Assembly (NCBI GenBank): GCA_014384345.1
Contig: JACNGB010000030.1
Span: 1-58,697, forward strand
Length of the DNA: 58,697 nt
Source of the DNA: Candidatus Thioglobus pontius
GTDB taxonomy: Bacteria > Pseudomonadota > Gammaproteobacteria > PS1 > Pseudothioglobaceae
Direction of reading: 5' to 3'
Each line of letters starts with the position of its first letter. Position 1 is the stretch's first letter. The notes below the pieces were generated by a model. It had not been told where the DNA came from. It was given only the letters and a program-made list of their open reading frames with translations, and made no database searches. Below, one piece after another: positions 1 to 58,697 of this stretch. The translations under genes and the position numbers were made by a program.

Positions 1-55
1 ATTGTCATGACGGTACTTTAACAGGTTTTTATTCATGCTTAAGTTGTCTTGACCC

Positions 56-150
56 TTATCCTTTAATTACAATCATTTTGTGTTCTAGCATATCACGCAT
101 AGAATAACCAATACCACCAATGCCGTAGCAAAAGGCAATTCCTCACGCCA
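56..150 (-). pseudogene. 3' remnant of a second aldehyde dehydrogenase gene
   Basis: Read on the minus strand, this stretch encodes a tail ending CYGIGGIGYSMRDMLEHK and then MIVIKG-stop, almost the same as the C-terminus of the intact aldehyde dehydrogenase next to it (positions 233-308). About 19 bp that would encode the GRKHSG part are missing at about position 129. Further upstream the similarity fades through small indels, and no long reading frame remains. It is best explained as the decayed end of a tandem duplicate. The window begins close by, so more of it may lie to the left. Confidence 0.75.
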
Positions 151-232
151 ACAACTTGTAAATATCGCCATTGAGAGCAATAAAAAATAGCACAATATAA
201 GCTCGGGAGGTTTTGCCTTAGTAGAAATATCT

Positions 233-1612
233 CTATTCTTTAATCACAATCATTTTATGCTCAAGCATGTCGCGCATAGTGTAGCCAATACCACCAATGC
301 CGTAGCCTGAATGCTTACGCCCAGCAAACGGCATCCAATCCACCCTGAAGGTGGTGTAATCATTAACCATCACCGCACTAGCTTCTAGCTTGCTGGCTAC
401 ATCCATAGCCTTAGTAACATCAGTGCTAAAAACAGACGCTTGAAACGAAACATCTAAACTATTAGCCTGCCTAATAGCAGATTCGATGTCGTCATACGCA
501 TAAATGCAAACTACAGGGCCAAAAATCTCTTGCGTAGACACCTTGGAGTTGTTAGACGGATTAAGCAACACGGTTGGCTCATAACTCACTGCGTTGATAC
601 GCTTGCCGCCAGTTATAAGTTGTGCACCTTCATCAATCGCTTCATTCACCCAAGCCTCAATTCTATCAGTTTCTTTCGGTAAGATTAATGGACCCAAATC
701 AGAATCTTCATTAATTGCATCACCCACAATTTGTATTGACGCAACATCGGCAATCTTTTGCGCCAACTCTTGCGCTCTAGCCTCAGGCACATACACTCGT
801 TGAACCGAAACACAAACTTGGCCTGAATGATACATACTCGCCTTAACCACACCATTAACAAAAGCTTCTTTGTCATGGCATGAATCAAATATCAGTGGTG
901 CAACGCCGCCGTGTTCTAGTGCACAACGCGTACCTGGTGCCAGCTTAGATTTGAGATACCAACCCACTTTAGCCGAGCCAATGAAACTAAAAAACGCGAC
1001 ACGTGGGTCGGTAACCAATTTTTCTGAATTTTCTCGATTGGTTAGCGCAACTTGCACCCAGCCCTCTGGCAAGCCAGCCTCGGCAATAAGCCCTGCTAGT
1101 CGCAAGGTAGACAATGGAGTCACTGCTGCTGGCTTGATAATCACTGGACAACCTGTAGCAATCGCTGGAATAACTTGGTGAATGGCTAAATTAAGTGGAT
1201 GATTAAACGCACTAACCGCCACCACAACACCAATTGGCTCCATTACAGTAAAAGCCTTTCTGCCAGCGCCAGCTGCACTTAAGTCCATAGGTATCTCTTC
1301 ACCCTTAATACCTTGCATTTCACGTATGGCAATATCAACACCACCTACCGCTCGTGTTACTTCAACGCGTGCGTCACGAATTGGCTTGCCACCTTCATTG
1401 GCAATTAATTGAGAAAACATTTCATGCTCGTCTGCTATTAATATGGCCAATTTTTTTAATACAGCGATGCGCTCATGTATTGGCAAACTTCCAGAATCAT
1501 GTAGAGATTTAGCTTTGCTCAACATGGCGTCCACTTGCACAGCATCATGCATGTCTAGTTGTGCTAAAGTTTCGCCTGTGTAAGCCTGGTTAACAGTTAA
1601 TTGTTTAGTCAT
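233..1612 (-). CDS. NAD(P)-dependent aldehyde dehydrogenase
   Basis: A 459-residue aldehyde dehydrogenase of normal family length. Visible catalytic residues are the nucleophile Cys267 (in HSGQVCVS), the general base Glu233 (in ALEHGG) and the oxyanion-hole Asn137 (in AFNHPLN). The family oxidises aldehydes to acids or acyl-CoA with NAD(P). The substrate here is unknown; succinate semialdehyde-type or phosphonoacetaldehyde-type are both possible. It begins 5 bp after the acetolactate-synthase-like gene and is the last gene of a three-gene minus-strand operon. A decayed copy of its 3' end lies immediately downstream. The cytoplasmic location is inferred from the lack of a signal peptide. Confidence 0.9.
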   Translation of the reverse strand: MTKQLTVNQAYTGETLAQLDMHDAVQVDAMLSKAKSLHDSGSLPIHERIAVLKKLAILIADEHEMFSQLIANEGGKPIRDARVEVTRAVGGVDIAIREMQGIKGEEIPMDLSAAGAGRKAFTVMEPIGVVVAVSAFNHPLNLAIHQVIPAIATGCPVIIKPAAVTPLSTLRLAGLIAEAGLPEGWVQVALTNRENSEKLVTDPRVAFFSFIGSAKVGWYLKSKLAPGTRCALEHGGVAPLIFDSCHDKEAFVNGVVKASMYHSGQVCVSVQRVYVPEARAQELAQKIADVASIQIVGDAINEDSDLGPLILPKETDRIEAWVNEAIDEGAQLITGGKRINAVSYEPTVLLNPSNNSKVSTQEIFGPVVCIYAYDDIESAIRQANSLDVSFQASVFSTDVTKAMDVASKLEASAVMVNDYTTFRVDWMPFAGRKHSGYGIGGIGYTMRDMLEHKMIVIKE

Positions 1613-1617
1613 TTTTT

Positions 1618-3255
1618 CTAAGCGTCAAATTGTTTAAGATCATTTAATAAAGTTTTAGTATTTTGCGAGTAATCAATTGGCAGGTCAATTAAGTGAACGC
1701 CGCCATTAGAGAAAGCCCTTTCCATAGTAGGAATCAGTTCTTCACTAGATTCAACCCTATGGCCTGTAGCCCCATAACTTTGTGCATACATGACAAAATC
1801 AGGATTGTTAAAATCAAGGGCAAAATCTGGCAACTGTTGTGCAGCCTGCTTCCATTTAATCATGCCATAACCGCTATCATTAAAAATCAGCACCACTAAG
1901 TTCAAATTCAAACGAACAGCTGTTTCCAACTCCTGAGAATTCATCATAAAACCACCATCGCCACAAACTGCAAGTACACGTTTTTTTGGATACATTAGAC
2001 TGCAAGCTATCGCAGATGGTAAGCCTGCGCCCATTGTTGCCAATGCATTGTCCAGTAGTAATGTATTTGGTCCACGCGTATGGTAGTGACGCGCAAACCA
2101 CAATTTAAACATACCGTTATCTAGAGAAACAATATCTTCAGAATCCATCACTTTACGCACATCTGCCACTACCCGTTGTGGCAACATTGGAAACGAAGGA
2201 TCATCATCTAAAGAGTGAATAGCAACCCTTGTGCGTTCACGAATCTCATCAACCCACTCAGTATTGCAATTGATACACCCTGATAACTCATCAGTTAATC
2301 TAGATATGGTGTCACAAATATTACCAACAACCTCTACTTGAGGATAATAAATATCTTTAATCTGTGCCGAATGGAAATTAATATGGATCACTTGTTGCTC
2401 ATCGCCTTTCATGATGAATGGCGGTTTTTCAATTAAATCATGACCTACATTGATAATTAAATCAGCCTTTTTAATGGCCTCATGCACATAATCCTTTGAA
2501 GAAAATGCCGCTGTACCAATAAATTTATCAACATTGCCGCTGAGTGCACCCTTGCCCATTTGTGTATTAAAAAACAAGATGCCTGTTTTATCCAAGAACT
2601 TAGATAAAGGTTCGCGAATACGTTTTCTATTGGCGCCAGCGCCAACAAGTAGCAATGGTCTTTTAGCCTGTGTAATGACACTGGCCGCTTTCTCAATAGC
2701 CTTATTTGTAGCAAACAATCTATGAATCGTTTGCCTAGGAAAAACACTATCGTCTTCTACTTCCTCTCTAGCCACATCTTCTGGTAATTCAAGATGCACT
2801 GAACCCGGGCGCTCTTCTTCAGCAATGCGAAAAGCACCACGCACCAAGGCAGGAATTTGTCGACCATAAATAATTTGATCAGAATCTTTCACCAATGGTT
2901 CCATCATTCTAATAACATCCAAAATTTGAAACTTACCTTGCAAACCCGCTTTAATTGGCTTTTGCCCAGTAATCACTACCAGTGGCATAGCGCCAAGTTG
3001 CGCATAGGCAATAGCGGTGACTAAGTTAGTAGCGCCGGGGCCGAGTGTTGCTAAACATACACCCGCTCTACCCGTTAAACGCCCATACGTAGCCGCCATA
3101 AAAGCTGCCGCTTGCTCATGACGTGTCAAGATAAATTTAATCGAAGATCCACGAAGAGAATCTAATAAATCAAGATTTTCTTCACCCGGAATGCCAAAAA
3201 TATACTCAACACCCTCATTTTCTAACGCTTTAACAAATAGATCAGATGCTTTCAT
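1618..3255 (-). CDS. Thiamine-diphosphate enzyme, acetolactate synthase large-subunit type
   Basis: A 545-residue ThDP enzyme. The N-terminal pyrimidine-binding domain has the catalytic glutamate (Glu47 in TRHEQ), and the C-terminal domain has the GDG...N motif (GDGGFMMNSQE, then FNDSGYG) that binds Mg-ThDP. I chose the ATG at 3255 because AAGGAGAA precedes it; an upstream in-frame ATG at 3291 lies inside the previous gene. No small regulatory subunit is adjacent, which fits a stand-alone (AlsS-like or related) enzyme better than the biosynthetic IlvB. The natural substrate cannot be read from sequence. It overlaps the glutamate-synthase-like gene by 14 bp, so translation is probably coupled. 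Confidence 0.85.
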   Translation of the reverse strand: MKASDLFVKALENEGVEYIFGIPGEENLDLLDSLRGSSIKFILTRHEQAAAFMAATYGRLTGRAGVCLATLGPGATNLVTAIAYAQLGAMPLVVITGQKPIKAGLQGKFQILDVIRMMEPLVKDSDQIIYGRQIPALVRGAFRIAEEERPGSVHLELPEDVAREEVEDDSVFPRQTIHRLFATNKAIEKAASVITQAKRPLLLVGAGANRKRIREPLSKFLDKTGILFFNTQMGKGALSGNVDKFIGTAAFSSKDYVHEAIKKADLIINVGHDLIEKPPFIMKGDEQQVIHINFHSAQIKDIYYPQVEVVGNICDTISRLTDELSGCINCNTEWVDEIRERTRVAIHSLDDDPSFPMLPQRVVADVRKVMDSEDIVSLDNGMFKLWFARHYHTRGPNTLLLDNALATMGAGLPSAIACSLMYPKKRVLAVCGDGGFMMNSQELETAVRLNLNLVVLIFNDSGYGMIKWKQAAQQLPDFALDFNNPDFVMYAQSYGATGHRVESSEELIPTMERAFSNGGVHLIDLPIDYSQNTKTLLNDLKQFDA

Positions 3256-4756
3256 GGTTTTCTCCTTCTGGACAGATTGGGCATAGTTCATTCATGGGGA
3301 TGGATTTTCCGTTAATTTGCACAATTCGAACATGGGTACGATTAAGCCTTCTCACTTCTTTAACACCACAAGAGTGGGCAATGGTTTCAACTGTTTTGGT
3401 CATATTGTCTACATAATTTTTAACTTTCTCAGCTTTGTTTTTAGGGTTTAAGCCTTTTTGCAAGCGTTTATTATGCGTGGTAATGCCTGTTGGGCAAGTA
3501 TTTTTATTACATTTTAAAGATTGAATACAGCCAATAGCAAACATAAACCCACGCGCCGAGGTGACAAAATCAGCGCCTGCACAAATCGCCCAAGCCACAT
3601 CAGCTGGGGTGATCATTTTTCCTGAAGCGATTACTTTAATTCTATCCTCAAGACCACACCGCATAATGGCATCCACCACCAAAGGTAACGCCTCTTTAAG
3701 TGGCAAACCAACATTGTCCATGAGTGCCATGGGCGCCGCACCTGTGCCACCATCGCCACCATCAACGGTAATAAAATCAGGCGCCGAATCAGTACCACGC
3801 TTATTTACCTCATCTAACAAAGCCTCTAGCCATCTTGTATGACCAATCACCGTTTTAAAGCCAACTGGCTTTTTGGTAATATCTCGCACTCGATTTATTA
3901 AATCTAGCAGTTCACCCGCATTAGAGGCCTCAATATGTCGATTGGGTGAGATGGAATCTTGCCCTTCTGGAATATCTCTAATATTAGCAATTTCAGCAGT
4001 GATTTTAACACCGGGCAAAATACCACCCTTGCCTGGCTTGGCACCCTGAGACACCTTAAGTTCAAACATTTTGACTTGATCATGCTGGGCAATTTTTTTA
4101 AGCTTTTTTTGACTTAAGCTACCATCTTCATTTCTAACACCATATTTGGCCGTACCAATTTGAAACACCAAATCTGCACCGCCCTCTAGATGATAAGGGC
4201 TTAACCCGCCCTCACCTGTATTCATCCAACACCCTGCCTTTCTTGCGCCATTAGACAACGCCAAAACAGCTGGCTTAGAAATCGCACCATAACTCATGCC
4301 GGAGATATTAAAAATAGACTGAGCGGCGTAAGGATGCTCGCTATAGCCTTCACCAATAGTAACAACTTTGGTTTTTACCGCATCACTGTCCAACGTTGGA
4401 AAAGGGCAATTTATAAAAATTGTCGATCCTGGCACGTTAAGATTTTTAGTAGAACCAAAAGCAATGGTGTTATCTTTTCCCTTTGAAGCACGATTAACCC
4501 ATTCACGCTCAGCACGATTAAACGGCATTTCTTCACGATCCATGGCAAAGAAATATTGGCGAAAGAACTCACCCAAATTGCTAAATAGATATCGAAAATG
4601 CCCAATCACCGGATAGTTTCTTAATACGGCATTTTTACTTTGGGTAATGTCAAAGATAAAGGTGAAAACAACAACAGCAAAAATCAAACCCAACAGCCAA
4701 ATAAACAAAACTGGCATTAAGTTTAAGATAGCGTTAAAAGTGTCAGATGCTGGCAT
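3242..4756 (-). CDS. FMN-binding glutamate-synthase family protein (GltB2-like, membrane-anchored)
   Basis: 504 residues. Residues about 10-35 form one hydrophobic membrane segment. The rest is the FMN-binding TIM barrel of ferredoxin-dependent glutamate synthases (motif DGGDGGTGAAP). A C-x5-C-x4-C cluster, Cys410/416/421, matches the family's [3Fe-4S] ligands. It has no glutaminase domain, so it is not a full GOGAT. A further CPICPEG motif sits at the C-terminus. It heads the operon with the ThDP enzyme and aldehyde dehydrogenase, which suggests a shared pathway whose substrate is unknown. A small TTAGGC/GCCTAA hairpin (4775-4793) lies in its leader. Confidence 0.85.
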   Translation of the reverse strand: MPASDTFNAILNLMPVLFIWLLGLIFAVVVFTFIFDITQSKNAVLRNYPVIGHFRYLFSNLGEFFRQYFFAMDREEMPFNRAEREWVNRASKGKDNTIAFGSTKNLNVPGSTIFINCPFPTLDSDAVKTKVVTIGEGYSEHPYAAQSIFNISGMSYGAISKPAVLALSNGARKAGCWMNTGEGGLSPYHLEGGADLVFQIGTAKYGVRNEDGSLSQKKLKKIAQHDQVKMFELKVSQGAKPGKGGILPGVKITAEIANIRDIPEGQDSISPNRHIEASNAGELLDLINRVRDITKKPVGFKTVIGHTRWLEALLDEVNKRGTDSAPDFITVDGGDGGTGAAPMALMDNVGLPLKEALPLVVDAIMRCGLEDRIKVIASGKMITPADVAWAICAGADFVTSARGFMFAIGCIQSLKCNKNTCPTGITTHNKRLQKGLNPKNKAEKVKNYVDNMTKTVETIAHSCGVKEVRRLNRTHVRIVQINGKSIPMNELCPICPEGENHESI

Positions 4757-4875
4757 TATTCCCCCGAATATTTGTTAGGCATCTTACGCCTAAAAAATAA
4801 CAATTTCAACCGCTAAAATAAAATAAATTTAACTCAGTTGAAAATGGGCTAACTAATGATAATTATTGAACACCA

Positions 4876-4897
4876 ATTGGCGAGATTTCACGCCAAT
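4876..4897 (-). terminator. Stem-loop after the TrpD2-like gene
   Basis: ATTGGCG, an 8-nt loop, then CGCCAAT form a perfect 7-bp stem just downstream of the stop at 4911 on the minus strand. The following T content is weak (TGGTGTT), so termination may be leaky or the hairpin may protect the 3' end. Confidence 0.4.
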
Positions 4898-4910
4898 AAA
4901 ACAATAGAAT

Positions 4911-5975
4911 TTACTTTAGTCTATCCAGTGCCTTTCCAGAGTCTAGCACCGCTCGAACCATCTGTGCTGCCTCTTCTAATTTGGCAACTTTTTTAGTATG
5001 CCAAAGCACCAAAGAGGCGCTTAACACCAAGCCATCATAAAACATGCCTTGTTCGCCTGATAAGGCCGCTTTACCGAGTTTGACGGTGTAATCAGCCAAT
5101 GCTTCAATATCGTTATGAACATCCAACTCGGCCGGAAAAGAAATCGCGCGCATGTCTTGCTCAATACCTAATGAAGCTGGCTCAATATCGACACGGTCTT
5201 TTTCTTCAATACCTTCGTAAGAGACCATCAAGCCTTTTTGACGCAGTGAAGGAATAACGCCACCTTCAACACCACGAATCAACAATGCAGTATCCATGCC
5301 TGACTCATCAACCAAAGCGGCGTATTTAGGTGGATATGGCTTATGCACATAACCCAAAATTGAATGTGTTTTTCGCCCTCTTAAAGGCGTGATAAGTGTT
5401 TCTACCGTGTTAATAACAGTACGCTTAATAATGCGATCACGCAATGGTACTAAATTATGCAAACCTTGACAATAGCTCGCTTGATCAACATAACTCCAGC
5501 CAATAGACGGATCTTCAATTCTTGATTTGGCGTCCGCGGTTGAGTGATCAACGCTCAACCCCATGGCGTTAACAATATGGCGATGGGTTAGGCCAAATTT
5601 GGGGCTAACACTATCCAACCCATGAATAACACAAGGCAAGCCTAATTCTGCCAATACAGCTGGCAAAAATGAAGAGATTGGAATCGAACGATTGTAACCA
5701 CTGTATGGGTCGCCCAAATCAACCAAATCATCAACATCGACTTGCTGTTTGTCACTTTCTGCCAAAATGGCGGACAGCACACCCTTGTTCTCTTCTTCGG
5801 TTTCACGCTTCATGCGCAGAGCAATAAAGAAAATGGCTGATTGAACGTCATCAATCTCACCACGCAAAATAGCTTGCATACCTGCTTTGGTTTCTTCAAA
5901 ATCAAGATCTTTGCTTAATTCAGGGCCGGTGGCAATTCGCTGGATGATGGATTTCATTAATGCTTGTGAATTCAT
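4911..5975 (-). CDS. Glycosyl transferase family, anthranilate phosphoribosyltransferase-like (TrpD2 type)
   Basis: 354 residues with the TrpD-like fold: a helical N-domain (residues 1-80) and a C-domain with DLGDPYSGYNRS in the place of the phosphoribosyl pyrophosphate site. The trpD signature GTGGD is absent, which points to the TrpD2/YbiB-like group rather than tryptophan synthesis. YbiB-like proteins are known to bind nucleic acid. The ATG overlaps the stop of the Rieske gene (ATGA), so the two are translationally coupled. The Rieske partner suggests a redox-linked role, which is inference. Confidence 0.75.
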   Translation of the reverse strand: MNSQALMKSIIQRIATGPELSKDLDFEETKAGMQAILRGEIDDVQSAIFFIALRMKRETEEENKGVLSAILAESDKQQVDVDDLVDLGDPYSGYNRSIPISSFLPAVLAELGLPCVIHGLDSVSPKFGLTHRHIVNAMGLSVDHSTADAKSRIEDPSIGWSYVDQASYCQGLHNLVPLRDRIIKRTVINTVETLITPLRGRKTHSILGYVHKPYPPKYAALVDESGMDTALLIRGVEGGVIPSLRQKGLMVSYEGIEEKDRVDIEPASLGIEQDMRAISFPAELDVHNDIEALADYTVKLGKAALSGEQGMFYDGLVLSASLVLWHTKKVAKLEEAAQMVRAVLDSGKALDRLK

Positions 5976-6268
5976 AATTGTATGTATATTTCGTTATTTT
6001 CTTGTTTAATGGGATAAGTCTTTAGACAATCAACATCCTCATCAGAACTATGGCCAGTGGCCAAATCAAAACTAAAACCGTGCAATGAGCAGACAATTCG
6101 ATTGTTCTTTAAACAGCCTAGTGTTAGTTCGATATCCTCATGCGGGCAACGATTATCAGCACAATAAAGCTCGCCATTATTTAAGGTGGCAAACAACTTT
6201 TTACCCTCAACCTCAAAGCTAGCCATTGTGCCTTCTTTTGGCGCTTTATCTAATATTTTTGTCCACAT
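5972..6268 (-). CDS. Small Rieske [2Fe-2S] ferredoxin
   Basis: 98 residues. The Rieske ligands are complete: Cys41-x-His43 (CPHED) and Cys60-x2-His63 (CSLHG). There is no signal peptide or membrane segment, so it is a soluble cytoplasmic ferredoxin of the NirD/dioxygenase-ferredoxin size class. No NirD lies beside nirB in this window, so this protein could serve as an electron partner, although its position next to a TrpD2-like gene gives no direct support. Translation runs into the next gene through a 4-bp overlap. Confidence 0.85.
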   Translation of the reverse strand: MWTKILDKAPKEGTMASFEVEGKKLFATLNNGELYCADNRCPHEDIELTLGCLKNNRIVCSLHGFSFDLATGHSSDEDVDCLKTYPIKQENNEIYIQL

Positions 6269-6300
6269 AATTATTACTGCTACTTTGGTTTACAAACTCA

Positions 6301-6331
6301 TTAATGTGACAGGCCTTGCCTGTCACATTAA
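6301..6331. terminator. Perfect 14-bp hairpin directly after the transglycosylase stop
   Basis: TTAATGTGACAGGC and its exact complement are separated by a CTT loop. The hairpin touches the stop codon at 6332. It lacks a strong U tract, so it may mainly stabilise the mRNA end. The hairpin at 21978-22004 has the same GC-CTT-GC tip and the same placement. Confidence 0.6.
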
Positions 6332-6937
6332 TTAAAACAAACGCCAGATGCTGTTACTATTTAACTCTGATGCGCATTGATTAAGTTGGCGCTTATAACG
6401 CTGAGCATTGTTATCCACTTTGGTGGCTATTTTTTTCAACCAAGGTTTTTTGTTATACGATTTACTTTTGAAACCGCCAAGACCTTCGTGATACGCTAAA
6501 TATTGATTATAAGCATCAGATTTAGCAATGCCGAGGCGTTTTGAAGATTGCACAATGTACCAGCCGACAAAATCGGCTGCATCATCAAAATCATCACGAT
6601 CAGCACTGTGATTGCCCGTTTTCAGCTGATACCACTCCCAGGTGTCATCCGTTACCTGAGCGAAGCCATAGGCAGTGGTTGGTCTAAACCAAGGCACAAC
6701 ACCAAACAGTTTTTCTCTAGGTGGCTTGGCATCAGAGGCAAAATTTGATTCTTGATACATAATCGCTAAAGATACGTGCGCTGGCGCGCCATATTTTTTT
6801 TCAGCTGCTTTTACTGAGCGATACCAGCTCACTTCTTCATCCATCAAGCTGCAGATGTTGTTAACGGTTACCGCTGGCGTTGAAAAACAACCGCTCAACA
6901 GTATAGGCAACATTAGCAGTATCGCCAGCTTTTTCAT
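6332..6937 (-). CDS. Lytic transglycosylase lipoprotein (SLT domain)
   Basis: 201 residues. The N-terminus is a lipoprotein signal with lipobox LLSGC (Cys17). The SLT fold follows, with the catalytic glutamate Glu63 in YQESNF and the family's TTAYGFAQV glycine/glutamine motif. It would cleave peptidoglycan glycan strands to 1,6-anhydromuropeptides from an anchored position in the envelope. It is smaller than MltC or MltE relatives but complete. It starts 1 bp after the stop of the cold-shock-domain gene, so the two are probably co-transcribed. Confidence 0.85.
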   Translation of the reverse strand: MKKLAILLMLPILLSGCFSTPAVTVNNICSLMDEEVSWYRSVKAAEKKYGAPAHVSLAIMYQESNFASDAKPPREKLFGVVPWFRPTTAYGFAQVTDDTWEWYQLKTGNHSADRDDFDDAADFVGWYIVQSSKRLGIAKSDAYNQYLAYHEGLGGFKSKSYNKKPWLKKIATKVDNNAQRYKRQLNQCASELNSNSIWRLF

Positions 6938-6938
6938 C

Positions 6939-7283
6939 TTAGCCTGCTACGCTGGTAAAGAACACTTTGTAAATAACCACTGCTTGAGCCACAAACAAAA
7001 TAGCTAGTGCCGCTTTAATCGTGCCGTCAGATAAGCCAGTTGAAGCATTAGTACTCTTGTTGGCTTTTGCCATTTTAGCGCCATCTTCGAGCTCAACCTT
7101 GGTTGCCACTAAACCCTTGTCTGATTCTTCCGCATTAAACACAACACGAGTGTTCGCCTTTAGGCGCGATTTATTAAAAACATTTTTTTGATGAACAAAG
7201 TACTTTTCTCCATCGTCACCAGTAATAAATCCATATCCTTTTGTGCCAAACTGCGCCACAACACCTTTAATTTTTTTAGCCAT
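6939..7283 (-). CDS. Cold-shock domain protein with C-terminal membrane anchor
   Basis: 114 residues. Residues 1-65 form a cold-shock/OB domain with the RNP1-like KGYGFITGDDG and a second motif KYFVHQ. A low-complexity linker follows, and residues about 88-108 are one hydrophobic segment. I chose the ATG at 7283, preceded by AAAGGAAAG; a longer frame to 7460 would run through the tpm gene in another frame and is not credible. CSD proteins bind single-stranded nucleic acid. Anchoring one to the membrane is less usual and could localise RNA there, which is inference. Confidence 0.8.
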   Translation of the reverse strand: MAKKIKGVVAQFGTKGYGFITGDDGEKYFVHQKNVFNKSRLKANTRVVFNAEESDKGLVATKVELEDGAKMAKANKSTNASTGLSDGTIKAALAILFVAQAVVIYKVFFTSVAG

Positions 7284-7293
7284 TTTCTTTCCT

Positions 7294-7956
7294 TTAATAT
7301 TTACGCAAACAATAAGTTGCTTTTTCAATAAAATCAACGTTAGCACGTTGAAACTTGGGCTCATTTTCCAGGTCATCAAAACATTGTAACTGCTGACACT
7401 CGAACCCTTTTTCATACAGCGAATCCACCTCAGCTTGATTAACAGCAAAAGGCGGGCCACTTATTTGTGATTGCGGGTAATTCAATGTTAATAACAATAC
7501 CCGACAACCAGGCGCTATTATAGCGTATAAATGCTGCGCATATTTCACCCTTAAATCTGATGGTAGCGCGATTAACGATGCCCTATCATAGACACCACGC
7601 ACCTCAGCCAAATCCTTGGCGCTCAAATCAAAATAATCGCCACATAAGATCTGAATATTTTCACCGACATAACGGGTAAAAAACTTAGTTTTAATGGTTG
7701 TAAAGGTTAAGTTATTTTCTATAAAAAATTGCTCAGCAGCCAACTCACTTAATTCAACACCCAGCACCCGATAGCCCTGATCAAGTAAATATAGCATATC
7801 AACACTCTTGCCACATAAGGGCACAAAAACACAATCACCTTGTTGCAATTCTAAGCGGTCAATAAACTCAATCAGCTTGCTATTAGGCTTTTGACGGTGC
7901 CAGCCAATTTTTCCCTCTTCCCAACGCTGTATCCAATCAGTCATCTGCTTAGTCAT
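7294..7956 (-). CDS. tpm: Thiopurine S-methyltransferase
   Basis: 220 residues, the usual length for bacterial TPMT. It has the family's N-terminal WIQRWEEGKIGWHR block and a SAM-binding motif (FVPLCGKSVDMLYL). The family moves a methyl group from SAM to sulfur, and in bacteria also to selenium or tellurium compounds, in the cytoplasm. The stop lies 10 bp before the cold-shock-domain gene, so tpm, csd and the transglycosylase form a likely operon. Confidence 0.9.
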   Translation of the reverse strand: MTKQMTDWIQRWEEGKIGWHRQKPNSKLIEFIDRLELQQGDCVFVPLCGKSVDMLYLLDQGYRVLGVELSELAAEQFFIENNLTFTTIKTKFFTRYVGENIQILCGDYFDLSAKDLAEVRGVYDRASLIALPSDLRVKYAQHLYAIIAPGCRVLLLTLNYPQSQISGPPFAVNQAEVDSLYEKGFECQQLQCFDDLENEPKFQRANVDFIEKATYCLRKY

Positions 7957-8107
7957 TAATTAAATATTATTGGAAATATTTTAACCAAAAACTCATGCAA
8001 TAGTTAACCCATGTTATCAATCTAAAAGCCTTATTAAATAGGCAACACAGCAGTATTTTAACTTGTTAAAATCGATTAAATTTTATAACAATTTTAAGGA
8101 AAAAATC

Positions 8108-8287
8108 ATGATGCCAGGACCATTCGAACTAATCATTATTTTAGTTATTGTGCTACTACTTTTTGGCGGAAAACGTCTAAAAAACATAGGTGGCGACTTA
8201 GGTGGCGCCATTAAAGGTTTTAAAAAATCTATGCAAGACGAAGAGGTAACGAGTGAAAACAAGTCTATTACTAAAGAAATAACTTAA
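8108..8287 (+). CDS. tatA: Twin-arginine translocase subunit TatA
   Basis: 59 residues. It has a short periplasmic N-terminus, a membrane helix at about residues 6-21, the FGG hinge and an amphipathic helix ([20 protein letters not shown]). I chose the ATG at 8108 because AAGGA ends 7 bp upstream; an earlier in-frame ATG at 8063 has no ribosome-binding site. TatA forms the pore for folded Tat substrates. Likely Tat clients in this window are NapA, FccB and perhaps SoxY. tatB and tatC are not adjacent. A possible extended -10 (TGTTAAAAT) lies at 8064-8072. Confidence 0.9.
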
Positions 8288-8322
8288 GCTAAATGCCTTT
8301 TTAATGGGTTAAAAGATAAACA

Positions 8323-8820
8323 ATGAACAAGATACTCATTCTTATTCTAATGGTGCTTTTAACTGTATCGTGCTCGGACACCGTACTCAATGCCAATGAG
8401 ACCGTTAGTATCAATGGCACAATTTATAAAAAAAATAGCACAAAACTATTTACCGGCATGGTTGTCACTAAACATAAAAATGGCCAAACTATTAGAGAAT
8501 CGAACTACAAAGATGGAAAAGAGGATGGCTTATCAACATTTTACCTCCCTAATGGTAAAAAAGATTTCTCTGCCAACTTTAAAAATGGCATAGAACATGG
8601 AGTAACCACCTTTTGGCGAAAAAATGGACATAAAAAAATTGAATTAACTTATGAAAATGGCAAACTGAATGGCCCAAAAACTTGGCTTTTTTCCAATGGA
8701 GAAAAAATGAAGCGCTACCACTATAAAAATGATCAACTGGAAGGAAAGTCCATCTGGTGGGATAAAGCTGGGAAAATTTGGGAAGAAAAAACATTCAAAA
8801 ACAATAAAGAAGTTGAGTGA
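8323..8820 (+). CDS. MORN/YwqK-type repeat lipoprotein
   Basis: 165 residues. A lipoprotein signal ends in the lipobox VSC (Cys17). Five or so tandem repeats of about 22-24 residues follow, each built around Y/F-K-N/D-G-x-x-x-G (for example YKDGKEDG, FKNGIEHG, YENGKLNG, YKNDQLEG). These are the MORN-like repeats of the YwqK family. The repeats give a beta-strand surface with no known enzymatic activity, and the name 'antitoxin' used for some relatives is not supported here. It follows tatA by 35 bp and may share its transcript. Confidence 0.75.
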   Translation: MNKILILILMVLLTVSCSDTVLNANETVSINGTIYKKNSTKLFTGMVVTKHKNGQTIRESNYKDGKEDGLSTFYLPNGKKDFSANFKNGIEHGVTTFWRKNGHKKIELTYENGKLNGPKTWLFSNGEKMKRYHYKNDQLEGKSIWWDKAGKIWEEKTFKNNKEVE

Positions 8821-8849
8821 TTTTAGGTATTAATTCTGAATCAGGCACG

Positions 8850-9578
8850 TTAGGAATAGACACCTATTTCACTAAGTTTTTCCTTATTTAAAACCTTTAA
8901 CTTTTTATGACCACATTCAATTAACCCTTCTTTTTTGAATTGCGAGATAACACGCGACACATGTACTTTTGTCAACCCCAACACATCAGCCATATCCTCC
9001 TGGTTTAATGGAAAAAAACAAGCTTGAAGATTTTCTAAATTACAATTTGGTACTTGACGTTTAATTCGATTAGTTACATCCATAATTAAATAAGCCAGCG
9101 CTTGTCTAGCACTCTTTCTACCAAGATTTAATAGATACTGTTGATAGGAAGAGTTATTGTTAGACAAGTTTTCAATAAGTCTTAATGCAACTGTACTATG
9201 ATTTTTAAACATCTTTTCTAATGACTTGTTACTAATAACACAAGCTTTAACATCGGTAACTACTTGAGCAAAATAGCCATTTTCCTCATTCACACCGAAG
9301 CCAATCGCATCGCCTGGCAAAGCTATTTGAAATATCTGTTTAGAGCCGTCCTCAAGGTAAGTGCCTAAAACAACATAACCGGATGCCAATATGTAACTTG
9401 ATTGGGTGCGCTCATGCTCATTAATAATAAACTCACCAGCCTTGTATTCTTTTTGCGAATCAACATAAGACTCTGCCTGAACAATCTCTACATCATTCAA
9501 GTCTTTAAATAATGACTCTTTGCGCACAGCGCACTCCATACAGTTTATTTCTCTTTGGTCGATTTTATTGCAATTCAC
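8850..9578 (-). CDS. Crp/Fnr family regulator with FNR-like cysteines
   Basis: 242 residues. It starts at GTG with GAGGAG 6 bp upstream. It contains a cyclic-nucleotide-type sensor domain (about 30-150), a dimer helix and a C-terminal winged helix (about 180-235). Cys3, Cys13 and Cys16 near the N-terminus and Cys113 in the sensor domain resemble the [4Fe-4S] ligand set of FNR, but the third N-terminal Cys is displaced upstream, so oxygen sensing is likely but not certain. The recognition helix reads TKVHVSR; FNR has E-x-x-S-R, and here the Glu is Val, so the DNA target probably differs. A TGTGA-N6-TCACA palindrome lies upstream. Confidence 0.85.
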   Translation of the reverse strand: MNCNKIDQREINCMECAVRKESLFKDLNDVEIVQAESYVDSQKEYKAGEFIINEHERTQSSYILASGYVVLGTYLEDGSKQIFQIALPGDAIGFGVNEENGYFAQVVTDVKACVISNKSLEKMFKNHSTVALRLIENLSNNNSSYQQYLLNLGRKSARQALAYLIMDVTNRIKRQVPNCNLENLQACFFPLNQEDMADVLGLTKVHVSRVISQFKKEGLIECGHKKLKVLNKEKLSEIGVYS

Positions 9579-9682
9579 GCCTTTCTCCTCAAATTTATTA
9601 ATAGCGATATATTACTTAGGTCAATAACACCCACAAACAACCTAATTATATGCAAAAAAAAATAAATATATAAGCCTAAAAA

Positions 9683-9698
9683 TGTGATTTATATCACA
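9683..9698. promoter_or_regulatory. Crp-type palindrome TGTGA-N6-TCACA
   Basis: TGTGATTTATATCACA is a perfect match to the E. coli CRP half-sites with 6-bp spacing. Its centre lies 52.5 bp upstream of the start predicted from the minus-strand TATAAT at 9645-9650 in front of the FNR-like gene. The only near-identical palindrome I found is at 45862-45877, beside another Crp/Fnr gene. Confidence 0.6.
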
Positions 9699-9781
9699 TA
9701 AATAGAACTTTAATTAATCCACATCAATATTTGTTTTGAATTTAATTGCAAAATCTGAGCACTCTAAAAAAAATCAATAAA

Positions 9782-9810
9782 AAAAACCCAGATCAAAGAT
9801 CTGGGTTTTT
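9782..9810. terminator. Rho-independent terminator of fccAB
   Basis: AAAAACCCAGATC, a 3-nt loop, then GATCTGGGTTTTT form a perfect stem. On the minus strand it is followed by a long U tract, so it should end the fccAB message. It is symmetric enough to work in both directions. Confidence 0.9.
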
Positions 9811-9835
9811 AAAACTAATTAAAGTTGAAAGCTAA

Positions 9836-11134
9836 TCAGCCAAACGTATCATTAGTGATATTATCAAACCATGAATAGCCATTTTGCTGCTCTCTAGCTC
9901 TCATCTTGGCATCGAACTTTCCTGGTGTTAAGCCACCAGAGCCTTTAACCTTGTTAATTTTTCCATCTTTATAGTTATAGACCATTGCAACAGAAATACC
10001 GTCGCCTGGCGCAATAACTGAATAACATGTATTAACATATGAAGGATCTGGGATCTTGTCGCCATTAAGCATGGCAACAACAGCTGCCGCACACACCTTG
10101 CCCTCTGAGTTGGCCGCATAGCCTGACTTAGGTAATGGAGACTGAATGGCAGAATCGCCAATTACGTGAATATTTTTATGAATAGTAGACTCGAATGTAT
10201 TACCCTGAATTGGGCACCAGCCAGATGCATTTGTTAAACCGGCAACATGCGCAATATGCCCTGCTTTTTGAGCAGGAATAATATTAATCACATCGCCCTT
10301 ATAGTCGTCAACCTCACCTGATAAGGTCATTCCAGAAACATCAACTGATTCAATCTTGCCACCGGCAGAACCCTTAACCCATTCAATCATGGAATTATCA
10401 GTACCATAGCCATAGTGTTTTTTCCAGCCAGCTGTAAATAATCCAAACTTAGAAAACTTCTCTTTATCATCTAAAATAAGAATTTTTCCTGTTGGGTTAT
10501 GTTTTGTTAAATAATGTGCAATTTGTGAAGCGCGCTCATAAGGCCCTGGAGGGCAACGGAACGGGTTTGCAGGCGGAGCAATAATAACCGTGCCACCTTG
10601 TTTCATTGATTTAATTTGATCACGTAACATCGCTGTTTGTGGACCAGCCTTCCAGGCATGTGCAATCTTAGTATTTGCTACCGTCTCATCATATCCATCA
10701 ATTTTGTCATATCTAAACGACACACCAGGAGAGACAATACAGCGATCATAATTAAAACTACGGCCACTTGCTGTTTTAACGCGTCTGCCGTTAGCATCAA
10801 TATCAATAACCTTATCAATTACAACATTAACACCGTGAGCTTTAAGGCCATCATAGCCAAATTTAATTGAATCCATACTGCGCTCACCACTTAACACTTC
10901 ATTACTACCAAAGCAGGTAAAGTAATTTTCATTTGCCTCAATTAGTGTCACTTCAACAGACTTGTCCATCATGCGGATATATTTTGCAGCAACTGCACCG
11001 CCCATACCACCACCAACAACAACAACTTTTTTGCTAGAACCGCCAATCGCAAATGGTGTATAAGTTGCAGTAGTTGCTACAGCAGCACCTAAACCTACTG
11101 TCTTTAAAAAATTTCTTCTATTTTGCTTACTCAT
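9836..11134 (-). CDS. fccB: Flavocytochrome c sulfide dehydrogenase, flavoprotein subunit
   Basis: 432 residues. A Tat signal (NRRNFLK then a hydrophobic stretch to about residue 30) precedes a Rossmann FAD-binding motif (VVVVGGGMGGAVAAKY). Two family cysteines, in YFTCFGSN and GWCPIQGN, would form the redox-active disulfide. The C-terminal KFDAKMRAREQ...WFDNITNDTFG block is typical of the family. The enzyme oxidises sulfide to zero-valent sulfur in the periplasm and passes electrons to the haem subunit encoded just upstream (12-bp gap). A strong terminator follows. Confidence 0.93.
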   Translation of the reverse strand: MSKQNRRNFLKTVGLGAAVATTATYTPFAIGGSSKKVVVVGGGMGGAVAAKYIRMMDKSVEVTLIEANENYFTCFGSNEVLSGERSMDSIKFGYDGLKAHGVNVVIDKVIDIDANGRRVKTASGRSFNYDRCIVSPGVSFRYDKIDGYDETVANTKIAHAWKAGPQTAMLRDQIKSMKQGGTVIIAPPANPFRCPPGPYERASQIAHYLTKHNPTGKILILDDKEKFSKFGLFTAGWKKHYGYGTDNSMIEWVKGSAGGKIESVDVSGMTLSGEVDDYKGDVINIIPAQKAGHIAHVAGLTNASGWCPIQGNTFESTIHKNIHVIGDSAIQSPLPKSGYAANSEGKVCAAAVVAMLNGDKIPDPSYVNTCYSVIAPGDGISVAMVYNYKDGKINKVKGSGGLTPGKFDAKMRAREQQNGYSWFDNITNDTFG

Positions 11135-11146
11135 CAGTATTCTCCT

Positions 11147-11737
11147 CTATTGACCACTTGTGTAGTAGTTAATAAGCTTATCAAATGCATCAGAATCCTT
11201 CTTAAGCATTCTCTTCATTTTTTTAGCCATTTTCTTTTCCATGTCGCGTGAGCCATCGTGGAAGTCAGCTAGCGAATACTGCGTATACAGCTTAGCATTA
11301 CCAGATAGTTGACCTGCGTCATCATCGGCTACAGTGCCGCCTTCAGTATGACATTTGTCACAATATTTCTCATGCAGTGCCCTACCAGCGTCGGCTTTTT
11401 TAGCGTCAAATGTTTGATTCGTATTTTTATGCAGTGTTTGTTCAGCAAAGAATGCGGCAATTTCTTTAATGTTTTCTTCAGAATAACCTTTAGCAATTCT
11501 ACCCATAATGGTAGAACTCTTATCGCCTGATTTATATGCATTCATTGTATCTATCATGTAGGTTTCTGATAAACCTGCAATAGATGGAATGGCATTACCT
11601 GTACTGGCACCATTGGTACCATGACAACCTGCACATGTGTAGCCTAATGCTTGACCCGATGGTGCAGCTTGAGCATACGAACCCAGCGCTAAAGTAGCCG
11701 CCAGCAGTGTAGATTTAATGATTGTATCTCTCATCAT
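11147..11737 (-). CDS. fccA: Flavocytochrome c sulfide dehydrogenase, dihaem cytochrome subunit
   Basis: 196 residues with a Sec signal (cleavage after about AQA, residue 24) and two haem c sites, Cys35-x2-Cys-His39 (CAGCH) and Cys126-x2-Cys-His130 (CDKCH), a c4-like tandem arrangement. It accepts electrons from FccB and delivers them to respiratory cytochromes in the periplasm. Either of two adjacent ATGs could start it; GGAG lies a few bases upstream. The leader has a 7-bp hairpin (11768-11784) and a promoter with an activator site at -41.5, described separately. Confidence 0.88.
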   Translation of the reverse strand: MMRDTIIKSTLLAATLALGSYAQAAPSGQALGYTCAGCHGTNGASTGNAIPSIAGLSETYMIDTMNAYKSGDKSSTIMGRIAKGYSEENIKEIAAFFAEQTLHKNTNQTFDAKKADAGRALHEKYCDKCHTEGGTVADDDAGQLSGNAKLYTQYSLADFHDGSRDMEKKMAKKMKRMLKKDSDAFDKLINYYTSGQ

Positions 11738-11767
11738 AAAACTCCATGTTGTTTATATAAAATTAAC

Positions 11768-11784
11768 TCTTGCCTAGGGCAAGA
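11768..11784 (-). other. Small hairpin in the fccA leader
   Basis: TCTTGCC, loop TAG, GGCAAGA form a perfect 7-bp stem in the 5' untranslated region of fccA, about 30 nt before its start codon. It has no U tract, so it is more likely a leader structure than a terminator. Confidence 0.4.
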
Positions 11785-11836
11785 TCTCCTCACTTAACAA
11801 ATAAAACAGCCTAGACACGCCTTTAAATTTATTATT

Positions 11837-11886
11837 AAAAGCAATTCTATAAGGTTATCCAATACAAACAAATAACATAGGTTATT
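11837..11886 (-). promoter_or_regulatory. fccA promoter with AACCTATGTT activator site
   Basis: The 16-bp site AATAACATAGGTTATT (11871-11886) contains an exact copy of the 10-mer shared with the nap promoters. Its centre is 29.5 bp from the first base of a minus-strand TAGAAT (11849-11844), which gives -41.5 relative to the expected start at about 11837. The same site has the same geometry on the plus strand. Confidence 0.65.
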
Positions 11887-11913
11887 TCAATACAAATAAA
11901 TCTTAACTATAAT
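11871..11913 (+). promoter_or_regulatory. Divergent plus-strand promoter with the same activator site
   Basis: A perfect -10 TATAAT at 11908-11913 begins 29.5 bp from the centre of the AATAACATAGGTTATT palindrome, so the site sits at -41.5 to a start near 11920. The -35 region is poor (TTTCAA), as expected for an activator-dependent class II promoter. Confidence 0.65.
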
Positions 11914-11919
11914 TTTTAC

Positions 11920-11986
11920 AACTCCCTTGTCTTCTTTGTTTCTCTCCTTATGTGATACAAAAGAAATAAAGGGAGTTTCTTTTTCT
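11920..11986 (+). ncRNA. Candidate regulatory small RNA or attenuator leader
   Basis: From the predicted start at about 11920 the RNA would fold at once: ACTCCCTT (11921-11928) pairs with AAGGGAGT (11969-11976). An inner stem, TTCTTTGT with ACAAAAGAA, leaves a 17-nt loop containing TCTCTCCTTATG. The U-rich TTCTTTTTCT follows. The loop is complementary to AAGGAGA Shine-Dalgarno sequences used by several genes here. It could be a stand-alone RNA of about 65 nt or a terminator in front of the gene at 12011. Expression is not shown. Confidence 0.4.
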
Positions 11987-12010
11987 GTAATATTTTAAAA
12001 TCCCCAAAAT

Positions 12011-12475
12011 ATGAATTCAACATTCAAACATTTTTTATTTATTACTTTTATATTGCTAATAAAGACCTCAAGTGCAAATACTGTCATTAATACAGCAATC
12101 AACAATCCTTATAAAGATGTTCGTAGTAATTTAATTGATGCTATTGAAGAAAAGGCGCTGAATATATCTAAAATATATCATGCCAGCGACATGCTAAACC
12201 GCACCAAAGACAGTGTTCAAAATGCCAAAAATATTTATCAAAAAGCTGAAATTATTGAATTTTGCTCTGCCAAAATTTCACACCAATTGGTTTCAGCTAA
12301 CCATTTAAACATCTCAGCTTGTCCTTTTAAAATTGCACTTTATTCATTGGTTGACAACCCCAATAAAACTCATGTTGTTTATACAAAACTAACTCCATTA
12401 GATCTAAAATCAGCACCGCCAACAACTCAAGCAAACAAGTTGATTCAATCCTTAGTGGAAAGTGCCGCCTGGTAG
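12011..12475 (+). CDS. Unknown secreted protein
   Basis: 154 residues with a clear Sec signal (hydrophobic residues about 8-20, possible cleavage near SSA-N). The mature part is mostly predicted helix, with two cysteines (in EFCSAK and SACPFK) that could form a disulfide in the periplasm. I recognise no family. It has no clear Shine-Dalgarno; the hairpin at 11921-11976 lies just upstream. It sits between fccA and a dihaem cytochrome, both on the opposite strand, and ends 3 bp from the cytochrome stop. Its promoter shares the fccA activator site, so a role linked to sulfide or nitrate respiration is possible but unproven. Confidence 0.6.
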   Translation: MNSTFKHFLFITFILLIKTSSANTVINTAINNPYKDVRSNLIDAIEEKALNISKIYHASDMLNRTKDSVQNAKNIYQKAEIIEFCSAKISHQLVSANHLNISACPFKIALYSLVDNPNKTHVVYTKLTPLDLKSAPPTTQANKLIQSLVESAAW

Positions 12476-12478
12476 TGT

Positions 12479-13102
12479 TTATTCTTCTATCTCTCTGCCA
12501 CCTAGGTGCGAATAATATATCGCCAGAGCCTCCATTCCAACATCAGATAATTTTTTGAGAATCCCCTGAACCGCACCACCTGGATCGTTACTACGAGAAC
12601 CGTCTGCAAAATATTCCATGGTTGAAAGCAGATAACCAAACTGCTGACCCGCCAAAACTGGCGTCGAACCAATTGAGGTTTTTCCATCCTTACCATGACA
12701 TAAGTCACAAGGGGGTATACCTCGGTCCACATCTCCTTTGTTTATTAATGCAGGTGTTTTAATATTCACTCTTAAAGCTGGGTTTGTTTCTGGCAATAAT
12801 TGTGATTCATACCAGGCGCCAACGTTTTGCATCTGCTCATCGTTTAGTTTTTTAGCACGCTTATACATATTCTTATCTTTACGGGCTTTCAGCTTATAGT
12901 CTTTTAATTGCTTAACAATATAATTGACACTCTGGGATGCCAAATGCGGCGTGTCCGTATCATCACTAATACCAAACTCCCCATGACACCGATCACATGA
13001 TTTTGCTGCAATAATTTGCCCACTAACCAAATCATCTGCATATGTTTGAAATGAAATAAACAGTGATAAACAAACTGCTTGATACGTGTATTTTTTTTGC
13101 AT
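12479..13102 (-). CDS. Periplasmic dihaem cytochrome c (c4-like)
   Basis: 207 residues with a Sec signal (to about residue 22) and two haem c sites, Cys36-His40 (CDRCH) and Cys132-His136 (CDLCH), in two homologous halves as in cytochrome c4. It would carry electrons in the periplasm, plausibly between the Fcc/Sox donors and terminal oxidases or Nap. It is downstream of soxZ and the broken small gene on the same strand, so it may end that operon. The exact partner cannot be assigned from sequence. Confidence 0.8.
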   Translation of the reverse strand: MQKKYTYQAVCLSLFISFQTYADDLVSGQIIAAKSCDRCHGEFGISDDTDTPHLASQSVNYIVKQLKDYKLKARKDKNMYKRAKKLNDEQMQNVGAWYESQLLPETNPALRVNIKTPALINKGDVDRGIPPCDLCHGKDGKTSIGSTPVLAGQQFGYLLSTMEYFADGSRSNDPGGAVQGILKKLSDVGMEALAIYYSHLGGREIEE

Positions 13103-13137
13103 ACCCCTCCTACCTTAACCAAGGCATCATAACGTTC

Positions 13138-13291
13138 TCAGGCTTTAAATTTATTAATGTCATAACGTATATTCGACATAGGCCCATTCATAATTGACAT
13201 ATCATTACTCATATTAGCCATAAAGGATCCCATGCCATAAATACCAAAAAATGCCCAACACAAATGCAACTATTTTTATAGGCATATTCAT
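13138..13291 (-). pseudogene. Small Met-rich membrane protein gene broken by a frameshift in an A6/T6 run
   Basis: An ATG at 13291 with AAAGGTG upstream opens MNMPIKIVAFVLGIF. At a run of six T on the coding strand (13246-13251) the frame shifts: deleting one T restores GIYGMGSFMANMS and then a Met/Asn-rich tail ending in NKFKA-stop at 13138. The joined product is about 50 residues with one hydrophobic N-terminal segment. It is either a recent pseudogene, a slippage-controlled gene or a sequencing error. It lies between soxZ and the dihaem cytochrome. Confidence 0.6.
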
Positions 13292-13349
13292 GATGAGCAC
13301 CTTTAAATGCAAATTTTGATTAGACAAAATATGCAATGATTGTTACAGA

Positions 13350-13658
13350 TTATTTAACTTTGGTCGTGGACGAGTTTTTCTCACCTGTATTGCTTATCCA
13401 AGACAGTGTAATTGCATCACCCTTGATACCTTTTAATTTAAAGAAAAAATATGGATCTTTAGACGCTGTTGAGTTCGGCACCAAGGTAAACATATCTTTG
13501 CCATTTTTGGAAATTTTAATAAAATTAATATAGTCCTCTGCAACCAATTGACCTGACTTGTCTTTTCTACGACCCGTTTCCATTGGGTGTACCACCTTAT
13601 ATTTAACTTCAATCAAACCGTTTTTAATTTTTGCTCTTGCTTTAATTTTCTTTGCCAT
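13350..13658 (-). CDS. soxZ: Thiosulfate-oxidation carrier subunit SoxZ
   Basis: 102 residues, the normal SoxZ length, with the family pattern KARAKIKNGLIEVK followed by HPMETGRRKD. SoxZ pairs with SoxY in the periplasm to carry thiosulfate-derived sulfur. As usual for SoxZ there is no signal peptide, so export with SoxY is expected. It is preceded by AAGGAGAATT. It sits 20 bp after soxY. No other sox gene is in the window. Confidence 0.92.
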   Translation of the reverse strand: MAKKIKARAKIKNGLIEVKYKVVHPMETGRRKDKSGQLVAEDYINFIKISKNGKDMFTLVPNSTASKDPYFFFKLKGIKGDAITLSWISNTGEKNSSTTKVK

Positions 13659-13678
13659 AATAATTCTCCTTAATTAGA

Positions 13679-14113
13679 TTAGCAGCCACCTTTAGTAACT
13701 TTGGTTTGACTTGAGGCGGTTACAAAACCTGCCGAGGTTTGAGCAATTGCAGTTACTTTAGTTGGCTTACCCATCTTCACCCTAAAGCTTGCAAAGGTAA
13801 TCGCATCAGAAGATTCAAAATCAACACGCATAGCTACCGGTTTAATATTTTCGTGAACGATCAAAAAGATACTCTGAACCCCTATTAATGCTGTTGCATC
13901 GACTGTTACAGGAACCTGTGTGCCATTTTCAGCTAACTTTGGTGACTTTAGCTTTAATTTAGCGGATGTGGTGTGTTTGCCGCCAGTTATTTTGTTAATT
14001 GCATCGTCAGCTTTTAATTTTCCCATAAAATTTGCCAGCACACTAAACGGTGCCATGCTTGATAGCGCTATCGCACCACCTATTAGTGCTTTTATTGCAG
14101 ATCTTCTATTCAT
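13679..14113 (-). CDS. soxY: Thiosulfate-oxidation carrier subunit SoxY
   Basis: 144 residues. The N-terminal NRRSAIK followed by a hydrophobic stretch is a Tat-type signal. The C-terminus ends TKVTKGGC-stop, carrying the sulfur-binding cysteine on the flexible Gly-Gly-Cys arm; many SoxY proteins have one or two more residues after it. The sulfur intermediate is covalently bound here during the Sox cycle. soxYZ follow napF on the same strand (24-bp gap), an uncommon link of thiosulfate and nitrate genes. Confidence 0.9.
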   Translation of the reverse strand: MNRRSAIKALIGGAIALSSMAPFSVLANFMGKLKADDAINKITGGKHTTSAKLKLKSPKLAENGTQVPVTVDATALIGVQSIFLIVHENIKPVAMRVDFESSDAITFASFRVKMGKPTKVTAIAQTSAGFVTASSQTKVTKGGC

Positions 14114-14137
14114 TGTATTTTCTCCTTATATAAAATA

Positions 14138-14617
14138 TTAATTAATTTGAATGGCATTTTTTGGGCAAATCGACACACAATCTCCACAACCATTACAATT
14201 ACTTACATCTAGATTAATGCTTGGCGTTCCACCCATTTGCAAACCAAACTCAATAGCACCATGTTCGCAAATCTCTGAACAAGACTGGCACACTACCCCA
14301 ACTTTGGACAGGCAATTGTCTTCAATTTTGGCAGTTAGCCCCCATGGCTGACTACTAGTTTTAACAAAAGCATCATATTGACAAGCTTCTGCACATTTCT
14401 TGCAAAAGCTGCAGCCACCTTTAGAAAAATCCACCAAAGGAAATTTTCCTGATCCTGTGTCTAGTATTTTCTCAGGGCAAGCGTCAACACAAGCGCCACA
14501 ACGATTACATAGGTCGGTAAACTGATCTTCGACCTTTGACCATGGCGGCCTAACAACAACCTTTTTATTCGAGCCCCAACCACCTCTCAGCAATTGAGCC
14601 CTAGTCATTGAACTCAT
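14138..14617 (-). CDS. napF: Ferredoxin-type protein NapF
   Basis: 159 residues with several Cys clusters of the C-x2-C-x2-C-x3-C kind: CNRCGACVDACP, CSFCKKCAEAC, CQSCSEIC and CNGCGDCVSICP, binding up to four [4Fe-4S] clusters. NapF is a cytoplasmic iron-sulfur protein that interacts with NapA before export. The N-terminal TRAQLLRGGW block is typical of the family. It lies 15 bp after the napB-like gene within the nap operon. Confidence 0.88.
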   Translation of the reverse strand: MSSMTRAQLLRGGWGSNKKVVVRPPWSKVEDQFTDLCNRCGACVDACPEKILDTGSGKFPLVDFSKGGCSFCKKCAEACQYDAFVKTSSQPWGLTAKIEDNCLSKVGVVCQSCSEICEHGAIEFGLQMGGTPSINLDVSNCNGCGDCVSICPKNAIQIN

Positions 14618-14632
14618 TAATTTAGCTTATTA

Positions 14633-15235
14633 TCATTCGTCCAAATTAATAAAGTCACTCTCAACCAAAGGATCTAACTTAGCCTGTGGCACATGACACT
14701 GTAAACAGAAATACCGTCTTGGTGACATTTCAGGCAATCGCTTATCGTCACGAGTAAAGAAATGTGTACTTGACATCTTAGGTGATTCTTCCTCTTTGTA
14801 GTTTTCATCACTGTGGCAACTTAAACATTTATTCTTTTTAAGGTTGATTGTCATACCGGCAGTCTTATGAGGAATAAGTGGCGGCTGATCGTCATAGCTA
14901 CGCTCAAATTCAACATTTTTCTTTATCCACTTAATCTTCTGAGGTGCAATTGATAGATCGTCAAGTACATGCGTACCACGAAGCGAAGCAACATCTACTG
15001 TATCAACTGCTGAATTAGCTGCATCAGTCACACTACCAACCACCTCTTCTGCCACATCCTTAACTGCATCAACCGTATCGGTGACGATTGTTTTAGCTTT
15101 AGTTGACACCTCATTAACAGTGTCCATTGCCGCTGATATTGGATTATTCCAATTATGTTTTGAGTCAAAAAAACCTGCTTGTGAGCCTAGTGTAAATACC
15201 GAAGCAACTGTTATTGCTAATAATTTATTTTTCAT
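14633..15235 (-). CDS. napB: Periplasmic nitrate reductase dihaem subunit NapB, with helical insert
   Basis: 200 residues with a Sec signal (to about residue 20) and two haem c sites, Cys137-His141 (CLSCH) and Cys177-His181 (CLQCH), in the NapB arrangement, plus the PPLIPH motif (His123) of the family. Residues about 34-86 are an added Ala/Val/Thr/Asp-rich amphipathic helical repeat (DTVNEVS, TDTVDAV, SVTDAAN, SAVDTVD), not part of usual NapB. NapB passes electrons to NapA. It starts 9 bp after napA. Confidence 0.85.
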   Translation of the reverse strand: MKNKLLAITVASVFTLGSQAGFFDSKHNWNNPISAAMDTVNEVSTKAKTIVTDTVDAVKDVAEEVVGSVTDAANSAVDTVDVASLRGTHVLDDLSIAPQKIKWIKKNVEFERSYDDQPPLIPHKTAGMTINLKKNKCLSCHSDENYKEEESPKMSSTHFFTRDDKRLPEMSPRRYFCLQCHVPQAKLDPLVESDFINLDE

Positions 15236-15244
15236 GATATCTCC

Positions 15245-17788
15245 CTATACCTTAACAATTTTAACTGGTGTCTTCTTATAATCCGTTTCCTTAGAAAGCG
15301 GATCGGTAGCATCCAGCACTAATTTATTAACCAAACGTGATGCATCAAAGAAAGGTACAAACACCAAGCCCTTAGGTGGCTTATTACGGCCTTTTGTTTC
15401 AATCATTGCAACCATTTCACCACGAGATGAAGAAATCTTAGCATTCTTACCGCGTCTTAAACCGCGCGCTTTAGCATCATCTGGATGCATGTAAATAACT
15501 GCATCTGGTACGGCGCGATATAACTCTGGAACACGTCTTGTCATAGAGCCTGAATGCCAGTGCTCAAGCACACGACCAGTTGACATCCATAAGTCAAACT
15601 CTTCATTTGGCACTTCTGCAGGTGGCTCGTATGGTGCGGTAATAATATTAGCTTTTCCATCTTTTTTACCGTAGAAACTAATCCCTTCGCCTGCTTTAAC
15701 ATATGGATCGTAGCCCTCTCGATAGCGCCATAACGTTTCCTTGCCATTAACCACTGGCCAACGCAAACCTCTTGTTTTATGGTAGATATCAAACTCTGCC
15801 AGTTCATGACCTTTTTTAGGCCCTTCAAGCTGAAAACGACGATACTCCTCGAACAAACCTTTCTGAATGTAATAGCCGAAATCATCCATTTCGTTATTGT
15901 CATATTTATTACCACGATCATCGGTAATATCCTGCTTAGCAAACTGATCTACTTGACCGTTTGCATACAACACATCATATAAATTTTTCCCTTTATACTC
16001 AGGATTTTTCGCTAACAACTCATCTGACCAAGCATCATCTGTTGTAAATCTCTTGGAAAATTCAACCAACTGCCATAAGTCTGATTTAGACTCACCTGGC
16101 GCTTGCACCTGCTGACGCCAAAATTGCGTGCGTCTTTCAGCATTACCATAAGCACCCTCTTTTTCTGCCCACATTGCTGTTGGCAAAATAAGGTCGGCCG
16201 CTTGAGCGGAAACAGTAGGATACGGATCAGAGACAACAACAAAGTTATCTGGGTTTCTCCAACCTGGCAGCATTTCATCATTAATGTTTGGTCCAGCTTG
16301 CATGTTGTTGTTACACATTACCCAATAAACATTTAATTTGCCATCTTTAAGCGCTCTACTTTGCGCAACAGCGTGCAAACCTTTCTTGCCTGGAATTGTG
16401 CCTTCTGGTAGCTTCCAAATTTTTTCAGCAAAATCACGATGTGGCTTCTTCATGATTACGTAATCTGCAGGAAGGCGGTGAGCAAACGTACCCACTTCAC
16501 GAGCTGTACCACAAGCTGATGGCTGTCCAGTTAATGAAAATGGACCATTGCCAGGCTCAGAAATCTTGCCAGTTAATAGGTGAATGTTATAAATCAAGCC
16601 ATTGGTCCAAACACCTCGAGTGTGTTGGTTTACACCCATTGTCCAAAGCGATACTACTTTTTTATTTGGATCTGCATATAGTTTAGCCAAACGCTCTAAT
16701 TTTTCTGTAGAAACTCCTGAAAGCTCAGAAACATATTCCACGGTATAAGGCTTAAGCGATTCCTTATATTCTTCAAAATTAATTTTGGTTAATTTACCCT
16801 TGTTAGGATTTTTAGCTTTTTTCTGCAAAGGGTGATCATTGCGCAATCCATAACCAATATCTGTTGGTGTCTTGGTAAAGTTAACATGCTTTCTTAAAAA
16901 ATCTGTGTTGTAAGACTTAGTATCAATAATATATTTAGCAATATAATTAAGAATGGCCGTGTCTGTTTGTGGGCTGAAAATCATACCATTATCAGCCAAT
17001 TCAAATGAGCGATGCTCGTAAGTTGAAAGTACATGAACTTCAGAACCAGGTTTGGTTAAGCGTGTATCAGAAATACGCGACCATAAAATTGGGTGCATTT
17101 CTGCCATGTTAGAACCCCATAACACAAACGCTTCACCATGCTCAAAGTCATCATAACAACCCATTGGCTCATCAGAACCAAAGGCGCGAATAAATGCACC
17201 TACCGCTGATGCCATACAGTGACGAGCATTAGGATCAATATTATTTGATCTAAAGCCGGCCTTAAAAAGTTTGGAAGCGGCATAACCTTCCCAAACAGTC
17301 CACTGACCCGAGCCAAACATGCCGACGCGAGAAGTTAGCTTATCAGCAGGTTTACCCTTATTTTCTTCTTTAGATACGTTAAGCGCAGTCTTCCATTTCT
17401 GCTCCATAACGTCAAATGCCTCATCCCAAGATACTGGTGTGAAATCACCATTTTTATCATATTTACCATTTTTCTTACGAAGAAGTGGCTTGGTTAAACG
17501 ATCCTTACCATACATAATTTTAGATAAAAAATAACCCTTAACACAGTTAAGACCTTTGTTAACTGGTGCATCAGGGTCGCCTTGAGAGGCGACCATTTTT
17601 CCATTTTTAGTACCCACCAAAACCGAACAACCTGTGCCACAGAAGCGACAAGGAATTTTGTCCCACTTGATACCGTCAACACTCTCATTGTAGTTTGAAA
17701 GTGCGATGCCCGGTAAAGTAACACCAGCTGTTGTAGCTGTTGCACTTATTGCACTATTTTTGATAAACTCCCTTCTTGTGATAGCCAT
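15245..17788 (-). CDS. napA: Periplasmic nitrate reductase, molybdenum catalytic subunit NapA
   Basis: 847 residues, full length. A Tat signal (TRREFIK) leads to the [4Fe-4S] ligands Cys47, Cys50, Cys54 and Cys82, and the molybdenum ligand Cys191 (RHCMASAV). The rest matches the Mo-bis-MGD fold of periplasmic nitrate reductases. It reduces nitrate to nitrite in the periplasm. GAGGAGAAAG precedes the ATG. It is separated from napH by 104 bp containing its own promoter with the shared activator site. Confidence 0.95.
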
Positions 17789-17844
17789 TCTTTCTCCTCG
17801 CAGATTTAGTTAAAAAACAAATTACCTATTAAAATGAACTAACA

Positions 17845-17887
17845 ACTTTAAACGTTTGTTATATTCATTTCATTAACATAGGTTGTT
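17845..17887 (-). promoter_or_regulatory. Internal napA promoter with AACCTATGTT site
   Basis: The palindrome ATTAACATAGGTTGTT (17872-17887) holds the exact shared 10-mer. The hexamer TAAAGT (17850-17845, minus strand) lies at the same 29.5-bp distance from its centre as the -10 boxes of the other copies, though it is a weaker -10. A separate TATAAC at 17863-17858 is another option but does not keep the geometry. Confidence 0.55.
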
Positions 17888-17892
17888 TTGTG

Positions 17893-18753
17893 TTAATTTT
17901 TTTTGAAACGAGAAGAGTAGACAAATACTTTTGGTTCGCAGATATCGATACAACGCCCACAATTTGTGCAGTTCTTATCTAAAACGATACTACTACCATT
18001 ACCTTTGAGTGCAGGATTGATAATTTGAGATTCTGGGCATACAGCATAACATTCCAAACAATCTGTACATTTTTTACGATCTTTTGCATTTACCTTTAGC
18101 AGAGAAGCTTTTCCAAGCAAGCTGTAAAAAGCGCCCATGGGGCACAAACGCGAACACCAGCCATTTTTAACCACAAACAAATCAAATAGAAAAATTAATA
18201 CAATCAAACTCCAGCCAAAACTCATGCCAAAAATAATACCTCGATGCAAAATTGACACAGGATTAACCAACTCCCAAACAATTGAACCAGTCAGCCATGC
18301 ACTAAACATGCTTATTGCTAATATCCAATACCGAGTTTTATTTGAAACACCACCACTTGCGGCTTTAATGCCCAGCTTGCAACGTAAGTAATTTGCTGCA
18401 TCAGTCACTATATTCATCGGGCACACCCAAGAGCAAAATGCCCGGCCACCAACAATAAAATAAAACATCAATACAATAAAAGCGCCAATAAGCGCATCTG
18501 TAGCTAACGAATGCCCCGCAAAGAAAGACTGCAATAAAACGAATGGATCACTCAGCGGTAGTGCATCCAAAGTAAGGCTCGAAGTTAAATTACCTTTAAC
18601 AATCCAGATATCAAACAAAGGTCCTAGTAAAAACAAAAACAAAATACCTAGTTGTGACAGACGACGCAAAATAAGATATTTATTCGCCCCAAGCCAACCT
18701 TTGGATTTTTTGGCATCATTGCCAACTACCTGACAAATACTGGTTTTTTTCAT
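17893..18753 (-). CDS. napH: Membrane ferredoxin-type quinol oxidase component NapH
   Basis: 286 residues with four membrane segments (about 30-48, 80-105, 135-155, 165-185), the CSWVCP and CPMGAF membrane-side motifs and two C-terminal [4Fe-4S] sites (CTDCLECYAVCP, CTNCGRCIDIC). NapH with NapG draws electrons from quinol for NapA/NapB; no NapC is present in the window, so NapGH may be the only quinol route. The start overlaps the end of napG by 4 bp. Confidence 0.9.
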   Translation of the reverse strand: MKKTSICQVVGNDAKKSKGWLGANKYLILRRLSQLGILFLFLLGPLFDIWIVKGNLTSSLTLDALPLSDPFVLLQSFFAGHSLATDALIGAFIVLMFYFIVGGRAFCSWVCPMNIVTDAANYLRCKLGIKAASGGVSNKTRYWILAISMFSAWLTGSIVWELVNPVSILHRGIIFGMSFGWSLIVLIFLFDLFVVKNGWCSRLCPMGAFYSLLGKASLLKVNAKDRKKCTDCLECYAVCPESQIINPALKGNGSSIVLDKNCTNCGRCIDICEPKVFVYSSRFKKN

Positions 18754-19592
18754 TTTTTCTTGATGTCAAATAATGGATTAAAACTATTAAGTGAATCCAA
18801 TGCGTTATCTAAACTTGACTCTACTTTGATATCGGTCAATCCCTTACCCTGAAGGTCATATTGTTTTCCCTCGGGAAGATTATATTTATGCTCAATATCT
18901 GGAGACACTAAGGATCCACCAGCTTTTTGCTTTTCTTCCCAGCCGAGTTTGTAGTGATCTTGACGCTTACCCATGGCTAGCTTTGTAGGCAACACTTTAA
19001 TAACTGCCTCCTCCATAATACATGCCTCTTCACATTTGCCACAACCCGTGCAATGATCATAATGAACAACAGGAACAAATAGAGCGTGTTTGCCACTACG
19101 GTTATTATGGCGCATCTCCACGGTAATAGCCTTTCCCTGAAGTGGGCAAATATTAAAGCAAACCTCGCACCTTAATCCTTGATAAGCAATGCAACCTTCG
19201 GTATCAACAATTCGTGCAAGGCCCATTTTTGCATTATTAATATCTGTTAGTTTTTTATCAAGCGCGCCTGTTGGGCATGCTTTAACGCAAGGAATATCTT
19301 CACACATCTCACAACCTGCAGTGCGCGCAGTAAAAAATGGCGTACCAATGGCGACACCATCTTCTTCAGTTGCTAACGACAAAGTTGAAAATGGGCAATC
19401 ATTCACGCAGAGTCCGCAGCGAATGCAAGCAGAAATAAAATCTTTTTCTGCTAGCGCACCAGGTGGACGAATAGCCGTTGCAGGAATCGAATAAGCATAT
19501 TTTGAATAGCTAACAATTCCTGTTGCAATTAGCGCTGAAGTGGTGGCCAATTTTGCAGAATTTATGAAAAATTCTCTGCGTGAAATGGCCAT
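18750..19592 (-). CDS. napG: Ferredoxin-type protein NapG
   Basis: 280 residues. An N-terminal Tat-like signal (SRREFFI then a hydrophobic stretch) leads to four [4Fe-4S] motifs: CIRCGLCVNDCP, CEMCEDIPCVKACP, CEVCFNICP and CTGCGKCEEAC. Periplasmic NapG partners NapH in electron transfer to Nap. It lies 9 bp after napD. The length is slightly above the E. coli protein because of a C-terminal tail. Confidence 0.9.
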   Translation of the reverse strand: MAISRREFFINSAKLATTSALIATGIVSYSKYAYSIPATAIRPPGALAEKDFISACIRCGLCVNDCPFSTLSLATEEDGVAIGTPFFTARTAGCEMCEDIPCVKACPTGALDKKLTDINNAKMGLARIVDTEGCIAYQGLRCEVCFNICPLQGKAITVEMRHNNRSGKHALFVPVVHYDHCTGCGKCEEACIMEEAVIKVLPTKLAMGKRQDHYKLGWEEKQKAGGSLVSPDIEHKYNLPEGKQYDLQGKGLTDIKVESSLDNALDSLNSFNPLFDIKKK

Positions 19593-19601
19593 AATTGATA
19601 A

Positions 19602-19856
19602 TTAAACTTCTTCTGAATGTTGATAAGTTAATACAGTAGAAACGACATTGGGGATTTCGTTAAAACTACCCATGGTATCCATAATTTGTTTTCTACCATC
19701 CAGCTCAATGGTAACAATTAAACGTGAATCTTCTGTAGTGTGGTGTACTTCAACACCATCGATTGCACTTAATATGTCTTTTACTTCTTGTTCTTTGTCT
19801 TTTTGAGCATGCACTAATACACCACAGACATCAATTCTATCAATCACTTCAGCCAT
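19602..19856 (-). CDS. napD: Nap chaperone NapD
   Basis: 84 residues of the NapD family, a ferredoxin-like fold chaperone that binds the Tat signal of NapA and delays export until the cofactor is inserted. The segment VCGVLVHAQKDKEQEV and the later TIELDGR are recognisable. It is the first nap gene after the regulator and has its own promoter with a perfect TATAAT. Confidence 0.85.
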   Translation of the reverse strand: MAEVIDRIDVCGVLVHAQKDKEQEVKDILSAIDGVEVHHTTEDSRLIVTIELDGRKQIMDTMGSFNEIPNVVSTVLTYQHSEEV

Positions 19857-19884
19857 AACTACACTCTCTAATATACGAAAATTT

Positions 19885-19927
19885 ATTATATAAATAGTTG
19901 TTTAAAATAAAAACAACCTATGTTGTT
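19885..19927 (-). promoter_or_regulatory. napD promoter with AACCTATGTT site
   Basis: AACAACCTATGTTGTT (19912-19927) has perfectly complementary 6-bp arms around CTAT. A perfect TATAAT (19890-19885, minus strand) starts 29.5 bp from its centre, giving a start near 19878 and placing the site at -41.5. The leader is about 22 nt. Confidence 0.75.
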
Positions 19928-19933
19928 TTATAA

Positions 19934-20653
19934 TTAATAATGAGCGCAACTCAAAGTTTTAAATGATCGGCAATTTGCACCTGTAACTTTGTCACAATAC
20001 TGACATAATTCATTAATATCATCTAAAACAATGACCTTATCCTCTACTTTAATACCATCCTTTTTAAGCTGAACCAAGGCTCTTGAAAAAGACTCAGGCT
20101 TCATACCTAAGTAAGCAGCAATTAAATTCTTTGGATAAGGTAGCTTAAAATTGTTATTAATTTTACTTTGCACCATATACCAACCCACTTTCTCCTTTGC
20201 AGTTTTTAGTTGCAACACTTCAGCGCTTAGCATTAATGACTGAACGCTTTTAGCTAAGAAATCAATCACATTCATGGCAAATTGATGATTTTTAGCGGTG
20301 AATGCGTCAATTTCATCTTTATTAAAATATAGTAACGTGGTGTTTTTTACAAATTCAGCACAAATTTCATAATGTTTTGAAAAATGCATAGGCGACACAG
20401 TGCTTCTTTTATCCGCAATAGTGATAACTATCTCTTCACCTTTTTCATCCATTCTAGTTAACTTAAACAAACCGTCATACACCACATAGCATTTAGCATG
20501 CTCTTTGGAATCAAAAGTTACCATCTCACCACGATAGTATTGTTTAACTTTAACCAAGTTAATAAAGTCAATCAACTCTTGTTCATTGATATTTTTAAAT
20601 AAAGGAATTTTTGACAAAAATAAATGATATTTACTTGTTTGCTTTGTTGTCAT
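19934..20653 (-). CDS. Crp/Fnr family regulator with C-terminal four-cysteine tail
   Basis: 239 residues from the ATG at 20653; an in-frame ATG at 20674 is also possible but has only an 11-nt leader. The order is a cNMP-type sensor domain, dimer helix, then a winged helix with recognition sequence KPESFSR, which keeps the E-x-x-S-R of FNR. No N-terminal cysteine cluster exists. Instead the C-terminus holds Cys217, Cys220, Cys228 and Cys236 in C-x2-C-x7-C-x7-C, a likely Fe-S or metal site. It heads the nap genes and has the shared site in its own promoter, so it is the best candidate for binding AACCTATGTT and for autoregulation. Confidence 0.8.
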   Translation of the reverse strand: MTTKQTSKYHLFLSKIPLFKNINEQELIDFINLVKVKQYYRGEMVTFDSKEHAKCYVVYDGLFKLTRMDEKGEEIVITIADKRSTVSPMHFSKHYEICAEFVKNTTLLYFNKDEIDAFTAKNHQFAMNVIDFLAKSVQSLMLSAEVLQLKTAKEKVGWYMVQSKINNNFKLPYPKNLIAAYLGMKPESFSRALVQLKKDGIKVEDKVIVLDDINELCQYCDKVTGANCRSFKTLSCAHY

Positions 20654-20691
20654 GATTACCCCCCCGAGTTGCATCTACTTAGTAACAACCT

Positions 20692-20734
20692 ATTATAAAT
20701 ATAGTATTTTTTAATAAAAATAACCTATGTTAAT
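20692..20734 (-). promoter_or_regulatory. Promoter of the nap-linked Crp/Fnr gene with AACCTATGTT site
   Basis: AATAACCTATGTTAAT (20719-20734) lies with its centre 29.5 bp from a perfect minus-strand TATAAT (20697-20692), so again at -41.5 to a start near 20685. A second partial copy, AACAACCTATTA, overlaps the -10 region at about 20684-20695 and could give negative autoregulation. Confidence 0.7.
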
Positions 20735-20814
20735 TTTCTTGATTTAAATTAAGTTTTTTTTAACGATGATCTTAAAAAGTACCACTGTAACTTTTTCTTG
20801 TATTTCGCTTAGGC

Positions 20815-20820
20815 TATAAT
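20815..20820 (+). promoter_or_regulatory. -10 box 7 nt before the start codon (leaderless candidate)
   Basis: A perfect TATAAT is followed by 7 nt and then the ATG at 20828. A transcript starting about 7 nt after the -10 would begin at the start codon itself. No Shine-Dalgarno is visible for this gene. Confidence 0.5.
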
Positions 20821-20827
20821 TCACCAC

Positions 20828-21328
20828 ATGCAAATCAAACGACCAAAACGTAAAACTATCATGCAATTTATGATGGTTATCTTAGCCATTTTTATCATTC
20901 GCGCCTACCAACAGCAAGACTTAACTACCGGCATGGCACCTAGCTTCACTTCTAAAACACTCAGTGGCGAAGTGATGAATGCTAATCCGTTGCCCGATCA
21001 AGGTGTGTTGGTGCATTTTTGGGCAACTTGGTGTCCGGTGTGCAAGCTTGAAAATGACAATATTCAGGCCATTTCAGAAGACTACAAAGTGCTTAATGTT
21101 GCCATTCAATCAGGTGATGATCTAGAAATCAAAGCTTATGCCAAAGAAAATGACATGCAACTCAATAACCTTATTAACGATCAGTCTGGCTCCATTGCCA
21201 GGTTATACGGCGTTAAAGGCACACCAACGAGTTTCTTTATTAATCCAAAAGGTCGAATTCAATTCACCGAAGTGGGCTACGTAACTACGTTAGGCTATCG
21301 TTTGCGATTATGGTGGGCAGGGTTATAA
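20828..21328 (+). CDS. Thioredoxin-like disulfide oxidoreductase, TlpA/DsbE-like
   Basis: 166 residues. One N-terminal membrane segment (about 12-25) is preceded by positive residues, followed by a periplasmic thioredoxin domain with active site WCPVC (Cys69, Cys72) and the cis-proline in KGTPTSFF. It would act in reduction or isomerisation of periplasmic disulfides, for example in cytochrome c maturation. The neighbours give no specific client, though many c-type cytochromes lie nearby. The stop overlaps the ung start by 19 bp. Confidence 0.85.
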   Translation: MQIKRPKRKTIMQFMMVILAIFIIRAYQQQDLTTGMAPSFTSKTLSGEVMNANPLPDQGVLVHFWATWCPVCKLENDNIQAISEDYKVLNVAIQSGDDLEIKAYAKENDMQLNNLINDQSGSIARLYGVKGTPTSFFINPKGRIQFTEVGYVTTLGYRLRLWWAGL

Positions 21329-21978
21329 AAAACGACTGGTCTGAGTATTTAGACCTGTTATTTCAACAAGAATCTTTTCAATATTTGGATGATTTCTTGT
21401 CCTATCAAGCCGGCCAAAATATAAAAATTTTTCCAGCTGAAAATCAAATTTTTAATGCTTTTGAGCTTAGCAGCTTTGCTAATACCAAAGTGGTTATCCT
21501 TGGGCAAGACCCTTATCATAATGAAGGCCAGGCGCATGGGCTTAGTTTTTCCGTGCCAGATGGGGTAAAAATTCCGCCATCACTCAAAAACATCTATCAT
21601 GAGCTTGAGCTAGATTTAGCCATTAAACCCAATGCGAGTGGCAATCTTGAGCGTTGGGCAAAACAAGGTGTACTACTACTTAACAGCAGCCTAACGGTAG
21701 AAAAAAACTCACCAGGATCTCACGCCAAAACACCCTGGGTTGGTTTCACTGAATCAGTTATTCAATTACTTAGTGATCATAAACAAAATCTGGTGTTTTT
21801 ACTCTGGGGTGCGCATGCACAACAAAAAGCAAGCTTAATCAATGCTGACAAACATTTAATATTAACAGCCAGCCACCCTTCGCCATTTTCTGCACACAAA
21901 GGTTTTTTTGGTTGTAAACATTTCTCAAAAACTAATGAATATCTTAAAATACACAATCTACAACCAATAAATTGGTAA
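21310..21978 (+). CDS. ung: Uracil-DNA glycosylase
   Basis: 222 residues, family 1 UNG. The water-activating GQDPYHNEGQAHGLSF motif and the C-terminal HPSPFSAHKGFFG minor-groove loop are intact. It removes uracil from DNA as the first step of base excision repair. The start at 21310 lies inside the end of the thioredoxin-like gene; no later Met precedes the conserved region. A 12-bp hairpin follows the stop. Confidence 0.95.
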   Translation: MVGRVIKNDWSEYLDLLFQQESFQYLDDFLSYQAGQNIKIFPAENQIFNAFELSSFANTKVVILGQDPYHNEGQAHGLSFSVPDGVKIPPSLKNIYHELELDLAIKPNASGNLERWAKQGVLLLNSSLTVEKNSPGSHAKTPWVGFTESVIQLLSDHKQNLVFLLWGAHAQQKASLINADKHLILTASHPSPFSAHKGFFGCKHFSKTNEYLKIHNLQPINW

Positions 21979-22004
21979 CGGAGGAAAGCCTTGCTTTCCT
22001 CCGT
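21978..22004 (+). terminator. Perfect 12-bp hairpin touching the ung stop codon
   Basis: ACGGAGGAAAGC, loop CTT, GCTTTCCTCCGT. A run of A follows on the plus strand, not T, so it is probably an mRNA-stabilising hairpin. It resembles 6301-6331 in loop and placement. It separates ung from pdxB by 39 bp. Confidence 0.5.
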
Positions 22005-22017
22005 GACATAAAAAAAT

Positions 22018-23055
22018 ATGAAACTTATTATTGATGACGCATGCTACGCTTATAACGAAATTTTTTCACAATTTGGTGAAATAACCGCTATGGCTGGGCG
22101 TGATATAAATGCCGCTTCGGTTAAAGATTGCGACGTGCTGATTGTGCGTTCGCGCACTCAAGTTAATGAGACACTACTAAAAGGCAGCTCTATTAAATTT
22201 GTTGGCTCAACGGTTGCGGGGCTTGATCATGTGGATCAAGATTATCTTAAAAACAATGGCATTGAGTTCTTCTCAGCCCAGGGTTGTAATTCGATGGCAG
22301 TGGCTGAATTTGTCATTGCCACGATTCTTAATCTGGCTGACAAACACAACTTTAATTATCAAGACAAAACCCTAGGCATTATTGGTGTAGGTAATGTCGG
22401 CTCGCGCCTCGCGGCTAAAGCCGAACTTTTAGGCATCAATACTCTGTTAAATGATCCCATTCGTCAAGATAATGAAAATTTGCCAAATTTTGTTGATCTA
22501 GATACTGCACTAAGTGCTGATATTATTACTTTTCACACACCTTTGACCTTTGATGGCAAATATCCAAGCTATAAACTGCTAAATAAGGCTAATTTTCATC
22601 ATATAACTGATCAAACCATTGTTTTTAATGCTGCTCGAGGCGGGGTTATTGTTGAAGAAATTTGGGAAAAAACGCAAACGATGGAAAATGTGATTGATTG
22701 TTGGGAAAATGAACCAAATATTAATCAAAATCTTCAAAAAACGGCGTATTTAGCCTCTCCTCACATCGCAGGACACTCAGTTGACGCTAAATTTATGGGT
22801 AGCTTTATGGTTTATGAGGCTTTATGTGATTTTTTAGGCGAAAAACAGCAAGAAAACATTAAAAATCTGATAAATCCTGGTGTTTTAACGCTAAAAAGCG
22901 AAAATTTGCTAGATTGTTTAAATGAAGTTTATGACTTTAAACAAGATACGGTAGCCATTAAAAATATCCAAAATTTTGAATATTACCGCCGAAACTACCC
23001 TATTCGCTACGAATGGCCACATTTTGACAGCAAAGTGACACTACCTATTGTTTAG
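22018..23055 (+). CDS. pdxB: Erythronate-4-phosphate dehydrogenase
   Basis: 345 residues. The D-2-hydroxyacid dehydrogenase fold has a Rossmann motif ([17 protein letters not shown]) and the catalytic Arg in NAARGG; the PdxB-specific start [13 protein letters not shown] and C-terminal dimerisation extension are present. It oxidises 4-phospho-D-erythronate in pyridoxal phosphate synthesis. It overlaps mlaC tail to tail by 11 bp, so the two 3' ends are antisense to each other. Confidence 0.93.
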
Positions 23056-23719
23056 TCAGCATTGATTTCTTAAAGTTCATGGCAATACATACTGGGCAAT
23101 TCTCACTGGTATGTTTTCTGAGTTTTTTTGAGGCCTTAGCCATCAAACCCTCGATACCCTTACGCTTTATTTGTGAGCCAAAAGAAGCTTGATAATTTTT
23201 CACCAAGCTTACCCCTGAAAACACCACATCGTAAATATGCCAGTCATTACTAAGCATCATCTTCAGGGAAACTACAACAGGTTTTTGCTCGCCATTAATA
23301 TGAATATTTAACTTTACAATGGCTTTGTTATCTTTACGCTTTGCCTTGGGGTCGGCTGTAATTTTAATACCATCAAGATCATCATAAGCAGCCAAAATAG
23401 CTGAATAGTTATCAACTAAAGAAACCGCAAGATAAGATTTTAGAATTAGTTGCTGTTGGGGTTTTAACTCATCCCAATGTGTTTTTAATGCTTGTCTGGT
23501 ACTTTCAGTAATGTCTAAATTGGGCAGTAATTGCTCGACAATTAAATTTTCAACATCTTCGATTGAACTTTTGCCTTGTGCCTTAGACTCTTTTAAAGCC
23601 AGCAATGCGTCTGTCATAATATGTACAGCTGCCACTTCTGGTGGTGGCGCTGAAATGGCAGAATTTGAAAATAACCCTGAAATAATCAGTAATAAAATAG
23701 CGCTAATTTTTTTAACCAT
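23045..23719 (-). CDS. mlaC: MlaC/Ttg2D family periplasmic phospholipid-binding protein
   Basis: 224 residues with a Sec signal (about 1-23, cleaved near AISA). It has the MlaC pattern [16 protein letters not shown] and the later [21 protein letters not shown], the segment that lines the lipid pocket. MlaC shuttles phospholipids between the outer membrane and the MlaFEDB transporter; none of those genes is nearby. A C-terminal extension with two Cys ([10 protein letters not shown]) is not usual for the family and might bind metal or form a disulfide. Confidence 0.85.
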
Positions 23720-23754
23720 TACCCATCCTCTTTTTTTAGTTAATGTTGTAATTT

Positions 23755-25209
23755 TTACCCTTTAAAACAAGGTTGTTTAGAATACTTATCCAATTCCACA
23801 GTTTTATTTTTAAATAATTCAGTATTGGTTACGTGATGAATCGACACCGAGTCTGGATGTTGCTTGGTTAGTTTGTTTAAAGTTTTGCTTTTTTGTGTAC
23901 GTGACATACTATGCCACTGTGCCAACAGGCGACCATTGTTAACTGATTGACCATAAGTTCGATCAGTTGGCTTGATCACCACGGGGATTTCATCAACCTT
24001 GATTTGTGGCGCCCAATGATCGTCAATATCCATCTCATACCAAATTTCTGCAGCTGATTGATAATCAAAGCCTTTAAGCCCTAACGACTTAGCCACTAAA
24101 CAGATAATCTCCCAATCTGGCCTAGACTCGCCCGCTGGTGGCAAAAATGCGTTTTGCTCTAAATAGCGTCTTTCTGAGTTTTTTTGATGGCCAGTTTTCT
24201 CACTCCATGAGCAAGCTGGCAAAACAATATCAGCGTCCTGCGTGGTCAGTGTTTTGGTGAAATCCGAAACAATCAATGTATCAATTTTTCGGTAATTAAT
24301 CATGGAATGGGCTGGATTGGTTGCCATAACCCATAAGACTTTAATTTGATCGGTTGAGAAAAATTCAGTAGCGGTTAAATCGCCAGTGCGAACGCCAATT
24401 TCACGCCCGCCCATCGCATTACATTGCCCTGTAAGTGACAACACACCGCAGCCTGGCTTGTTAATATTGCCAGTATATATATGCGCATTAATCAGTGCGT
24501 TGACTTTGTCAGTGGCATCGGTTGATTGCGTTAACCCCTGGGAATAAATGCTAAGGGTTTTTTTATCTTTAAACCAGGGCTGGTTAACCAAATCATCAAT
24601 CAGCGCCATGTCTCGACCCGGCTCTACTTGGATGAATAAATCTGCTTGTTTGGCTGTGGTGGTTTCATACACATCAACACAGACCACAAAGGCTTTGGAT
24701 TTTCTGACGTGATTAAATACAATGGGATGACAATCAGCGGTGTTACTACCAATAATAAAAATAGTTTCAGCCAAGTAAATATCATCATAAGACACAGGCA
24801 CAATATCTGCACCGTAGGCTCTTTTATTAGCTTCTACGGTTGAATACATACACAGGCGAGAATTACTCTCGATATTTTTAATACCGAAGCTATCGGCAAA
24901 TTTTTTGGCCACATATAAATCTTCCATTAACATTTGCCCAGATAAATACAGGGCGATTTCATGCTTCGGTGTGGTTAAAAAGTGATCACGAATGGTGTGT
25001 ATGGTTTCGTCCCAACTGCCAATTGATGGAGATAACAATCTATCTTCATCAGTGCCAACCGTTTCTAACAAGGTTTGGCCTTTAATACAGAGCATGCCTT
25101 GATTAACAGGCGACGCCTTATCGCCGGTTAACTTTAGGTTTGATCCTGACCGGCTAATTTCAATACCGCAGCCAACGCCACAATAAGGGCAAGTGGTTTT
25201 AAAACTCAT
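23755..25209 (-). CDS. nasA: Compact assimilatory nitrate reductase NasA-like molybdoenzyme
   Basis: 484 residues, far below the roughly 700-900 of NasA/NarB. Key residues stay in frame: [4Fe-4S] ligands Cys7, Cys10, Cys14, Cys41 and the Mo-ligand Cys120 (RLCMYST). Pterin-contact motifs (GSNTADCHP, CNAMGGREIGVR) are present. Several loops are missing, and the C-terminal dinucleotide-binding domain is cut short after WHSMSRTQKSKTLNKL. Only 35 bp separate its stop from mlaC, so the missing end is not encoded in another frame. It ends the nirB operon, which supports an assimilatory role. A shortened but working enzyme or an early decaying one are both possible. Confidence 0.75.
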   Translation of the reverse strand: MSFKTTCPYCGVGCGIEISRSGSNLKLTGDKASPVNQGMLCIKGQTLLETVGTDEDRLLSPSIGSWDETIHTIRDHFLTTPKHEIALYLSGQMLMEDLYVAKKFADSFGIKNIESNSRLCMYSTVEANKRAYGADIVPVSYDDIYLAETIFIIGSNTADCHPIVFNHVRKSKAFVVCVDVYETTTAKQADLFIQVEPGRDMALIDDLVNQPWFKDKKTLSIYSQGLTQSTDATDKVNALINAHIYTGNINKPGCGVLSLTGQCNAMGGREIGVRTGDLTATEFFSTDQIKVLWVMATNPAHSMINYRKIDTLIVSDFTKTLTTQDADIVLPACSWSEKTGHQKNSERRYLEQNAFLPPAGESRPDWEIICLVAKSLGLKGFDYQSAAEIWYEMDIDDHWAPQIKVDEIPVVIKPTDRTYGQSVNNGRLLAQWHSMSRTQKSKTLNKLTKQHPDSVSIHHVTNTELFKNKTVELDKYSKQPCFKG

Positions 25210-25212
25210 TTT

Positions 25213-26916
25213 TTATTTAATAGTTAATAACAACAATAATACAAAATTAATTGCAAAAGAAAAAGCTAACCAGAGTCTGTATTTGTTTAATTCAGCTTCT
25301 GGTTTTTTAGGCTTTGACAGTTTTAGAAATTTCTCATTAGGATGCTCTAAATCGTACAAAAACTCACTCAGCACTTCGTATCTTTTATCTTCATCCAAAC
25401 TGCAAGCCTTACGAATAGCGCCATCAATCCAGATGGGCAAGTTTGGATTTTGCAACAAGGTGGATTCATAGCTTAATTTTGCCAGCTTGTTTCTGGTTAA
25501 ATTTTTATCTAACTTGTCTTGATAGACTAGCTTTGATGAAAACATCTCATACACAATAGCACCCAAACTAAATTGATCCGAAGCCTGTGAGACGCGCCCA
25601 TCCAAAATTACTTCTGGGGCAGTATACCCTTGCGTGCCTTGATTTGTATTAGTATGAATAGGGTTAACCAACTCAGATACGCCTGCAATTCTGACTGAAC
25701 CAAAATCAACAATTTTCACCTGACCAATTTCATTAATCATGATATTTTCAGGTTTAAGATCACCATGAACCATCTCTTGACGATGAAAAGCGCGCATGCC
25801 TTGGATGATCTGCTTAATGATACTAACGGCAATATCTAACTCCGGATTTTTATGTTCATTGATCCAATCTCGCAGAGTTTGGCCTTTGACATACTCCATA
25901 GCATAGGCTAAAAATTGCGCTGAATCATCAGTATTATGAATTTTGACCACATTTGGACTTTGAATACGATTGCCCACCCATTGCTCATACATAAAATGCT
26001 TTAGGTACTCTGGATCATCCTCAAAGTTTACCGATGGGGTTTTAAGCGCAACTAACTGTTTTGTGACTATATCTTTAGCTAAATACAGCTGCATTTTTGC
26101 ACTTGAAACAATCAAAGATTCAATCTCAAAACCATTGATTTTCATACCCTGGGTTAAATCAGGCGGTACTGGGCGTTGTGTAAGCTCGTCAAAAGCTTCA
26201 TCTAAATTCTTCTCAGGTAATTGCCCAATGGTCATGATAAGTGCTGAGATGTTATCTAGACTATTTTTACTCAGTGCACGCTCAACTAAATCTTGCGCAT
26301 TAAGCCCTCGACCCATTAATATTTCCAATAAGGCGTCATCTAAATAATCATGTACACCATCGGTGGTCATTAAAAATTGATCGCCCACTTGTAAATCAAA
26401 GGTCTGATAATCAACATTAACCGTTAGATCAAATCCCATGGCTCTTGAAAGGTAGGTTTTTTCTTTATTCAAACTAAGAATATGATCTTTAGTAAGTTGG
26501 GTCAACACCCCTTGTCGATAGCGATAAATTCTTGAATCACCCACATGAAACAAATGTGCAACATTTGATTTAACAATCAACACACTAAGGGTTGAGAGCA
26601 TGGATGACACTTCATTGGAACGCGCTGATTGCGAGTGCAGCCAATTATTAAGCGCTGAAATAACCTTACTAGCCGAATGCTCCATACTCCAGGATTCAGG
26701 CGTTGAATAATAATCACTCAAAAAACCATTCACGCAACAACTACTGGCTTCTTTAGCTCTTTCACAAGCGCTAACACCATCAGCAATAACCGCGGCAATA
26801 CCTTTAAACTCTAAGGATTTATTATCAGGCATATGATAAGCCACACAATCTTGATTCTCAGGTTTAATACCTGCGATAGAATGTGAATTGATTTGTGCTT
26901 TAAGCTGCTTCATCAT
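25213..26916 (-). CDS. PP2C phosphatase / Ser-Thr kinase fusion with membrane tail
   Basis: 567 residues. Residues 1-235 are a PP2C phosphatase (IADGVSAC, HVGDSRIYRY, TTDGVHDYL acidic metal motifs). Residues about 260-530 are a Hanks-type kinase with ATP lysine 292 (ALKTP), catalytic HGDLKPEN (384-391) and DFG (404-406). Residues about 549-566 form one membrane helix at the C-terminus. All catalytic residues appear intact. Genes of this kind are known in some bacterial nitrate-assimilation clusters. It sits between the nitrate transporter (1-nt overlap) and nasA (3-bp gap), so it may tune transport or reduction by phosphorylation. Its substrate is unknown. Confidence 0.88.
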   Translation of the reverse strand: MMKQLKAQINSHSIAGIKPENQDCVAYHMPDNKSLEFKGIAAVIADGVSACERAKEASSCCVNGFLSDYYSTPESWSMEHSASKVISALNNWLHSQSARSNEVSSMLSTLSVLIVKSNVAHLFHVGDSRIYRYRQGVLTQLTKDHILSLNKEKTYLSRAMGFDLTVNVDYQTFDLQVGDQFLMTTDGVHDYLDDALLEILMGRGLNAQDLVERALSKNSLDNISALIMTIGQLPEKNLDEAFDELTQRPVPPDLTQGMKINGFEIESLIVSSAKMQLYLAKDIVTKQLVALKTPSVNFEDDPEYLKHFMYEQWVGNRIQSPNVVKIHNTDDSAQFLAYAMEYVKGQTLRDWINEHKNPELDIAVSIIKQIIQGMRAFHRQEMVHGDLKPENIMINEIGQVKIVDFGSVRIAGVSELVNPIHTNTNQGTQGYTAPEVILDGRVSQASDQFSLGAIVYEMFSSKLVYQDKLDKNLTRNKLAKLSYESTLLQNPNLPIWIDGAIRKACSLDEDKRYEVLSEFLYDLEHPNEKFLKLSKPKKPEAELNKYRLWLAFSFAINFVLLLLLTIK

Positions 26917-28382
26917 TAATTTAGTTTAATAACCTCAACCGTACCATCATCCAAAACCTCAACCATGTTGCCCTTCGGCTCTTCTAAAAATACAACAATC
27001 AATACCAATACAAGCGCACTAACAAGACCAATAATCATAAAGAATTGATCGTAGTCTACCAAAGTATTAACCGTTAAAAATAACACCGCACCCACATTAC
27101 CAAACGCACCTGCCATGCCGGCAATTTGCCCAGTAAGACGTCTTTGAATCAGTGGTACCATGGCAAACACCGCGCCCGATCCAGCCTTTGAAAAAATACC
27201 GCCAACAATAGTTAACGCCACCACCGGGTAAATTGACCAGCTCTGATCAACATTTCCTAAGGCTAAGAAACTTAAAGCCGTACCACTAAACACCACAATT
27301 AAGATGCGCTTGCGACCAAACTTATCACTCAAATAACCACCACCTGGGCGTGCAACTAAATTAATAAACGGATACACGCCTGCCAATAGCGCCGCAGTAA
27401 TTTTAGGCAATTCAAACCAGTCTACATAGAACATTGCCAACATGGATACCACAGCCAACTCGGTACCAAATGTGACAAAATAGGCCCAATCAAGAATTGC
27501 CACTTGCTTAAACTTGTACTGATGTTGCTTTGGCACAGGATTTTTTAAAATCTCAGCATTGACCTGCCAAGTCTTATACACTTGGAATAAAAATATCATC
27601 ACCAGAGTTGCATACACAATAAGTTCAACCGAGGCTGAAATCATGCCCATATTAGCTGGTGACAACTTCCAAGTAAGTAGCGATAATGCTAAATATAGTG
27701 GAATATTCATTAACACATATAGTATAAAATCTTGTCGATTACTAACTTCCATCGCGCCTGATTTTTTAGGCTTAAAGTAAGTTGATCCCTTTGGTGTATT
27801 AGTTACATTAAAGTAATAAAACACACCGTAAGCAATCGCAACAACACTAGCCATAGTGATTGCATAGCGCCAGCCATCATCGCCACCAAAGCTACTGGCA
27901 ATAAATGGCAGGGTTATCGCTGCACCTGCTGAGCCAAAATTACCCCAACCCCCATAAATACCTTGTGCCAAACCAGTCTGTTTGGCTGGAAACCACTCTG
28001 AAATCATGCGAATACCCACCACAAAACCAGCACCAATAAAGCCTGATAAAAATCGTAACAGTGCCAATTGGTCATACGTTTGCATCCAACTAAAGGCAAT
28101 TGAGATTAATCCACCTAAAATTAGAATAGCACTAAATAGAATTTTTGGTCCATATTTGTCCACCAACATACCCACAACAATTCTTGCAGGAATGGTCATC
28201 GCTACATTAAGAATCAGCAATACTTTGGCTTGTTGATCAGTGAGTGATAACGCCTCTTGAATAAACGGCATCATCGGACCTAAGCCCAACCAGACCACAA
28301 AGGTCATAAAGAAGGCAAACCACGTGAGGTGCAAAATTCGGTATTTGCCGCTAAATGAAAATAGATTTAATTTATCTTTCAT
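26916..28382 (-). CDS. MFS nitrate/nitrite transporter (NarK/NasA family)
   Basis: 488 residues with about 12 membrane helices and the nitrate-signature glycine-rich segments GGWGNFGSAGAA and GMAGAFGNVGAV of the NNP family, plus the inter-helix PARIVVGMLVDKYG. I start it at 28382, where AAAGGAGAT precedes the ATG; a longer frame overlaps nirB. It would import nitrate for assimilation. A hydrophilic C-terminal tail follows the last helix. It lies 14 bp after nirB and overlaps the kinase start by 1 nt. Confidence 0.9.
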   Translation of the reverse strand: MKDKLNLFSFSGKYRILHLTWFAFFMTFVVWLGLGPMMPFIQEALSLTDQQAKVLLILNVAMTIPARIVVGMLVDKYGPKILFSAILILGGLISIAFSWMQTYDQLALLRFLSGFIGAGFVVGIRMISEWFPAKQTGLAQGIYGGWGNFGSAGAAITLPFIASSFGGDDGWRYAITMASVVAIAYGVFYYFNVTNTPKGSTYFKPKKSGAMEVSNRQDFILYVLMNIPLYLALSLLTWKLSPANMGMISASVELIVYATLVMIFLFQVYKTWQVNAEILKNPVPKQHQYKFKQVAILDWAYFVTFGTELAVVSMLAMFYVDWFELPKITAALLAGVYPFINLVARPGGGYLSDKFGRKRILIVVFSGTALSFLALGNVDQSWSIYPVVALTIVGGIFSKAGSGAVFAMVPLIQRRLTGQIAGMAGAFGNVGAVLFLTVNTLVDYDQFFMIIGLVSALVLVLIVVFLEEPKGNMVEVLDDGTVEVIKLN

Positions 28383-28396
28383 AATATCTCCTTTAA

Positions 28397-30778
28397 TTAA
28401 GCAGGTTGCTTTTCTCTGTGATCCGTCGTGACCCAAGGATTTTTAATTGTTTTTGGCAACTGATCTGCCCAGGTTTTAATCTTTTCAGCTGTATCTAATT
28501 TTGATTGAATGTAATCTAGACCAACACGTTCCTCAAAATGCATCACTCGCTCAAGATAGTTAGCTTCAACTCGGTAGAGCTGCACAAAGGCTTTAAGGTA
28601 TTCAACCACCTCAGCTTCAGTTTCAAAGAAACGATCTTTTAAACATGCCTTGGTGCGAATACCGCACGCGCCAGCCACGTGGATCTCGTAACCTTTCTCG
28701 GTACAGATAACACCAAAATCTTTAATGGTTGCTTCTGCGCAATTGCGAGGACAGCCACTTACACCCATCTTGAATTTGTGTGGCATAAAGTGCGACCAAA
28801 CAGCATCTTCCATTTTCACCGATAAGCCCATTGAGTCTTGTGTGCCCATTAAACAGTGATCCGAACCAACACAAGATTTACACGTTCTGGTTGCTTTACC
28901 ATAAGCGTAGCCAGATTCCATACCAGCTGCAGCAATTTCATCCCACATATCATTTAAGTTATCTTTAGCAATGCCCAATAAATCAATACGCTGACCACCC
29001 GTAACCTTAACGGTTGGCACCTCATATTTAACCGCAATATCTGCCAAGGCTTTAAGCTCCGATGGCGTTGTTAAGCCACCTTGCATTTGCGGCACAATGG
29101 AATAGGTGCCATCATTTTGTAAATTAGCATGCATCATTTCATTGTGAGGACGTTCTTTATCATTGTGCTCATAAGCTTCATTAAACTGAGACGATAAATA
29201 GTAGTTAATCGCAGCGCCACATTTTTCGCAAGATCCGTCAAACTCTAATGCAGATCTAACTTCATCAATACTAGCAACTTCTTCTAACAATCTAACATGC
29301 TCACGCACCTCTTCTGTTGAATGGTTTGTGCAATCACACAAGGTGTCTTTAGCCACCAGTTCAGCGCCAGAGACAAAGCTAAATACCTGTTTAGCCACTG
29401 ATGCACAACCACCACAGCCTGTTGCGCAGCCAGTCTCTTTCTGCATTGATTCAAAGGTATCGCAGCCATTAGAAACCGCAGTAACAATATCACCTTTGGT
29501 CACACCCAAACAGCCACATACTTGCTCATCGTCCGCCATTTTTTCAACACCAGAGGCACCTGCACTCGCTTCATCAATATTAATATCGCCAAATAATAGG
29601 GTTTTACGAATATCGGTAATATCGGTTTCATTTTTAATCAAATCAAAATAAAACAAACCATCAGTTGAATCACCAAATAACACTGCGCCCACTAATTTAT
29701 TATCCCGAATTGATAAGCGCTTTCTCGTGTTTAACGAATGGTCTTTCGAGCACATAACTTCATCATCTTCATTATTAAATTCACCCGCTGAGAAAACATC
29801 CACACCAGAGATTTTTAATTTGGTTGAAACGTCTGAGCCAGTGTACATATGATGATTAACCTCACAAATCTGTTCAGCACACACTCGCGCCTGTTCAAAT
29901 AATGGCGCCACCAAACCGTAAGTCGCCCCTCGGTGTTTAATACACTCACCTACTGAATAAATAACTGGGTCAGAGGTCATCATTGTGTCGCCCACCATAA
30001 TGCCGCGATCTGTATGCAAACCAGCTGAAGCAGCTAGCGTGTCTTCTGGCACAATGCCAACCGACATGACCACCATATCTGTCTCTAGTTGAGTACCATC
30101 TTCAAACTCTAAAGCTTCAACTTTGGTCTCACCGATAATTTTGGTGGAGATAGCATTCATTTTAAAGTTGATGTTTTTATCTTCCAGCACCTTTTGCAAT
30201 AGGCCGCCTGATGAAGCATCAAGCTGCATATTCATGATAGAGCCAGAATTACCAATAACCGTTACCTCATAACCTAACTCATTAAGTCCATTAGCCGCCT
30301 CAAGGCCTAATAACCCCGTACCAATCACTGCCACTTTTGCTGATTTTCCAACTTGAGCTTTCATGTACGCTACATCGTAAATATCTCTAAACGAAACCAC
30401 GCCTTCTAAATCATTACCAGGCAATGGCAAAATAAAAGGTCTTGAACCGGTACAAATAACTAATCGATCATAACTAATGTCATAAGATTCTTTTTCATTA
30501 GTTAATAAGACGGTTTTTTTCAAGCGATCAATTGACGTTACTGAACAGCCAGGCTTAAAGGTAATGTTATTTTGTGAGAAATAACCCTCGTCATGGGTTT
30601 TAATTTCATCAAACTCTTTTTCACCTGAGAGTACCGGAGAAAGCATAATACGATTGTAAGGCAGTTCTTTTTCTTCACCAATAATGGTGATTTGATACAT
30701 CAGTGGGTCAATCTTTAATACTTCGTCCACCACTTTCATTGCACTCATACCCGAACCAATAATTACTAAATTTTTCAT
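28397..30778 (-). CDS. nirB: Assimilatory NAD(P)H nitrite reductase, large subunit
   Basis: 793 residues. Domains: FAD/NAD-binding (1-~400, Rossmann motifs GSGMSAMKVVDE and VAVIGTGLLGLEAA), a BFD-type [2Fe-2S] site (CGCLGV...CATGCGGC), a second cysteine set (CDC...CEKC), and the C-terminal sirohaem/[4Fe-4S] domain (CKSCVGSDHC, GCPRNC). It reduces nitrite to ammonium with NAD(P)H in the cytoplasm. No nirD is adjacent. It heads the assimilatory operon behind a leader of about 213 nt with two loop-hairpins and two terminators. NirB is normally about 840 residues, so this one is slightly short. Confidence 0.93.
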   Translation of the reverse strand: MKNLVIIGSGMSAMKVVDEVLKIDPLMYQITIIGEEKELPYNRIMLSPVLSGEKEFDEIKTHDEGYFSQNNITFKPGCSVTSIDRLKKTVLLTNEKESYDISYDRLVICTGSRPFILPLPGNDLEGVVSFRDIYDVAYMKAQVGKSAKVAVIGTGLLGLEAANGLNELGYEVTVIGNSGSIMNMQLDASSGGLLQKVLEDKNINFKMNAISTKIIGETKVEALEFEDGTQLETDMVVMSVGIVPEDTLAASAGLHTDRGIMVGDTMMTSDPVIYSVGECIKHRGATYGLVAPLFEQARVCAEQICEVNHHMYTGSDVSTKLKISGVDVFSAGEFNNEDDEVMCSKDHSLNTRKRLSIRDNKLVGAVLFGDSTDGLFYFDLIKNETDITDIRKTLLFGDINIDEASAGASGVEKMADDEQVCGCLGVTKGDIVTAVSNGCDTFESMQKETGCATGCGGCASVAKQVFSFVSGAELVAKDTLCDCTNHSTEEVREHVRLLEEVASIDEVRSALEFDGSCEKCGAAINYYLSSQFNEAYEHNDKERPHNEMMHANLQNDGTYSIVPQMQGGLTTPSELKALADIAVKYEVPTVKVTGGQRIDLLGIAKDNLNDMWDEIAAAGMESGYAYGKATRTCKSCVGSDHCLMGTQDSMGLSVKMEDAVWSHFMPHKFKMGVSGCPRNCAEATIKDFGVICTEKGYEIHVAGACGIRTKACLKDRFFETEAEVVEYLKAFVQLYRVEANYLERVMHFEERVGLDYIQSKLDTAEKIKTWADQLPKTIKNPWVTTDHREKQPA

Positions 30779-30819
30779 CTTATTTCTCTCTTATTATTAA
30801 CTTTCTTTAAACCAAAAAA

Positions 30820-30866
30820 AAGCCAGTTATCCCGTTTGTAAATCAATACAACACGATAACCGGCTT
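30820..30866 (-). terminator. nirB leader terminator 2
   Basis: AAGCCGGTTATC pairs with GATAACTGGCTT (one G-U), extended by an inner stem, and seven U follow on the minus strand (30820-30814). It lies 36 nt before the nirB start codon, so uncontrolled transcription should stop here. Confidence 0.8.
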
Positions 30867-30880
30867 CAATACCAAAGTTA

Positions 30881-30902
30881 CCAATCTCATCTTTGAAATT
30901 GG
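30881..30902 (-). promoter_or_regulatory. nirB leader hairpin P2 with hexaloop AAAGAU
   Basis: CCAATTTC, loop AAAGAT, GAGATTGG: an 8-bp stem with one G-U pair and a six-base loop with A at 1 and G at 4, the feature recognised by ANTAR-domain antiterminators. It lies between terminators 1 and 2. Confidence 0.55.
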
Positions 30903-30910
30903 CAAAAAAA

Positions 30911-30955
30911 AGACGCTTATTTAAGATCTTTCAAAAAAGATTTAAATAAACGTCT
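30911..30955 (-). terminator. nirB leader terminator 1
   Basis: AGACGTTTATTTAA pairs with TTAAATAAGCGTCT, with an inner stem ATCTTT/AAAGAT, and seven U follow (30910-30904). It is a strong intrinsic-terminator shape about 35 nt into the predicted transcript. Confidence 0.8.
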
Positions 30956-30964
30956 GTGTTTGTT

Positions 30965-30989
30965 GTTATTCCCGTCTTTGGAAACTAAC
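30965..30989 (-). promoter_or_regulatory. nirB leader hairpin P1 with hexaloop AAAGAC
   Basis: GTT-AG-TTTCC, loop AAAGAC, GGGAA-T-AAC: a 5-bp stem with one G-U pair, extended by a 3-bp outer stem beyond an internal loop. The hexaloop again has A1 and G4 and differs from P2 only in its last base. It lies at the very 5' end of the predicted transcript. Confidence 0.5.
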
Positions 30990-30997
30990 TAATTGAA

Positions 30998-31003
30998 ATT
31001 ATA
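30998..31003 (-). promoter_or_regulatory. nirB -10 box
   Basis: A perfect TATAAT on the minus strand, predicting a start near 30991 just before hairpin P1. The -35 position (TGCTAA) is poor, which would fit dependence on an activator. The 302-bp gap between nirB and moaE is otherwise explained by the leader and the moaE promoter. Confidence 0.55.
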
Positions 31004-31068
31004 CCTATTTTTACTCAATATTAGCATTATCTGATTAAAAAAGATTAAAGCTAGCTTATACATACCCC

Positions 31069-31074
31069 TATAAT
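31069..31074 (+). promoter_or_regulatory. moaE -10 box 6 nt before the start codon (leaderless candidate)
   Basis: A perfect TATAAT with 6 nt to the ATG at 31081, so the message would begin at or beside the start codon. No Shine-Dalgarno is present. Confidence 0.5.
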
Positions 31075-31080
31075 TAATCC

Positions 31081-31530
31081 ATGAATAAGATACTTGTCCA
31101 AAAAGAGAATTTTGACTTAACCACTGAAGTAGCCCTTGCCAGAGGCAATGACAGTGACATTGGCGCTGTGGTGAGTTTTGTAGGCACAGTGCGAGATTTG
31201 GATGATGCCTCTATTAAAAAAATGACACTTGAGCACTACCCTCAAATGACAGAAAAAGCACTTAACACTATTGTTGAGCAAGCCCAGGCTCGATGGCCAC
31301 TCGGCAACACAACAGTGATTCACCGAGTGGGTGAGCTTAATATTAATGATCAAATTGTCCTGGTGATTACCACCAGCAAACACAGAAAAGCGGCGTTTGA
31401 ATCTTGTGAATTTATTATGGATTATTTAAAAACCCAGGCGCCTTTTTGGAAAAAAGAACATACAAATACTGACAGCAAATGGGTAGAAGCAAAGGACAGC
31501 GACACGAGTCAAGTTAACAAGTGGTGTTAG
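31081..31530 (+). CDS. moaE: Molybdopterin synthase catalytic subunit
   Basis: 149 residues, the normal length. It has the family's GAVVSFVGTVRD start block, TTSKHRKAAFE and the active-site lysines in PFWKKEH. With MoaD it inserts two sulfurs into precursor Z to make molybdopterin in the cytoplasm. It sits apart from moaD (3.4 kb away) and is probably leaderless. Its stop abuts mobA on the other strand. Confidence 0.95.
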   Translation: MNKILVQKENFDLTTEVALARGNDSDIGAVVSFVGTVRDLDDASIKKMTLEHYPQMTEKALNTIVEQAQARWPLGNTTVIHRVGELNINDQIVLVITTSKHRKAAFESCEFIMDYLKTQAPFWKKEHTNTDSKWVEAKDSDTSQVNKWC

Positions 31531-32127
31531 TCATGGGTTTTTAGAGGCGCCCTCAAGTAAATCCTCAGGTGTGTTAAAGTTTACAAACATTCGCTCATGG
31601 TCTGAAAAATCCACCTCAAGTGCCTGATTATCTCTAAAAAATTGCCCCAACCTGCGCTCACCATTGGCTAAATATTGGTCTAATACTGGCTTAATGGACA
31701 CATTAAGCAAGGAAAATGTCGGGTGTAAATGCTGATGTTCACTGGCTACACACAAACTAACCTTATTATTAGCCATTGCGTCAACCAATCTTTTGATTAG
31801 AATTGGCTCAACGTAAGGCCCATCACAAGGAAGCACGAGCAAATATTTTGTTTTAATGCGACTTAACGCCGCTGAAATGCCGGCAAGCGGGCCTTGAAAA
31901 TCACTCAAATCATCACTCACCACTTCACCAAACGCTTGATACAAGTCAATGTTTTTGTTGGCACTCACCCATATACTACCAACATTGGCGCGAATGGCTG
32001 TTGCAACATAAGCGATTAACGGCTGGTCTTTGTAAAGAACCAACCCTTTGTCCTTGCCATTCATGCGTCTGGCTTGACCACCTGCAAGAATAAGTGCAGT
32101 AATATCGCTTTTACTAATAGTTTCCAT
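31531..32127 (-). CDS. mobA: Molybdenum cofactor guanylyltransferase
   Basis: 198 residues with the GTP-binding start ALILAGGQARRMNGKDKG and the metal-binding LPCDGPY. It attaches GMP to molybdopterin to give MGD, the cofactor of NarG, NapA and NasA, all encoded nearby. It is the only cofactor gene on the minus strand here, convergent with moaE (no gap) and divergent from moeA (81 bp). Confidence 0.92.
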   Translation of the reverse strand: METISKSDITALILAGGQARRMNGKDKGLVLYKDQPLIAYVATAIRANVGSIWVSANKNIDLYQAFGEVVSDDLSDFQGPLAGISAALSRIKTKYLLVLPCDGPYVEPILIKRLVDAMANNKVSLCVASEHQHLHPTFSLLNVSIKPVLDQYLANGERRLGQFFRDNQALEVDFSDHERMFVNFNTPEDLLEGASKNP

Positions 32128-32208
32128 GTGGGTATGTTATCGATAAATCGGGCGGCGTATGATACAATCAAACGCATTTTTTTAATTTAACAAGGTATTA
32201 AAGTACAA

Positions 32209-33474
32209 ATGACTAACCAAAGCGTGGATTGTGGCTGTGACCAGATTATTCAGCCATTGTTGTCTACAAACGAGGCGCTAGAGACATTAACCAAAGCCGC
32301 CATCAGTACGAATCAAGTAGAGATGGTAAAGTTAGATGGTGCACTTAACCGCATCTTAGCTTGTGATGTGCGCTCTAGCATCAATGTACCTGGTTTTGAT
32401 AATTCGGCCATGGATGGCTACGCTATTAACCTTAAAGAAGATCAAATCAACACACCTGGTGGCTTTGCATTTGAGATTGTTGACCGTATACCTGCTGGCA
32501 GTACTGGTAATGAATTATCTCCTGGGTGTGCAGCGCGTATTTTTACTGGTGCGCCCATTCCTAAAGAGGCAAATACAGTCATCATGCAAGAAGAATGTGA
32601 GCTGATTGAAAACGATACAAAAATTGAAATATATCGTCCGATTAGCCTTAATGAAAACATTCGACCAATGGGTAATGACATTGCATCAGGTGACATTATT
32701 TTAGACAAAGGTCATCGACTAAAACCCCAAGATATTGCATTGGCCGCCTCTGTTGGTGTTGAAACTTTGAGAGTGTTTCAACGCATTAAAGTTGGTGTGT
32801 TTTTTACCGGTGATGAGCTGGTTAAACCGGGGTGCGAGTTAAAACCTGGTCAAATTTATAATTCAAATCGCTATGCGTTAGTTGCTATGCTTAACAACTT
32901 AAATTGCGACATTATTAATCTAAACACAATTAAAGATACGCTTAAAGACACAACTGATGCACTAGCATCACTTAAAGATAGTTGTGATTTAATCATGACA
33001 ACAGGCGGTGTGTCAGTGGGTGAGGAAGATCATGTAAAGCCGGCAGTTGAAAGCCTAGGTGAGCTTAATTTATGGCGAATTAAGATGAAACCAGGAAAGC
33101 CACTAGCCTTTGGTAAAGTTGGTAATACAGCCTTTATCGGTTTGCCGGGTAATCCGGTTTCTGCCATGGTAACTTTTTTACTATTTGCCCGACCTTTTAT
33201 TAAAAAACTTCAAGGTTGTACGCATTATTTAAATACGAGCTATAAAGTCGCTGCTAACTTTGATTGGCATCGATCTAAGCCTAGGCGTGAATTTGTCCGT
33301 GTACAACTTGACCAATCAAGCATTCCAGCTAAAGCAAATCAATATCCAAAACAAGGCTCCGAAGTATTATCTTCAATGGCTTGGGCGGATGGTTTGGCTG
33401 AAATTAAAGAAAAAACCACCTTCAAACAAGGTGAAATAATCAATTTCTACCCTTTAAACGAGATGATGTCATGA
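32209..33474 (+). CDS. moeA: Molybdopterin molybdotransferase
   Basis: 421 residues. It has the MoeA signature [13 protein letters not shown], a GDELV motif, the [13 protein letters not shown] loop and [15 protein letters not shown]. It inserts molybdate into adenylylated molybdopterin. The Cys-rich N-terminus (CGCDQI) is a small extension. The stop overlaps moaC by 4 bp, so it starts a tight moeA-moaC-moaA-moaD operon. A possible -10 (TATGAT) lies at 32158-32163. Confidence 0.95.
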
Positions 33475-33953
33475 GTGATGAATTAACCCATGTAAATACC
33501 AACGGTGAAGCTAATATGGTGGATGTAGCGAACAAAGAAACCACCACGCGCATTGCTAGAGCTCAAGCTAAAATTTTAATGAAAGCTGAGACACTACAAA
33601 AAATCAAAGACAATGATTTTAAAAAAGGTGACGTACTCGCCGTAGCTAGAATTGCCGGCATTATGGCGGCCAAACAAACACACCACCTTATTCCAATGTG
33701 CCACAGCCTAAACTTATCAAAAGTCAGTGTTGATTTTGAATACCTTGATAGCGGCATTTTAATCAAAACATTCACCAAACTGAATGCACAAACTGGTGTG
33801 GAGATGGAAGCACTCACTGCTGCATCTGTGGCTGCACTAACCATTTACGACATGTGTAAAGCAGTTGATCGTTTTATGAAAATCACTGATGTGCAACTAC
33901 TTGAAAAACAAGGTGGCAAGTCGGGACATTGGGTGTTGTCGGATCATGAGTAA
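33471..33953 (+). CDS. moaC: Cyclic pyranopterin monophosphate synthase
   Basis: 160 residues. Family motifs [14 protein letters not shown] and the C-terminal [11 protein letters not shown] with catalytic Lys/Asp are intact. It converts the MoaA product to cyclic pyranopterin phosphate. It overlaps moeA (ATGA) and moaA (8 bp), so the three are translated as a coupled unit. Confidence 0.95.
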
Positions 33954-34944
33954 CAAGCTAATTGACAAATTTGGTCGTGAGATTAACTACCTCCGACTCT
34001 CAATTACCGAACACTGCAACTATCGATGTTTTTATTGTCGTGACGATGAGCATGCGCCAAATTGCAAGCGTGAAGACATTTTAAGCTATGAAGATATCCA
34101 GCGTATTGTGCGCTTATTTGCCGAGCTAGGTGTTAGCAAAGTTCGCCTTACTGGTGGTGAGCCGCTAATTCGCCGCGGTATTGTTAAAATTGCCAGCTTA
34201 ATCAGCTCGGTGCCCGGCATTACCGATATGCCTTTATCAACCAACGCGCACTTGCTGGGTAAATTTGCAGGCAAGCTTCAAAAAAATGGCGTTAACCGAG
34301 TTAACATTTCTATTGACTCCCTAATACCTGAAAAATTCGAAAAAATTACTCGCGGTGGCGATGTGCATGAAGTGATCAAAGGTATTGATGCTGCCATTGC
34401 CTCAGGCATGAGCCCAATTAAAATCAATGCGGTTGCCATGCACGGTATTAATGACGATGAAATCGAATCAATGATTGATTTCGCCATTGAAAAAGGTATT
34501 GATATTCGCTTTATCGAAACCATGCCCATTGGCAATGCTGGCATCGAAGCGGCTGATCAACATATGAGCGAGCAAGCTATCCTCGCTAAAATCAGCCAGC
34601 ACCTTGAGGGTCGATTAATACCGTTAATTTCTAAAAAAACAGATGGTCCAGCCAGTAATTATAAAATTAAAGATACTAATACCACCGTGGGCATTATTAG
34701 CGCCGTCTCGAATCATTTTTGTCAGACGTGTAATCGTGTTAGATTAACCGCTAAGGGGGATCTTATTCTATGCCTAGGACAAGAGGATGCTATTTCTCTA
34801 AAAGACGCTGTACGCTCAAATTTGAGCGATGAAGAAATTAAACAAATGATTATAGATGCAATTAATAAAAAACCCGAGAAACACGAATTTAATACGGTGG
34901 TGGACAATATTAGCAACAGACAAATGGCGGAGATTGGCGGATGA
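33946..34944 (+). CDS. moaA: GTP 3',8-cyclase
   Basis: 332 residues from the ATG at 33946; a longer frame back to 33889 lies within moaC and is unlikely. The radical-SAM cluster is in [11 protein letters not shown] (C-x3-C-x2-C), the C-terminal [4Fe-4S] site in FCQTCNRV...LC, and the last residues are the catalytic Gly-Gly. It starts cofactor synthesis from GTP and needs an anaerobic or low-oxygen cytoplasm. Confidence 0.95.
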
Positions 34945-35177
34945 AAATTCTATACTTTGCCTCACTCAAAGAAAACCTTAAAACCTCAAGTGAAAGCATT
35001 GAGCTTGAGAACAACACCAGCGTTAAGCAATTAAGAGATTTACTGGCCAAAAAACATGGTGAGTATTATTTTCCAAACAATATTCTCTGCGCTGTTAATC
35101 AAGAAATAGCCACCGACACAACCCTCATTCAAACCACAGACGAAGTGGCCTTTTATCCGCCGGTAACCGGTGGGTAA
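34941..35177 (+). CDS. moaD: Molybdopterin synthase sulfur-carrier subunit
   Basis: 78 residues of ubiquitin-like fold ending in VTGG, the C-terminal Gly-Gly that carries the thiocarboxylate. The start overlaps the moaA stop (ATGA). Activation by MoeB would be needed; moeB is not in the window. Confidence 0.92.
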   Translation: MKILYFASLKENLKTSSESIELENNTSVKQLRDLLAKKHGEYYFPNNILCAVNQEIATDTTLIQTTDEVAFYPPVTGG

Positions 35178-35217
35178 TTATTGATTTTTTTAGGTAGAAT
35201 TTGTCTAACTACATTAA

Positions 35218-35303
35218 GTCATCATAACTTAGCAAACCACATTCAATTAGGGAGGATTAGCCCTTAACAAAGAGGGAGATGTGATTTACTAAGTTATGAT
35301 GAC
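35218..35303. repeat. 86-bp inverted repeat after moaD
   Basis: GTCATCATAACTTAG (35218-35232) is perfectly complementary to 35289-35303, with a further CACAT/ATGTG pair inside (35238-35242 and 35279-35283) and a smaller TTAGGG/CCCTTAA stem near the tip. It lies between two converging operons (moaD and the small membrane gene). It could end transcription from both sides or be a remnant of a small mobile repeat; I saw no second copy in the window. Confidence 0.7.
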
Positions 35304-35309
35304 GATTAA

Positions 35310-35495
35310 CTAGGTGCTTAGCGCATGCGCCATAATTTTTTTAACCACTAACTTAACCCCATCTGCCACCAATAAGGTGACCAACATAGTTAGTGCGATC
35401 AACCCTGGCTCGTTTATTTGATTTGATTGGGCAATCACTAGGCCAAAAAATAACCAAAAGAACGCCCAAGCAAATTTAAACAAAAATAACTTCAT
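35310..35495 (-). CDS. Small membrane protein, unknown
   Basis: 61 residues with two hydrophobic helices (about 5-22 and 30-51) and a basic stretch (KLVVKK) near the end. I do not recognise the family. It is only 5 bp from the DsrC-like gene, so it is probably the last gene of the nar operon, and it ends next to the long inverted repeat. Confidence 0.6.
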   Translation of the reverse strand: MKLFLFKFAWAFFWLFFGLVIAQSNQINEPGLIALTMLVTLLVADGVKLVVKKIMAHALST

Positions 35496-35500
35496 GTTGC

Positions 35501-35836
35501 TTAACCGGTACTCCAGCCTCTAGGACGCTTCATACCTGAAACCTTACAAGCCTGTTTCACATAACCATAAGGAAACATCTTAAACAGTTTGGATTTTGCC
35601 GTTTTTTTATCCACACCAAAATCTTCAACCATTTGCTTGGTTGTGTGTCGCACGTCCGGCGCAACACCCTTTTCATCATAAAACTTACGCATAAAATCAA
35701 ATATCGACCAATACTCATCATTGAGTTCGATATTTTCTGAACCAGCCAATTCAAGGGCAACATCATGATCCCAATCTTCGGGATGTATTAAATAGCCCTC
35801 AGGATCTAGTTCAACAGTCTTGTTGTTTACTTTCAT
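35501..35836 (-). CDS. DsrC/TusE-family protein lacking the C-terminal cysteine
   Basis: 111 residues, clearly DsrC/TusE fold (start DPEGYLIHPEDWDHDVA, later KLFKMFPYGYVKQAC). Of the two redox cysteines in DsrC, the inner one is present (Cys97) but the C-terminal one, 11 residues later, is Trp108 (RPRGWSTG). DsrC normally carries sulfur as a trisulfide between both Cys; TusE keeps the last one. This form has only the other, so ordinary sulfur relay is doubtful and a regulatory or chaperone-like role is possible. GGAG precedes the ATG. It follows narI and a small ORF. Confidence 0.85.
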   Translation of the reverse strand: MKVNNKTVELDPEGYLIHPEDWDHDVALELAGSENIELNDEYWSIFDFMRKFYDEKGVAPDVRHTTKQMVEDFGVDKKTAKSKLFKMFPYGYVKQACKVSGMKRPRGWSTG

Positions 35837-35864
35837 ATTGAAATAACTCCATTAGTTTAATAAC

Positions 35865-35880
35865 CCGATCTAATGATCGG
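35865..35880. terminator. Short stem-loop between the 62-residue ORF and the DsrC-like gene
   Basis: CCGATC-TAAT-GATCGG, perfect 6-bp stem with little U after it; likely partial terminator or processing site within the nar operon. Confidence 0.4.
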
Positions 35881-35889
35881 ATTGGTTAG

Positions 35890-36078
35890 TTAGCAAAAAT
35901 TGTTAAAGTTAGCGTCAGTTTTATCCTGGCCATCTTCATAGCCTGATTCGTATTCAGGCGTTCTTCTTTGCTCTTCGATTTCAGGGTTTTGCAGGTACCC
36001 TGCCACCCAGCCTTGGATGTAGTTATCATTCACACCCATCGACTCCATTTTTGTCACCATATCGAAATATTCAGACAT
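35890..36078 (-). CDS. Small acidic protein of the nar operon, unknown
   Basis: 62 residues, no signal or membrane segment. Two similar Gly/Tyr-rich segments (YIQGWVAGYLQNPE and YESGYEDGQDK) flank an EEQRRT centre, and the last residue is Cys. The pattern recalls the short GY-x-x-G repeats of ribosome-associated small proteins, but this is only a resemblance. It lies 8 bp after narI, so it is co-expressed with nitrate reductase. Confidence 0.6.
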   Translation of the reverse strand: MSEYFDMVTKMESMGVNDNYIQGWVAGYLQNPEIEEQRRTPEYESGYEDGQDKTDANFNNFC

Positions 36079-36086
36079 TGCTTCTC

Positions 36087-36782
36087 CTACTTATGCGTTC
36101 TGATGTATTTACTTCTAACAATTTGATACGGACGCATCAAGTAAGTAATTGGCACCGACCAAACATGAACCAAACGAGTAAATGGGAATACCAAGAACAG
36201 CGTCATACCGAATAACATGTGCAGCTTATAAGTGTAAGAAACGCCCGCAATTAATGTTGGATCAACACTCAACGTAGCAATACTCTTTACGTATTCAGCT
36301 AGCACCAACATGGTTGATACATCACCAGATTCTGCATGATGTAGAGAACCAAAAATAGTATTCAGACCAAGTAGTGCAGTTACTAGTAGCCAAAAGATAA
36401 CAAAATTATCTCTCAAACGGCTAACTGCTTTCACGCGCTCATTAGTCATACGACGATAAAACAACAGCGCTGCACCAATAGCAGCCATGCCACCAAACAC
36501 CATACCTGCATAAATTGCAATATATTGATGCTGGACATCGGTAGCGACTAACTGCCACCAACTATGTGGTAGTAACATACCTGCTGCATGACCAAAGAAA
36601 ATACCCAAAATGCCCACATGGAATAAATTACTGGCTAATGCCATGCCTTTATTACTCAGCAGTTGCGACGAATCAGCCTTCCAAGTGTATTGTTCACGAT
36701 CAAATCGTAATAAACTGCCAACAATAAAAACAACACCGGCGATATATGGATAAACGCCAAACAAAAAGTTTTCAAAATTCAT
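36087..36782 (-). CDS. narI: Respiratory nitrate reductase gamma subunit (cytochrome b)
   Basis: 231 residues with five membrane helices and the conserved histidines for two b haems (for example in FHVGILGIFFGHAAG and HMLFGMTLFLVFPFTRLVH). NarI oxidises quinol at the membrane and passes electrons to NarH. AAGGAGAA precedes the start. It is 11 bp after narJ. Confidence 0.94.
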   Translation of the reverse strand: MNFENFLFGVYPYIAGVVFIVGSLLRFDREQYTWKADSSQLLSNKGMALASNLFHVGILGIFFGHAAGMLLPHSWWQLVATDVQHQYIAIYAGMVFGGMAAIGAALLFYRRMTNERVKAVSRLRDNFVIFWLLVTALLGLNTIFGSLHHAESGDVSTMLVLAEYVKSIATLSVDPTLIAGVSYTYKLHMLFGMTLFLVFPFTRLVHVWSVPITYLMRPYQIVRSKYIRTHK

Positions 36783-36793
36783 GACTATTCTCC

Positions 36794-37309
36794 TTATGCT
36801 GCTTCAGCTAAATAGCTGCGCTTCTCAATGATTCTAATCAACTTAGCATAAGGGCTTTCAGCCTCATCCAAGTTGTCTGCAATTATCTTGATGATCTTTT
36901 TAGCATCACCCAAGAATATGCGCGATTCCATCTCATCCAAACTGGATACGTATTCAAGAATTAAAGGTAAGAAATCTGGAATTTCTCCATCATTTACCTC
37001 TAAGCCTTCGCCTTTGTAATGCTCGGATAAATCAATCAACGCTGGACCGCGCCCATTATCGTCACCAAAGATATGATGCGTTAGATGTAGATCGTGCTCT
37101 GGTACCATATCAAAAGTTTCAACATAGGTTTGTTGCATGCCGGTTGATGTGTGAACCCGCATCCATGAAATAAACTCCATAATGGCTTCTTTCTCTTCGG
37201 CTGCAATCTCTGATGAATCTTTCACATACTCGATCACTGAATCTAGATTCTCCATTAATTCGTTATCTGGATAATCAATTAGTTTTGATAAAACTTTAAA
37301 TATTTGCAT
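36794..37309 (-). CDS. narJ: Nitrate reductase assembly chaperone
   Basis: 171 residues, shorter than E. coli NarJ (about 236) but with the family core YVETFDMVPEHDLHLTHHIFGD and YKGEGLEV. NarJ binds apo-NarG and aids cofactor insertion and membrane attachment. It lies between narH and narI with short gaps of 11 bp. Confidence 0.92.
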   Translation of the reverse strand: MQIFKVLSKLIDYPDNELMENLDSVIEYVKDSSEIAAEEKEAIMEFISWMRVHTSTGMQQTYVETFDMVPEHDLHLTHHIFGDDNGRGPALIDLSEHYKGEGLEVNDGEIPDFLPLILEYVSSLDEMESRIFLGDAKKIIKIIADNLDEAESPYAKLIRIIEKRSYLAEAA

Positions 37310-37320
37310 GTTAATTCTCC

Positions 37321-38871
37321 TTAACTTTTATGCCTAGGCATATTTTCTACTGGAATAACTGATTTCTTACGACTTGACGGGAATAAGCTAAAGCCTTTAC
37401 CGCCATCAGGTCCGTGTGAACTGGTATTACCACCAGAGAAACCGTTTTGACCTTGGAACCCATATGGATCTTCATGGCGCATTTCTTCATGTGAAGTCGG
37501 AATTACAAAACGATCTTCATAATTAGCAATACCCAACATCTGATACATTTCTTCAGCTTGTTCAACACTCAAACCAGCATCTGCCAATACATCTGCACCA
37601 TCAGTGCCATCAACCGCTTTAAAGCGCTGATGTGCACGCATGGCTAGCAACTTACTCATTGAGCTCATAATTGGCTTTTCATCGCCAGCAGTAAACATGT
37701 TAGCTAGATATTTAGCTGGGAACCTCATTGCATCTACCGTTGGTATGATGCCGTTTGATGTTTCAACATTACCCTTGTCAATTTGAGATTGAACCGGAGA
37801 CAATGGCGGCACGTACCACATCATTGGCAGAGTTCTGTACTCAGGGTGAATTGGGAAAGCAATCTTCCAATCCATCACCATTTTGTAAACTGGTGAGTTT
37901 TGAGCTGCATCAATCCATGATTGCGGTACACCATCTTCAAGTGCTTGCTTGATCACTTCAGGATCGTTTGGATCCATGAATACATCGAGATGCTCTTGAT
38001 ATAGATCAGTTTCGCTTGGCGTTGCCGCTGTGCCACCAATCTTATCCGCATCATAAAGCATAACACCTACGTAACGAATACGGCCTACACATGACTCAGC
38101 ACATGCCATTGGCATACCAGACTCAATTCTTGGATAACAACCAATACACTTCTCAGATTTTCCTGATTCCCAGTTGTAATAAACCTTCTTGTATGGGCAG
38201 CCTGTTACACACATTCTCCAACCACGACACTTATCTTGGTCAACTAAAACGATACCATCTTCTTCACGTTTGTAAATTGCGCCTGACGGGCAAGAAGCGG
38301 CACAAGCAGGGTTAAGACAGTGGTTACATAGACGTGGAAGATACATGTGGAATGTATTTTCAAAATCCTTGTACATCTCTTTGTCAACATTCTTAAAATT
38401 AGTATCTTTAGAACGCTTTTCAAATTCACCCGCAAGATCATCTTCCCAGTTAGGACCCCACTCAATCTTCTCCATATCCTTACCTGTAATTTGCGATACA
38501 GGACGGGCTGTTGGTGTTGCTTCTGATAGAGGTGAGCTTTGTAGTTTATGATATTTATAATCAAACGGCTCATAGTAATCATCAATCTCTGGCATATCTG
38601 GATTAGCAAAGATATTCATGAGTTTACTCATGCGTCCACCTGCATTCAGCTCTAGCTTGTTATTAACAACCTTCCAGCCGCCTTTCCATTTACTTTGGTC
38701 TTCCCAGTTTTTAGGGAAGCCGATACCAGGCTTAGATTCAACATTATTAAACCAAGCGTACTCTACACCTTTTCGGTTGGTCCAAATATTTTTACAAGTA
38801 ACCGAACAAGTATGACAACCAATACATTTGTCTAGGTTCAGTACCATTGAAATTTGTGCTCTTATTTTCAT
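37321..38871 (-). CDS. narH: Respiratory nitrate reductase beta subunit
   Basis: 516 residues with four Fe-S cluster motifs: CIGCHTCSVTCK, CNHCLNPACAASCP, CRGWRMCVTGCP (the Trp marks the [3Fe-4S] cluster) and CIGCYPR...CAESC. It conducts electrons from NarI to NarG on the cytoplasmic face. Length and motifs are normal. The spacing to narG is 20 bp. Confidence 0.95.
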   Translation of the reverse strand: MKIRAQISMVLNLDKCIGCHTCSVTCKNIWTNRKGVEYAWFNNVESKPGIGFPKNWEDQSKWKGGWKVVNNKLELNAGGRMSKLMNIFANPDMPEIDDYYEPFDYKYHKLQSSPLSEATPTARPVSQITGKDMEKIEWGPNWEDDLAGEFEKRSKDTNFKNVDKEMYKDFENTFHMYLPRLCNHCLNPACAASCPSGAIYKREEDGIVLVDQDKCRGWRMCVTGCPYKKVYYNWESGKSEKCIGCYPRIESGMPMACAESCVGRIRYVGVMLYDADKIGGTAATPSETDLYQEHLDVFMDPNDPEVIKQALEDGVPQSWIDAAQNSPVYKMVMDWKIAFPIHPEYRTLPMMWYVPPLSPVQSQIDKGNVETSNGIIPTVDAMRFPAKYLANMFTAGDEKPIMSSMSKLLAMRAHQRFKAVDGTDGADVLADAGLSVEQAEEMYQMLGIANYEDRFVIPTSHEEMRHEDPYGFQGQNGFSGGNTSSHGPDGGKGFSLFPSSRKKSVIPVENMPRHKS

Positions 38872-38891
38872 CTTTTCTTCTCCTAGCTATA

Positions 38892-41800
38892 TTAGTTGTT
38901 GATTCCTGGAGGGTTCTTTTGCGCCTCTCTTTCAGGGGTTAATGGCTTCTCTAACCAGTCAACATCTTGATCTTCAATCTTATGAACAATAACATATTCA
39001 TCACGATTTGATCCCACAGTGCCGTAATAGTTAAATGCATAAGATAACTGAGCATAACCACCAATCATATGAGTCGGCTTGGGTACAGTTCTAGTTACCG
39101 CATTCAAGATACCACCACGCTTACCAGTAGTTGGCGAGCCAATTACATTTACATTCTTCTCTTGAGCGTGATACATCATCGCCATACCGTTTGGTACTCT
39201 TTGCGAAACTACAACCCTAGCTGTTGTTGCGCCGTTATCATTAACTGCTTCAACCCAATCATTATCCTTAAGTCCAATTGATTGAGCATCTTCTTCAGAA
39301 ACCCAGAAGTATGGTCCACCACGGAATAAAGTTAACATTCTCAAGTTGTCTTGATAAGTTGAGTGAATACCCCACTTGGAGTGTGGCGTAATCCAGTTTA
39401 GCACTAAGTGTGGCTTACCCTTCACAGTAGCTGGTACATTGTTATGTGCCTTTAAATCTATAGAAGGTTTATAAGTACAGAAGCCTTCACCGAAGTCTAA
39501 CATCCACTCATGATCTTGATAGAATTGCGCACGGCCTGTTAGCGTTCTTAAAGGAATGTGCTCATGCAAGTTTGTATAACAAGCATTGTAGCTTACCTCT
39601 TCAGATTCAATACCTGACCAAGTTGGTGCGGTAATAATCTTACGTGGCTGTGAAACAATGTCACGGTAAGTAATTTTCTCATCCTGACGACCTTTGTATA
39701 AATGAGAGTGGTCAATACCAGTCTTCTTAGATTGTCCTGACCATGACTTATGTGCCACTTCACCATTGGTTTCTGGCGCCATGCGCATGACTGCATCACA
39801 CACATGAACATCTTCAGCAAGTGATGGCATGCCTTTAGAAATACCCTCTTCTTTAATCGTGCCGTTTAATACCGCTAACTCATCAACTTCATGATCGGTG
39901 TTCCAATCAATACCCTTGATATTGTTGCCTAGATTCTTCATTAAAGGACCTAGAGCAATATACTTAGCATAAGTACTTGGGTAGTCTCTTTCAACCAGTT
40001 TGAATATTGGTGCAGTCTTACCTGGAATTAGATCGCATTCACCCTTCTTCCAATCTTTTACCTCACCAAAAGGTTGTGCCATAGCCATCGGTGTATCATG
40101 CTGCATTGGCAATGAAACCACATCTTTTTGTACACCTAGATGCTTCTCTGATAATTCTGAGAACTTCTTAGCAATAGTTTTGAAAATCTGCCAATCAGAC
40201 TTAGACTCCCATGCTGGGTCAACCGCTTTACCCAATGGATGGATGAATGGATGCATGTCTGTTGTATTAAGATCGGCTTTTTCATACCAAGTTGCCGTTG
40301 GCAATACGATGTCTGAATAAGCACCTGTTGAGTTTAAACGGAAGTTAATATCTACCATTAGGTCTAACTTACCCACTGGTGACTTCTCATGCCATTTAAT
40401 TTCGTTACAAGCCTCTCCTTCTACACCTTCACTAAGTACACCATTTTGTGCGCCTAGTAGATGCTTCAAGAAGTACTCATGACCTTTTGACGAACTACCA
40501 ATTAGGTTAGCACGCCATACAAACAAGTTGCGTGGGAAGTTCTCTTCAGAATCAATATCTTCGTAGGCAAAGTTAAGATCGCCGCTCTTAAGCTTATTAG
40601 CAACATAATCTGATACTGCCGCCTCATCTGTTGCACCTGCATCTTCTGCCTCTTTAGCAAGATCTAGTGGGTTTTGATCAAATTGTGGAATCGATGGTGT
40701 CCAACCCATACGTTGAGCTGCAACATTGTAATCAGCCAGCTGATTACCACGATACTTAGCTTTTGCAGTAGAAGCCAATAAATCATCGGCTTCAACACGT
40801 TCATAACGCCACTGATCAGTATGGAAGTACCAGTAAGTAGTTGATGCCATATGACGTGGTGGACGGTTCCAATCTAGACCAAAGGCAATTGGCGCCCAAC
40901 CTGCTTGAGGACGAAGTTTTTCTTGTCCAACATAGTGAGCCCAACCACCGCCAGACTGACCTACACAACCACAAATATGAAGTAAATTCATAATGCCGCG
41001 ATAGTTCATGTCATTGTGGTACCAGTGATTAATCGCTGCACCTAAAATAACCATTGATTTACCACGCGTCTTAGAAGCGTTATCTGCAAATTCACGACCT
41101 GTGCGCTCTATATCAGCAGCAGGAACGCCAGTAATCTTAGCTGCCCATGCTGGCGTATAAGGCGTGCTTTCGTCATCATAAGAACTTGCCAAGTTATCAC
41201 CTAAGCCACGATCAATACCGTATTGTGCAACTTGTAAATCACATACTGATGTCACCATAACTTCATCACCATTAGCAAGCTTAAGCTTACGTGCTGGGAT
41301 TTTACGAACTAATGAATCACCCTCTTCTGGGTTAAAGTGTGGGAAGGTTACATCAACAACCGCATCTTTAGAATCAATACAGCTTAACTCTGCTTCAATT
41401 TCATTACCTGCAGCTTGCTCTAAGATGTTCCACTTACCTTCTTCACCCCAACGGAAACCAATTGAACCATTTGGCACAACAAATGAATTTGTCTTAGAAT
41501 CAAATACAACTGTCTTCCACTCAGGGTTGTTATCTTCACCCATATTCTTATCGAAGTCCGATGCACGAAGGAAACGACCTGTTACCGTCTTACCATCTAC
41601 CTCTTCTAAGATAACTTGCATTGGGAAGTCAGTAAAACTTCTTGCATATTCAGCAAAGTAAGCATCTTGGTTATCAATATGGAATTCTTTTAATGCCACA
41701 TGACCCATTGCCATAAATACAGCCGCGTCTGTACCTTGCTTAACCGGCATCCAAAGATCTGCAAATTTAACGTATTCTGCATAATCTGGCGCCATTGAAA

Positions 41801-42635
41801 TAATTTTTGTACCGTTATAACGCGATTCGGTCATAAAGTGCGCATCTGGTGTACGCGTCATTGGTAGGTTTGCACCACAAATAATAATATATTTAGAGTT
41901 ATACCAATCAGCTGATTCTGGCACGTCTGTTTGCTCACCCCAAACCTGTGGAGATGCAGGTGGTAGATCACAATACCAATCGTAGAATGAACCTACACCA
42001 GCACCAATCATTGATAAATAACGAGAACCTGCTGCGTATGAAATCATACTCATAGCAGGAATTGGAGAGAAACCATAAATACGGTCAGGGCCGTATTTTT
42101 TAATTGTATAAACATTAGCAGCCGCTGTCATTTCAACTACTTCGTCCCAAGTAGAGCGAACAAAACCGCCTAGACCACGAACACCAACATAAGAGTCACG
42201 CTTTGCTTTATCAGCTTGAATTGCCTCCCAAGCCTCAACCGGATCTTTGCCACTAGCTTTTTCATCACGGTATAAGTCTAGTAGTCGACCTCGAATTAGT
42301 GGGTATTTAATACGGTGTGGAGAGTATAGGTACCATGAGAATGAAGCACCACGCTGACAACCTCTAGGCTCATGATTCGGTAAATCTTCACGAGTACGAG
42401 GGTAATCAGTTTGCTGCATCTCATACGATACCAAACCATTTTTTACAAAAATCTGCCATGAACAACCACCAGTACAGTTCACACCATGCGTGGAGCGAAC
42501 CACCTTATCATGACGCCAGCGATTTCGGTAGGTGTCTTCCCATGCACGATCCTCTTCTGTAACGATACCGTGTCCTTCTGAATAAGTTGACTTAATACGA
42601 CTAAAATATTTAAGTCTATCTAAAAAATGACTCAT
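38892..42635 (-). CDS. narG: Respiratory nitrate reductase alpha subunit
   Basis: 1247 residues, full length. It has the FS0 cluster site HGVNCTGGCSW with the His ligand and later Cys (HEPRGCQRG), and the MGD-binding folds of membrane-bound nitrate reductase. It reduces nitrate to nitrite in the cytoplasm for anaerobic respiration. CAGGAGAAAAG precedes the ATG. A 193-bp gap with a terminator-like hairpin separates it from narK2, so it may have its own promoter. Confidence 0.97.
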   Translation of the reverse strand: MSHFLDRLKYFSRIKSTYSEGHGIVTEEDRAWEDTYRNRWRHDKVVRSTHGVNCTGGCSWQIFVKNGLVSYEMQQTDYPRTREDLPNHEPRGCQRGASFSWYLYSPHRIKYPLIRGRLLDLYRDEKASGKDPVEAWEAIQADKAKRDSYVGVRGLGGFVRSTWDEVVEMTAAANVYTIKKYGPDRIYGFSPIPAMSMISYAAGSRYLSMIGAGVGSFYDWYCDLPPASPQVWGEQTDVPESADWYNSKYIIICGANLPMTRTPDAHFMTESRYNGTKIISMAPDYAEYVKFADLWMPVKQGTDAAVFMAMGHVALKEFHIDNQDAYFAEYARSFTDFPMQVILEEVDGKTVTGRFLRASDFDKNMGEDNNPEWKTVVFDSKTNSFVVPNGSIGFRWGEEGKWNILEQAAGNEIEAELSCIDSKDAVVDVTFPHFNPEEGDSLVRKIPARKLKLANGDEVMVTSVCDLQVAQYGIDRGLGDNLASSYDDESTPYTPAWAAKITGVPAADIERTGREFADNASKTRGKSMVILGAAINHWYHNDMNYRGIMNLLHICGCVGQSGGGWAHYVGQEKLRPQAGWAPIAFGLDWNRPPRHMASTTYWYFHTDQWRYERVEADDLLASTAKAKYRGNQLADYNVAAQRMGWTPSIPQFDQNPLDLAKEAEDAGATDEAAVSDYVANKLKSGDLNFAYEDIDSEENFPRNLFVWRANLIGSSSKGHEYFLKHLLGAQNGVLSEGVEGEACNEIKWHEKSPVGKLDLMVDINFRLNSTGAYSDIVLPTATWYEKADLNTTDMHPFIHPLGKAVDPAWESKSDWQIFKTIAKKFSELSEKHLGVQKDVVSLPMQHDTPMAMAQPFGEVKDWKKGECDLIPGKTAPIFKLVERDYPSTYAKYIALGPLMKNLGNNIKGIDWNTDHEVDELAVLNGTIKEEGISKGMPSLAEDVHVCDAVMRMAPETNGEVAHKSWSGQSKKTGIDHSHLYKGRQDEKITYRDIVSQPRKIITAPTWSGIESEEVSYNACYTNLHEHIPLRTLTGRAQFYQDHEWMLDFGEGFCTYKPSIDLKAHNNVPATVKGKPHLVLNWITPHSKWGIHSTYQDNLRMLTLFRGGPYFWVSEEDAQSIGLKDNDWVEAVNDNGATTARVVVSQRVPNGMAMMYHAQEKNVNVIGSPTTGKRGGILNAVTRTVPKPTHMIGGYAQLSYAFNYYGTVGSNRDEYVIVHKIEDQDVDWLEKPLTPEREAQKNPPGINN

Positions 42636-42783
42636 GCTTTTCTCCTGTTTTTTTTAACTCTTTTTATTAATACAAACTGTCTTTCTTTAAAGATAGGTTT
42701 TGCTTATATTTCTCTTACTAGCTTTGACCTTGGCCAATAAAACCTAATGCTTTATTAAAAATAACTTATAAAAATTATTTTTA

Positions 42784-42820
42784 ATAAAGCGGAGCATGCA
42801 TACCGCATGCTCTACTTTAT
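42784..42820. terminator. Hairpin after the second narK gene
   Basis: GAGCATGC, loop ATACC, GCATGCTC, flanked by ATAAAG/CTTTAT arms. On the minus strand, stretches of T and A follow, so it can end or attenuate the narK message before narG. Confidence 0.6.
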
Positions 42821-42828
42821 CCTCTAAA

Positions 42829-44442
42829 TTAAGGGTTATGGAATTCAGCGTCCTTACGTAAGTAGAACCACCAGTTAATTACCATACAAACTGCATAGAA
42901 CACCGCAAAACCGTACAAAGCATTCTCAGGTGTAGTTAGCTTGATTTGCTCACCAAACACCTTAGGAATAATAAATGCACCATAAGCTGCTACCGCAGAT
43001 GTCCAACCTAGAACCGGACCAGCCTGTTCTTTATTAAACACTTGAGAAATTGTTCTAAACGTTGACCCGTTACCAATACCTGTCATTGCAAATAGGATGA
43101 TAAATAGAATCAAGAATGGATAGAAAAACTCTTCCGGTGTTGCAGAAGCGTAAGCTTGCTTCATGAAGTAAGCCACACCTAATGCAGAAGCAACCATAAC
43201 ACCAGAGATGATTTGAGTTACTTTAGCACCACCAATCTTGTCTGCAATCATGCCACCAATTGGTCTAATCAACGCACCAACAAATGCACCCATCCAAGCG
43301 TACGTTAGAGCTGAAGGACCATTTGGGTTAACCGTGTTGTGCGTCATAACTCCGTCCACCATCAAATGCTGGAAGCCGAAAATTACTTTAATTGATAATG
43401 CTAGTGTTGCTGCATAACCAATAAACGAGCCAAATGTCATGGTGTAGATGATGGTCATCGCCCAAGTATGCTTGTTGTTAAAGATTTTGTATTGACGATT
43501 TAAGCCTTCTTTATAGTCACTACCTAATGGTAATAACTTAAGTAGCAATACCGTTAAAGCAATAATAATAGGTAGAGCCACCCATTTACTAACCATTAAG
43601 CCTGATCCAGATGCAACTTCCGGAAGCATTAGCCATAGTCCGAATGCTGCTGTAGCAAGACCTAGAATCAACATTACAATAATTTTGATAAATGCGCCTA
43701 GTGTTGAACCAATATTTGGAGATACATGATCTTCGGTAATATTGTTCATACCTAGCCATGATGCAATTGATAATGGAATTAAGATAATCAGCCAAACATA
43801 ACCAGCATTTTGCAGATAAGTATCTGTTCCTGCTGGAATTTTACCAATTAGCGTACCTGAAGCAATTTGCAACTCAGTTGGATTACCCACTACCGCCAAT
43901 GTCATTACTAAAGGAATAACGATTTGCATAGTAGTAACACCAAAGTTACCTAAACCTGCATTCATACCCAATGAATAACCCTGAATTTTCTTCGGGAAGA
44001 AGAAAGAGATATTTGACATTGAAGAGGCAAAGTTACCACCACCAAAACCAGATAGTAATGCTAATACCTGGAATTGCCAGAATGGCGTATTAGGAGACGA
44101 TAGCGCCATACCTAAACCCAATGCCGGCAAAATCAACAATGATGTCGTTAACCAAATAGTATTTCTACCACCTGCTAAGCGAATAAAGAACGTTGATGGA
44201 ATACGCAGTGTTGCGCCCGATAAACCAGCAATTGCCGCTAGAGTGAATAGCTGCGATTTATCAAAACCACCGTAGCCAGTATTCAGCATTTGTACGGTAA
44301 TAATACCCCACATCAACCATACGGCAAAACCTGAAAGCAAGCTGGGGATAGAGATCCACAAGTTACGATTGGCAATTGCCTTGCCTGTGCTTTCCCACTC
44401 GGATGCATCATCCGGATTCCAGCTTTTTATATCTTTAGCCAT
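42829..44442 (-). CDS. narK: Nitrate/nitrite transporter, NarK2 type
   Basis: 537 residues with about 12 membrane helices plus an enlarged central region. It has nitrate-signature motifs GGGNFASSMSNISFFFPKK and GLGNFGVTTMQ. In tandem narK pairs the second is usually a nitrate/nitrite antiporter; the assignment to type 2 rests on its position and length. AGGAGCTTG precedes the ATG. It is 38 bp after the first narK gene. Confidence 0.88.
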   Translation of the reverse strand: MAKDIKSWNPDDASEWESTGKAIANRNLWISIPSLLSGFAVWLMWGIITVQMLNTGYGGFDKSQLFTLAAIAGLSGATLRIPSTFFIRLAGGRNTIWLTTSLLILPALGLGMALSSPNTPFWQFQVLALLSGFGGGNFASSMSNISFFFPKKIQGYSLGMNAGLGNFGVTTMQIVIPLVMTLAVVGNPTELQIASGTLIGKIPAGTDTYLQNAGYVWLIILIPLSIASWLGMNNITEDHVSPNIGSTLGAFIKIIVMLILGLATAAFGLWLMLPEVASGSGLMVSKWVALPIIIALTVLLLKLLPLGSDYKEGLNRQYKIFNNKHTWAMTIIYTMTFGSFIGYAATLALSIKVIFGFQHLMVDGVMTHNTVNPNGPSALTYAWMGAFVGALIRPIGGMIADKIGGAKVTQIISGVMVASALGVAYFMKQAYASATPEEFFYPFLILFIILFAMTGIGNGSTFRTISQVFNKEQAGPVLGWTSAVAAYGAFIIPKVFGEQIKLTTPENALYGFAVFYAVCMVINWWFYLRKDAEFHNP

Positions 44443-44480
44443 TTCAAGCTCCTCTTATTAAAAATTATTAAAATTATTTT

Positions 44481-45761
44481 TTATTTACCTGCAAGCGCAT
44501 CTTCACGTGCATCGCTAATATTTTTGGCCTTACGCTCTTTACCAAATGTAAAGTGCATCCAAATAAGTGATACAGCTGTAGCGCCATAAAGCAACATAAA
44601 GATCACTGAATTAATGCCTGTAAAGTCTATTAAAGCGCCAAACATAATTGGCAATAGGAATCCACCCATACCACCAGCTAATCCAACAATGCCTGACACT
44701 ACGCCAATATTGTCTGGATACTCATCTGATAAAAACTTAAATACAGATGCTTTACCAAAGCCCCAAGCAATACCAAGAATAAATAAGAATGCGGTAAACA
44801 CCCAAACATTTAGACTTAAATCAAATGTTGCTTCACCTGTAGTTGTTTTGATAACTAAAGCTGTTTGCGGGTACGACATAAAGAATAAAGAAACCAATGA
44901 AACCCACATAACCCACCAAGTTACCTTGTAAGCGCCATATTTATCAGAGAACCAGCCACCTAATGCACGAATCACACCTGAAGGCAGTACAAAAATTGCT
45001 GCCAGAAGTGCTGCTGTTTGAAGATCAAAACCATATTCGTTAATGTAGTATTTTGTCATCCATAAAGATAGAGCAACAAAGCCACCAAATACCAAAGAAT
45101 AGTACTGCATGTACTTCCAAAGCTTAGGATCGTTTAATGCCTTTAACTGGTCTTTAATACTGGTATTTTTAGCAGTGTGGTGAGCCGGATCTTCATAAGT
45201 AAACATCCAGTAGCCAACAACAACAACAATCATTGCAACTGCATAGATTTTTGGCACCATCTGCCATCCGTAAGCAACAACTAAAGAAGGAGCGATAAAC
45301 TTAGTTAACGCTGCACCCGCATTACCTGCACCAAAAATACCCATGGCAAAACCTTGATGCTCTTTATCAAACCATTTGGCTGTATATGCAATACCAACTG
45401 AGAATGATGCACCAGCGATACCAACAAACAGACCTAATACTAAGAACTGCCAATATTCAGTTGCACTACCAATAAACCATAAAGGAATAATCATGGCCAA
45501 CATTAACACCATGTAAACAATACGTCCGCCAATTTTGTCAGTCAACATACCAACTGGCAATCTAAAAATAGAACCAGTCAAAATTGGCGTTGCAACCAAT
45601 AAACCAAATTGAGTTTCGGATAACTCGAGTAGTTCCTTAATTGGAATACCAATAATGGAAAACATTACCCAAACCGCAAAACACGCGGTAAAGGCAATCG
45701 TGTTGGCTGCTAATACCGAATTAGCTTGGCCTTTATGACTACTTATCATTGATAAACCCAT
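44481..45761 (-). CDS. narK: Nitrate transporter, NarK1 type
   Basis: 426 residues, 12 membrane helices. Nitrate signatures GIFGAGNAGAALTKF and GIVGLAGGMGGFLLP are present. NarK1 proteins are thought to be proton-linked nitrate importers. It is the first gene of the narK1-narK2-narGHJI set; an FNR-like box (45825-45838) and the Crp-type palindrome (45862-45877) lie upstream, shared with the divergent regulator gene. AAAGGAGAAAG precedes the start. Confidence 0.88.
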   Translation of the reverse strand: MGLSMISSHKGQANSVLAANTIAFTACFAVWVMFSIIGIPIKELLELSETQFGLLVATPILTGSIFRLPVGMLTDKIGGRIVYMVLMLAMIIPLWFIGSATEYWQFLVLGLFVGIAGASFSVGIAYTAKWFDKEHQGFAMGIFGAGNAGAALTKFIAPSLVVAYGWQMVPKIYAVAMIVVVVGYWMFTYEDPAHHTAKNTSIKDQLKALNDPKLWKYMQYYSLVFGGFVALSLWMTKYYINEYGFDLQTAALLAAIFVLPSGVIRALGGWFSDKYGAYKVTWWVMWVSLVSLFFMSYPQTALVIKTTTGEATFDLSLNVWVFTAFLFILGIAWGFGKASVFKFLSDEYPDNIGVVSGIVGLAGGMGGFLLPIMFGALIDFTGINSVIFMLLYGATAVSLIWMHFTFGKERKAKNISDAREDALAGK

Positions 45762-45824
45762 AACTTTCTCCTTTGGTTTTTTATAAAGTTATCGGCAATT
45801 TTGCGCCGATATATAAAACAAACC

Positions 45825-45838
45825 TTGACGTGGATCAA
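45825..45838. promoter_or_regulatory. FNR-type box upstream of narK1
   Basis: TTGACGTGGATCAA matches the FNR consensus TTGAT-N4-ATCAA at 9 of 10 fixed positions. A weak -10 (CAAAAT, minus strand, 45803-45798) would place it near -40.5 of narK1. Confidence 0.55.
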
Positions 45839-45861
45839 TTAATTAATTAAAGTTGTACTTA

Positions 45862-45877
45862 TGTGATATATATCACA
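45862..45877. promoter_or_regulatory. Crp-type palindrome in the narK1 / NIT-Crp intergenic region
   Basis: TGTGATATATATCACA, a perfect TGTGA-N6-TCACA palindrome, lies between narK1 and the NIT-domain regulator. The regulator's own -10 candidate is TATGAT (45905-45910), so the centre of the palindrome is about 47 bp upstream of its start. Confidence 0.6.
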
Positions 45878-45950
45878 TTTTTTTATATCTTGTCTTTTTT
45901 TTGGTATGATTTAACCCTTGCTATTCATTTACTTATAGAGGAGTATATTT

Positions 45951-47504
45951 TTGAAAGATTATTTAATTTGCATATCAGATTTGATTCATTCGCTTCAAGG
46001 AGAAAGAGGATTTTCCACCCTTTTTATCCGTGAAAAAGACAATGGTGATATCACTAAGTTAAAAAACTACTTTCAAAATACAAATAATTCAGTTAAAGAA
46101 GTGAAAGAAATTTTTAATCAACTAAAGAAACAAGGCGAGCTTGACACAGAGCAGCTAGAGCTTATTGCTAACATTAGTCTTCATCTCTCTAAATTAACAA
46201 TCAAACGCGAAGCAACTACAACAGAGCAAATATCTACTGCAGAAATATTTGATTTCTACACATTTGGCTTGATTACTCCTCTTATTCAACTTATTAGCAG
46301 CTTTTCACTTAAGATTAAAAATATTCATCCAAATGCCGTTAGTGCATTTGTTTTTTTTATTCAATGGAAAGAGAAAGTTGGTCTTGAGCGACTTATTCTT
46401 CTCAGAGGTTTTATTAAACATGATTTTGACAATAACGAGTACCAAGAACGCATTGAGTTTTTGTTTAATGAGCAAAATTATTATAAAAAATCATTCATCT
46501 CTCTAGCAACAATCGAACAACAAGAAATAGTTGAGTCAATCTATGATGTGCCTGATTTTGAAATTCTAAATAAAATACGAGCACAACTCTCTCAAAAAAA
46601 TGTCAGCGACATAATTAGCAAAATCCAAGTTAGTGATTGGTTTGAGCTAATATCAAAGAAGCTCGATGTTATGCACACAATTGAGTACGAGCTTATTCTT
46701 AATCTTGATAAGAAGCACAGTTTGTTTGTCACAGACTCAATCAAAGACCTTGATGTTGAGCAACGCCTAGTATATAAGCTGCCTATCTTTAATAATATGC
46801 CTGCCTATGAGATTAACAAGATCGTTAATAGTGGTGATATTTACCAAATACCGAAAAACAAACTTATAGTGGCCGAAAATAGTATTGCAACACACCTGCA
46901 TGTCATCTTGATTGGCTGGGTTAAAGTATTTAAAAATACAAATAACAACAAGGAGACTATTCTTCATATGCTTAACAACAATAACAGCATTATGGAAAGT
47001 TGTATTTTTTCCAATACATGCTTAAAGGCAAGTGCCAAAAGCGTTTCTGATGTACTGTTATTTTCAATTCCAACCGATGTTGTCAAACAGCAAATTAAAA
47101 TCAATAATCAATTTGCATTAAACTTGTTAAGTTCAGTTTCCAATAAAACCATCGCTCTTAGTCATGAGATTGAACTAATCAAAACACAAACGGTTGACTA
47201 TAGGATTGGCTATTACTTGCTAAAAATCATCAATCAAAAGAAATGGTTATCTACCCATATTGCTCTACCCTACAACAAAGCCACCATTGCTTCACAACTA
47301 GGCATGAGTAGAGAGGTACTATCTAGATCTCTTAGCAGTTTAAATAGCCAAGGTTTTTTGGTAGACAAAAATAGCGTAACTTTGCCAAATAAAACAGCTC
47401 TTTGTAAATTTTGTGATGCATCAATGGTTGAGCATTGTCATAATTACGCTAGTCATGATTGCACGAACAAGGATAATTACTTTAGAAATACTACTGTTAA
47501 TTAA
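45951..47504 (+). CDS. NIT-domain / Crp-Fnr fusion regulator (nitrate sensor)
   Basis: 517 residues starting at TTG, 7 nt after GAGGAG. Residues about 1-245 are an all-helical domain with LQGERGFSTLFI, the signature of the nitrate/nitrite-sensing NIT domain known from NasR. Residues about 255-380 are a cNMP-type domain, followed by a winged helix with recognition sequence SREVLSR that keeps the Arg-Glu...Arg of CRP. The tail has Cys485, Cys488, Cys496 and Cys504 in C-x2-C-x7-C-x7-C, the same as the nap-linked regulator. It probably controls narK1K2GHJI in response to nitrate, and itself through the TGTGA palindrome. Confidence 0.82.
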   Translation: MKDYLICISDLIHSLQGERGFSTLFIREKDNGDITKLKNYFQNTNNSVKEVKEIFNQLKKQGELDTEQLELIANISLHLSKLTIKREATTTEQISTAEIFDFYTFGLITPLIQLISSFSLKIKNIHPNAVSAFVFFIQWKEKVGLERLILLRGFIKHDFDNNEYQERIEFLFNEQNYYKKSFISLATIEQQEIVESIYDVPDFEILNKIRAQLSQKNVSDIISKIQVSDWFELISKKLDVMHTIEYELILNLDKKHSLFVTDSIKDLDVEQRLVYKLPIFNNMPAYEINKIVNSGDIYQIPKNKLIVAENSIATHLHVILIGWVKVFKNTNNNKETILHMLNNNNSIMESCIFSNTCLKASAKSVSDVLLFSIPTDVVKQQIKINNQFALNLLSSVSNKTIALSHEIELIKTQTVDYRIGYYLLKIINQKKWLSTHIALPYNKATIASQLGMSREVLSRSLSSLNSQGFLVDKNSVTLPNKTALCKFCDASMVEHCHNYASHDCTNKDNYFRNTTVN

Positions 47505-47605
47505 AAAATCTATACTCTCACCCAGCCCTACATAAATATATTTTTATATTCAAATATTTCGGTGTTAACATTATCCAATCAAAATTTACTATCAACACAT
47601 AACTG

Positions 47606-48133
47606 ATGAATAATACAAAAATAAAAATAGGATTTATTACAATTTCTGACCGTGCAGCCCGTGGCGAATATGAAGATATTGGTGGACCTGCCATGCAAGA
47701 TTGGATAAAAAATGCAGTTTTATCTCCCTATGAAATAGACAGTATTATCATTGAAGACGAACAACCTTTAATCGAACAAACCATGATTGATTTTGCTGAC
47801 AACAAAGGTTGTAATCTAATCCTGACTACTGGCGGCACCGGACCAACCACACGTGACGTTACCCCTGAGGCTACACATGCTGTTTGTGAGAGAATCTTTG
47901 ATGGCTTTGCCGAGCAAATGCGTAATGTCAGCTTGCGCACAGTTCCTACTGCTATTTTATCTCGTCAAACAGCAGGAACGCGTGGTAGAAGTTTAATTAT
48001 TAACCTGCCCGGAAAGCCTGCAGCTATCGCTGTATGTCTAGGCGCCGTATTTCTAGCAGTACCAAAATGCTTAGAGCTTTTAGATAACTCTAACATTCAG
48101 ATTGATTTAGATTTTGTTGAGCAAGTATTTTAA
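47606..48133 (+). CDS. mog: Molybdopterin adenylyltransferase
   Basis: 175 residues of the MogA/MoaB family, closest to Mog: IGFITISDRAARG start, TTGGTGPTTRDVTPEAT and LIINLPGKPAAI. It adenylates molybdopterin before MoeA inserts molybdate. It stands alone, 101 bp after the NIT-Crp gene, and converges with the YbbN-like gene (5-bp gap). No Shine-Dalgarno is visible. Confidence 0.92.
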   Translation: MNNTKIKIGFITISDRAARGEYEDIGGPAMQDWIKNAVLSPYEIDSIIIEDEQPLIEQTMIDFADNKGCNLILTTGGTGPTTRDVTPEATHAVCERIFDGFAEQMRNVSLRTVPTAILSRQTAGTRGRSLIINLPGKPAAIAVCLGAVFLAVPKCLELLDNSNIQIDLDFVEQVF

Positions 48134-48138
48134 GACTA

Positions 48139-49014
48139 TTAACTCATTAAATTGGCTAACCGCTGACGATATACGCCACTTTCTTCAGGATTAGTATTAG
48201 CCAGCATGTTGCAAATCATGCCGATCATTTCTCTTGCAACACCCTCTTTAAAATTTGGCTCGTTTTCCTGAATAAAAAACAACATTTCCATGCCCGCTTC
48301 AATATCGTGCTGAGCAAATAAGCAAACTGCCAAATCAAAACGCACTTGATAGTCATTTGGTGCACTTAACATTTGCACTTTTAAAGAGTCAATGCCTGAT
48401 GTGTTTTGAGCAAGTCTAATAAAATTAAATTGGCTTGAAATTGACAGACCTATATCCTTTGTTTTAACTGACTCGGGTAATTTATCAAACAATTCTTGCG
48501 CCTGCTCTATCTCATTAATATCTAGGAAGATTTGCACCATGTCCAGTGCAATACGTGTATTACTTGGATCAGATGAAACAGCTTGGGTTAACAACATAAT
48601 TGCAGACTGAGTATCGCCCTCCATATGTTTAATTCTGGCCTGATCTCGCAATTCGTCAGACGCTCGAAAAACCCCATAATGTTTCAACAAAACACGCAGC
48701 TCTTCTTTCTGTAATTCACCCTCTTCACGCTGAATTTCCTTGCCATTCTTGAATACTGCCAAAGTAGGTACATTGGTGATTGAAAACTGCTGTTTTAACT
48801 CATCTTGCTCATCAATATCAACCTTAGCAAAAATAAAGCCACCAGGAAATTCTTTAGCAAGGTCTGATAGAGCATATTCAGTCTTAATACACGGCTCAGA
48901 CCAAATACCCATAAACTCAACTATAACTGGCAAGTGTGATGAATTATGCACAACAAGGTCTTCAAAATTATTTTGACTGACTTCAAAGATTAAGGGTTTG
49001 TTTTCATCTTTCAT
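48139..49014 (-). CDS. Thioredoxin-domain/TPR co-chaperone, YbbN (CnoX)-like
   Basis: 291 residues. The N-terminal thioredoxin fold has WSEPC in place of WCGPC, so only Cys42 remains (Ser39), like the S-x-x-C of YbbN. The C-terminal half is helical TPR-like. YbbN proteins hold client proteins and pass them to chaperones such as GroEL. It ends the CbbQ/O operon after a small ORF, so a role in RuBisCO folding is tempting but not shown. Confidence 0.85.
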   Translation of the reverse strand: MKDENKPLIFEVSQNNFEDLVVHNSSHLPVIVEFMGIWSEPCIKTEYALSDLAKEFPGGFIFAKVDIDEQDELKQQFSITNVPTLAVFKNGKEIQREEGELQKEELRVLLKHYGVFRASDELRDQARIKHMEGDTQSAIMLLTQAVSSDPSNTRIALDMVQIFLDINEIEQAQELFDKLPESVKTKDIGLSISSQFNFIRLAQNTSGIDSLKVQMLSAPNDYQVRFDLAVCLFAQHDIEAGMEMLFFIQENEPNFKEGVAREMIGMICNMLANTNPEESGVYRQRLANLMS

Positions 49015-49028
49015 ATGACTTTCCTTTT

Positions 49029-49283
49029 TTAACGGGGTTGAAATAAAATCGATTTAATCGACTGATAATTAGTTGCTATATTTCTTAAATTTTCTTCACC
49101 TATTTTAGTGTCAACTCGACCTTGGCTCAGGTCTTTAACTTGATCAACATACATCTTCTTTAGAGTGTCCAGCGTTGCAATTATTTCGTAGACACTTGGA
49201 TTGCTAGAATCAGCCCAGTCTTGAGGCAATGTATGAGGATATTTAGGAACAAACTCAATGAGTTTTTCATCATCCTCAAACAT
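49029..49283 (-). CDS. Small conserved-context protein, unknown
   Basis: 84 residues, soluble, predicted mostly helical after a Pro-rich start (YPHTLPQDWADSS). No family recognised. It starts 7 bp after cbbO1, so it is co-translated with the activase genes; possible co-factor of the CbbQ/O complex. The length is small and no paralogue follows the second cbbO. Confidence 0.6.
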   Translation of the reverse strand: MFEDDEKLIEFVPKYPHTLPQDWADSSNPSVYEIIATLDTLKKMYVDQVKDLSQGRVDTKIGEENLRNIATNYQSIKSILFQPR

Positions 49284-49290
49284 GTGATAA

Positions 49291-51636
49291 CTAGGCAGTT
49301 AAGCTGGCAAATAGCAACGGCAACTGCTCAGGCAATTTTTCAACATTATCTATAACGGTATAGTTATTTTCACCAAAAATTCGCTTAACGTAAGCATCGG
49401 CATGCGGATCAAGTGTTAAGCAATACGTTAGTACGCCGGTTGAATATAACTCTTCAACCGCTTTTTTGGTATCAAAACGCAAATGCTGCGGATCTGTCTC
49501 ATCAATATCTGCCGGCTCTCCATCAGTAACCAGCAAGACTAACTTTCGCTTTTCTTGTTGTTTATGAAGATGCGCCCCCGCATGGCGTAATGCTGCACCC
49601 ATTCGAGTCGACAAACCGCCCTTCATGCCCGCCAAACGAGATTTTGCCTCATCATCAAAATGTTGATTAAAGTCTTTAAAACGGAAATATTGCACATCAT
49701 GACGACCATCCGATGCAAAGCCGTGAAGTGCGAACGGATCGCCAATGCCTTCAATCGCTGTCGACACCAAAGTTGCCGCCTCACGTGTTAATTGTAGAAT
49801 TGTTTTATCAGAATCTCCCACCGTTTCATTGGTTGATTCAGATAAATCCATTAACACAACAACCGATAAATCTCTGGTGTTTAGCACGTTACGCATAGTG
49901 ATACGTGGATTAGGCTGTTCACCCATACGAATAGCAATCATCGCATCAATAGCTGCATTAATATCAACCTCATCACCATCTTCCATACCACGTTGACGCT
50001 GAACACCAGCTGGAGAGAGTAAATCAATAATTTGGCGAATCCTATGGGCAATTGGCTTATGCTCTAATAAAATCTCATCAATATCTTCCGGGTTTCCTTT
50101 TGTGGCACGTCGCTCATAAATTGTTGCCCAGTCTGGACGATGGAGTTGAATTTGATAATCCCATTCATGATAATGATAAGGATCTGAAATTGGCTCCTTA
50201 CCCCATTCGTCATTAAATGATCTGGCGGTGTCTGTTAAGTCATCTTCATAAAAACGCATAACATCCTTACAAGTCCAAACTTCTTGAGCGTCGTCACCGG
50301 CTAGCTCGCAATCTACTTCATGTGCCATCATTAAAGGGCTTACCTCATAGCGCACTTGCTGCTGACTAGCAGCCATGTATTCAATGCCCATATCCCAGTT
50401 AATATCTTCATAATGCCAAATGATTCGATTATCATCACGATAGTCAATACGATAACGCTCTAGAATTCTGAGACTAGGAATTTCTTTTCGACCCTCAAAA
50501 ATATTGTAAAGCTCAATGCCCATTAGCCAAGAAAAATTATTATCATCTTGGTTGGCTTCAATTTCTGCATGGAATTTAGCAGCAAAATCATTTAACTGTT
50601 CATCATTGCCTTTAGCCTTTGAATCTAACAACTGCAAAGCAAAGTCCTCTAGGATTCCCATGGTTTTATGCTCGGCAGGCTCTTCATGCTGCAAAATCAT
50701 TAATGAATGCCATATCTTTTTCAGACCTGGAAAGTCATTAATGGCTTTATATTCAACTCGAGCATCCTCAAGAAGGCCAATAAAAAACATTTGTGCAGGA
50801 CTAAGCTGCTCTGCAGACATTGATTTATTGGTATACATCATGTGTGCGGCCATATGGGCTACAGTTGCACGATAAACCTCCAAACCTTTAACACCTTCAA
50901 CATCATCTAGCGCGTCTGGCACATAGATAATACGATCTTCAATATAAGGCCTAAAATCAGCATAATCAGCACCTGTAGGTCGAATAAAGAAGTCACGACC
51001 CCATAAAGCGCGCAAATAGAAGTTTAACTTGCGCTGTACTCTAGCAAACAAAACACCGCGACGCTCTTTTTCAAGCATGGCGCGTGAATCTGCTGAATCT
51101 AGTGAGAAATAAGAGGTTAGATTTTTAAAATCACGACGATAAGCTTTGGCACCAAATTGAGCCCAACGACGCAAACCACTTAAGGTTAATTTGGATAACA
51201 GTTCGTCAATATTAAGCAACATTGGACGAATACCTCTAGCAGCAGTAGAGGCCAACTGATGGATTAAAGTTAAATAGCCACGCACTAATTGGGCATCACC
51301 CAAACGTCTTGAAACCACTGGAAGTGTTGATAATAGTAAAGAAATAACCTCACCAGAGGTTAGGGATGAGGCTTTCATAGCAGCAGTAACACAATCAGGA
51401 ATAATATCCTCACCGCATTCTTTTGTAATTTGAGGCATCACTTCAAGATAGGTGATAACCAAATCGTTGCCTCTGCCCAAGCCACATAAAGACTTGGCAC
51501 CATCTAAATAATCTTTCAGCCCTGCAGGCGAAATAACACGTGCCGCATCAGCAAAAGTTGCATCTAGAACATCTCTTACCTCGGGGGCAATTTTTTCTAA
51601 AAATTCAGAATATTCTTCAAGAAGTATTGCTGACAT
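49291..51636 (-). CDS. cbbO: RuBisCO activase adaptor CbbO (VWA domain), copy 1
   Basis: 781 residues. The C-terminal von Willebrand A domain carries the MIDAS motif DLSES, later Thr and Asp (TDGEPADID). The long N-terminal helical part is typical of CbbO. CbbO binds the CbbQ ring and couples it to RuBisCO to remove inhibitory sugar phosphates. It is 84 bp after cbbQ1; that gap contains a hairpin (51686-51709). Confidence 0.9.
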   Translation of the reverse strand: MSAILLEEYSEFLEKIAPEVRDVLDATFADAARVISPAGLKDYLDGAKSLCGLGRGNDLVITYLEVMPQITKECGEDIIPDCVTAAMKASSLTSGEVISLLLSTLPVVSRRLGDAQLVRGYLTLIHQLASTAARGIRPMLLNIDELLSKLTLSGLRRWAQFGAKAYRRDFKNLTSYFSLDSADSRAMLEKERRGVLFARVQRKLNFYLRALWGRDFFIRPTGADYADFRPYIEDRIIYVPDALDDVEGVKGLEVYRATVAHMAAHMMYTNKSMSAEQLSPAQMFFIGLLEDARVEYKAINDFPGLKKIWHSLMILQHEEPAEHKTMGILEDFALQLLDSKAKGNDEQLNDFAAKFHAEIEANQDDNNFSWLMGIELYNIFEGRKEIPSLRILERYRIDYRDDNRIIWHYEDINWDMGIEYMAASQQQVRYEVSPLMMAHEVDCELAGDDAQEVWTCKDVMRFYEDDLTDTARSFNDEWGKEPISDPYHYHEWDYQIQLHRPDWATIYERRATKGNPEDIDEILLEHKPIAHRIRQIIDLLSPAGVQRQRGMEDGDEVDINAAIDAMIAIRMGEQPNPRITMRNVLNTRDLSVVVLMDLSESTNETVGDSDKTILQLTREAATLVSTAIEGIGDPFALHGFASDGRHDVQYFRFKDFNQHFDDEAKSRLAGMKGGLSTRMGAALRHAGAHLHKQQEKRKLVLLVTDGEPADIDETDPQHLRFDTKKAVEELYSTGVLTYCLTLDPHADAYVKRIFGENNYTVIDNVEKLPEQLPLLFASLTA

Positions 51637-51685
51637 AACAAAAATACCTTAATTTGAGTTCAATCAATAAACTAGCAACTTAAAA

Positions 51686-51709
51686 AATGCTTAAAAAACA
51701 TTAAGCATT
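51686..51709 (-). other. Hairpin between cbbQ1 and cbbO1
   Basis: AATGCTT, 10-nt loop, AAGCATT. Without a U tract it is more likely an mRNA processing or stability element, allowing different levels of CbbQ and CbbO from one message. Confidence 0.35.
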
Positions 51710-51720
51710 CATACCAAAAT

Positions 51721-52536
51721 TTAACCTAAAAACGTTTGCACTGCAGCTTGCAATGTATCACGCATATCAGGATCATCTGTTAATGGTGTAATCATAGTCA
51801 TGCTACATGCAGCTTCAGCGTTAACGCCTTGAGCAATAAGTTGACCAGCATATACCAATAAACGAGTAGAAATACCTTCATCAAGTCCGTGGCCTTTAAG
51901 ATTTCTAGCACGATGTGCAATTTGCACTAACTTTTCTGCAGTTTGAATATCAACACCTGACTCCTTAGAAACAATTGCCACTTCCAATTCAGTTTCTGGA
52001 TAGTCAAAATCCATGCCGCCAAAACGCTGCTTAGTAGATTGCTTAAGATCTTTCATTAGACTCTGGTAGCCAGGGTTGTAAGAAATAACCAATTGAAAAT
52101 CAGGGTGTGCCTGAATAATTTCACCCTTTTTATCAAGTGGTAAAGAGCGACGGTGATCTGTTAACGGATGAATTACAACAGTTGTATCTTGGCGCGCTTC
52201 AACAATCTCGTCCAAGTAACAAATTGCACCAATACGAGCCGCTGTTGTTAGAGGACCATCTTGCCATTTAGTGCCATCTTTATCCAAAAGAAAACGACCA
52301 ACCAAATCAGAGGCTGTCATATCTTCATTACAAGCTACAGTAATTAACGGCTTGCCAAGTTTCCAAGCCATATGTTCAACAAAACGCGATTTACCACAAC
52401 CTGTCGGACCTTTAATCATCATTGGCATACGAACATCGTAAGCTGATTCGTATAATTCTATTTCATCATCAATAGCCTCATAGTATGGCTCATCATTGAT
52501 AATATATTGTTTTGGATCTACTGTTGTATTAGACAT
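51721..52536 (-). CDS. cbbQ: RuBisCO activase AAA+ ATPase CbbQ, copy 1
   Basis: 271 residues, MoxR-type AAA+ protein. Walker A is GPTGCGKSRF and Walker B is CYLDEIVEA. CbbQ forms a hexameric ring that, with CbbO, remodels inhibited RuBisCO using ATP. The spacing from the preceding ORF is 17 bp. It is closely similar to the second copy at 57808-58617. Confidence 0.93.
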   Translation of the reverse strand: MSNTTVDPKQYIINDEPYYEAIDDEIELYESAYDVRMPMMIKGPTGCGKSRFVEHMAWKLGKPLITVACNEDMTASDLVGRFLLDKDGTKWQDGPLTTAARIGAICYLDEIVEARQDTTVVIHPLTDHRRSLPLDKKGEIIQAHPDFQLVISYNPGYQSLMKDLKQSTKQRFGGMDFDYPETELEVAIVSKESGVDIQTAEKLVQIAHRARNLKGHGLDEGISTRLLVYAGQLIAQGVNAEAACSMTMITPLTDDPDMRDTLQAAVQTFLG

Positions 52537-52553
52537 ATTCTACTCCACTTATA

Positions 52554-52868
52554 TTATTCATCTTCATCGTCTGTTTCACGCTCACCCGACCAGCCTGATT
52601 CTTTGGCACACTGAATGGCATGATCATGTATCCTAGAATGACGCTCGGCCAATTCTGGCGGCAAATAACTCACCATACAGCCATATTTATCCCACTCGGC
52701 ATTAACCTTTTGCAATAAAGCATCAATCCCAGCTAAATTCCAACCCTCACAAGTTTCAGACTCATCTAACAGCCCAAAAACCCAAGCATCTCTAATCACT
52801 TTACCAATGGTGGTCATGCCGCCATTGATTTCATTATTGATACCAACATATGTATTCGGTTTATTCAT
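52554..52868 (-). CDS. Small acidic protein between cbbS and cbbQ, unknown
   Basis: 104 residues, soluble, with a very acidic C-terminus (ETDDEDE). Central block NLAGIDALLQKVNAEWDKYGC is probably helical. I recognise no family. No strong Shine-Dalgarno is seen at the chosen ATG; a later Met (residue 18) is possible. It sits between the cbbLS terminator and cbbQ1, so it likely belongs to the activase operon. Confidence 0.6.
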   Translation of the reverse strand: MNKPNTYVGINNEINGGMTTIGKVIRDAWVFGLLDESETCEGWNLAGIDALLQKVNAEWDKYGCMVSYLPPELAERHSRIHDHAIQCAKESGWSGERETDDEDE

Positions 52869-52886
52869 AATATTTATCTTATAAGG

Positions 52887-52929
52887 TCTTTACATAAATA
52901 AGAGTATTTAACACCTATTTATGTAAAGA
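52887..52929. repeat. 14-bp inverted repeat upstream of the activase operon
   Basis: TCTTTACATAAATA (52887-52900) and its exact complement at 52916-52929, with a 15-nt loop. It sits just after the cbbLS terminator and before the 104-residue gene, on the side where an operator or an mRNA 5' hairpin would be expected. Confidence 0.6.
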
Positions 52930-52943
52930 TCTTCCGTATTAAG

Positions 52944-52982
52944 AAAAAAAAACCCTGGCCACACCATAAGCCTAACCAGGGT
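52944..52982 (-). terminator. Rho-independent terminator of cbbLS
   Basis: ACCCTGG (52952-52958) pairs with CCAGGGT (52976-52982), and the minus strand then has a run of at least eight T. This should make cbbLS a separate, abundant transcript from the activase genes. Confidence 0.9.
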
Positions 52983-53008
52983 CTCTTAAAAAAATACTTA
53001 ACTAGCTA

Positions 53009-53356
53009 TTAAACCGTTTTACCACGGTAAATAACCATTGAAGTACCAGCACATTGCGCAAAGTTGTCAAGACCTAACAAACGAACATGATTGCCCGGAT
53101 GTGCAGTATGACAATTTTCAATTTCTTGAAGAATTGCGTCAACCTCTGTTTCACCAAACATTGGAAGTTTCCACATGTACCAGTATGAACCAGCAGCATG
53201 TTGCGGCTCAGTGTGCTCTACACTTGGGTTCCAACCCTTGTCAATGATGTATTGAACTTGTTCACGTATTTGATCTGCGTTCATTGTAGGCAGATATGAG
53301 AAAGTCTCAAATTTACGACTTTCAGCGTTACCTAAACTTGATTGATAATCTTGCAT
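53009..53356 (-). CDS. cbbS: RuBisCO small subunit (form I)
   Basis: 115 residues with the form I small-subunit pattern ([32 protein letters not shown]). It pairs with CbbL as the L8S8 enzyme. It follows cbbL by 65 bp and is followed by a strong terminator. Confidence 0.95.
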
Positions 53357-53421
53357 ATTAATGCTCCTTATATATTAGTTAGTAAACAAGGCTTTAACAC
53401 CTTGTTATTGATATTGATATT

Positions 53422-54840
53422 TTACTTGTGCGCTGCGTCAATTTTGTCAACTGTATCAAATTCAAACTTGATTTCTTTCCAAGTTTCCATTGCGATAGCA
53501 AGTTCAGGACTGTGCTTAGCTGCAGTAGTTAAGATATCTTTACCTTCTTTTTCTAGTTCACGACCAGTGTTACGCGCTTCAACACAAGCTTCAACCGCTA
53601 CACGGTTTGCTGCTGCACCTGCTGCATTACCCCATGGGTGACCCAATGTACCACCACCAAACTGTAGTACTGAATCATCGCCGAAGATATTTACTAGTGC
53701 TGGCATGTGCCATACATGAATACCACCAGAAGCTACTGGAATTACACCTGGCATTGAACCCCAATCTTGATCAAAGAAGATACCACGTGAACGATCTTCT
53801 TTAATGTATGAATCACGCATAATATCAATCCAACCTAAAGTAGCATCGCGGTCGCCTTCAAGCTTACCTACAACTGTACCTGAGTGCAAGTGATCACCAC
53901 CAGATAAACGTAAAATCTTAGTCAATACACGGAAATGGATACCGTGATGCGGATTACGATCTAATACCGCATGCATCGCACGGTGAATATGTAACAACAT
54001 ACCGTTATCTTGACACCATTGTGCTAGTTGCGTGTTAGCAGCCCAACCACCTGTAATGTAGTCATGCATAATAATTGGAGAACCAATTTCTTTAGCGTAC
54101 TCAGCACGCTTCATCATCTCATCAGAAGTCGGTGCAGTAACATTTAGGTAATGACCTTTACGCTCACCAGTTTCAGCTTCAGCTTTCTGGATAGCCTCTT
54201 GTACAAAGTCAAAACGAGCTCTCCAACGCATGAACGGCTGTGAGTTAACGTTTTCATCGTCTTTCGTGAAGTCTAAACCACCACGAAGACCTTCATAACA
54301 AGCACGACCGTAGTTCTTAGCAGATAAACCTAGCTTAGGCTTAATTGTACAACCCAATAAAGGACGACCATATTTGTTAAGAATATCGCGCTCTAGCTGG
54401 ATACCTTGTGGCGGACCATTACAAGTCATTACGTATGCAATAGGAAATCTAATGTCTTCTAGTCTAAGTGCACGTAAAGCTTTAAAGCCGAATACGTTAC
54501 CTACTAAAGAAGTCATTACGTTAACAACTGAACCTTCTTCAAATAAGTCAATCGGGTATGCAACAAATCCGTAGAAACATGTATCGTCTCCCGGAACATC
54601 TTCAATCGCATAACAACGACCCTTGTAGTGGTCAAGATCTGTTAATAGGTCTGTCCATACTGTCGTCCAAGTTCCTGTTGAAGACTCAGCAGCTACTGCT
54701 GCCGCAACTTCTTCACGCGGAACACCGTCTTGTGGTGTGATTTTAAAACATGCTAGAATATCCGTCTCTTTCGGCGTATAGTCCGGCATCCAATAAGTTT
54801 CGCGGTAATCTTTTACACCCGCATCATAAACTTTTGCCAT
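53422..54840 (-). CDS. cbbL: RuBisCO large subunit (form I, green-type IA)
   Basis: 472 residues. The active site is intact: Lys in [11 protein letters not shown], the carbamylated Lys in [14 protein letters not shown], and the [10 protein letters not shown] and [10 protein letters not shown] phosphate loops. It fixes CO2 on ribulose bisphosphate. Neighbouring CbbQ/CbbO and no carboxysome genes suggest the cytosolic IAq group. TAGGAGAAAAC precedes the start. It has a promoter close to consensus. Confidence 0.96.
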
Positions 54841-54900
54841 TTTGTTTTCTCCTATTCATTAAATTGGATTCCAATTCTTTTTTGTTAAGTTGGAGTCTGA

Positions 54901-54928
54901 ATTATATGAACAATAAACAAAATGTAAA
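54901..54928 (-). promoter_or_regulatory. cbbL promoter
   Basis: TTTACA (-35, 54928-54923), a 16-bp spacer and a perfect TATAAT (-10, 54906-54901) on the minus strand, giving a start near 54894 and a 54-nt leader. Confidence 0.7.
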
Positions 54929-54945
54929 TTAATTTTTTATTAAAC

Positions 54946-54984
54946 AATAATAAGTAATTCTTATTATTAATCGAATATATTCGA
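54946..54984. promoter_or_regulatory. Two palindromes upstream of the cbbL promoter
   Basis: AATAATAAG-TAATT-CTTATTATT (54946-54968) is followed at once by the 14-bp perfect palindrome TCGAATATATTCGA (54971-54984). They begin about 18 bp above the -35 box, where a LysR-type CbbR regulator would be expected to bind; no CbbR gene is in the window. Confidence 0.5.
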
Positions 54985-55156
54985 CCTTGATACCACCTCA
55001 AACACTTGATACTAAAGTATTTTTGTCAGGTTTTATTTGCCTCAGATTTGGTCTTAATTGCTATGAAATTTACCTGCATAAACTTATAAAATTAATGGGT
55101 ATTAACTGTTGTATTTTTAAAAATTGCTTGTTTCTAAGAAAACAAAATCAATAAAT

Positions 55157-55546
55157 CTATTTTTTTTCACCTTCTTGAAAGGCATGAATTAGTGCATTGT
55201 AAATATTTTTATCATTCGCATCTAATCCATATTGATTGATTAAATCATTTATTACTGGCTTTAAAAGATAATCACTCTGTTGCTTTCTTAAGCAGTCTAA
55301 ATTAATATCATTATTATCAATACAACCTAAGGCATATCCTGTTGCATCAGTAAATGTAATCGCCTGATCCATCATGATTTCAAGCTCGTAAGTATACAAA
55401 CCTACGTTGTTGTTTTTTGCAATGGCCAGACATACAGATTGATAAAAATCCTCATGATCAATAAAGTTATCTACATTAATCAATGTAGATAATTCATAGT
55501 GTTCACCCTTGTAATCAAATTTAATTGTTGCCGTTAGCGTATTCAT
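55157..55546 (-). CDS. Unknown small protein downstream of cbbO2
   Basis: 129 residues, soluble and acidic, with a beta-strand-like N-terminus (TATIKFDYKGEHYELSTLI) and a helical C-terminus. No family recognised. Its ATG overlaps the cbbO2 stop by 1 nt (TAATG), so it is translationally coupled to the second activase pair. This is the counterpart position of the 84-residue ORF after cbbO1 but the sequences are not similar. Confidence 0.65.
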   Translation of the reverse strand: MNTLTATIKFDYKGEHYELSTLINVDNFIDHEDFYQSVCLAIAKNNNVGLYTYELEIMMDQAITFTDATGYALGCIDNNDINLDCLRKQQSDYLLKPVINDLINQYGLDANDKNIYNALIHAFQEGEKK

Positions 55547-57792
55547 TATTTGGTTAACGATAAGAACAATTGTGGCAATTCTTTTGGTAGCGATTCAATA
55601 CGATCAATGACTGAATAATGCGAACCAAAAATATCGCCAATATACTCATCTGCTCTTTTATCAAGACTGATGCAATATGGATACATACCCTTTTGCTGCA
55701 CTTCTTGTACCGCTTTATGCGCATCTTGAATTAACGCTTTAGGATCGCCCATATCGATGTCTGCAGGTTCGCCATCTGTAAGAATCAACATGAGTTTTTT
55801 ATCACTCTGTTGTAAATCTAAATAATGCGCTCCATGACGAATAGCCGCTCCCATACGTGTTGAAAATTCAGCTTTAAGGTCAGCCAAACGCGACTTAACC
55901 GTATCATCCCAATGTTCAGAATAACCCTTAATATGGTAATACATAACCTTTTGGCGTGTATCAGAATTAAACCCTGCAATAGCAAAGTTATCACCCAGCT
56001 GCTCCACCGCCCAAGCAAGTAGCGATACTGCCTCCTGAGAAAGCTCAAGAATAGTTTGACCCGAAGAGCCAACTGTTTCATTAAGAGACTCTGATAAATC
56101 CAACAATAGCAATACAGAAACACTACGAGAATCATGTTCAAAATCAACATTAATACGTGTATCAGGCTGTGAACCATTTTTAACATCAATCACACTTCTA
56201 AGAGCGATATCTAAATCCAGCTCAGCACCTTCTTCTTGGTAACGTACGCGCTTTTTACTTTGCGGTTTAAGTAGGTCTAATACTTTTTTTAATTGTTTAA
56301 CTAAAGCGGCGTTTTTATCTAGTAAGCGATCAATTTTTGATGCATCAGTATGAGAATGGAGTCTTTCATATACTGCTGCCCAATCAGGCTTATATGACTC
56401 ATACGCATAATCCCATTCGTCGTAATAATGTGGAGGAATAACTTCAATCTCCTCCTCTTCGTCGTCTTCTACTTTATTGGTATTTTGAAAAATTTCATCA
56501 TCTTCATCGAACTCTTCAATAAACAACCACATCGAACGATTGTCATCACGATAGCTAACTTCGGTGTTATCAAAATACATATCTGGCAGTGCGTCTGACA
56601 CTTGGTGTGTTTTAACCAGATACAAAATACCAAGATTTAAACTGTCTTGTGATGAGCTTTCGCCTTTAGCCATCAAAGCTTTAAACTTCTCAACAAATTC
56701 TAATAATATTGGATCTTTGTATGAATGTTTGTCGTCAATAAGTGCACGAGTTAGTACAATTGCTCTATGACGAACACAAGAGTATTTTTCGTTATCGCAA
56801 TCAGCTTCACCAGGATTTGGTATTAAGCTCATCCAGAGCTTTCTCAAACCTGGATATTCCTGGCAAGCTAAATACTCAACACGTGCATCTTCAAATACCT
56901 CAGCAAAAAATCGCTGCTGAGGTGATACATTATCAGCTACAACACGCGTTGTATATTTATGGTGTGCAACAAGGTGCGATACTAATGCCATATAACGCTT
57001 ACAAGGCGATACACCATTAAACTCGGTGTAGATGTCCGGCAGACGAATAACATCACTTTCTAAATAAGGCGCAAAATGCTCTAGCTTTTCAAAATCTGGC
57101 GAGTATGGCGCATACATAAAGCCTGTTTTCCACAAAGCCTGCTGGAAAAGATTAATTGGACGCTCTAAATCAGAAAACAATGCACCCTTTCTCTGGCGCT
57201 GAAATACCGCTTTAGAATCTGGTGTGGATAGAGAAAAATACTCCTCCTGGCGCTCAGGATGGTTTTGAAAATATCTTAAACCATAATTCACCCATTCATA
57301 AACCCCTTCGTAATCTAATTGCTCCAAGAGTAAGTGAACTTGCCCAATCAACGCCTTTAGCGAGGGGGATGTGTGTGTGTCATGAATGCCATGAATGGAA
57401 ATTGTGGTTTTCTTTAGATGATATTCGATTAGACCTAGATAATCATCTAATTGATCAGCGTTAGTATGCTCAATAACATCAATAAAGCTAATTAAGAAAG
57501 GCTCTACCGAATCTTTATTAGGCGTTCTTGAGATTTTTTGATAAGCAAAATCAGTAATTTTTTTTATCGAACCATCACCATAAAACTCACCCACCCAGGG
57601 CATCACCTTTAAAAAAGCAATTGATAATTTGTCACCTTGACCAATCTTGGCTAAAAATTCAGCACCCTGATAATATTCTTTTAACCCATGATCAGTTAGC
57701 TTATTTTCAGCCTGATCAATATTTAGAGTAAATACTTCTTGAACAGATTCAAAAGCACAATCAAGGGGTTGATGTTGAGTTGCTTCACTCAT
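55546..57792 (-). CDS. cbbO: RuBisCO activase adaptor CbbO-like, copy 2
   Basis: 748 residues, same layout as copy 1: long helical N-part and a C-terminal VWA domain with MIDAS motif DLSES and TDGEPADID. It is clearly homologous to, but well diverged from, copy 1. It has an acidic insert (KVEDDEEEEIEV). It lies 15 bp after cbbQ2. Having a second pair next to the same form I genes suggests a second client or an alternative activation mode. Confidence 0.88.
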   Translation of the reverse strand: MSEATQHQPLDCAFESVQEVFTLNIDQAENKLTDHGLKEYYQGAEFLAKIGQGDKLSIAFLKVMPWVGEFYGDGSIKKITDFAYQKISRTPNKDSVEPFLISFIDVIEHTNADQLDDYLGLIEYHLKKTTISIHGIHDTHTSPSLKALIGQVHLLLEQLDYEGVYEWVNYGLRYFQNHPERQEEYFSLSTPDSKAVFQRQRKGALFSDLERPINLFQQALWKTGFMYAPYSPDFEKLEHFAPYLESDVIRLPDIYTEFNGVSPCKRYMALVSHLVAHHKYTTRVVADNVSPQQRFFAEVFEDARVEYLACQEYPGLRKLWMSLIPNPGEADCDNEKYSCVRHRAIVLTRALIDDKHSYKDPILLEFVEKFKALMAKGESSSQDSLNLGILYLVKTHQVSDALPDMYFDNTEVSYRDDNRSMWLFIEEFDEDDEIFQNTNKVEDDEEEEIEVIPPHYYDEWDYAYESYKPDWAAVYERLHSHTDASKIDRLLDKNAALVKQLKKVLDLLKPQSKKRVRYQEEGAELDLDIALRSVIDVKNGSQPDTRINVDFEHDSRSVSVLLLLDLSESLNETVGSSGQTILELSQEAVSLLAWAVEQLGDNFAIAGFNSDTRQKVMYYHIKGYSEHWDDTVKSRLADLKAEFSTRMGAAIRHGAHYLDLQQSDKKLMLILTDGEPADIDMGDPKALIQDAHKAVQEVQQKGMYPYCISLDKRADEYIGDIFGSHYSVIDRIESLPKELPQLFLSLTK

Positions 57793-57807
57793 TTGGCTAA
57801 GCCTTGA

Positions 57808-58617
57808 TTAACCAAAAATAGCATCAATCGCACCACCCATGGTTGTGCGAACTTCATCATCATCTGTAATTGGATTAACTAAAGCCATATGACAAGCATC
57901 TTTAGCCTCAATGCCGTCAGCAATGAGTATGCCAGCATAATTAAGCAAACGTGTTGATGCACCTTCGTCAAGACCGTGGCCCACTAAGTTGCGCGTAGTT
58001 TGCGCAAGTTTAACCAATTTGTCAGCAATATCCGCATCCACACCTGACTCTTTGGCAACAATTGATGCCTCTAACTCAGCTGATGCATAATCAAAATCCA
58101 TGCCAGTGAAACGCTGCTTGGTTGATTGCTTAAGATCTTTCATCAATGACTGGTAACCTGGGTTGTATGAAATAACCAACTGAAAATCAGGATGCGCTTT
58201 AACCAGCTCACCTTTTTTATCCAACATTAATTCACGACGGTGGTCTGTTAATGAGTGAATAACCACCATGGTGTCTTGACGCGCTTCCACAACCTCATCT
58301 AAATAACAAATTGCACCGTGACGTGCAGCTAATGTTAATGGGCCGTCCACCCAACGAGTACCATTAGCATCTAATAAATAACGACCAATCAAGTCTGAAG
58401 CAGTAATATCCTCATTACATGACACAGTAATAATAGGCTTGTCTAGTTTGTGCGCCATATGCTCAATAAAACGAGACTTACCACAACCCGTTGGACCTTT
58501 AACCATGACCGGCAAGCGTGCATTGTACGCTGCAGTATATAACTCTGCTTCGTTTGATTGTGCTTCATAAAATGGCTCTGATTCAATTTTAAATTGATTG
58601 ATATCGAAATCTGACAT
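57808..58617 (-). CDS. cbbQ: RuBisCO activase AAA+ ATPase CbbQ-like, copy 2
   Basis: 269 residues, with Walker A GPTGCGKSRF and Walker B CYLDEVVEA, closely similar to CbbQ copy 1 along its full length. It is preceded by AGGATAG and heads a cbbQ2-cbbO2-orf129 operon. The window ends 80 bp upstream, so its promoter may lie beyond. Confidence 0.92.
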   Translation of the reverse strand: MSDFDINQFKIESEPFYEAQSNEAELYTAAYNARLPVMVKGPTGCGKSRFIEHMAHKLDKPIITVSCNEDITASDLIGRYLLDANGTRWVDGPLTLAARHGAICYLDEVVEARQDTMVVIHSLTDHRRELMLDKKGELVKAHPDFQLVISYNPGYQSLMKDLKQSTKQRFTGMDFDYASAELEASIVAKESGVDADIADKLVKLAQTTRNLVGHGLDEGASTRLLNYAGILIADGIEAKDACHMALVNPITDDDEVRTTMGGAIDAIFG

Positions 58618-58697
58618 AGTTCTATCCTTTTTTTATTTGCAGCCACGTGTAATATCATGGCTTATGTAGTTTGAAACGCTTACCTAAATAAAAATAA

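Follow-up and report, generated by a model that had tools for sequence, protein, structure and literature searches.

A putative tandem of ANTAR-type attenuators in the nirB leader of Candidatus Thioglobus pontius

The nirB operon and its leader

The window, by which we mean the whole stretch of DNA analyzed, comprises 58,697 nt from Candidatus Thioglobus pontius (GCA_014384345.1, contig JACNGB010000030.1, forward strand 1-58,697). The Thioglobus/SUP05 family consists of marine sulfur-oxidizing bacteria. On the minus strand of the window, nirB is the first gene of an operon, and its leader sits between nirB and a divergent moaE-like gene. The features of the leader and operon are given below in the order of transcription, with the basis for each in parentheses.

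30998-31003, minus strand: TATAAT, presumed -10 element (read from sequence)
30965-30989, minus strand: hairpin P1 of module 1, GUUA-(G)-UUUCC-AAAGAC-GGGAA-UAAC, hexaloop at 30974-30979 (fold and motif scan)
30945-30964, minus strand: hairpin P2 of module 1 (antiterminator), AAAC-ACAGAC-GUUU core, hexaloop at 30952-30957 (motif scan)
30911-30955, minus strand: terminator 1 stem-loop, -18.1 kcal/mol (fold)
30904-30911, minus strand: U8 tract of terminator 1 (sequence)
30881-30902, minus strand: hairpin P1' of module 2, CCAAUUUC-AAAGAU-GAGAUUGG, hexaloop at 30889-30894 (fold and motif scan)
30861-30874, minus strand: hairpin P2' of module 2 (antiterminator), UGGU-AUUGAA-GCCG, hexaloop at 30865-30870 (motif scan)
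30822-30864, minus strand: terminator 2 stem-loop, -21.6 kcal/mol (fold)
30814-30821, minus strand: U8 tract of terminator 2 (sequence)
28397-30778, minus strand: nirB, encoding the large subunit of nitrite reductase (793 aa) and heading the operon (TIGR02374, 763.7 bits)
26916-28391, minus strand: NarK-type nitrate/nitrite MFS transporter (TIGR00886, 301 bits, slightly below the cut-off)
25213-26916, minus strand: PP2C phosphatase and protein kinase fusion in the nirB operon (domain matches)
23755-25209, minus strand: molybdopterin oxidoreductase in the nirB operon, likely an assimilatory nitrate reductase (domain and family matches)

The fusion of a PP2C phosphatase with a serine/threonine-type kinase is thus located between narK and the reductase gene of a nitrate-assimilation operon. 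The nitrate reductase-like protein is 484 aa long, with just two Pfam domains and without the usual C-terminal molybdopterin-binding domain; NasC models span approximately 700 positions.

In the published descriptions, an ANTAR target consists of two hexaloop hairpins, P1 and P2, each with A at loop position 1 and G at position 4 (A1/G4), with P2 sharing sequence with a terminator (PMC3369931, PMC8934654, PMC3369936). The window sequence, its predicted fold, and a motif scan together reveal four hexaloop hairpins and two terminators in the nirB leader, which very probably constitutes two complete, canonical ANTAR dual-hexaloop attenuators in series. The 3' arm of P2 (GUUU) is part of the 5' arm of terminator 1, and the 3' arm of P2' (GCCG) opens the 5' arm of terminator 2. 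The antiterminator hairpins are weak compared to the terminators (-0.4 kcal/mol for P2 and -2.8 kcal/mol for P2', versus -18.1 and -21.6 kcal/mol), and P2 by itself is barely stable in the nearest-neighbor model. The linkers between core stems measure 7 nt (P1-P2) and 6 nt (P1'-P2'), or 3 nt for module 1 when the outer P1 stem is included. In the eut genes this linker is 5-12 nt, a range that holds both core-stem values, and lengths of 3 or 14 nt impaired EutV action (PMC3369931). A scan of both strands of the window for a P1 hexaloop, a P2 hexaloop, and a terminator overlapping P2, a pattern whose elements came from the literature but which was implemented once the leader had already been inspected, returned two matches, both in the nirB leader and 85 nt apart; the same scan returned none on 60 Markov shuffles.

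A first-pass annotation of this DNA had correctly placed the P1 loop AAAGAC at 30974-30979 on the minus strand, as well as the order of terminator 1, terminator 2, and nirB (start at 30778), although both U tracts, read there as U7, are U8. It had also recognized the AAAGAT hairpin at 30889-30894 but took it for P2, whereas it is P1' of module 2, and it assigned one loop hairpin to each terminator, whereas the module scan finds a full P1 and P2 pair at each. P2 and P2' had been missed because they overlap the terminators: the minimum-energy fold returns P1, terminator 1, the AAAGAT hairpin, and terminator 2 and omits the weaker, mutually exclusive alternatives, which misled the pairing.

The TATAAT box occupies the same position in homologous leaders, and from it transcription presumably starts at about the point where P1 begins. 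A consensus promoter scan found no minus-strand promoter here, and the box lacks a good -35 element. Neither terminator was reported by a consensus terminator scan, the limits of which are exceeded by both stems, and Rfam searches of the leader at gathering and relaxed thresholds returned no relevant family.

Conservation of the leader and its targets

Among the 83 genomes of the family, 72 gave a match to a leader covariance model, and an ANTAR protein was found in 68. For comparative analysis, loci were picked by protein similarity, yielding a set of 57 leaders (28 upstream of nirB and 29 upstream of glnK) from which nirB of G061, carrying an insertion, and glnK of G073, without a leader, were excluded. 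In the former (L067), approximately 150 extra bases lie between terminator 2 and nirB, apparently an insertion after the leader. The tandem layout is kept in the 57 homologous leaders with rare exceptions. In the P1 loop, A1 is present in 56 of 57 leaders and G4 in 57 of 57, the latter count being slightly favored by an extraction anchor pattern that contained G4. A1 and G4 of the P2 loop are invariant in 45 aligned module-1 sequences, and in 46 module-2 sequences the P2' loop has an invariant A1 and a G4 in at least 90%. The loops vary at other positions, namely 3 and 6 in P1 and 2 and 3 in P2.

Pairing is likewise preserved among the homologues, at 98.5% for the P1 inner stem, 99.4% for the P2 stem, and 99.0% for P1 and P2 together. 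The stem of terminator 1 is 97.6% paired, with changes on both sides in 7 of 11 pairs, and that of terminator 2 is 97.1% paired, with such changes in 8 of 9 pairs; the P2' stem is 96.4% paired with little covariation. Neither terminator includes the 5' arm of its P2 or P2' hairpin, so the conserved pairing of P2 and P2' does not simply follow from that of the terminators. In the nirB leader of G010, P2 reads AGAC/GUCU and terminator 1 is altered to match, so that both alternatives are preserved. These results answer two of the checks proposed in the first-pass annotation: the loops keep A1/G4 while the stems vary with pairing intact, rather than the loops drifting, and the genome does encode an ANTAR protein, exactly one. 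As the annotation had said, none was seen in the window, and the one protein lies elsewhere.

The most variable hairpin is P1', which is always present with either a hexaloop or a pentaloop. Of the 29 glnK leaders, 17 carry a pentaloop here (e.g., AUGAG, AAGAU), as do some of the nirB leaders, with the G still third from the 3' end of the loop. Roughly half of the glnK leaders (L068-L097) show the form A[A/U/C]G.., which was also seen at nirB of the smallest symbiont genomes. In the nirB leaders of G063 and G068, P1' is without an A1/G4 loop, and in that of G066 the shared 5' arm of P2' and terminator 2 is deleted, so that module 2 is partly lost. In the complete genome of G001, an intact tandem leader precedes an nirB fragment of approximately 95 codons (L134, C1:1266279-1266765), implying that the leader can outlive its gene.

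Additional targets in the family, named by eye from translated starts, are narK, serB, serC, a urea-type ABC transporter, a porin, and an aldolase. Tandem modules occur at nirB, glnK, narK, serB, and the urea-type transporter, and single modules before serC and the porin. Two almost identical modules precede the urea-type ABC transporter gene of G058 (L143, about 180-400), an apparent case of recent tandem duplication of the attenuator, as judged from the sequences. Among 54 further ANTAR loci, many of which are too short to hold a leader, the tandem was found in 20 with pentaloops allowed and in 8 without. Beyond the family, an order-level search returned just Thioglobus/SUP05 again, and in 369 sampled gammaproteobacterial genomes (4 of them in the family), the only match of the family-specific model elsewhere was a marginal one, to a single canonical module before an NirB-like gene in G134. 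Of 26 nirB loci outside the family, 21 could be scanned upstream, giving one weak module-like match.

The ANTAR protein and a proposed mechanism

The sole ANTAR protein of the genome, 194 aa in length, is encoded on a contig (C14) other than that of the nirB leader, as the last gene of a series that runs glnK, amtB, CBS-domain protein, ANTAR (L002:4756-7713). In nearly all relatives read the ANTAR gene follows amtB, and the intervening CBS gene is present in some genera only. Apart from a pentaloop in P1', the glnK leader (L002 4756-4934) is laid out like that of nirB, and a genome search with the module 1 covariance model returned the nirB and glnK leaders and otherwise an antisense echo alone, a weak plus-strand match in the nirB leader that was put down to the palindrome of the terminator being read in reverse. 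The ANTAR gene thus appears to belong to an operon under its own target, an arrangement that suggests positive feedback.

The protein matches only response-regulator and ANTAR domains, and proteins closely related to it occur in Ca. Thioglobus/SUP05, Bathymodiolus gill symbionts, Ca. Ruthia, Ca. Vesicomyosocius, and Ca. Pseudothioglobus. Its closest solved structures are Rv1626 and EutV, with NasR and AmiR more distant, and in an alignment that included the family, the EutV RNA-contact residues R142, K143, K147, Y164, and M172 all have identical equivalents. At the position of the phospho-acceptor Asp the protein carries Asn, invariant across 14 aligned family members, and it is therefore probably a pseudo-receiver like that of AmiR. 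The search for a sigma-54-activator domain gave a weak AAA+ background of 33 bits in this genome, compared to approximately 225 bits in true activators, which were found in about a dozen of the 83 family genomes but not in this one. This suggests that NtrC is absent here, and NtrC-type control seems to have been lost across most of the family.

The single ANTAR protein, the A1/G4 loops that are kept, and the stems that vary with pairing preserved together make ANTAR-type control of the nirB leader strongly supported at the level of sequence. Given that the terminators are far stronger than P2 and P2', termination would be the default, with RNA polymerase facing terminator 1 and then, on passing it, terminator 2, and the protein would have to stabilize P2 and P2' before the 3' arms of the terminators emerge. 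We propose that it binds the A1/G4 hexaloops of P1 and P2, and next those of P1' and P2', as each emerges, and that with P2 and P2' held, both terminators would be blocked and nirB-narK-(PP2C/kinase)-nas transcribed. Both switches must probably be opened by this one protein before nirB and before glnK-amtB can be transcribed, and its supply would come from its own tandem-controlled glnK-amtB-CBS-ANTAR operon by autoregulation. Two gates in series would multiply their leak and need two binding events, from which we would expect less leak and a sharper response. The glnK-amtB context makes nitrogen status the probable trigger. Tentatively, and with more doubt than confidence, we suggest that in this family a pseudo-receiver ANTAR protein, encoded beside GlnK-AmtB and acting on a steep, low-leak double gate, could be the main nitrogen-status regulator, replacing NtrBC and NasS-NasT, with the signal arriving via GlnK/AmtB or the CBS neighbor.

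The most serious competing explanation is that both modules work but the tandem is redundancy left by duplication, with no gain over a single module. Single and tandem leaders coexist in the family, and the nearly identical modules of the G058 urea-type leader fit such an origin; however, two diverged modules are kept almost throughout the nirB and glnK leaders examined, across many genera, with one partial loss (nirB of G066), and this retention suggests selection for two, so we regard redundancy as rather unlikely. It is improbable that module 1 alone is regulated, with module 2 a relic or its terminator overcome in some other way. The frequent pentaloops of P1', the sparse covariation in P2', the partial loss in G066, and the single modules before serC and the porin would all be accommodated, but a strong terminator left unopened would block nirB, and yet terminator 2 shows compensatory changes in most of its pairs. 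Moreover, the P2' loop, which lies mostly outside the terminator 2 stem, retains A1/G4, and the tandem recurs at all five of the genes noted above.

The pairing put forward in the first-pass annotation, in which P1 is joined with the AAAGAT hairpin as a single ANTAR pair and each of the two has its own terminator, for two-step or combinatorial control unlike that of known leaders, appears highly improbable. In its favor, the two hairpins of this genome both carry A1/G4 hexaloops, and the minimum-energy fold is dominated by them. Against it, each has an A1/G4 partner closer by that shares sequence with the following terminator, the arrangement of known leaders, and P2 and P2' hold A1/G4 better than does the AAAGAT hairpin. 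P1 and the AAAGAT hairpin are also 85 nt apart, whereas EutV action was already impaired at linkers of 3 or 14 nt (PMC3369931). We give least credence to control of another kind, by a leader peptide or an undescribed riboswitch, with the hexaloops incidental. A 15-codon frame begins inside P1' in this genome and no Rfam family matched, but the ATG of this frame, the sole short one noticed, is absent in many homologues (e.g., AAAGTAGAG), and leader-peptide attenuation was rejected on this basis. No conserved core remains outside the two modules, and the A1/G4 conservation and the overlap of P2 with the terminator fit an ANTAR target. Two canonical ANTAR modules in series remain our preferred reading of the leader.

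Comparison with known ANTAR systems

Bacteria of the SUP05/Thioglobus group, together with related symbionts of mussels and clams, are important to marine sulfur and nitrogen cycling, and a brief literature search found no paper on control of their nitrogen genes; the tandem leader names a regulator and predicts its regulon. Tandem ANTAR gates at nirB and glnK also offer a natural test of serial protein-dependent attenuators with respect to leak, threshold, and cooperativity. An ANTAR dimer cannot hold both loops simultaneously (PMC8934654), and the tandem bears on how such a dimer works along successive hairpins.

The Klebsiella nasF leader, controlled by NasR, is likewise a nitrate-assimilation leader with P1/P2 hexaloops and a terminator (PMC7496416, PMC3369936), and the NasR ANTAR domain is similar (4akk, E 4.5e-14). 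However, nasF has one module, and NasR senses nitrate via an NIT domain, for which the 194-aa Thioglobus protein gave no match, and membership in the NasR group was rejected accordingly. The NasS-NasT system likewise has a REC-ANTAR protein, with nitrate/nitrite assimilation leaders as its target (PMC3795266, PMC6759348), but the Thioglobus ANTAR gene is instead located beside glnK-amtB, and a search for a NasS homologue found no PF13379 match in this 99.76% complete genome, compared to matches in 12 of 14 control genomes, so this membership was rejected as well. The first-pass annotation had named proteins of both these types, NasR and NasT. AmiR (1qo0) has in common a pseudo-receiver not controlled by phosphorylation (PMC3369936), but the sequence match is weak (E 3e-5) and the glnK operon is without an AmiC-like partner.

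The closest parallel in leader design is the eut system of Enterococcus faecalis, which has the same A1/G4 hexaloop pair, a P2 overlapping an intrinsic terminator, and a short linker (PMC3369931, PMC8934654), and EutV (6wsh) aligns along the length of the REC-ANTAR protein (E 7.7e-20). EutVW differs in having a phospho-acceptor Asp in the receiver where the Thioglobus protein has Asn. In 2012, ANTAR elements were predicted upstream of genes for P-II, ammonium, urea, and nitrate/nitrite transporters, and nitrite reductase, including at least 13 elements at six transcription units in Desulfotomaculum acetoxidans (PMC3369931). Two complete modules in one leader are not described in the text available from that study of regulons (Ramesh et al. 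2012), where 13 elements at six units leave room for them, and we found no description in the other ANTAR literature examined. The nirB leader is thus known ANTAR machinery in a conserved tandem arrangement, for which we infer protein binding and the regulatory logic. What sets it apart is that one gene is preceded by two canonical modules, each complete, in series, in contrast with eut, where one module stands at each of four genes.
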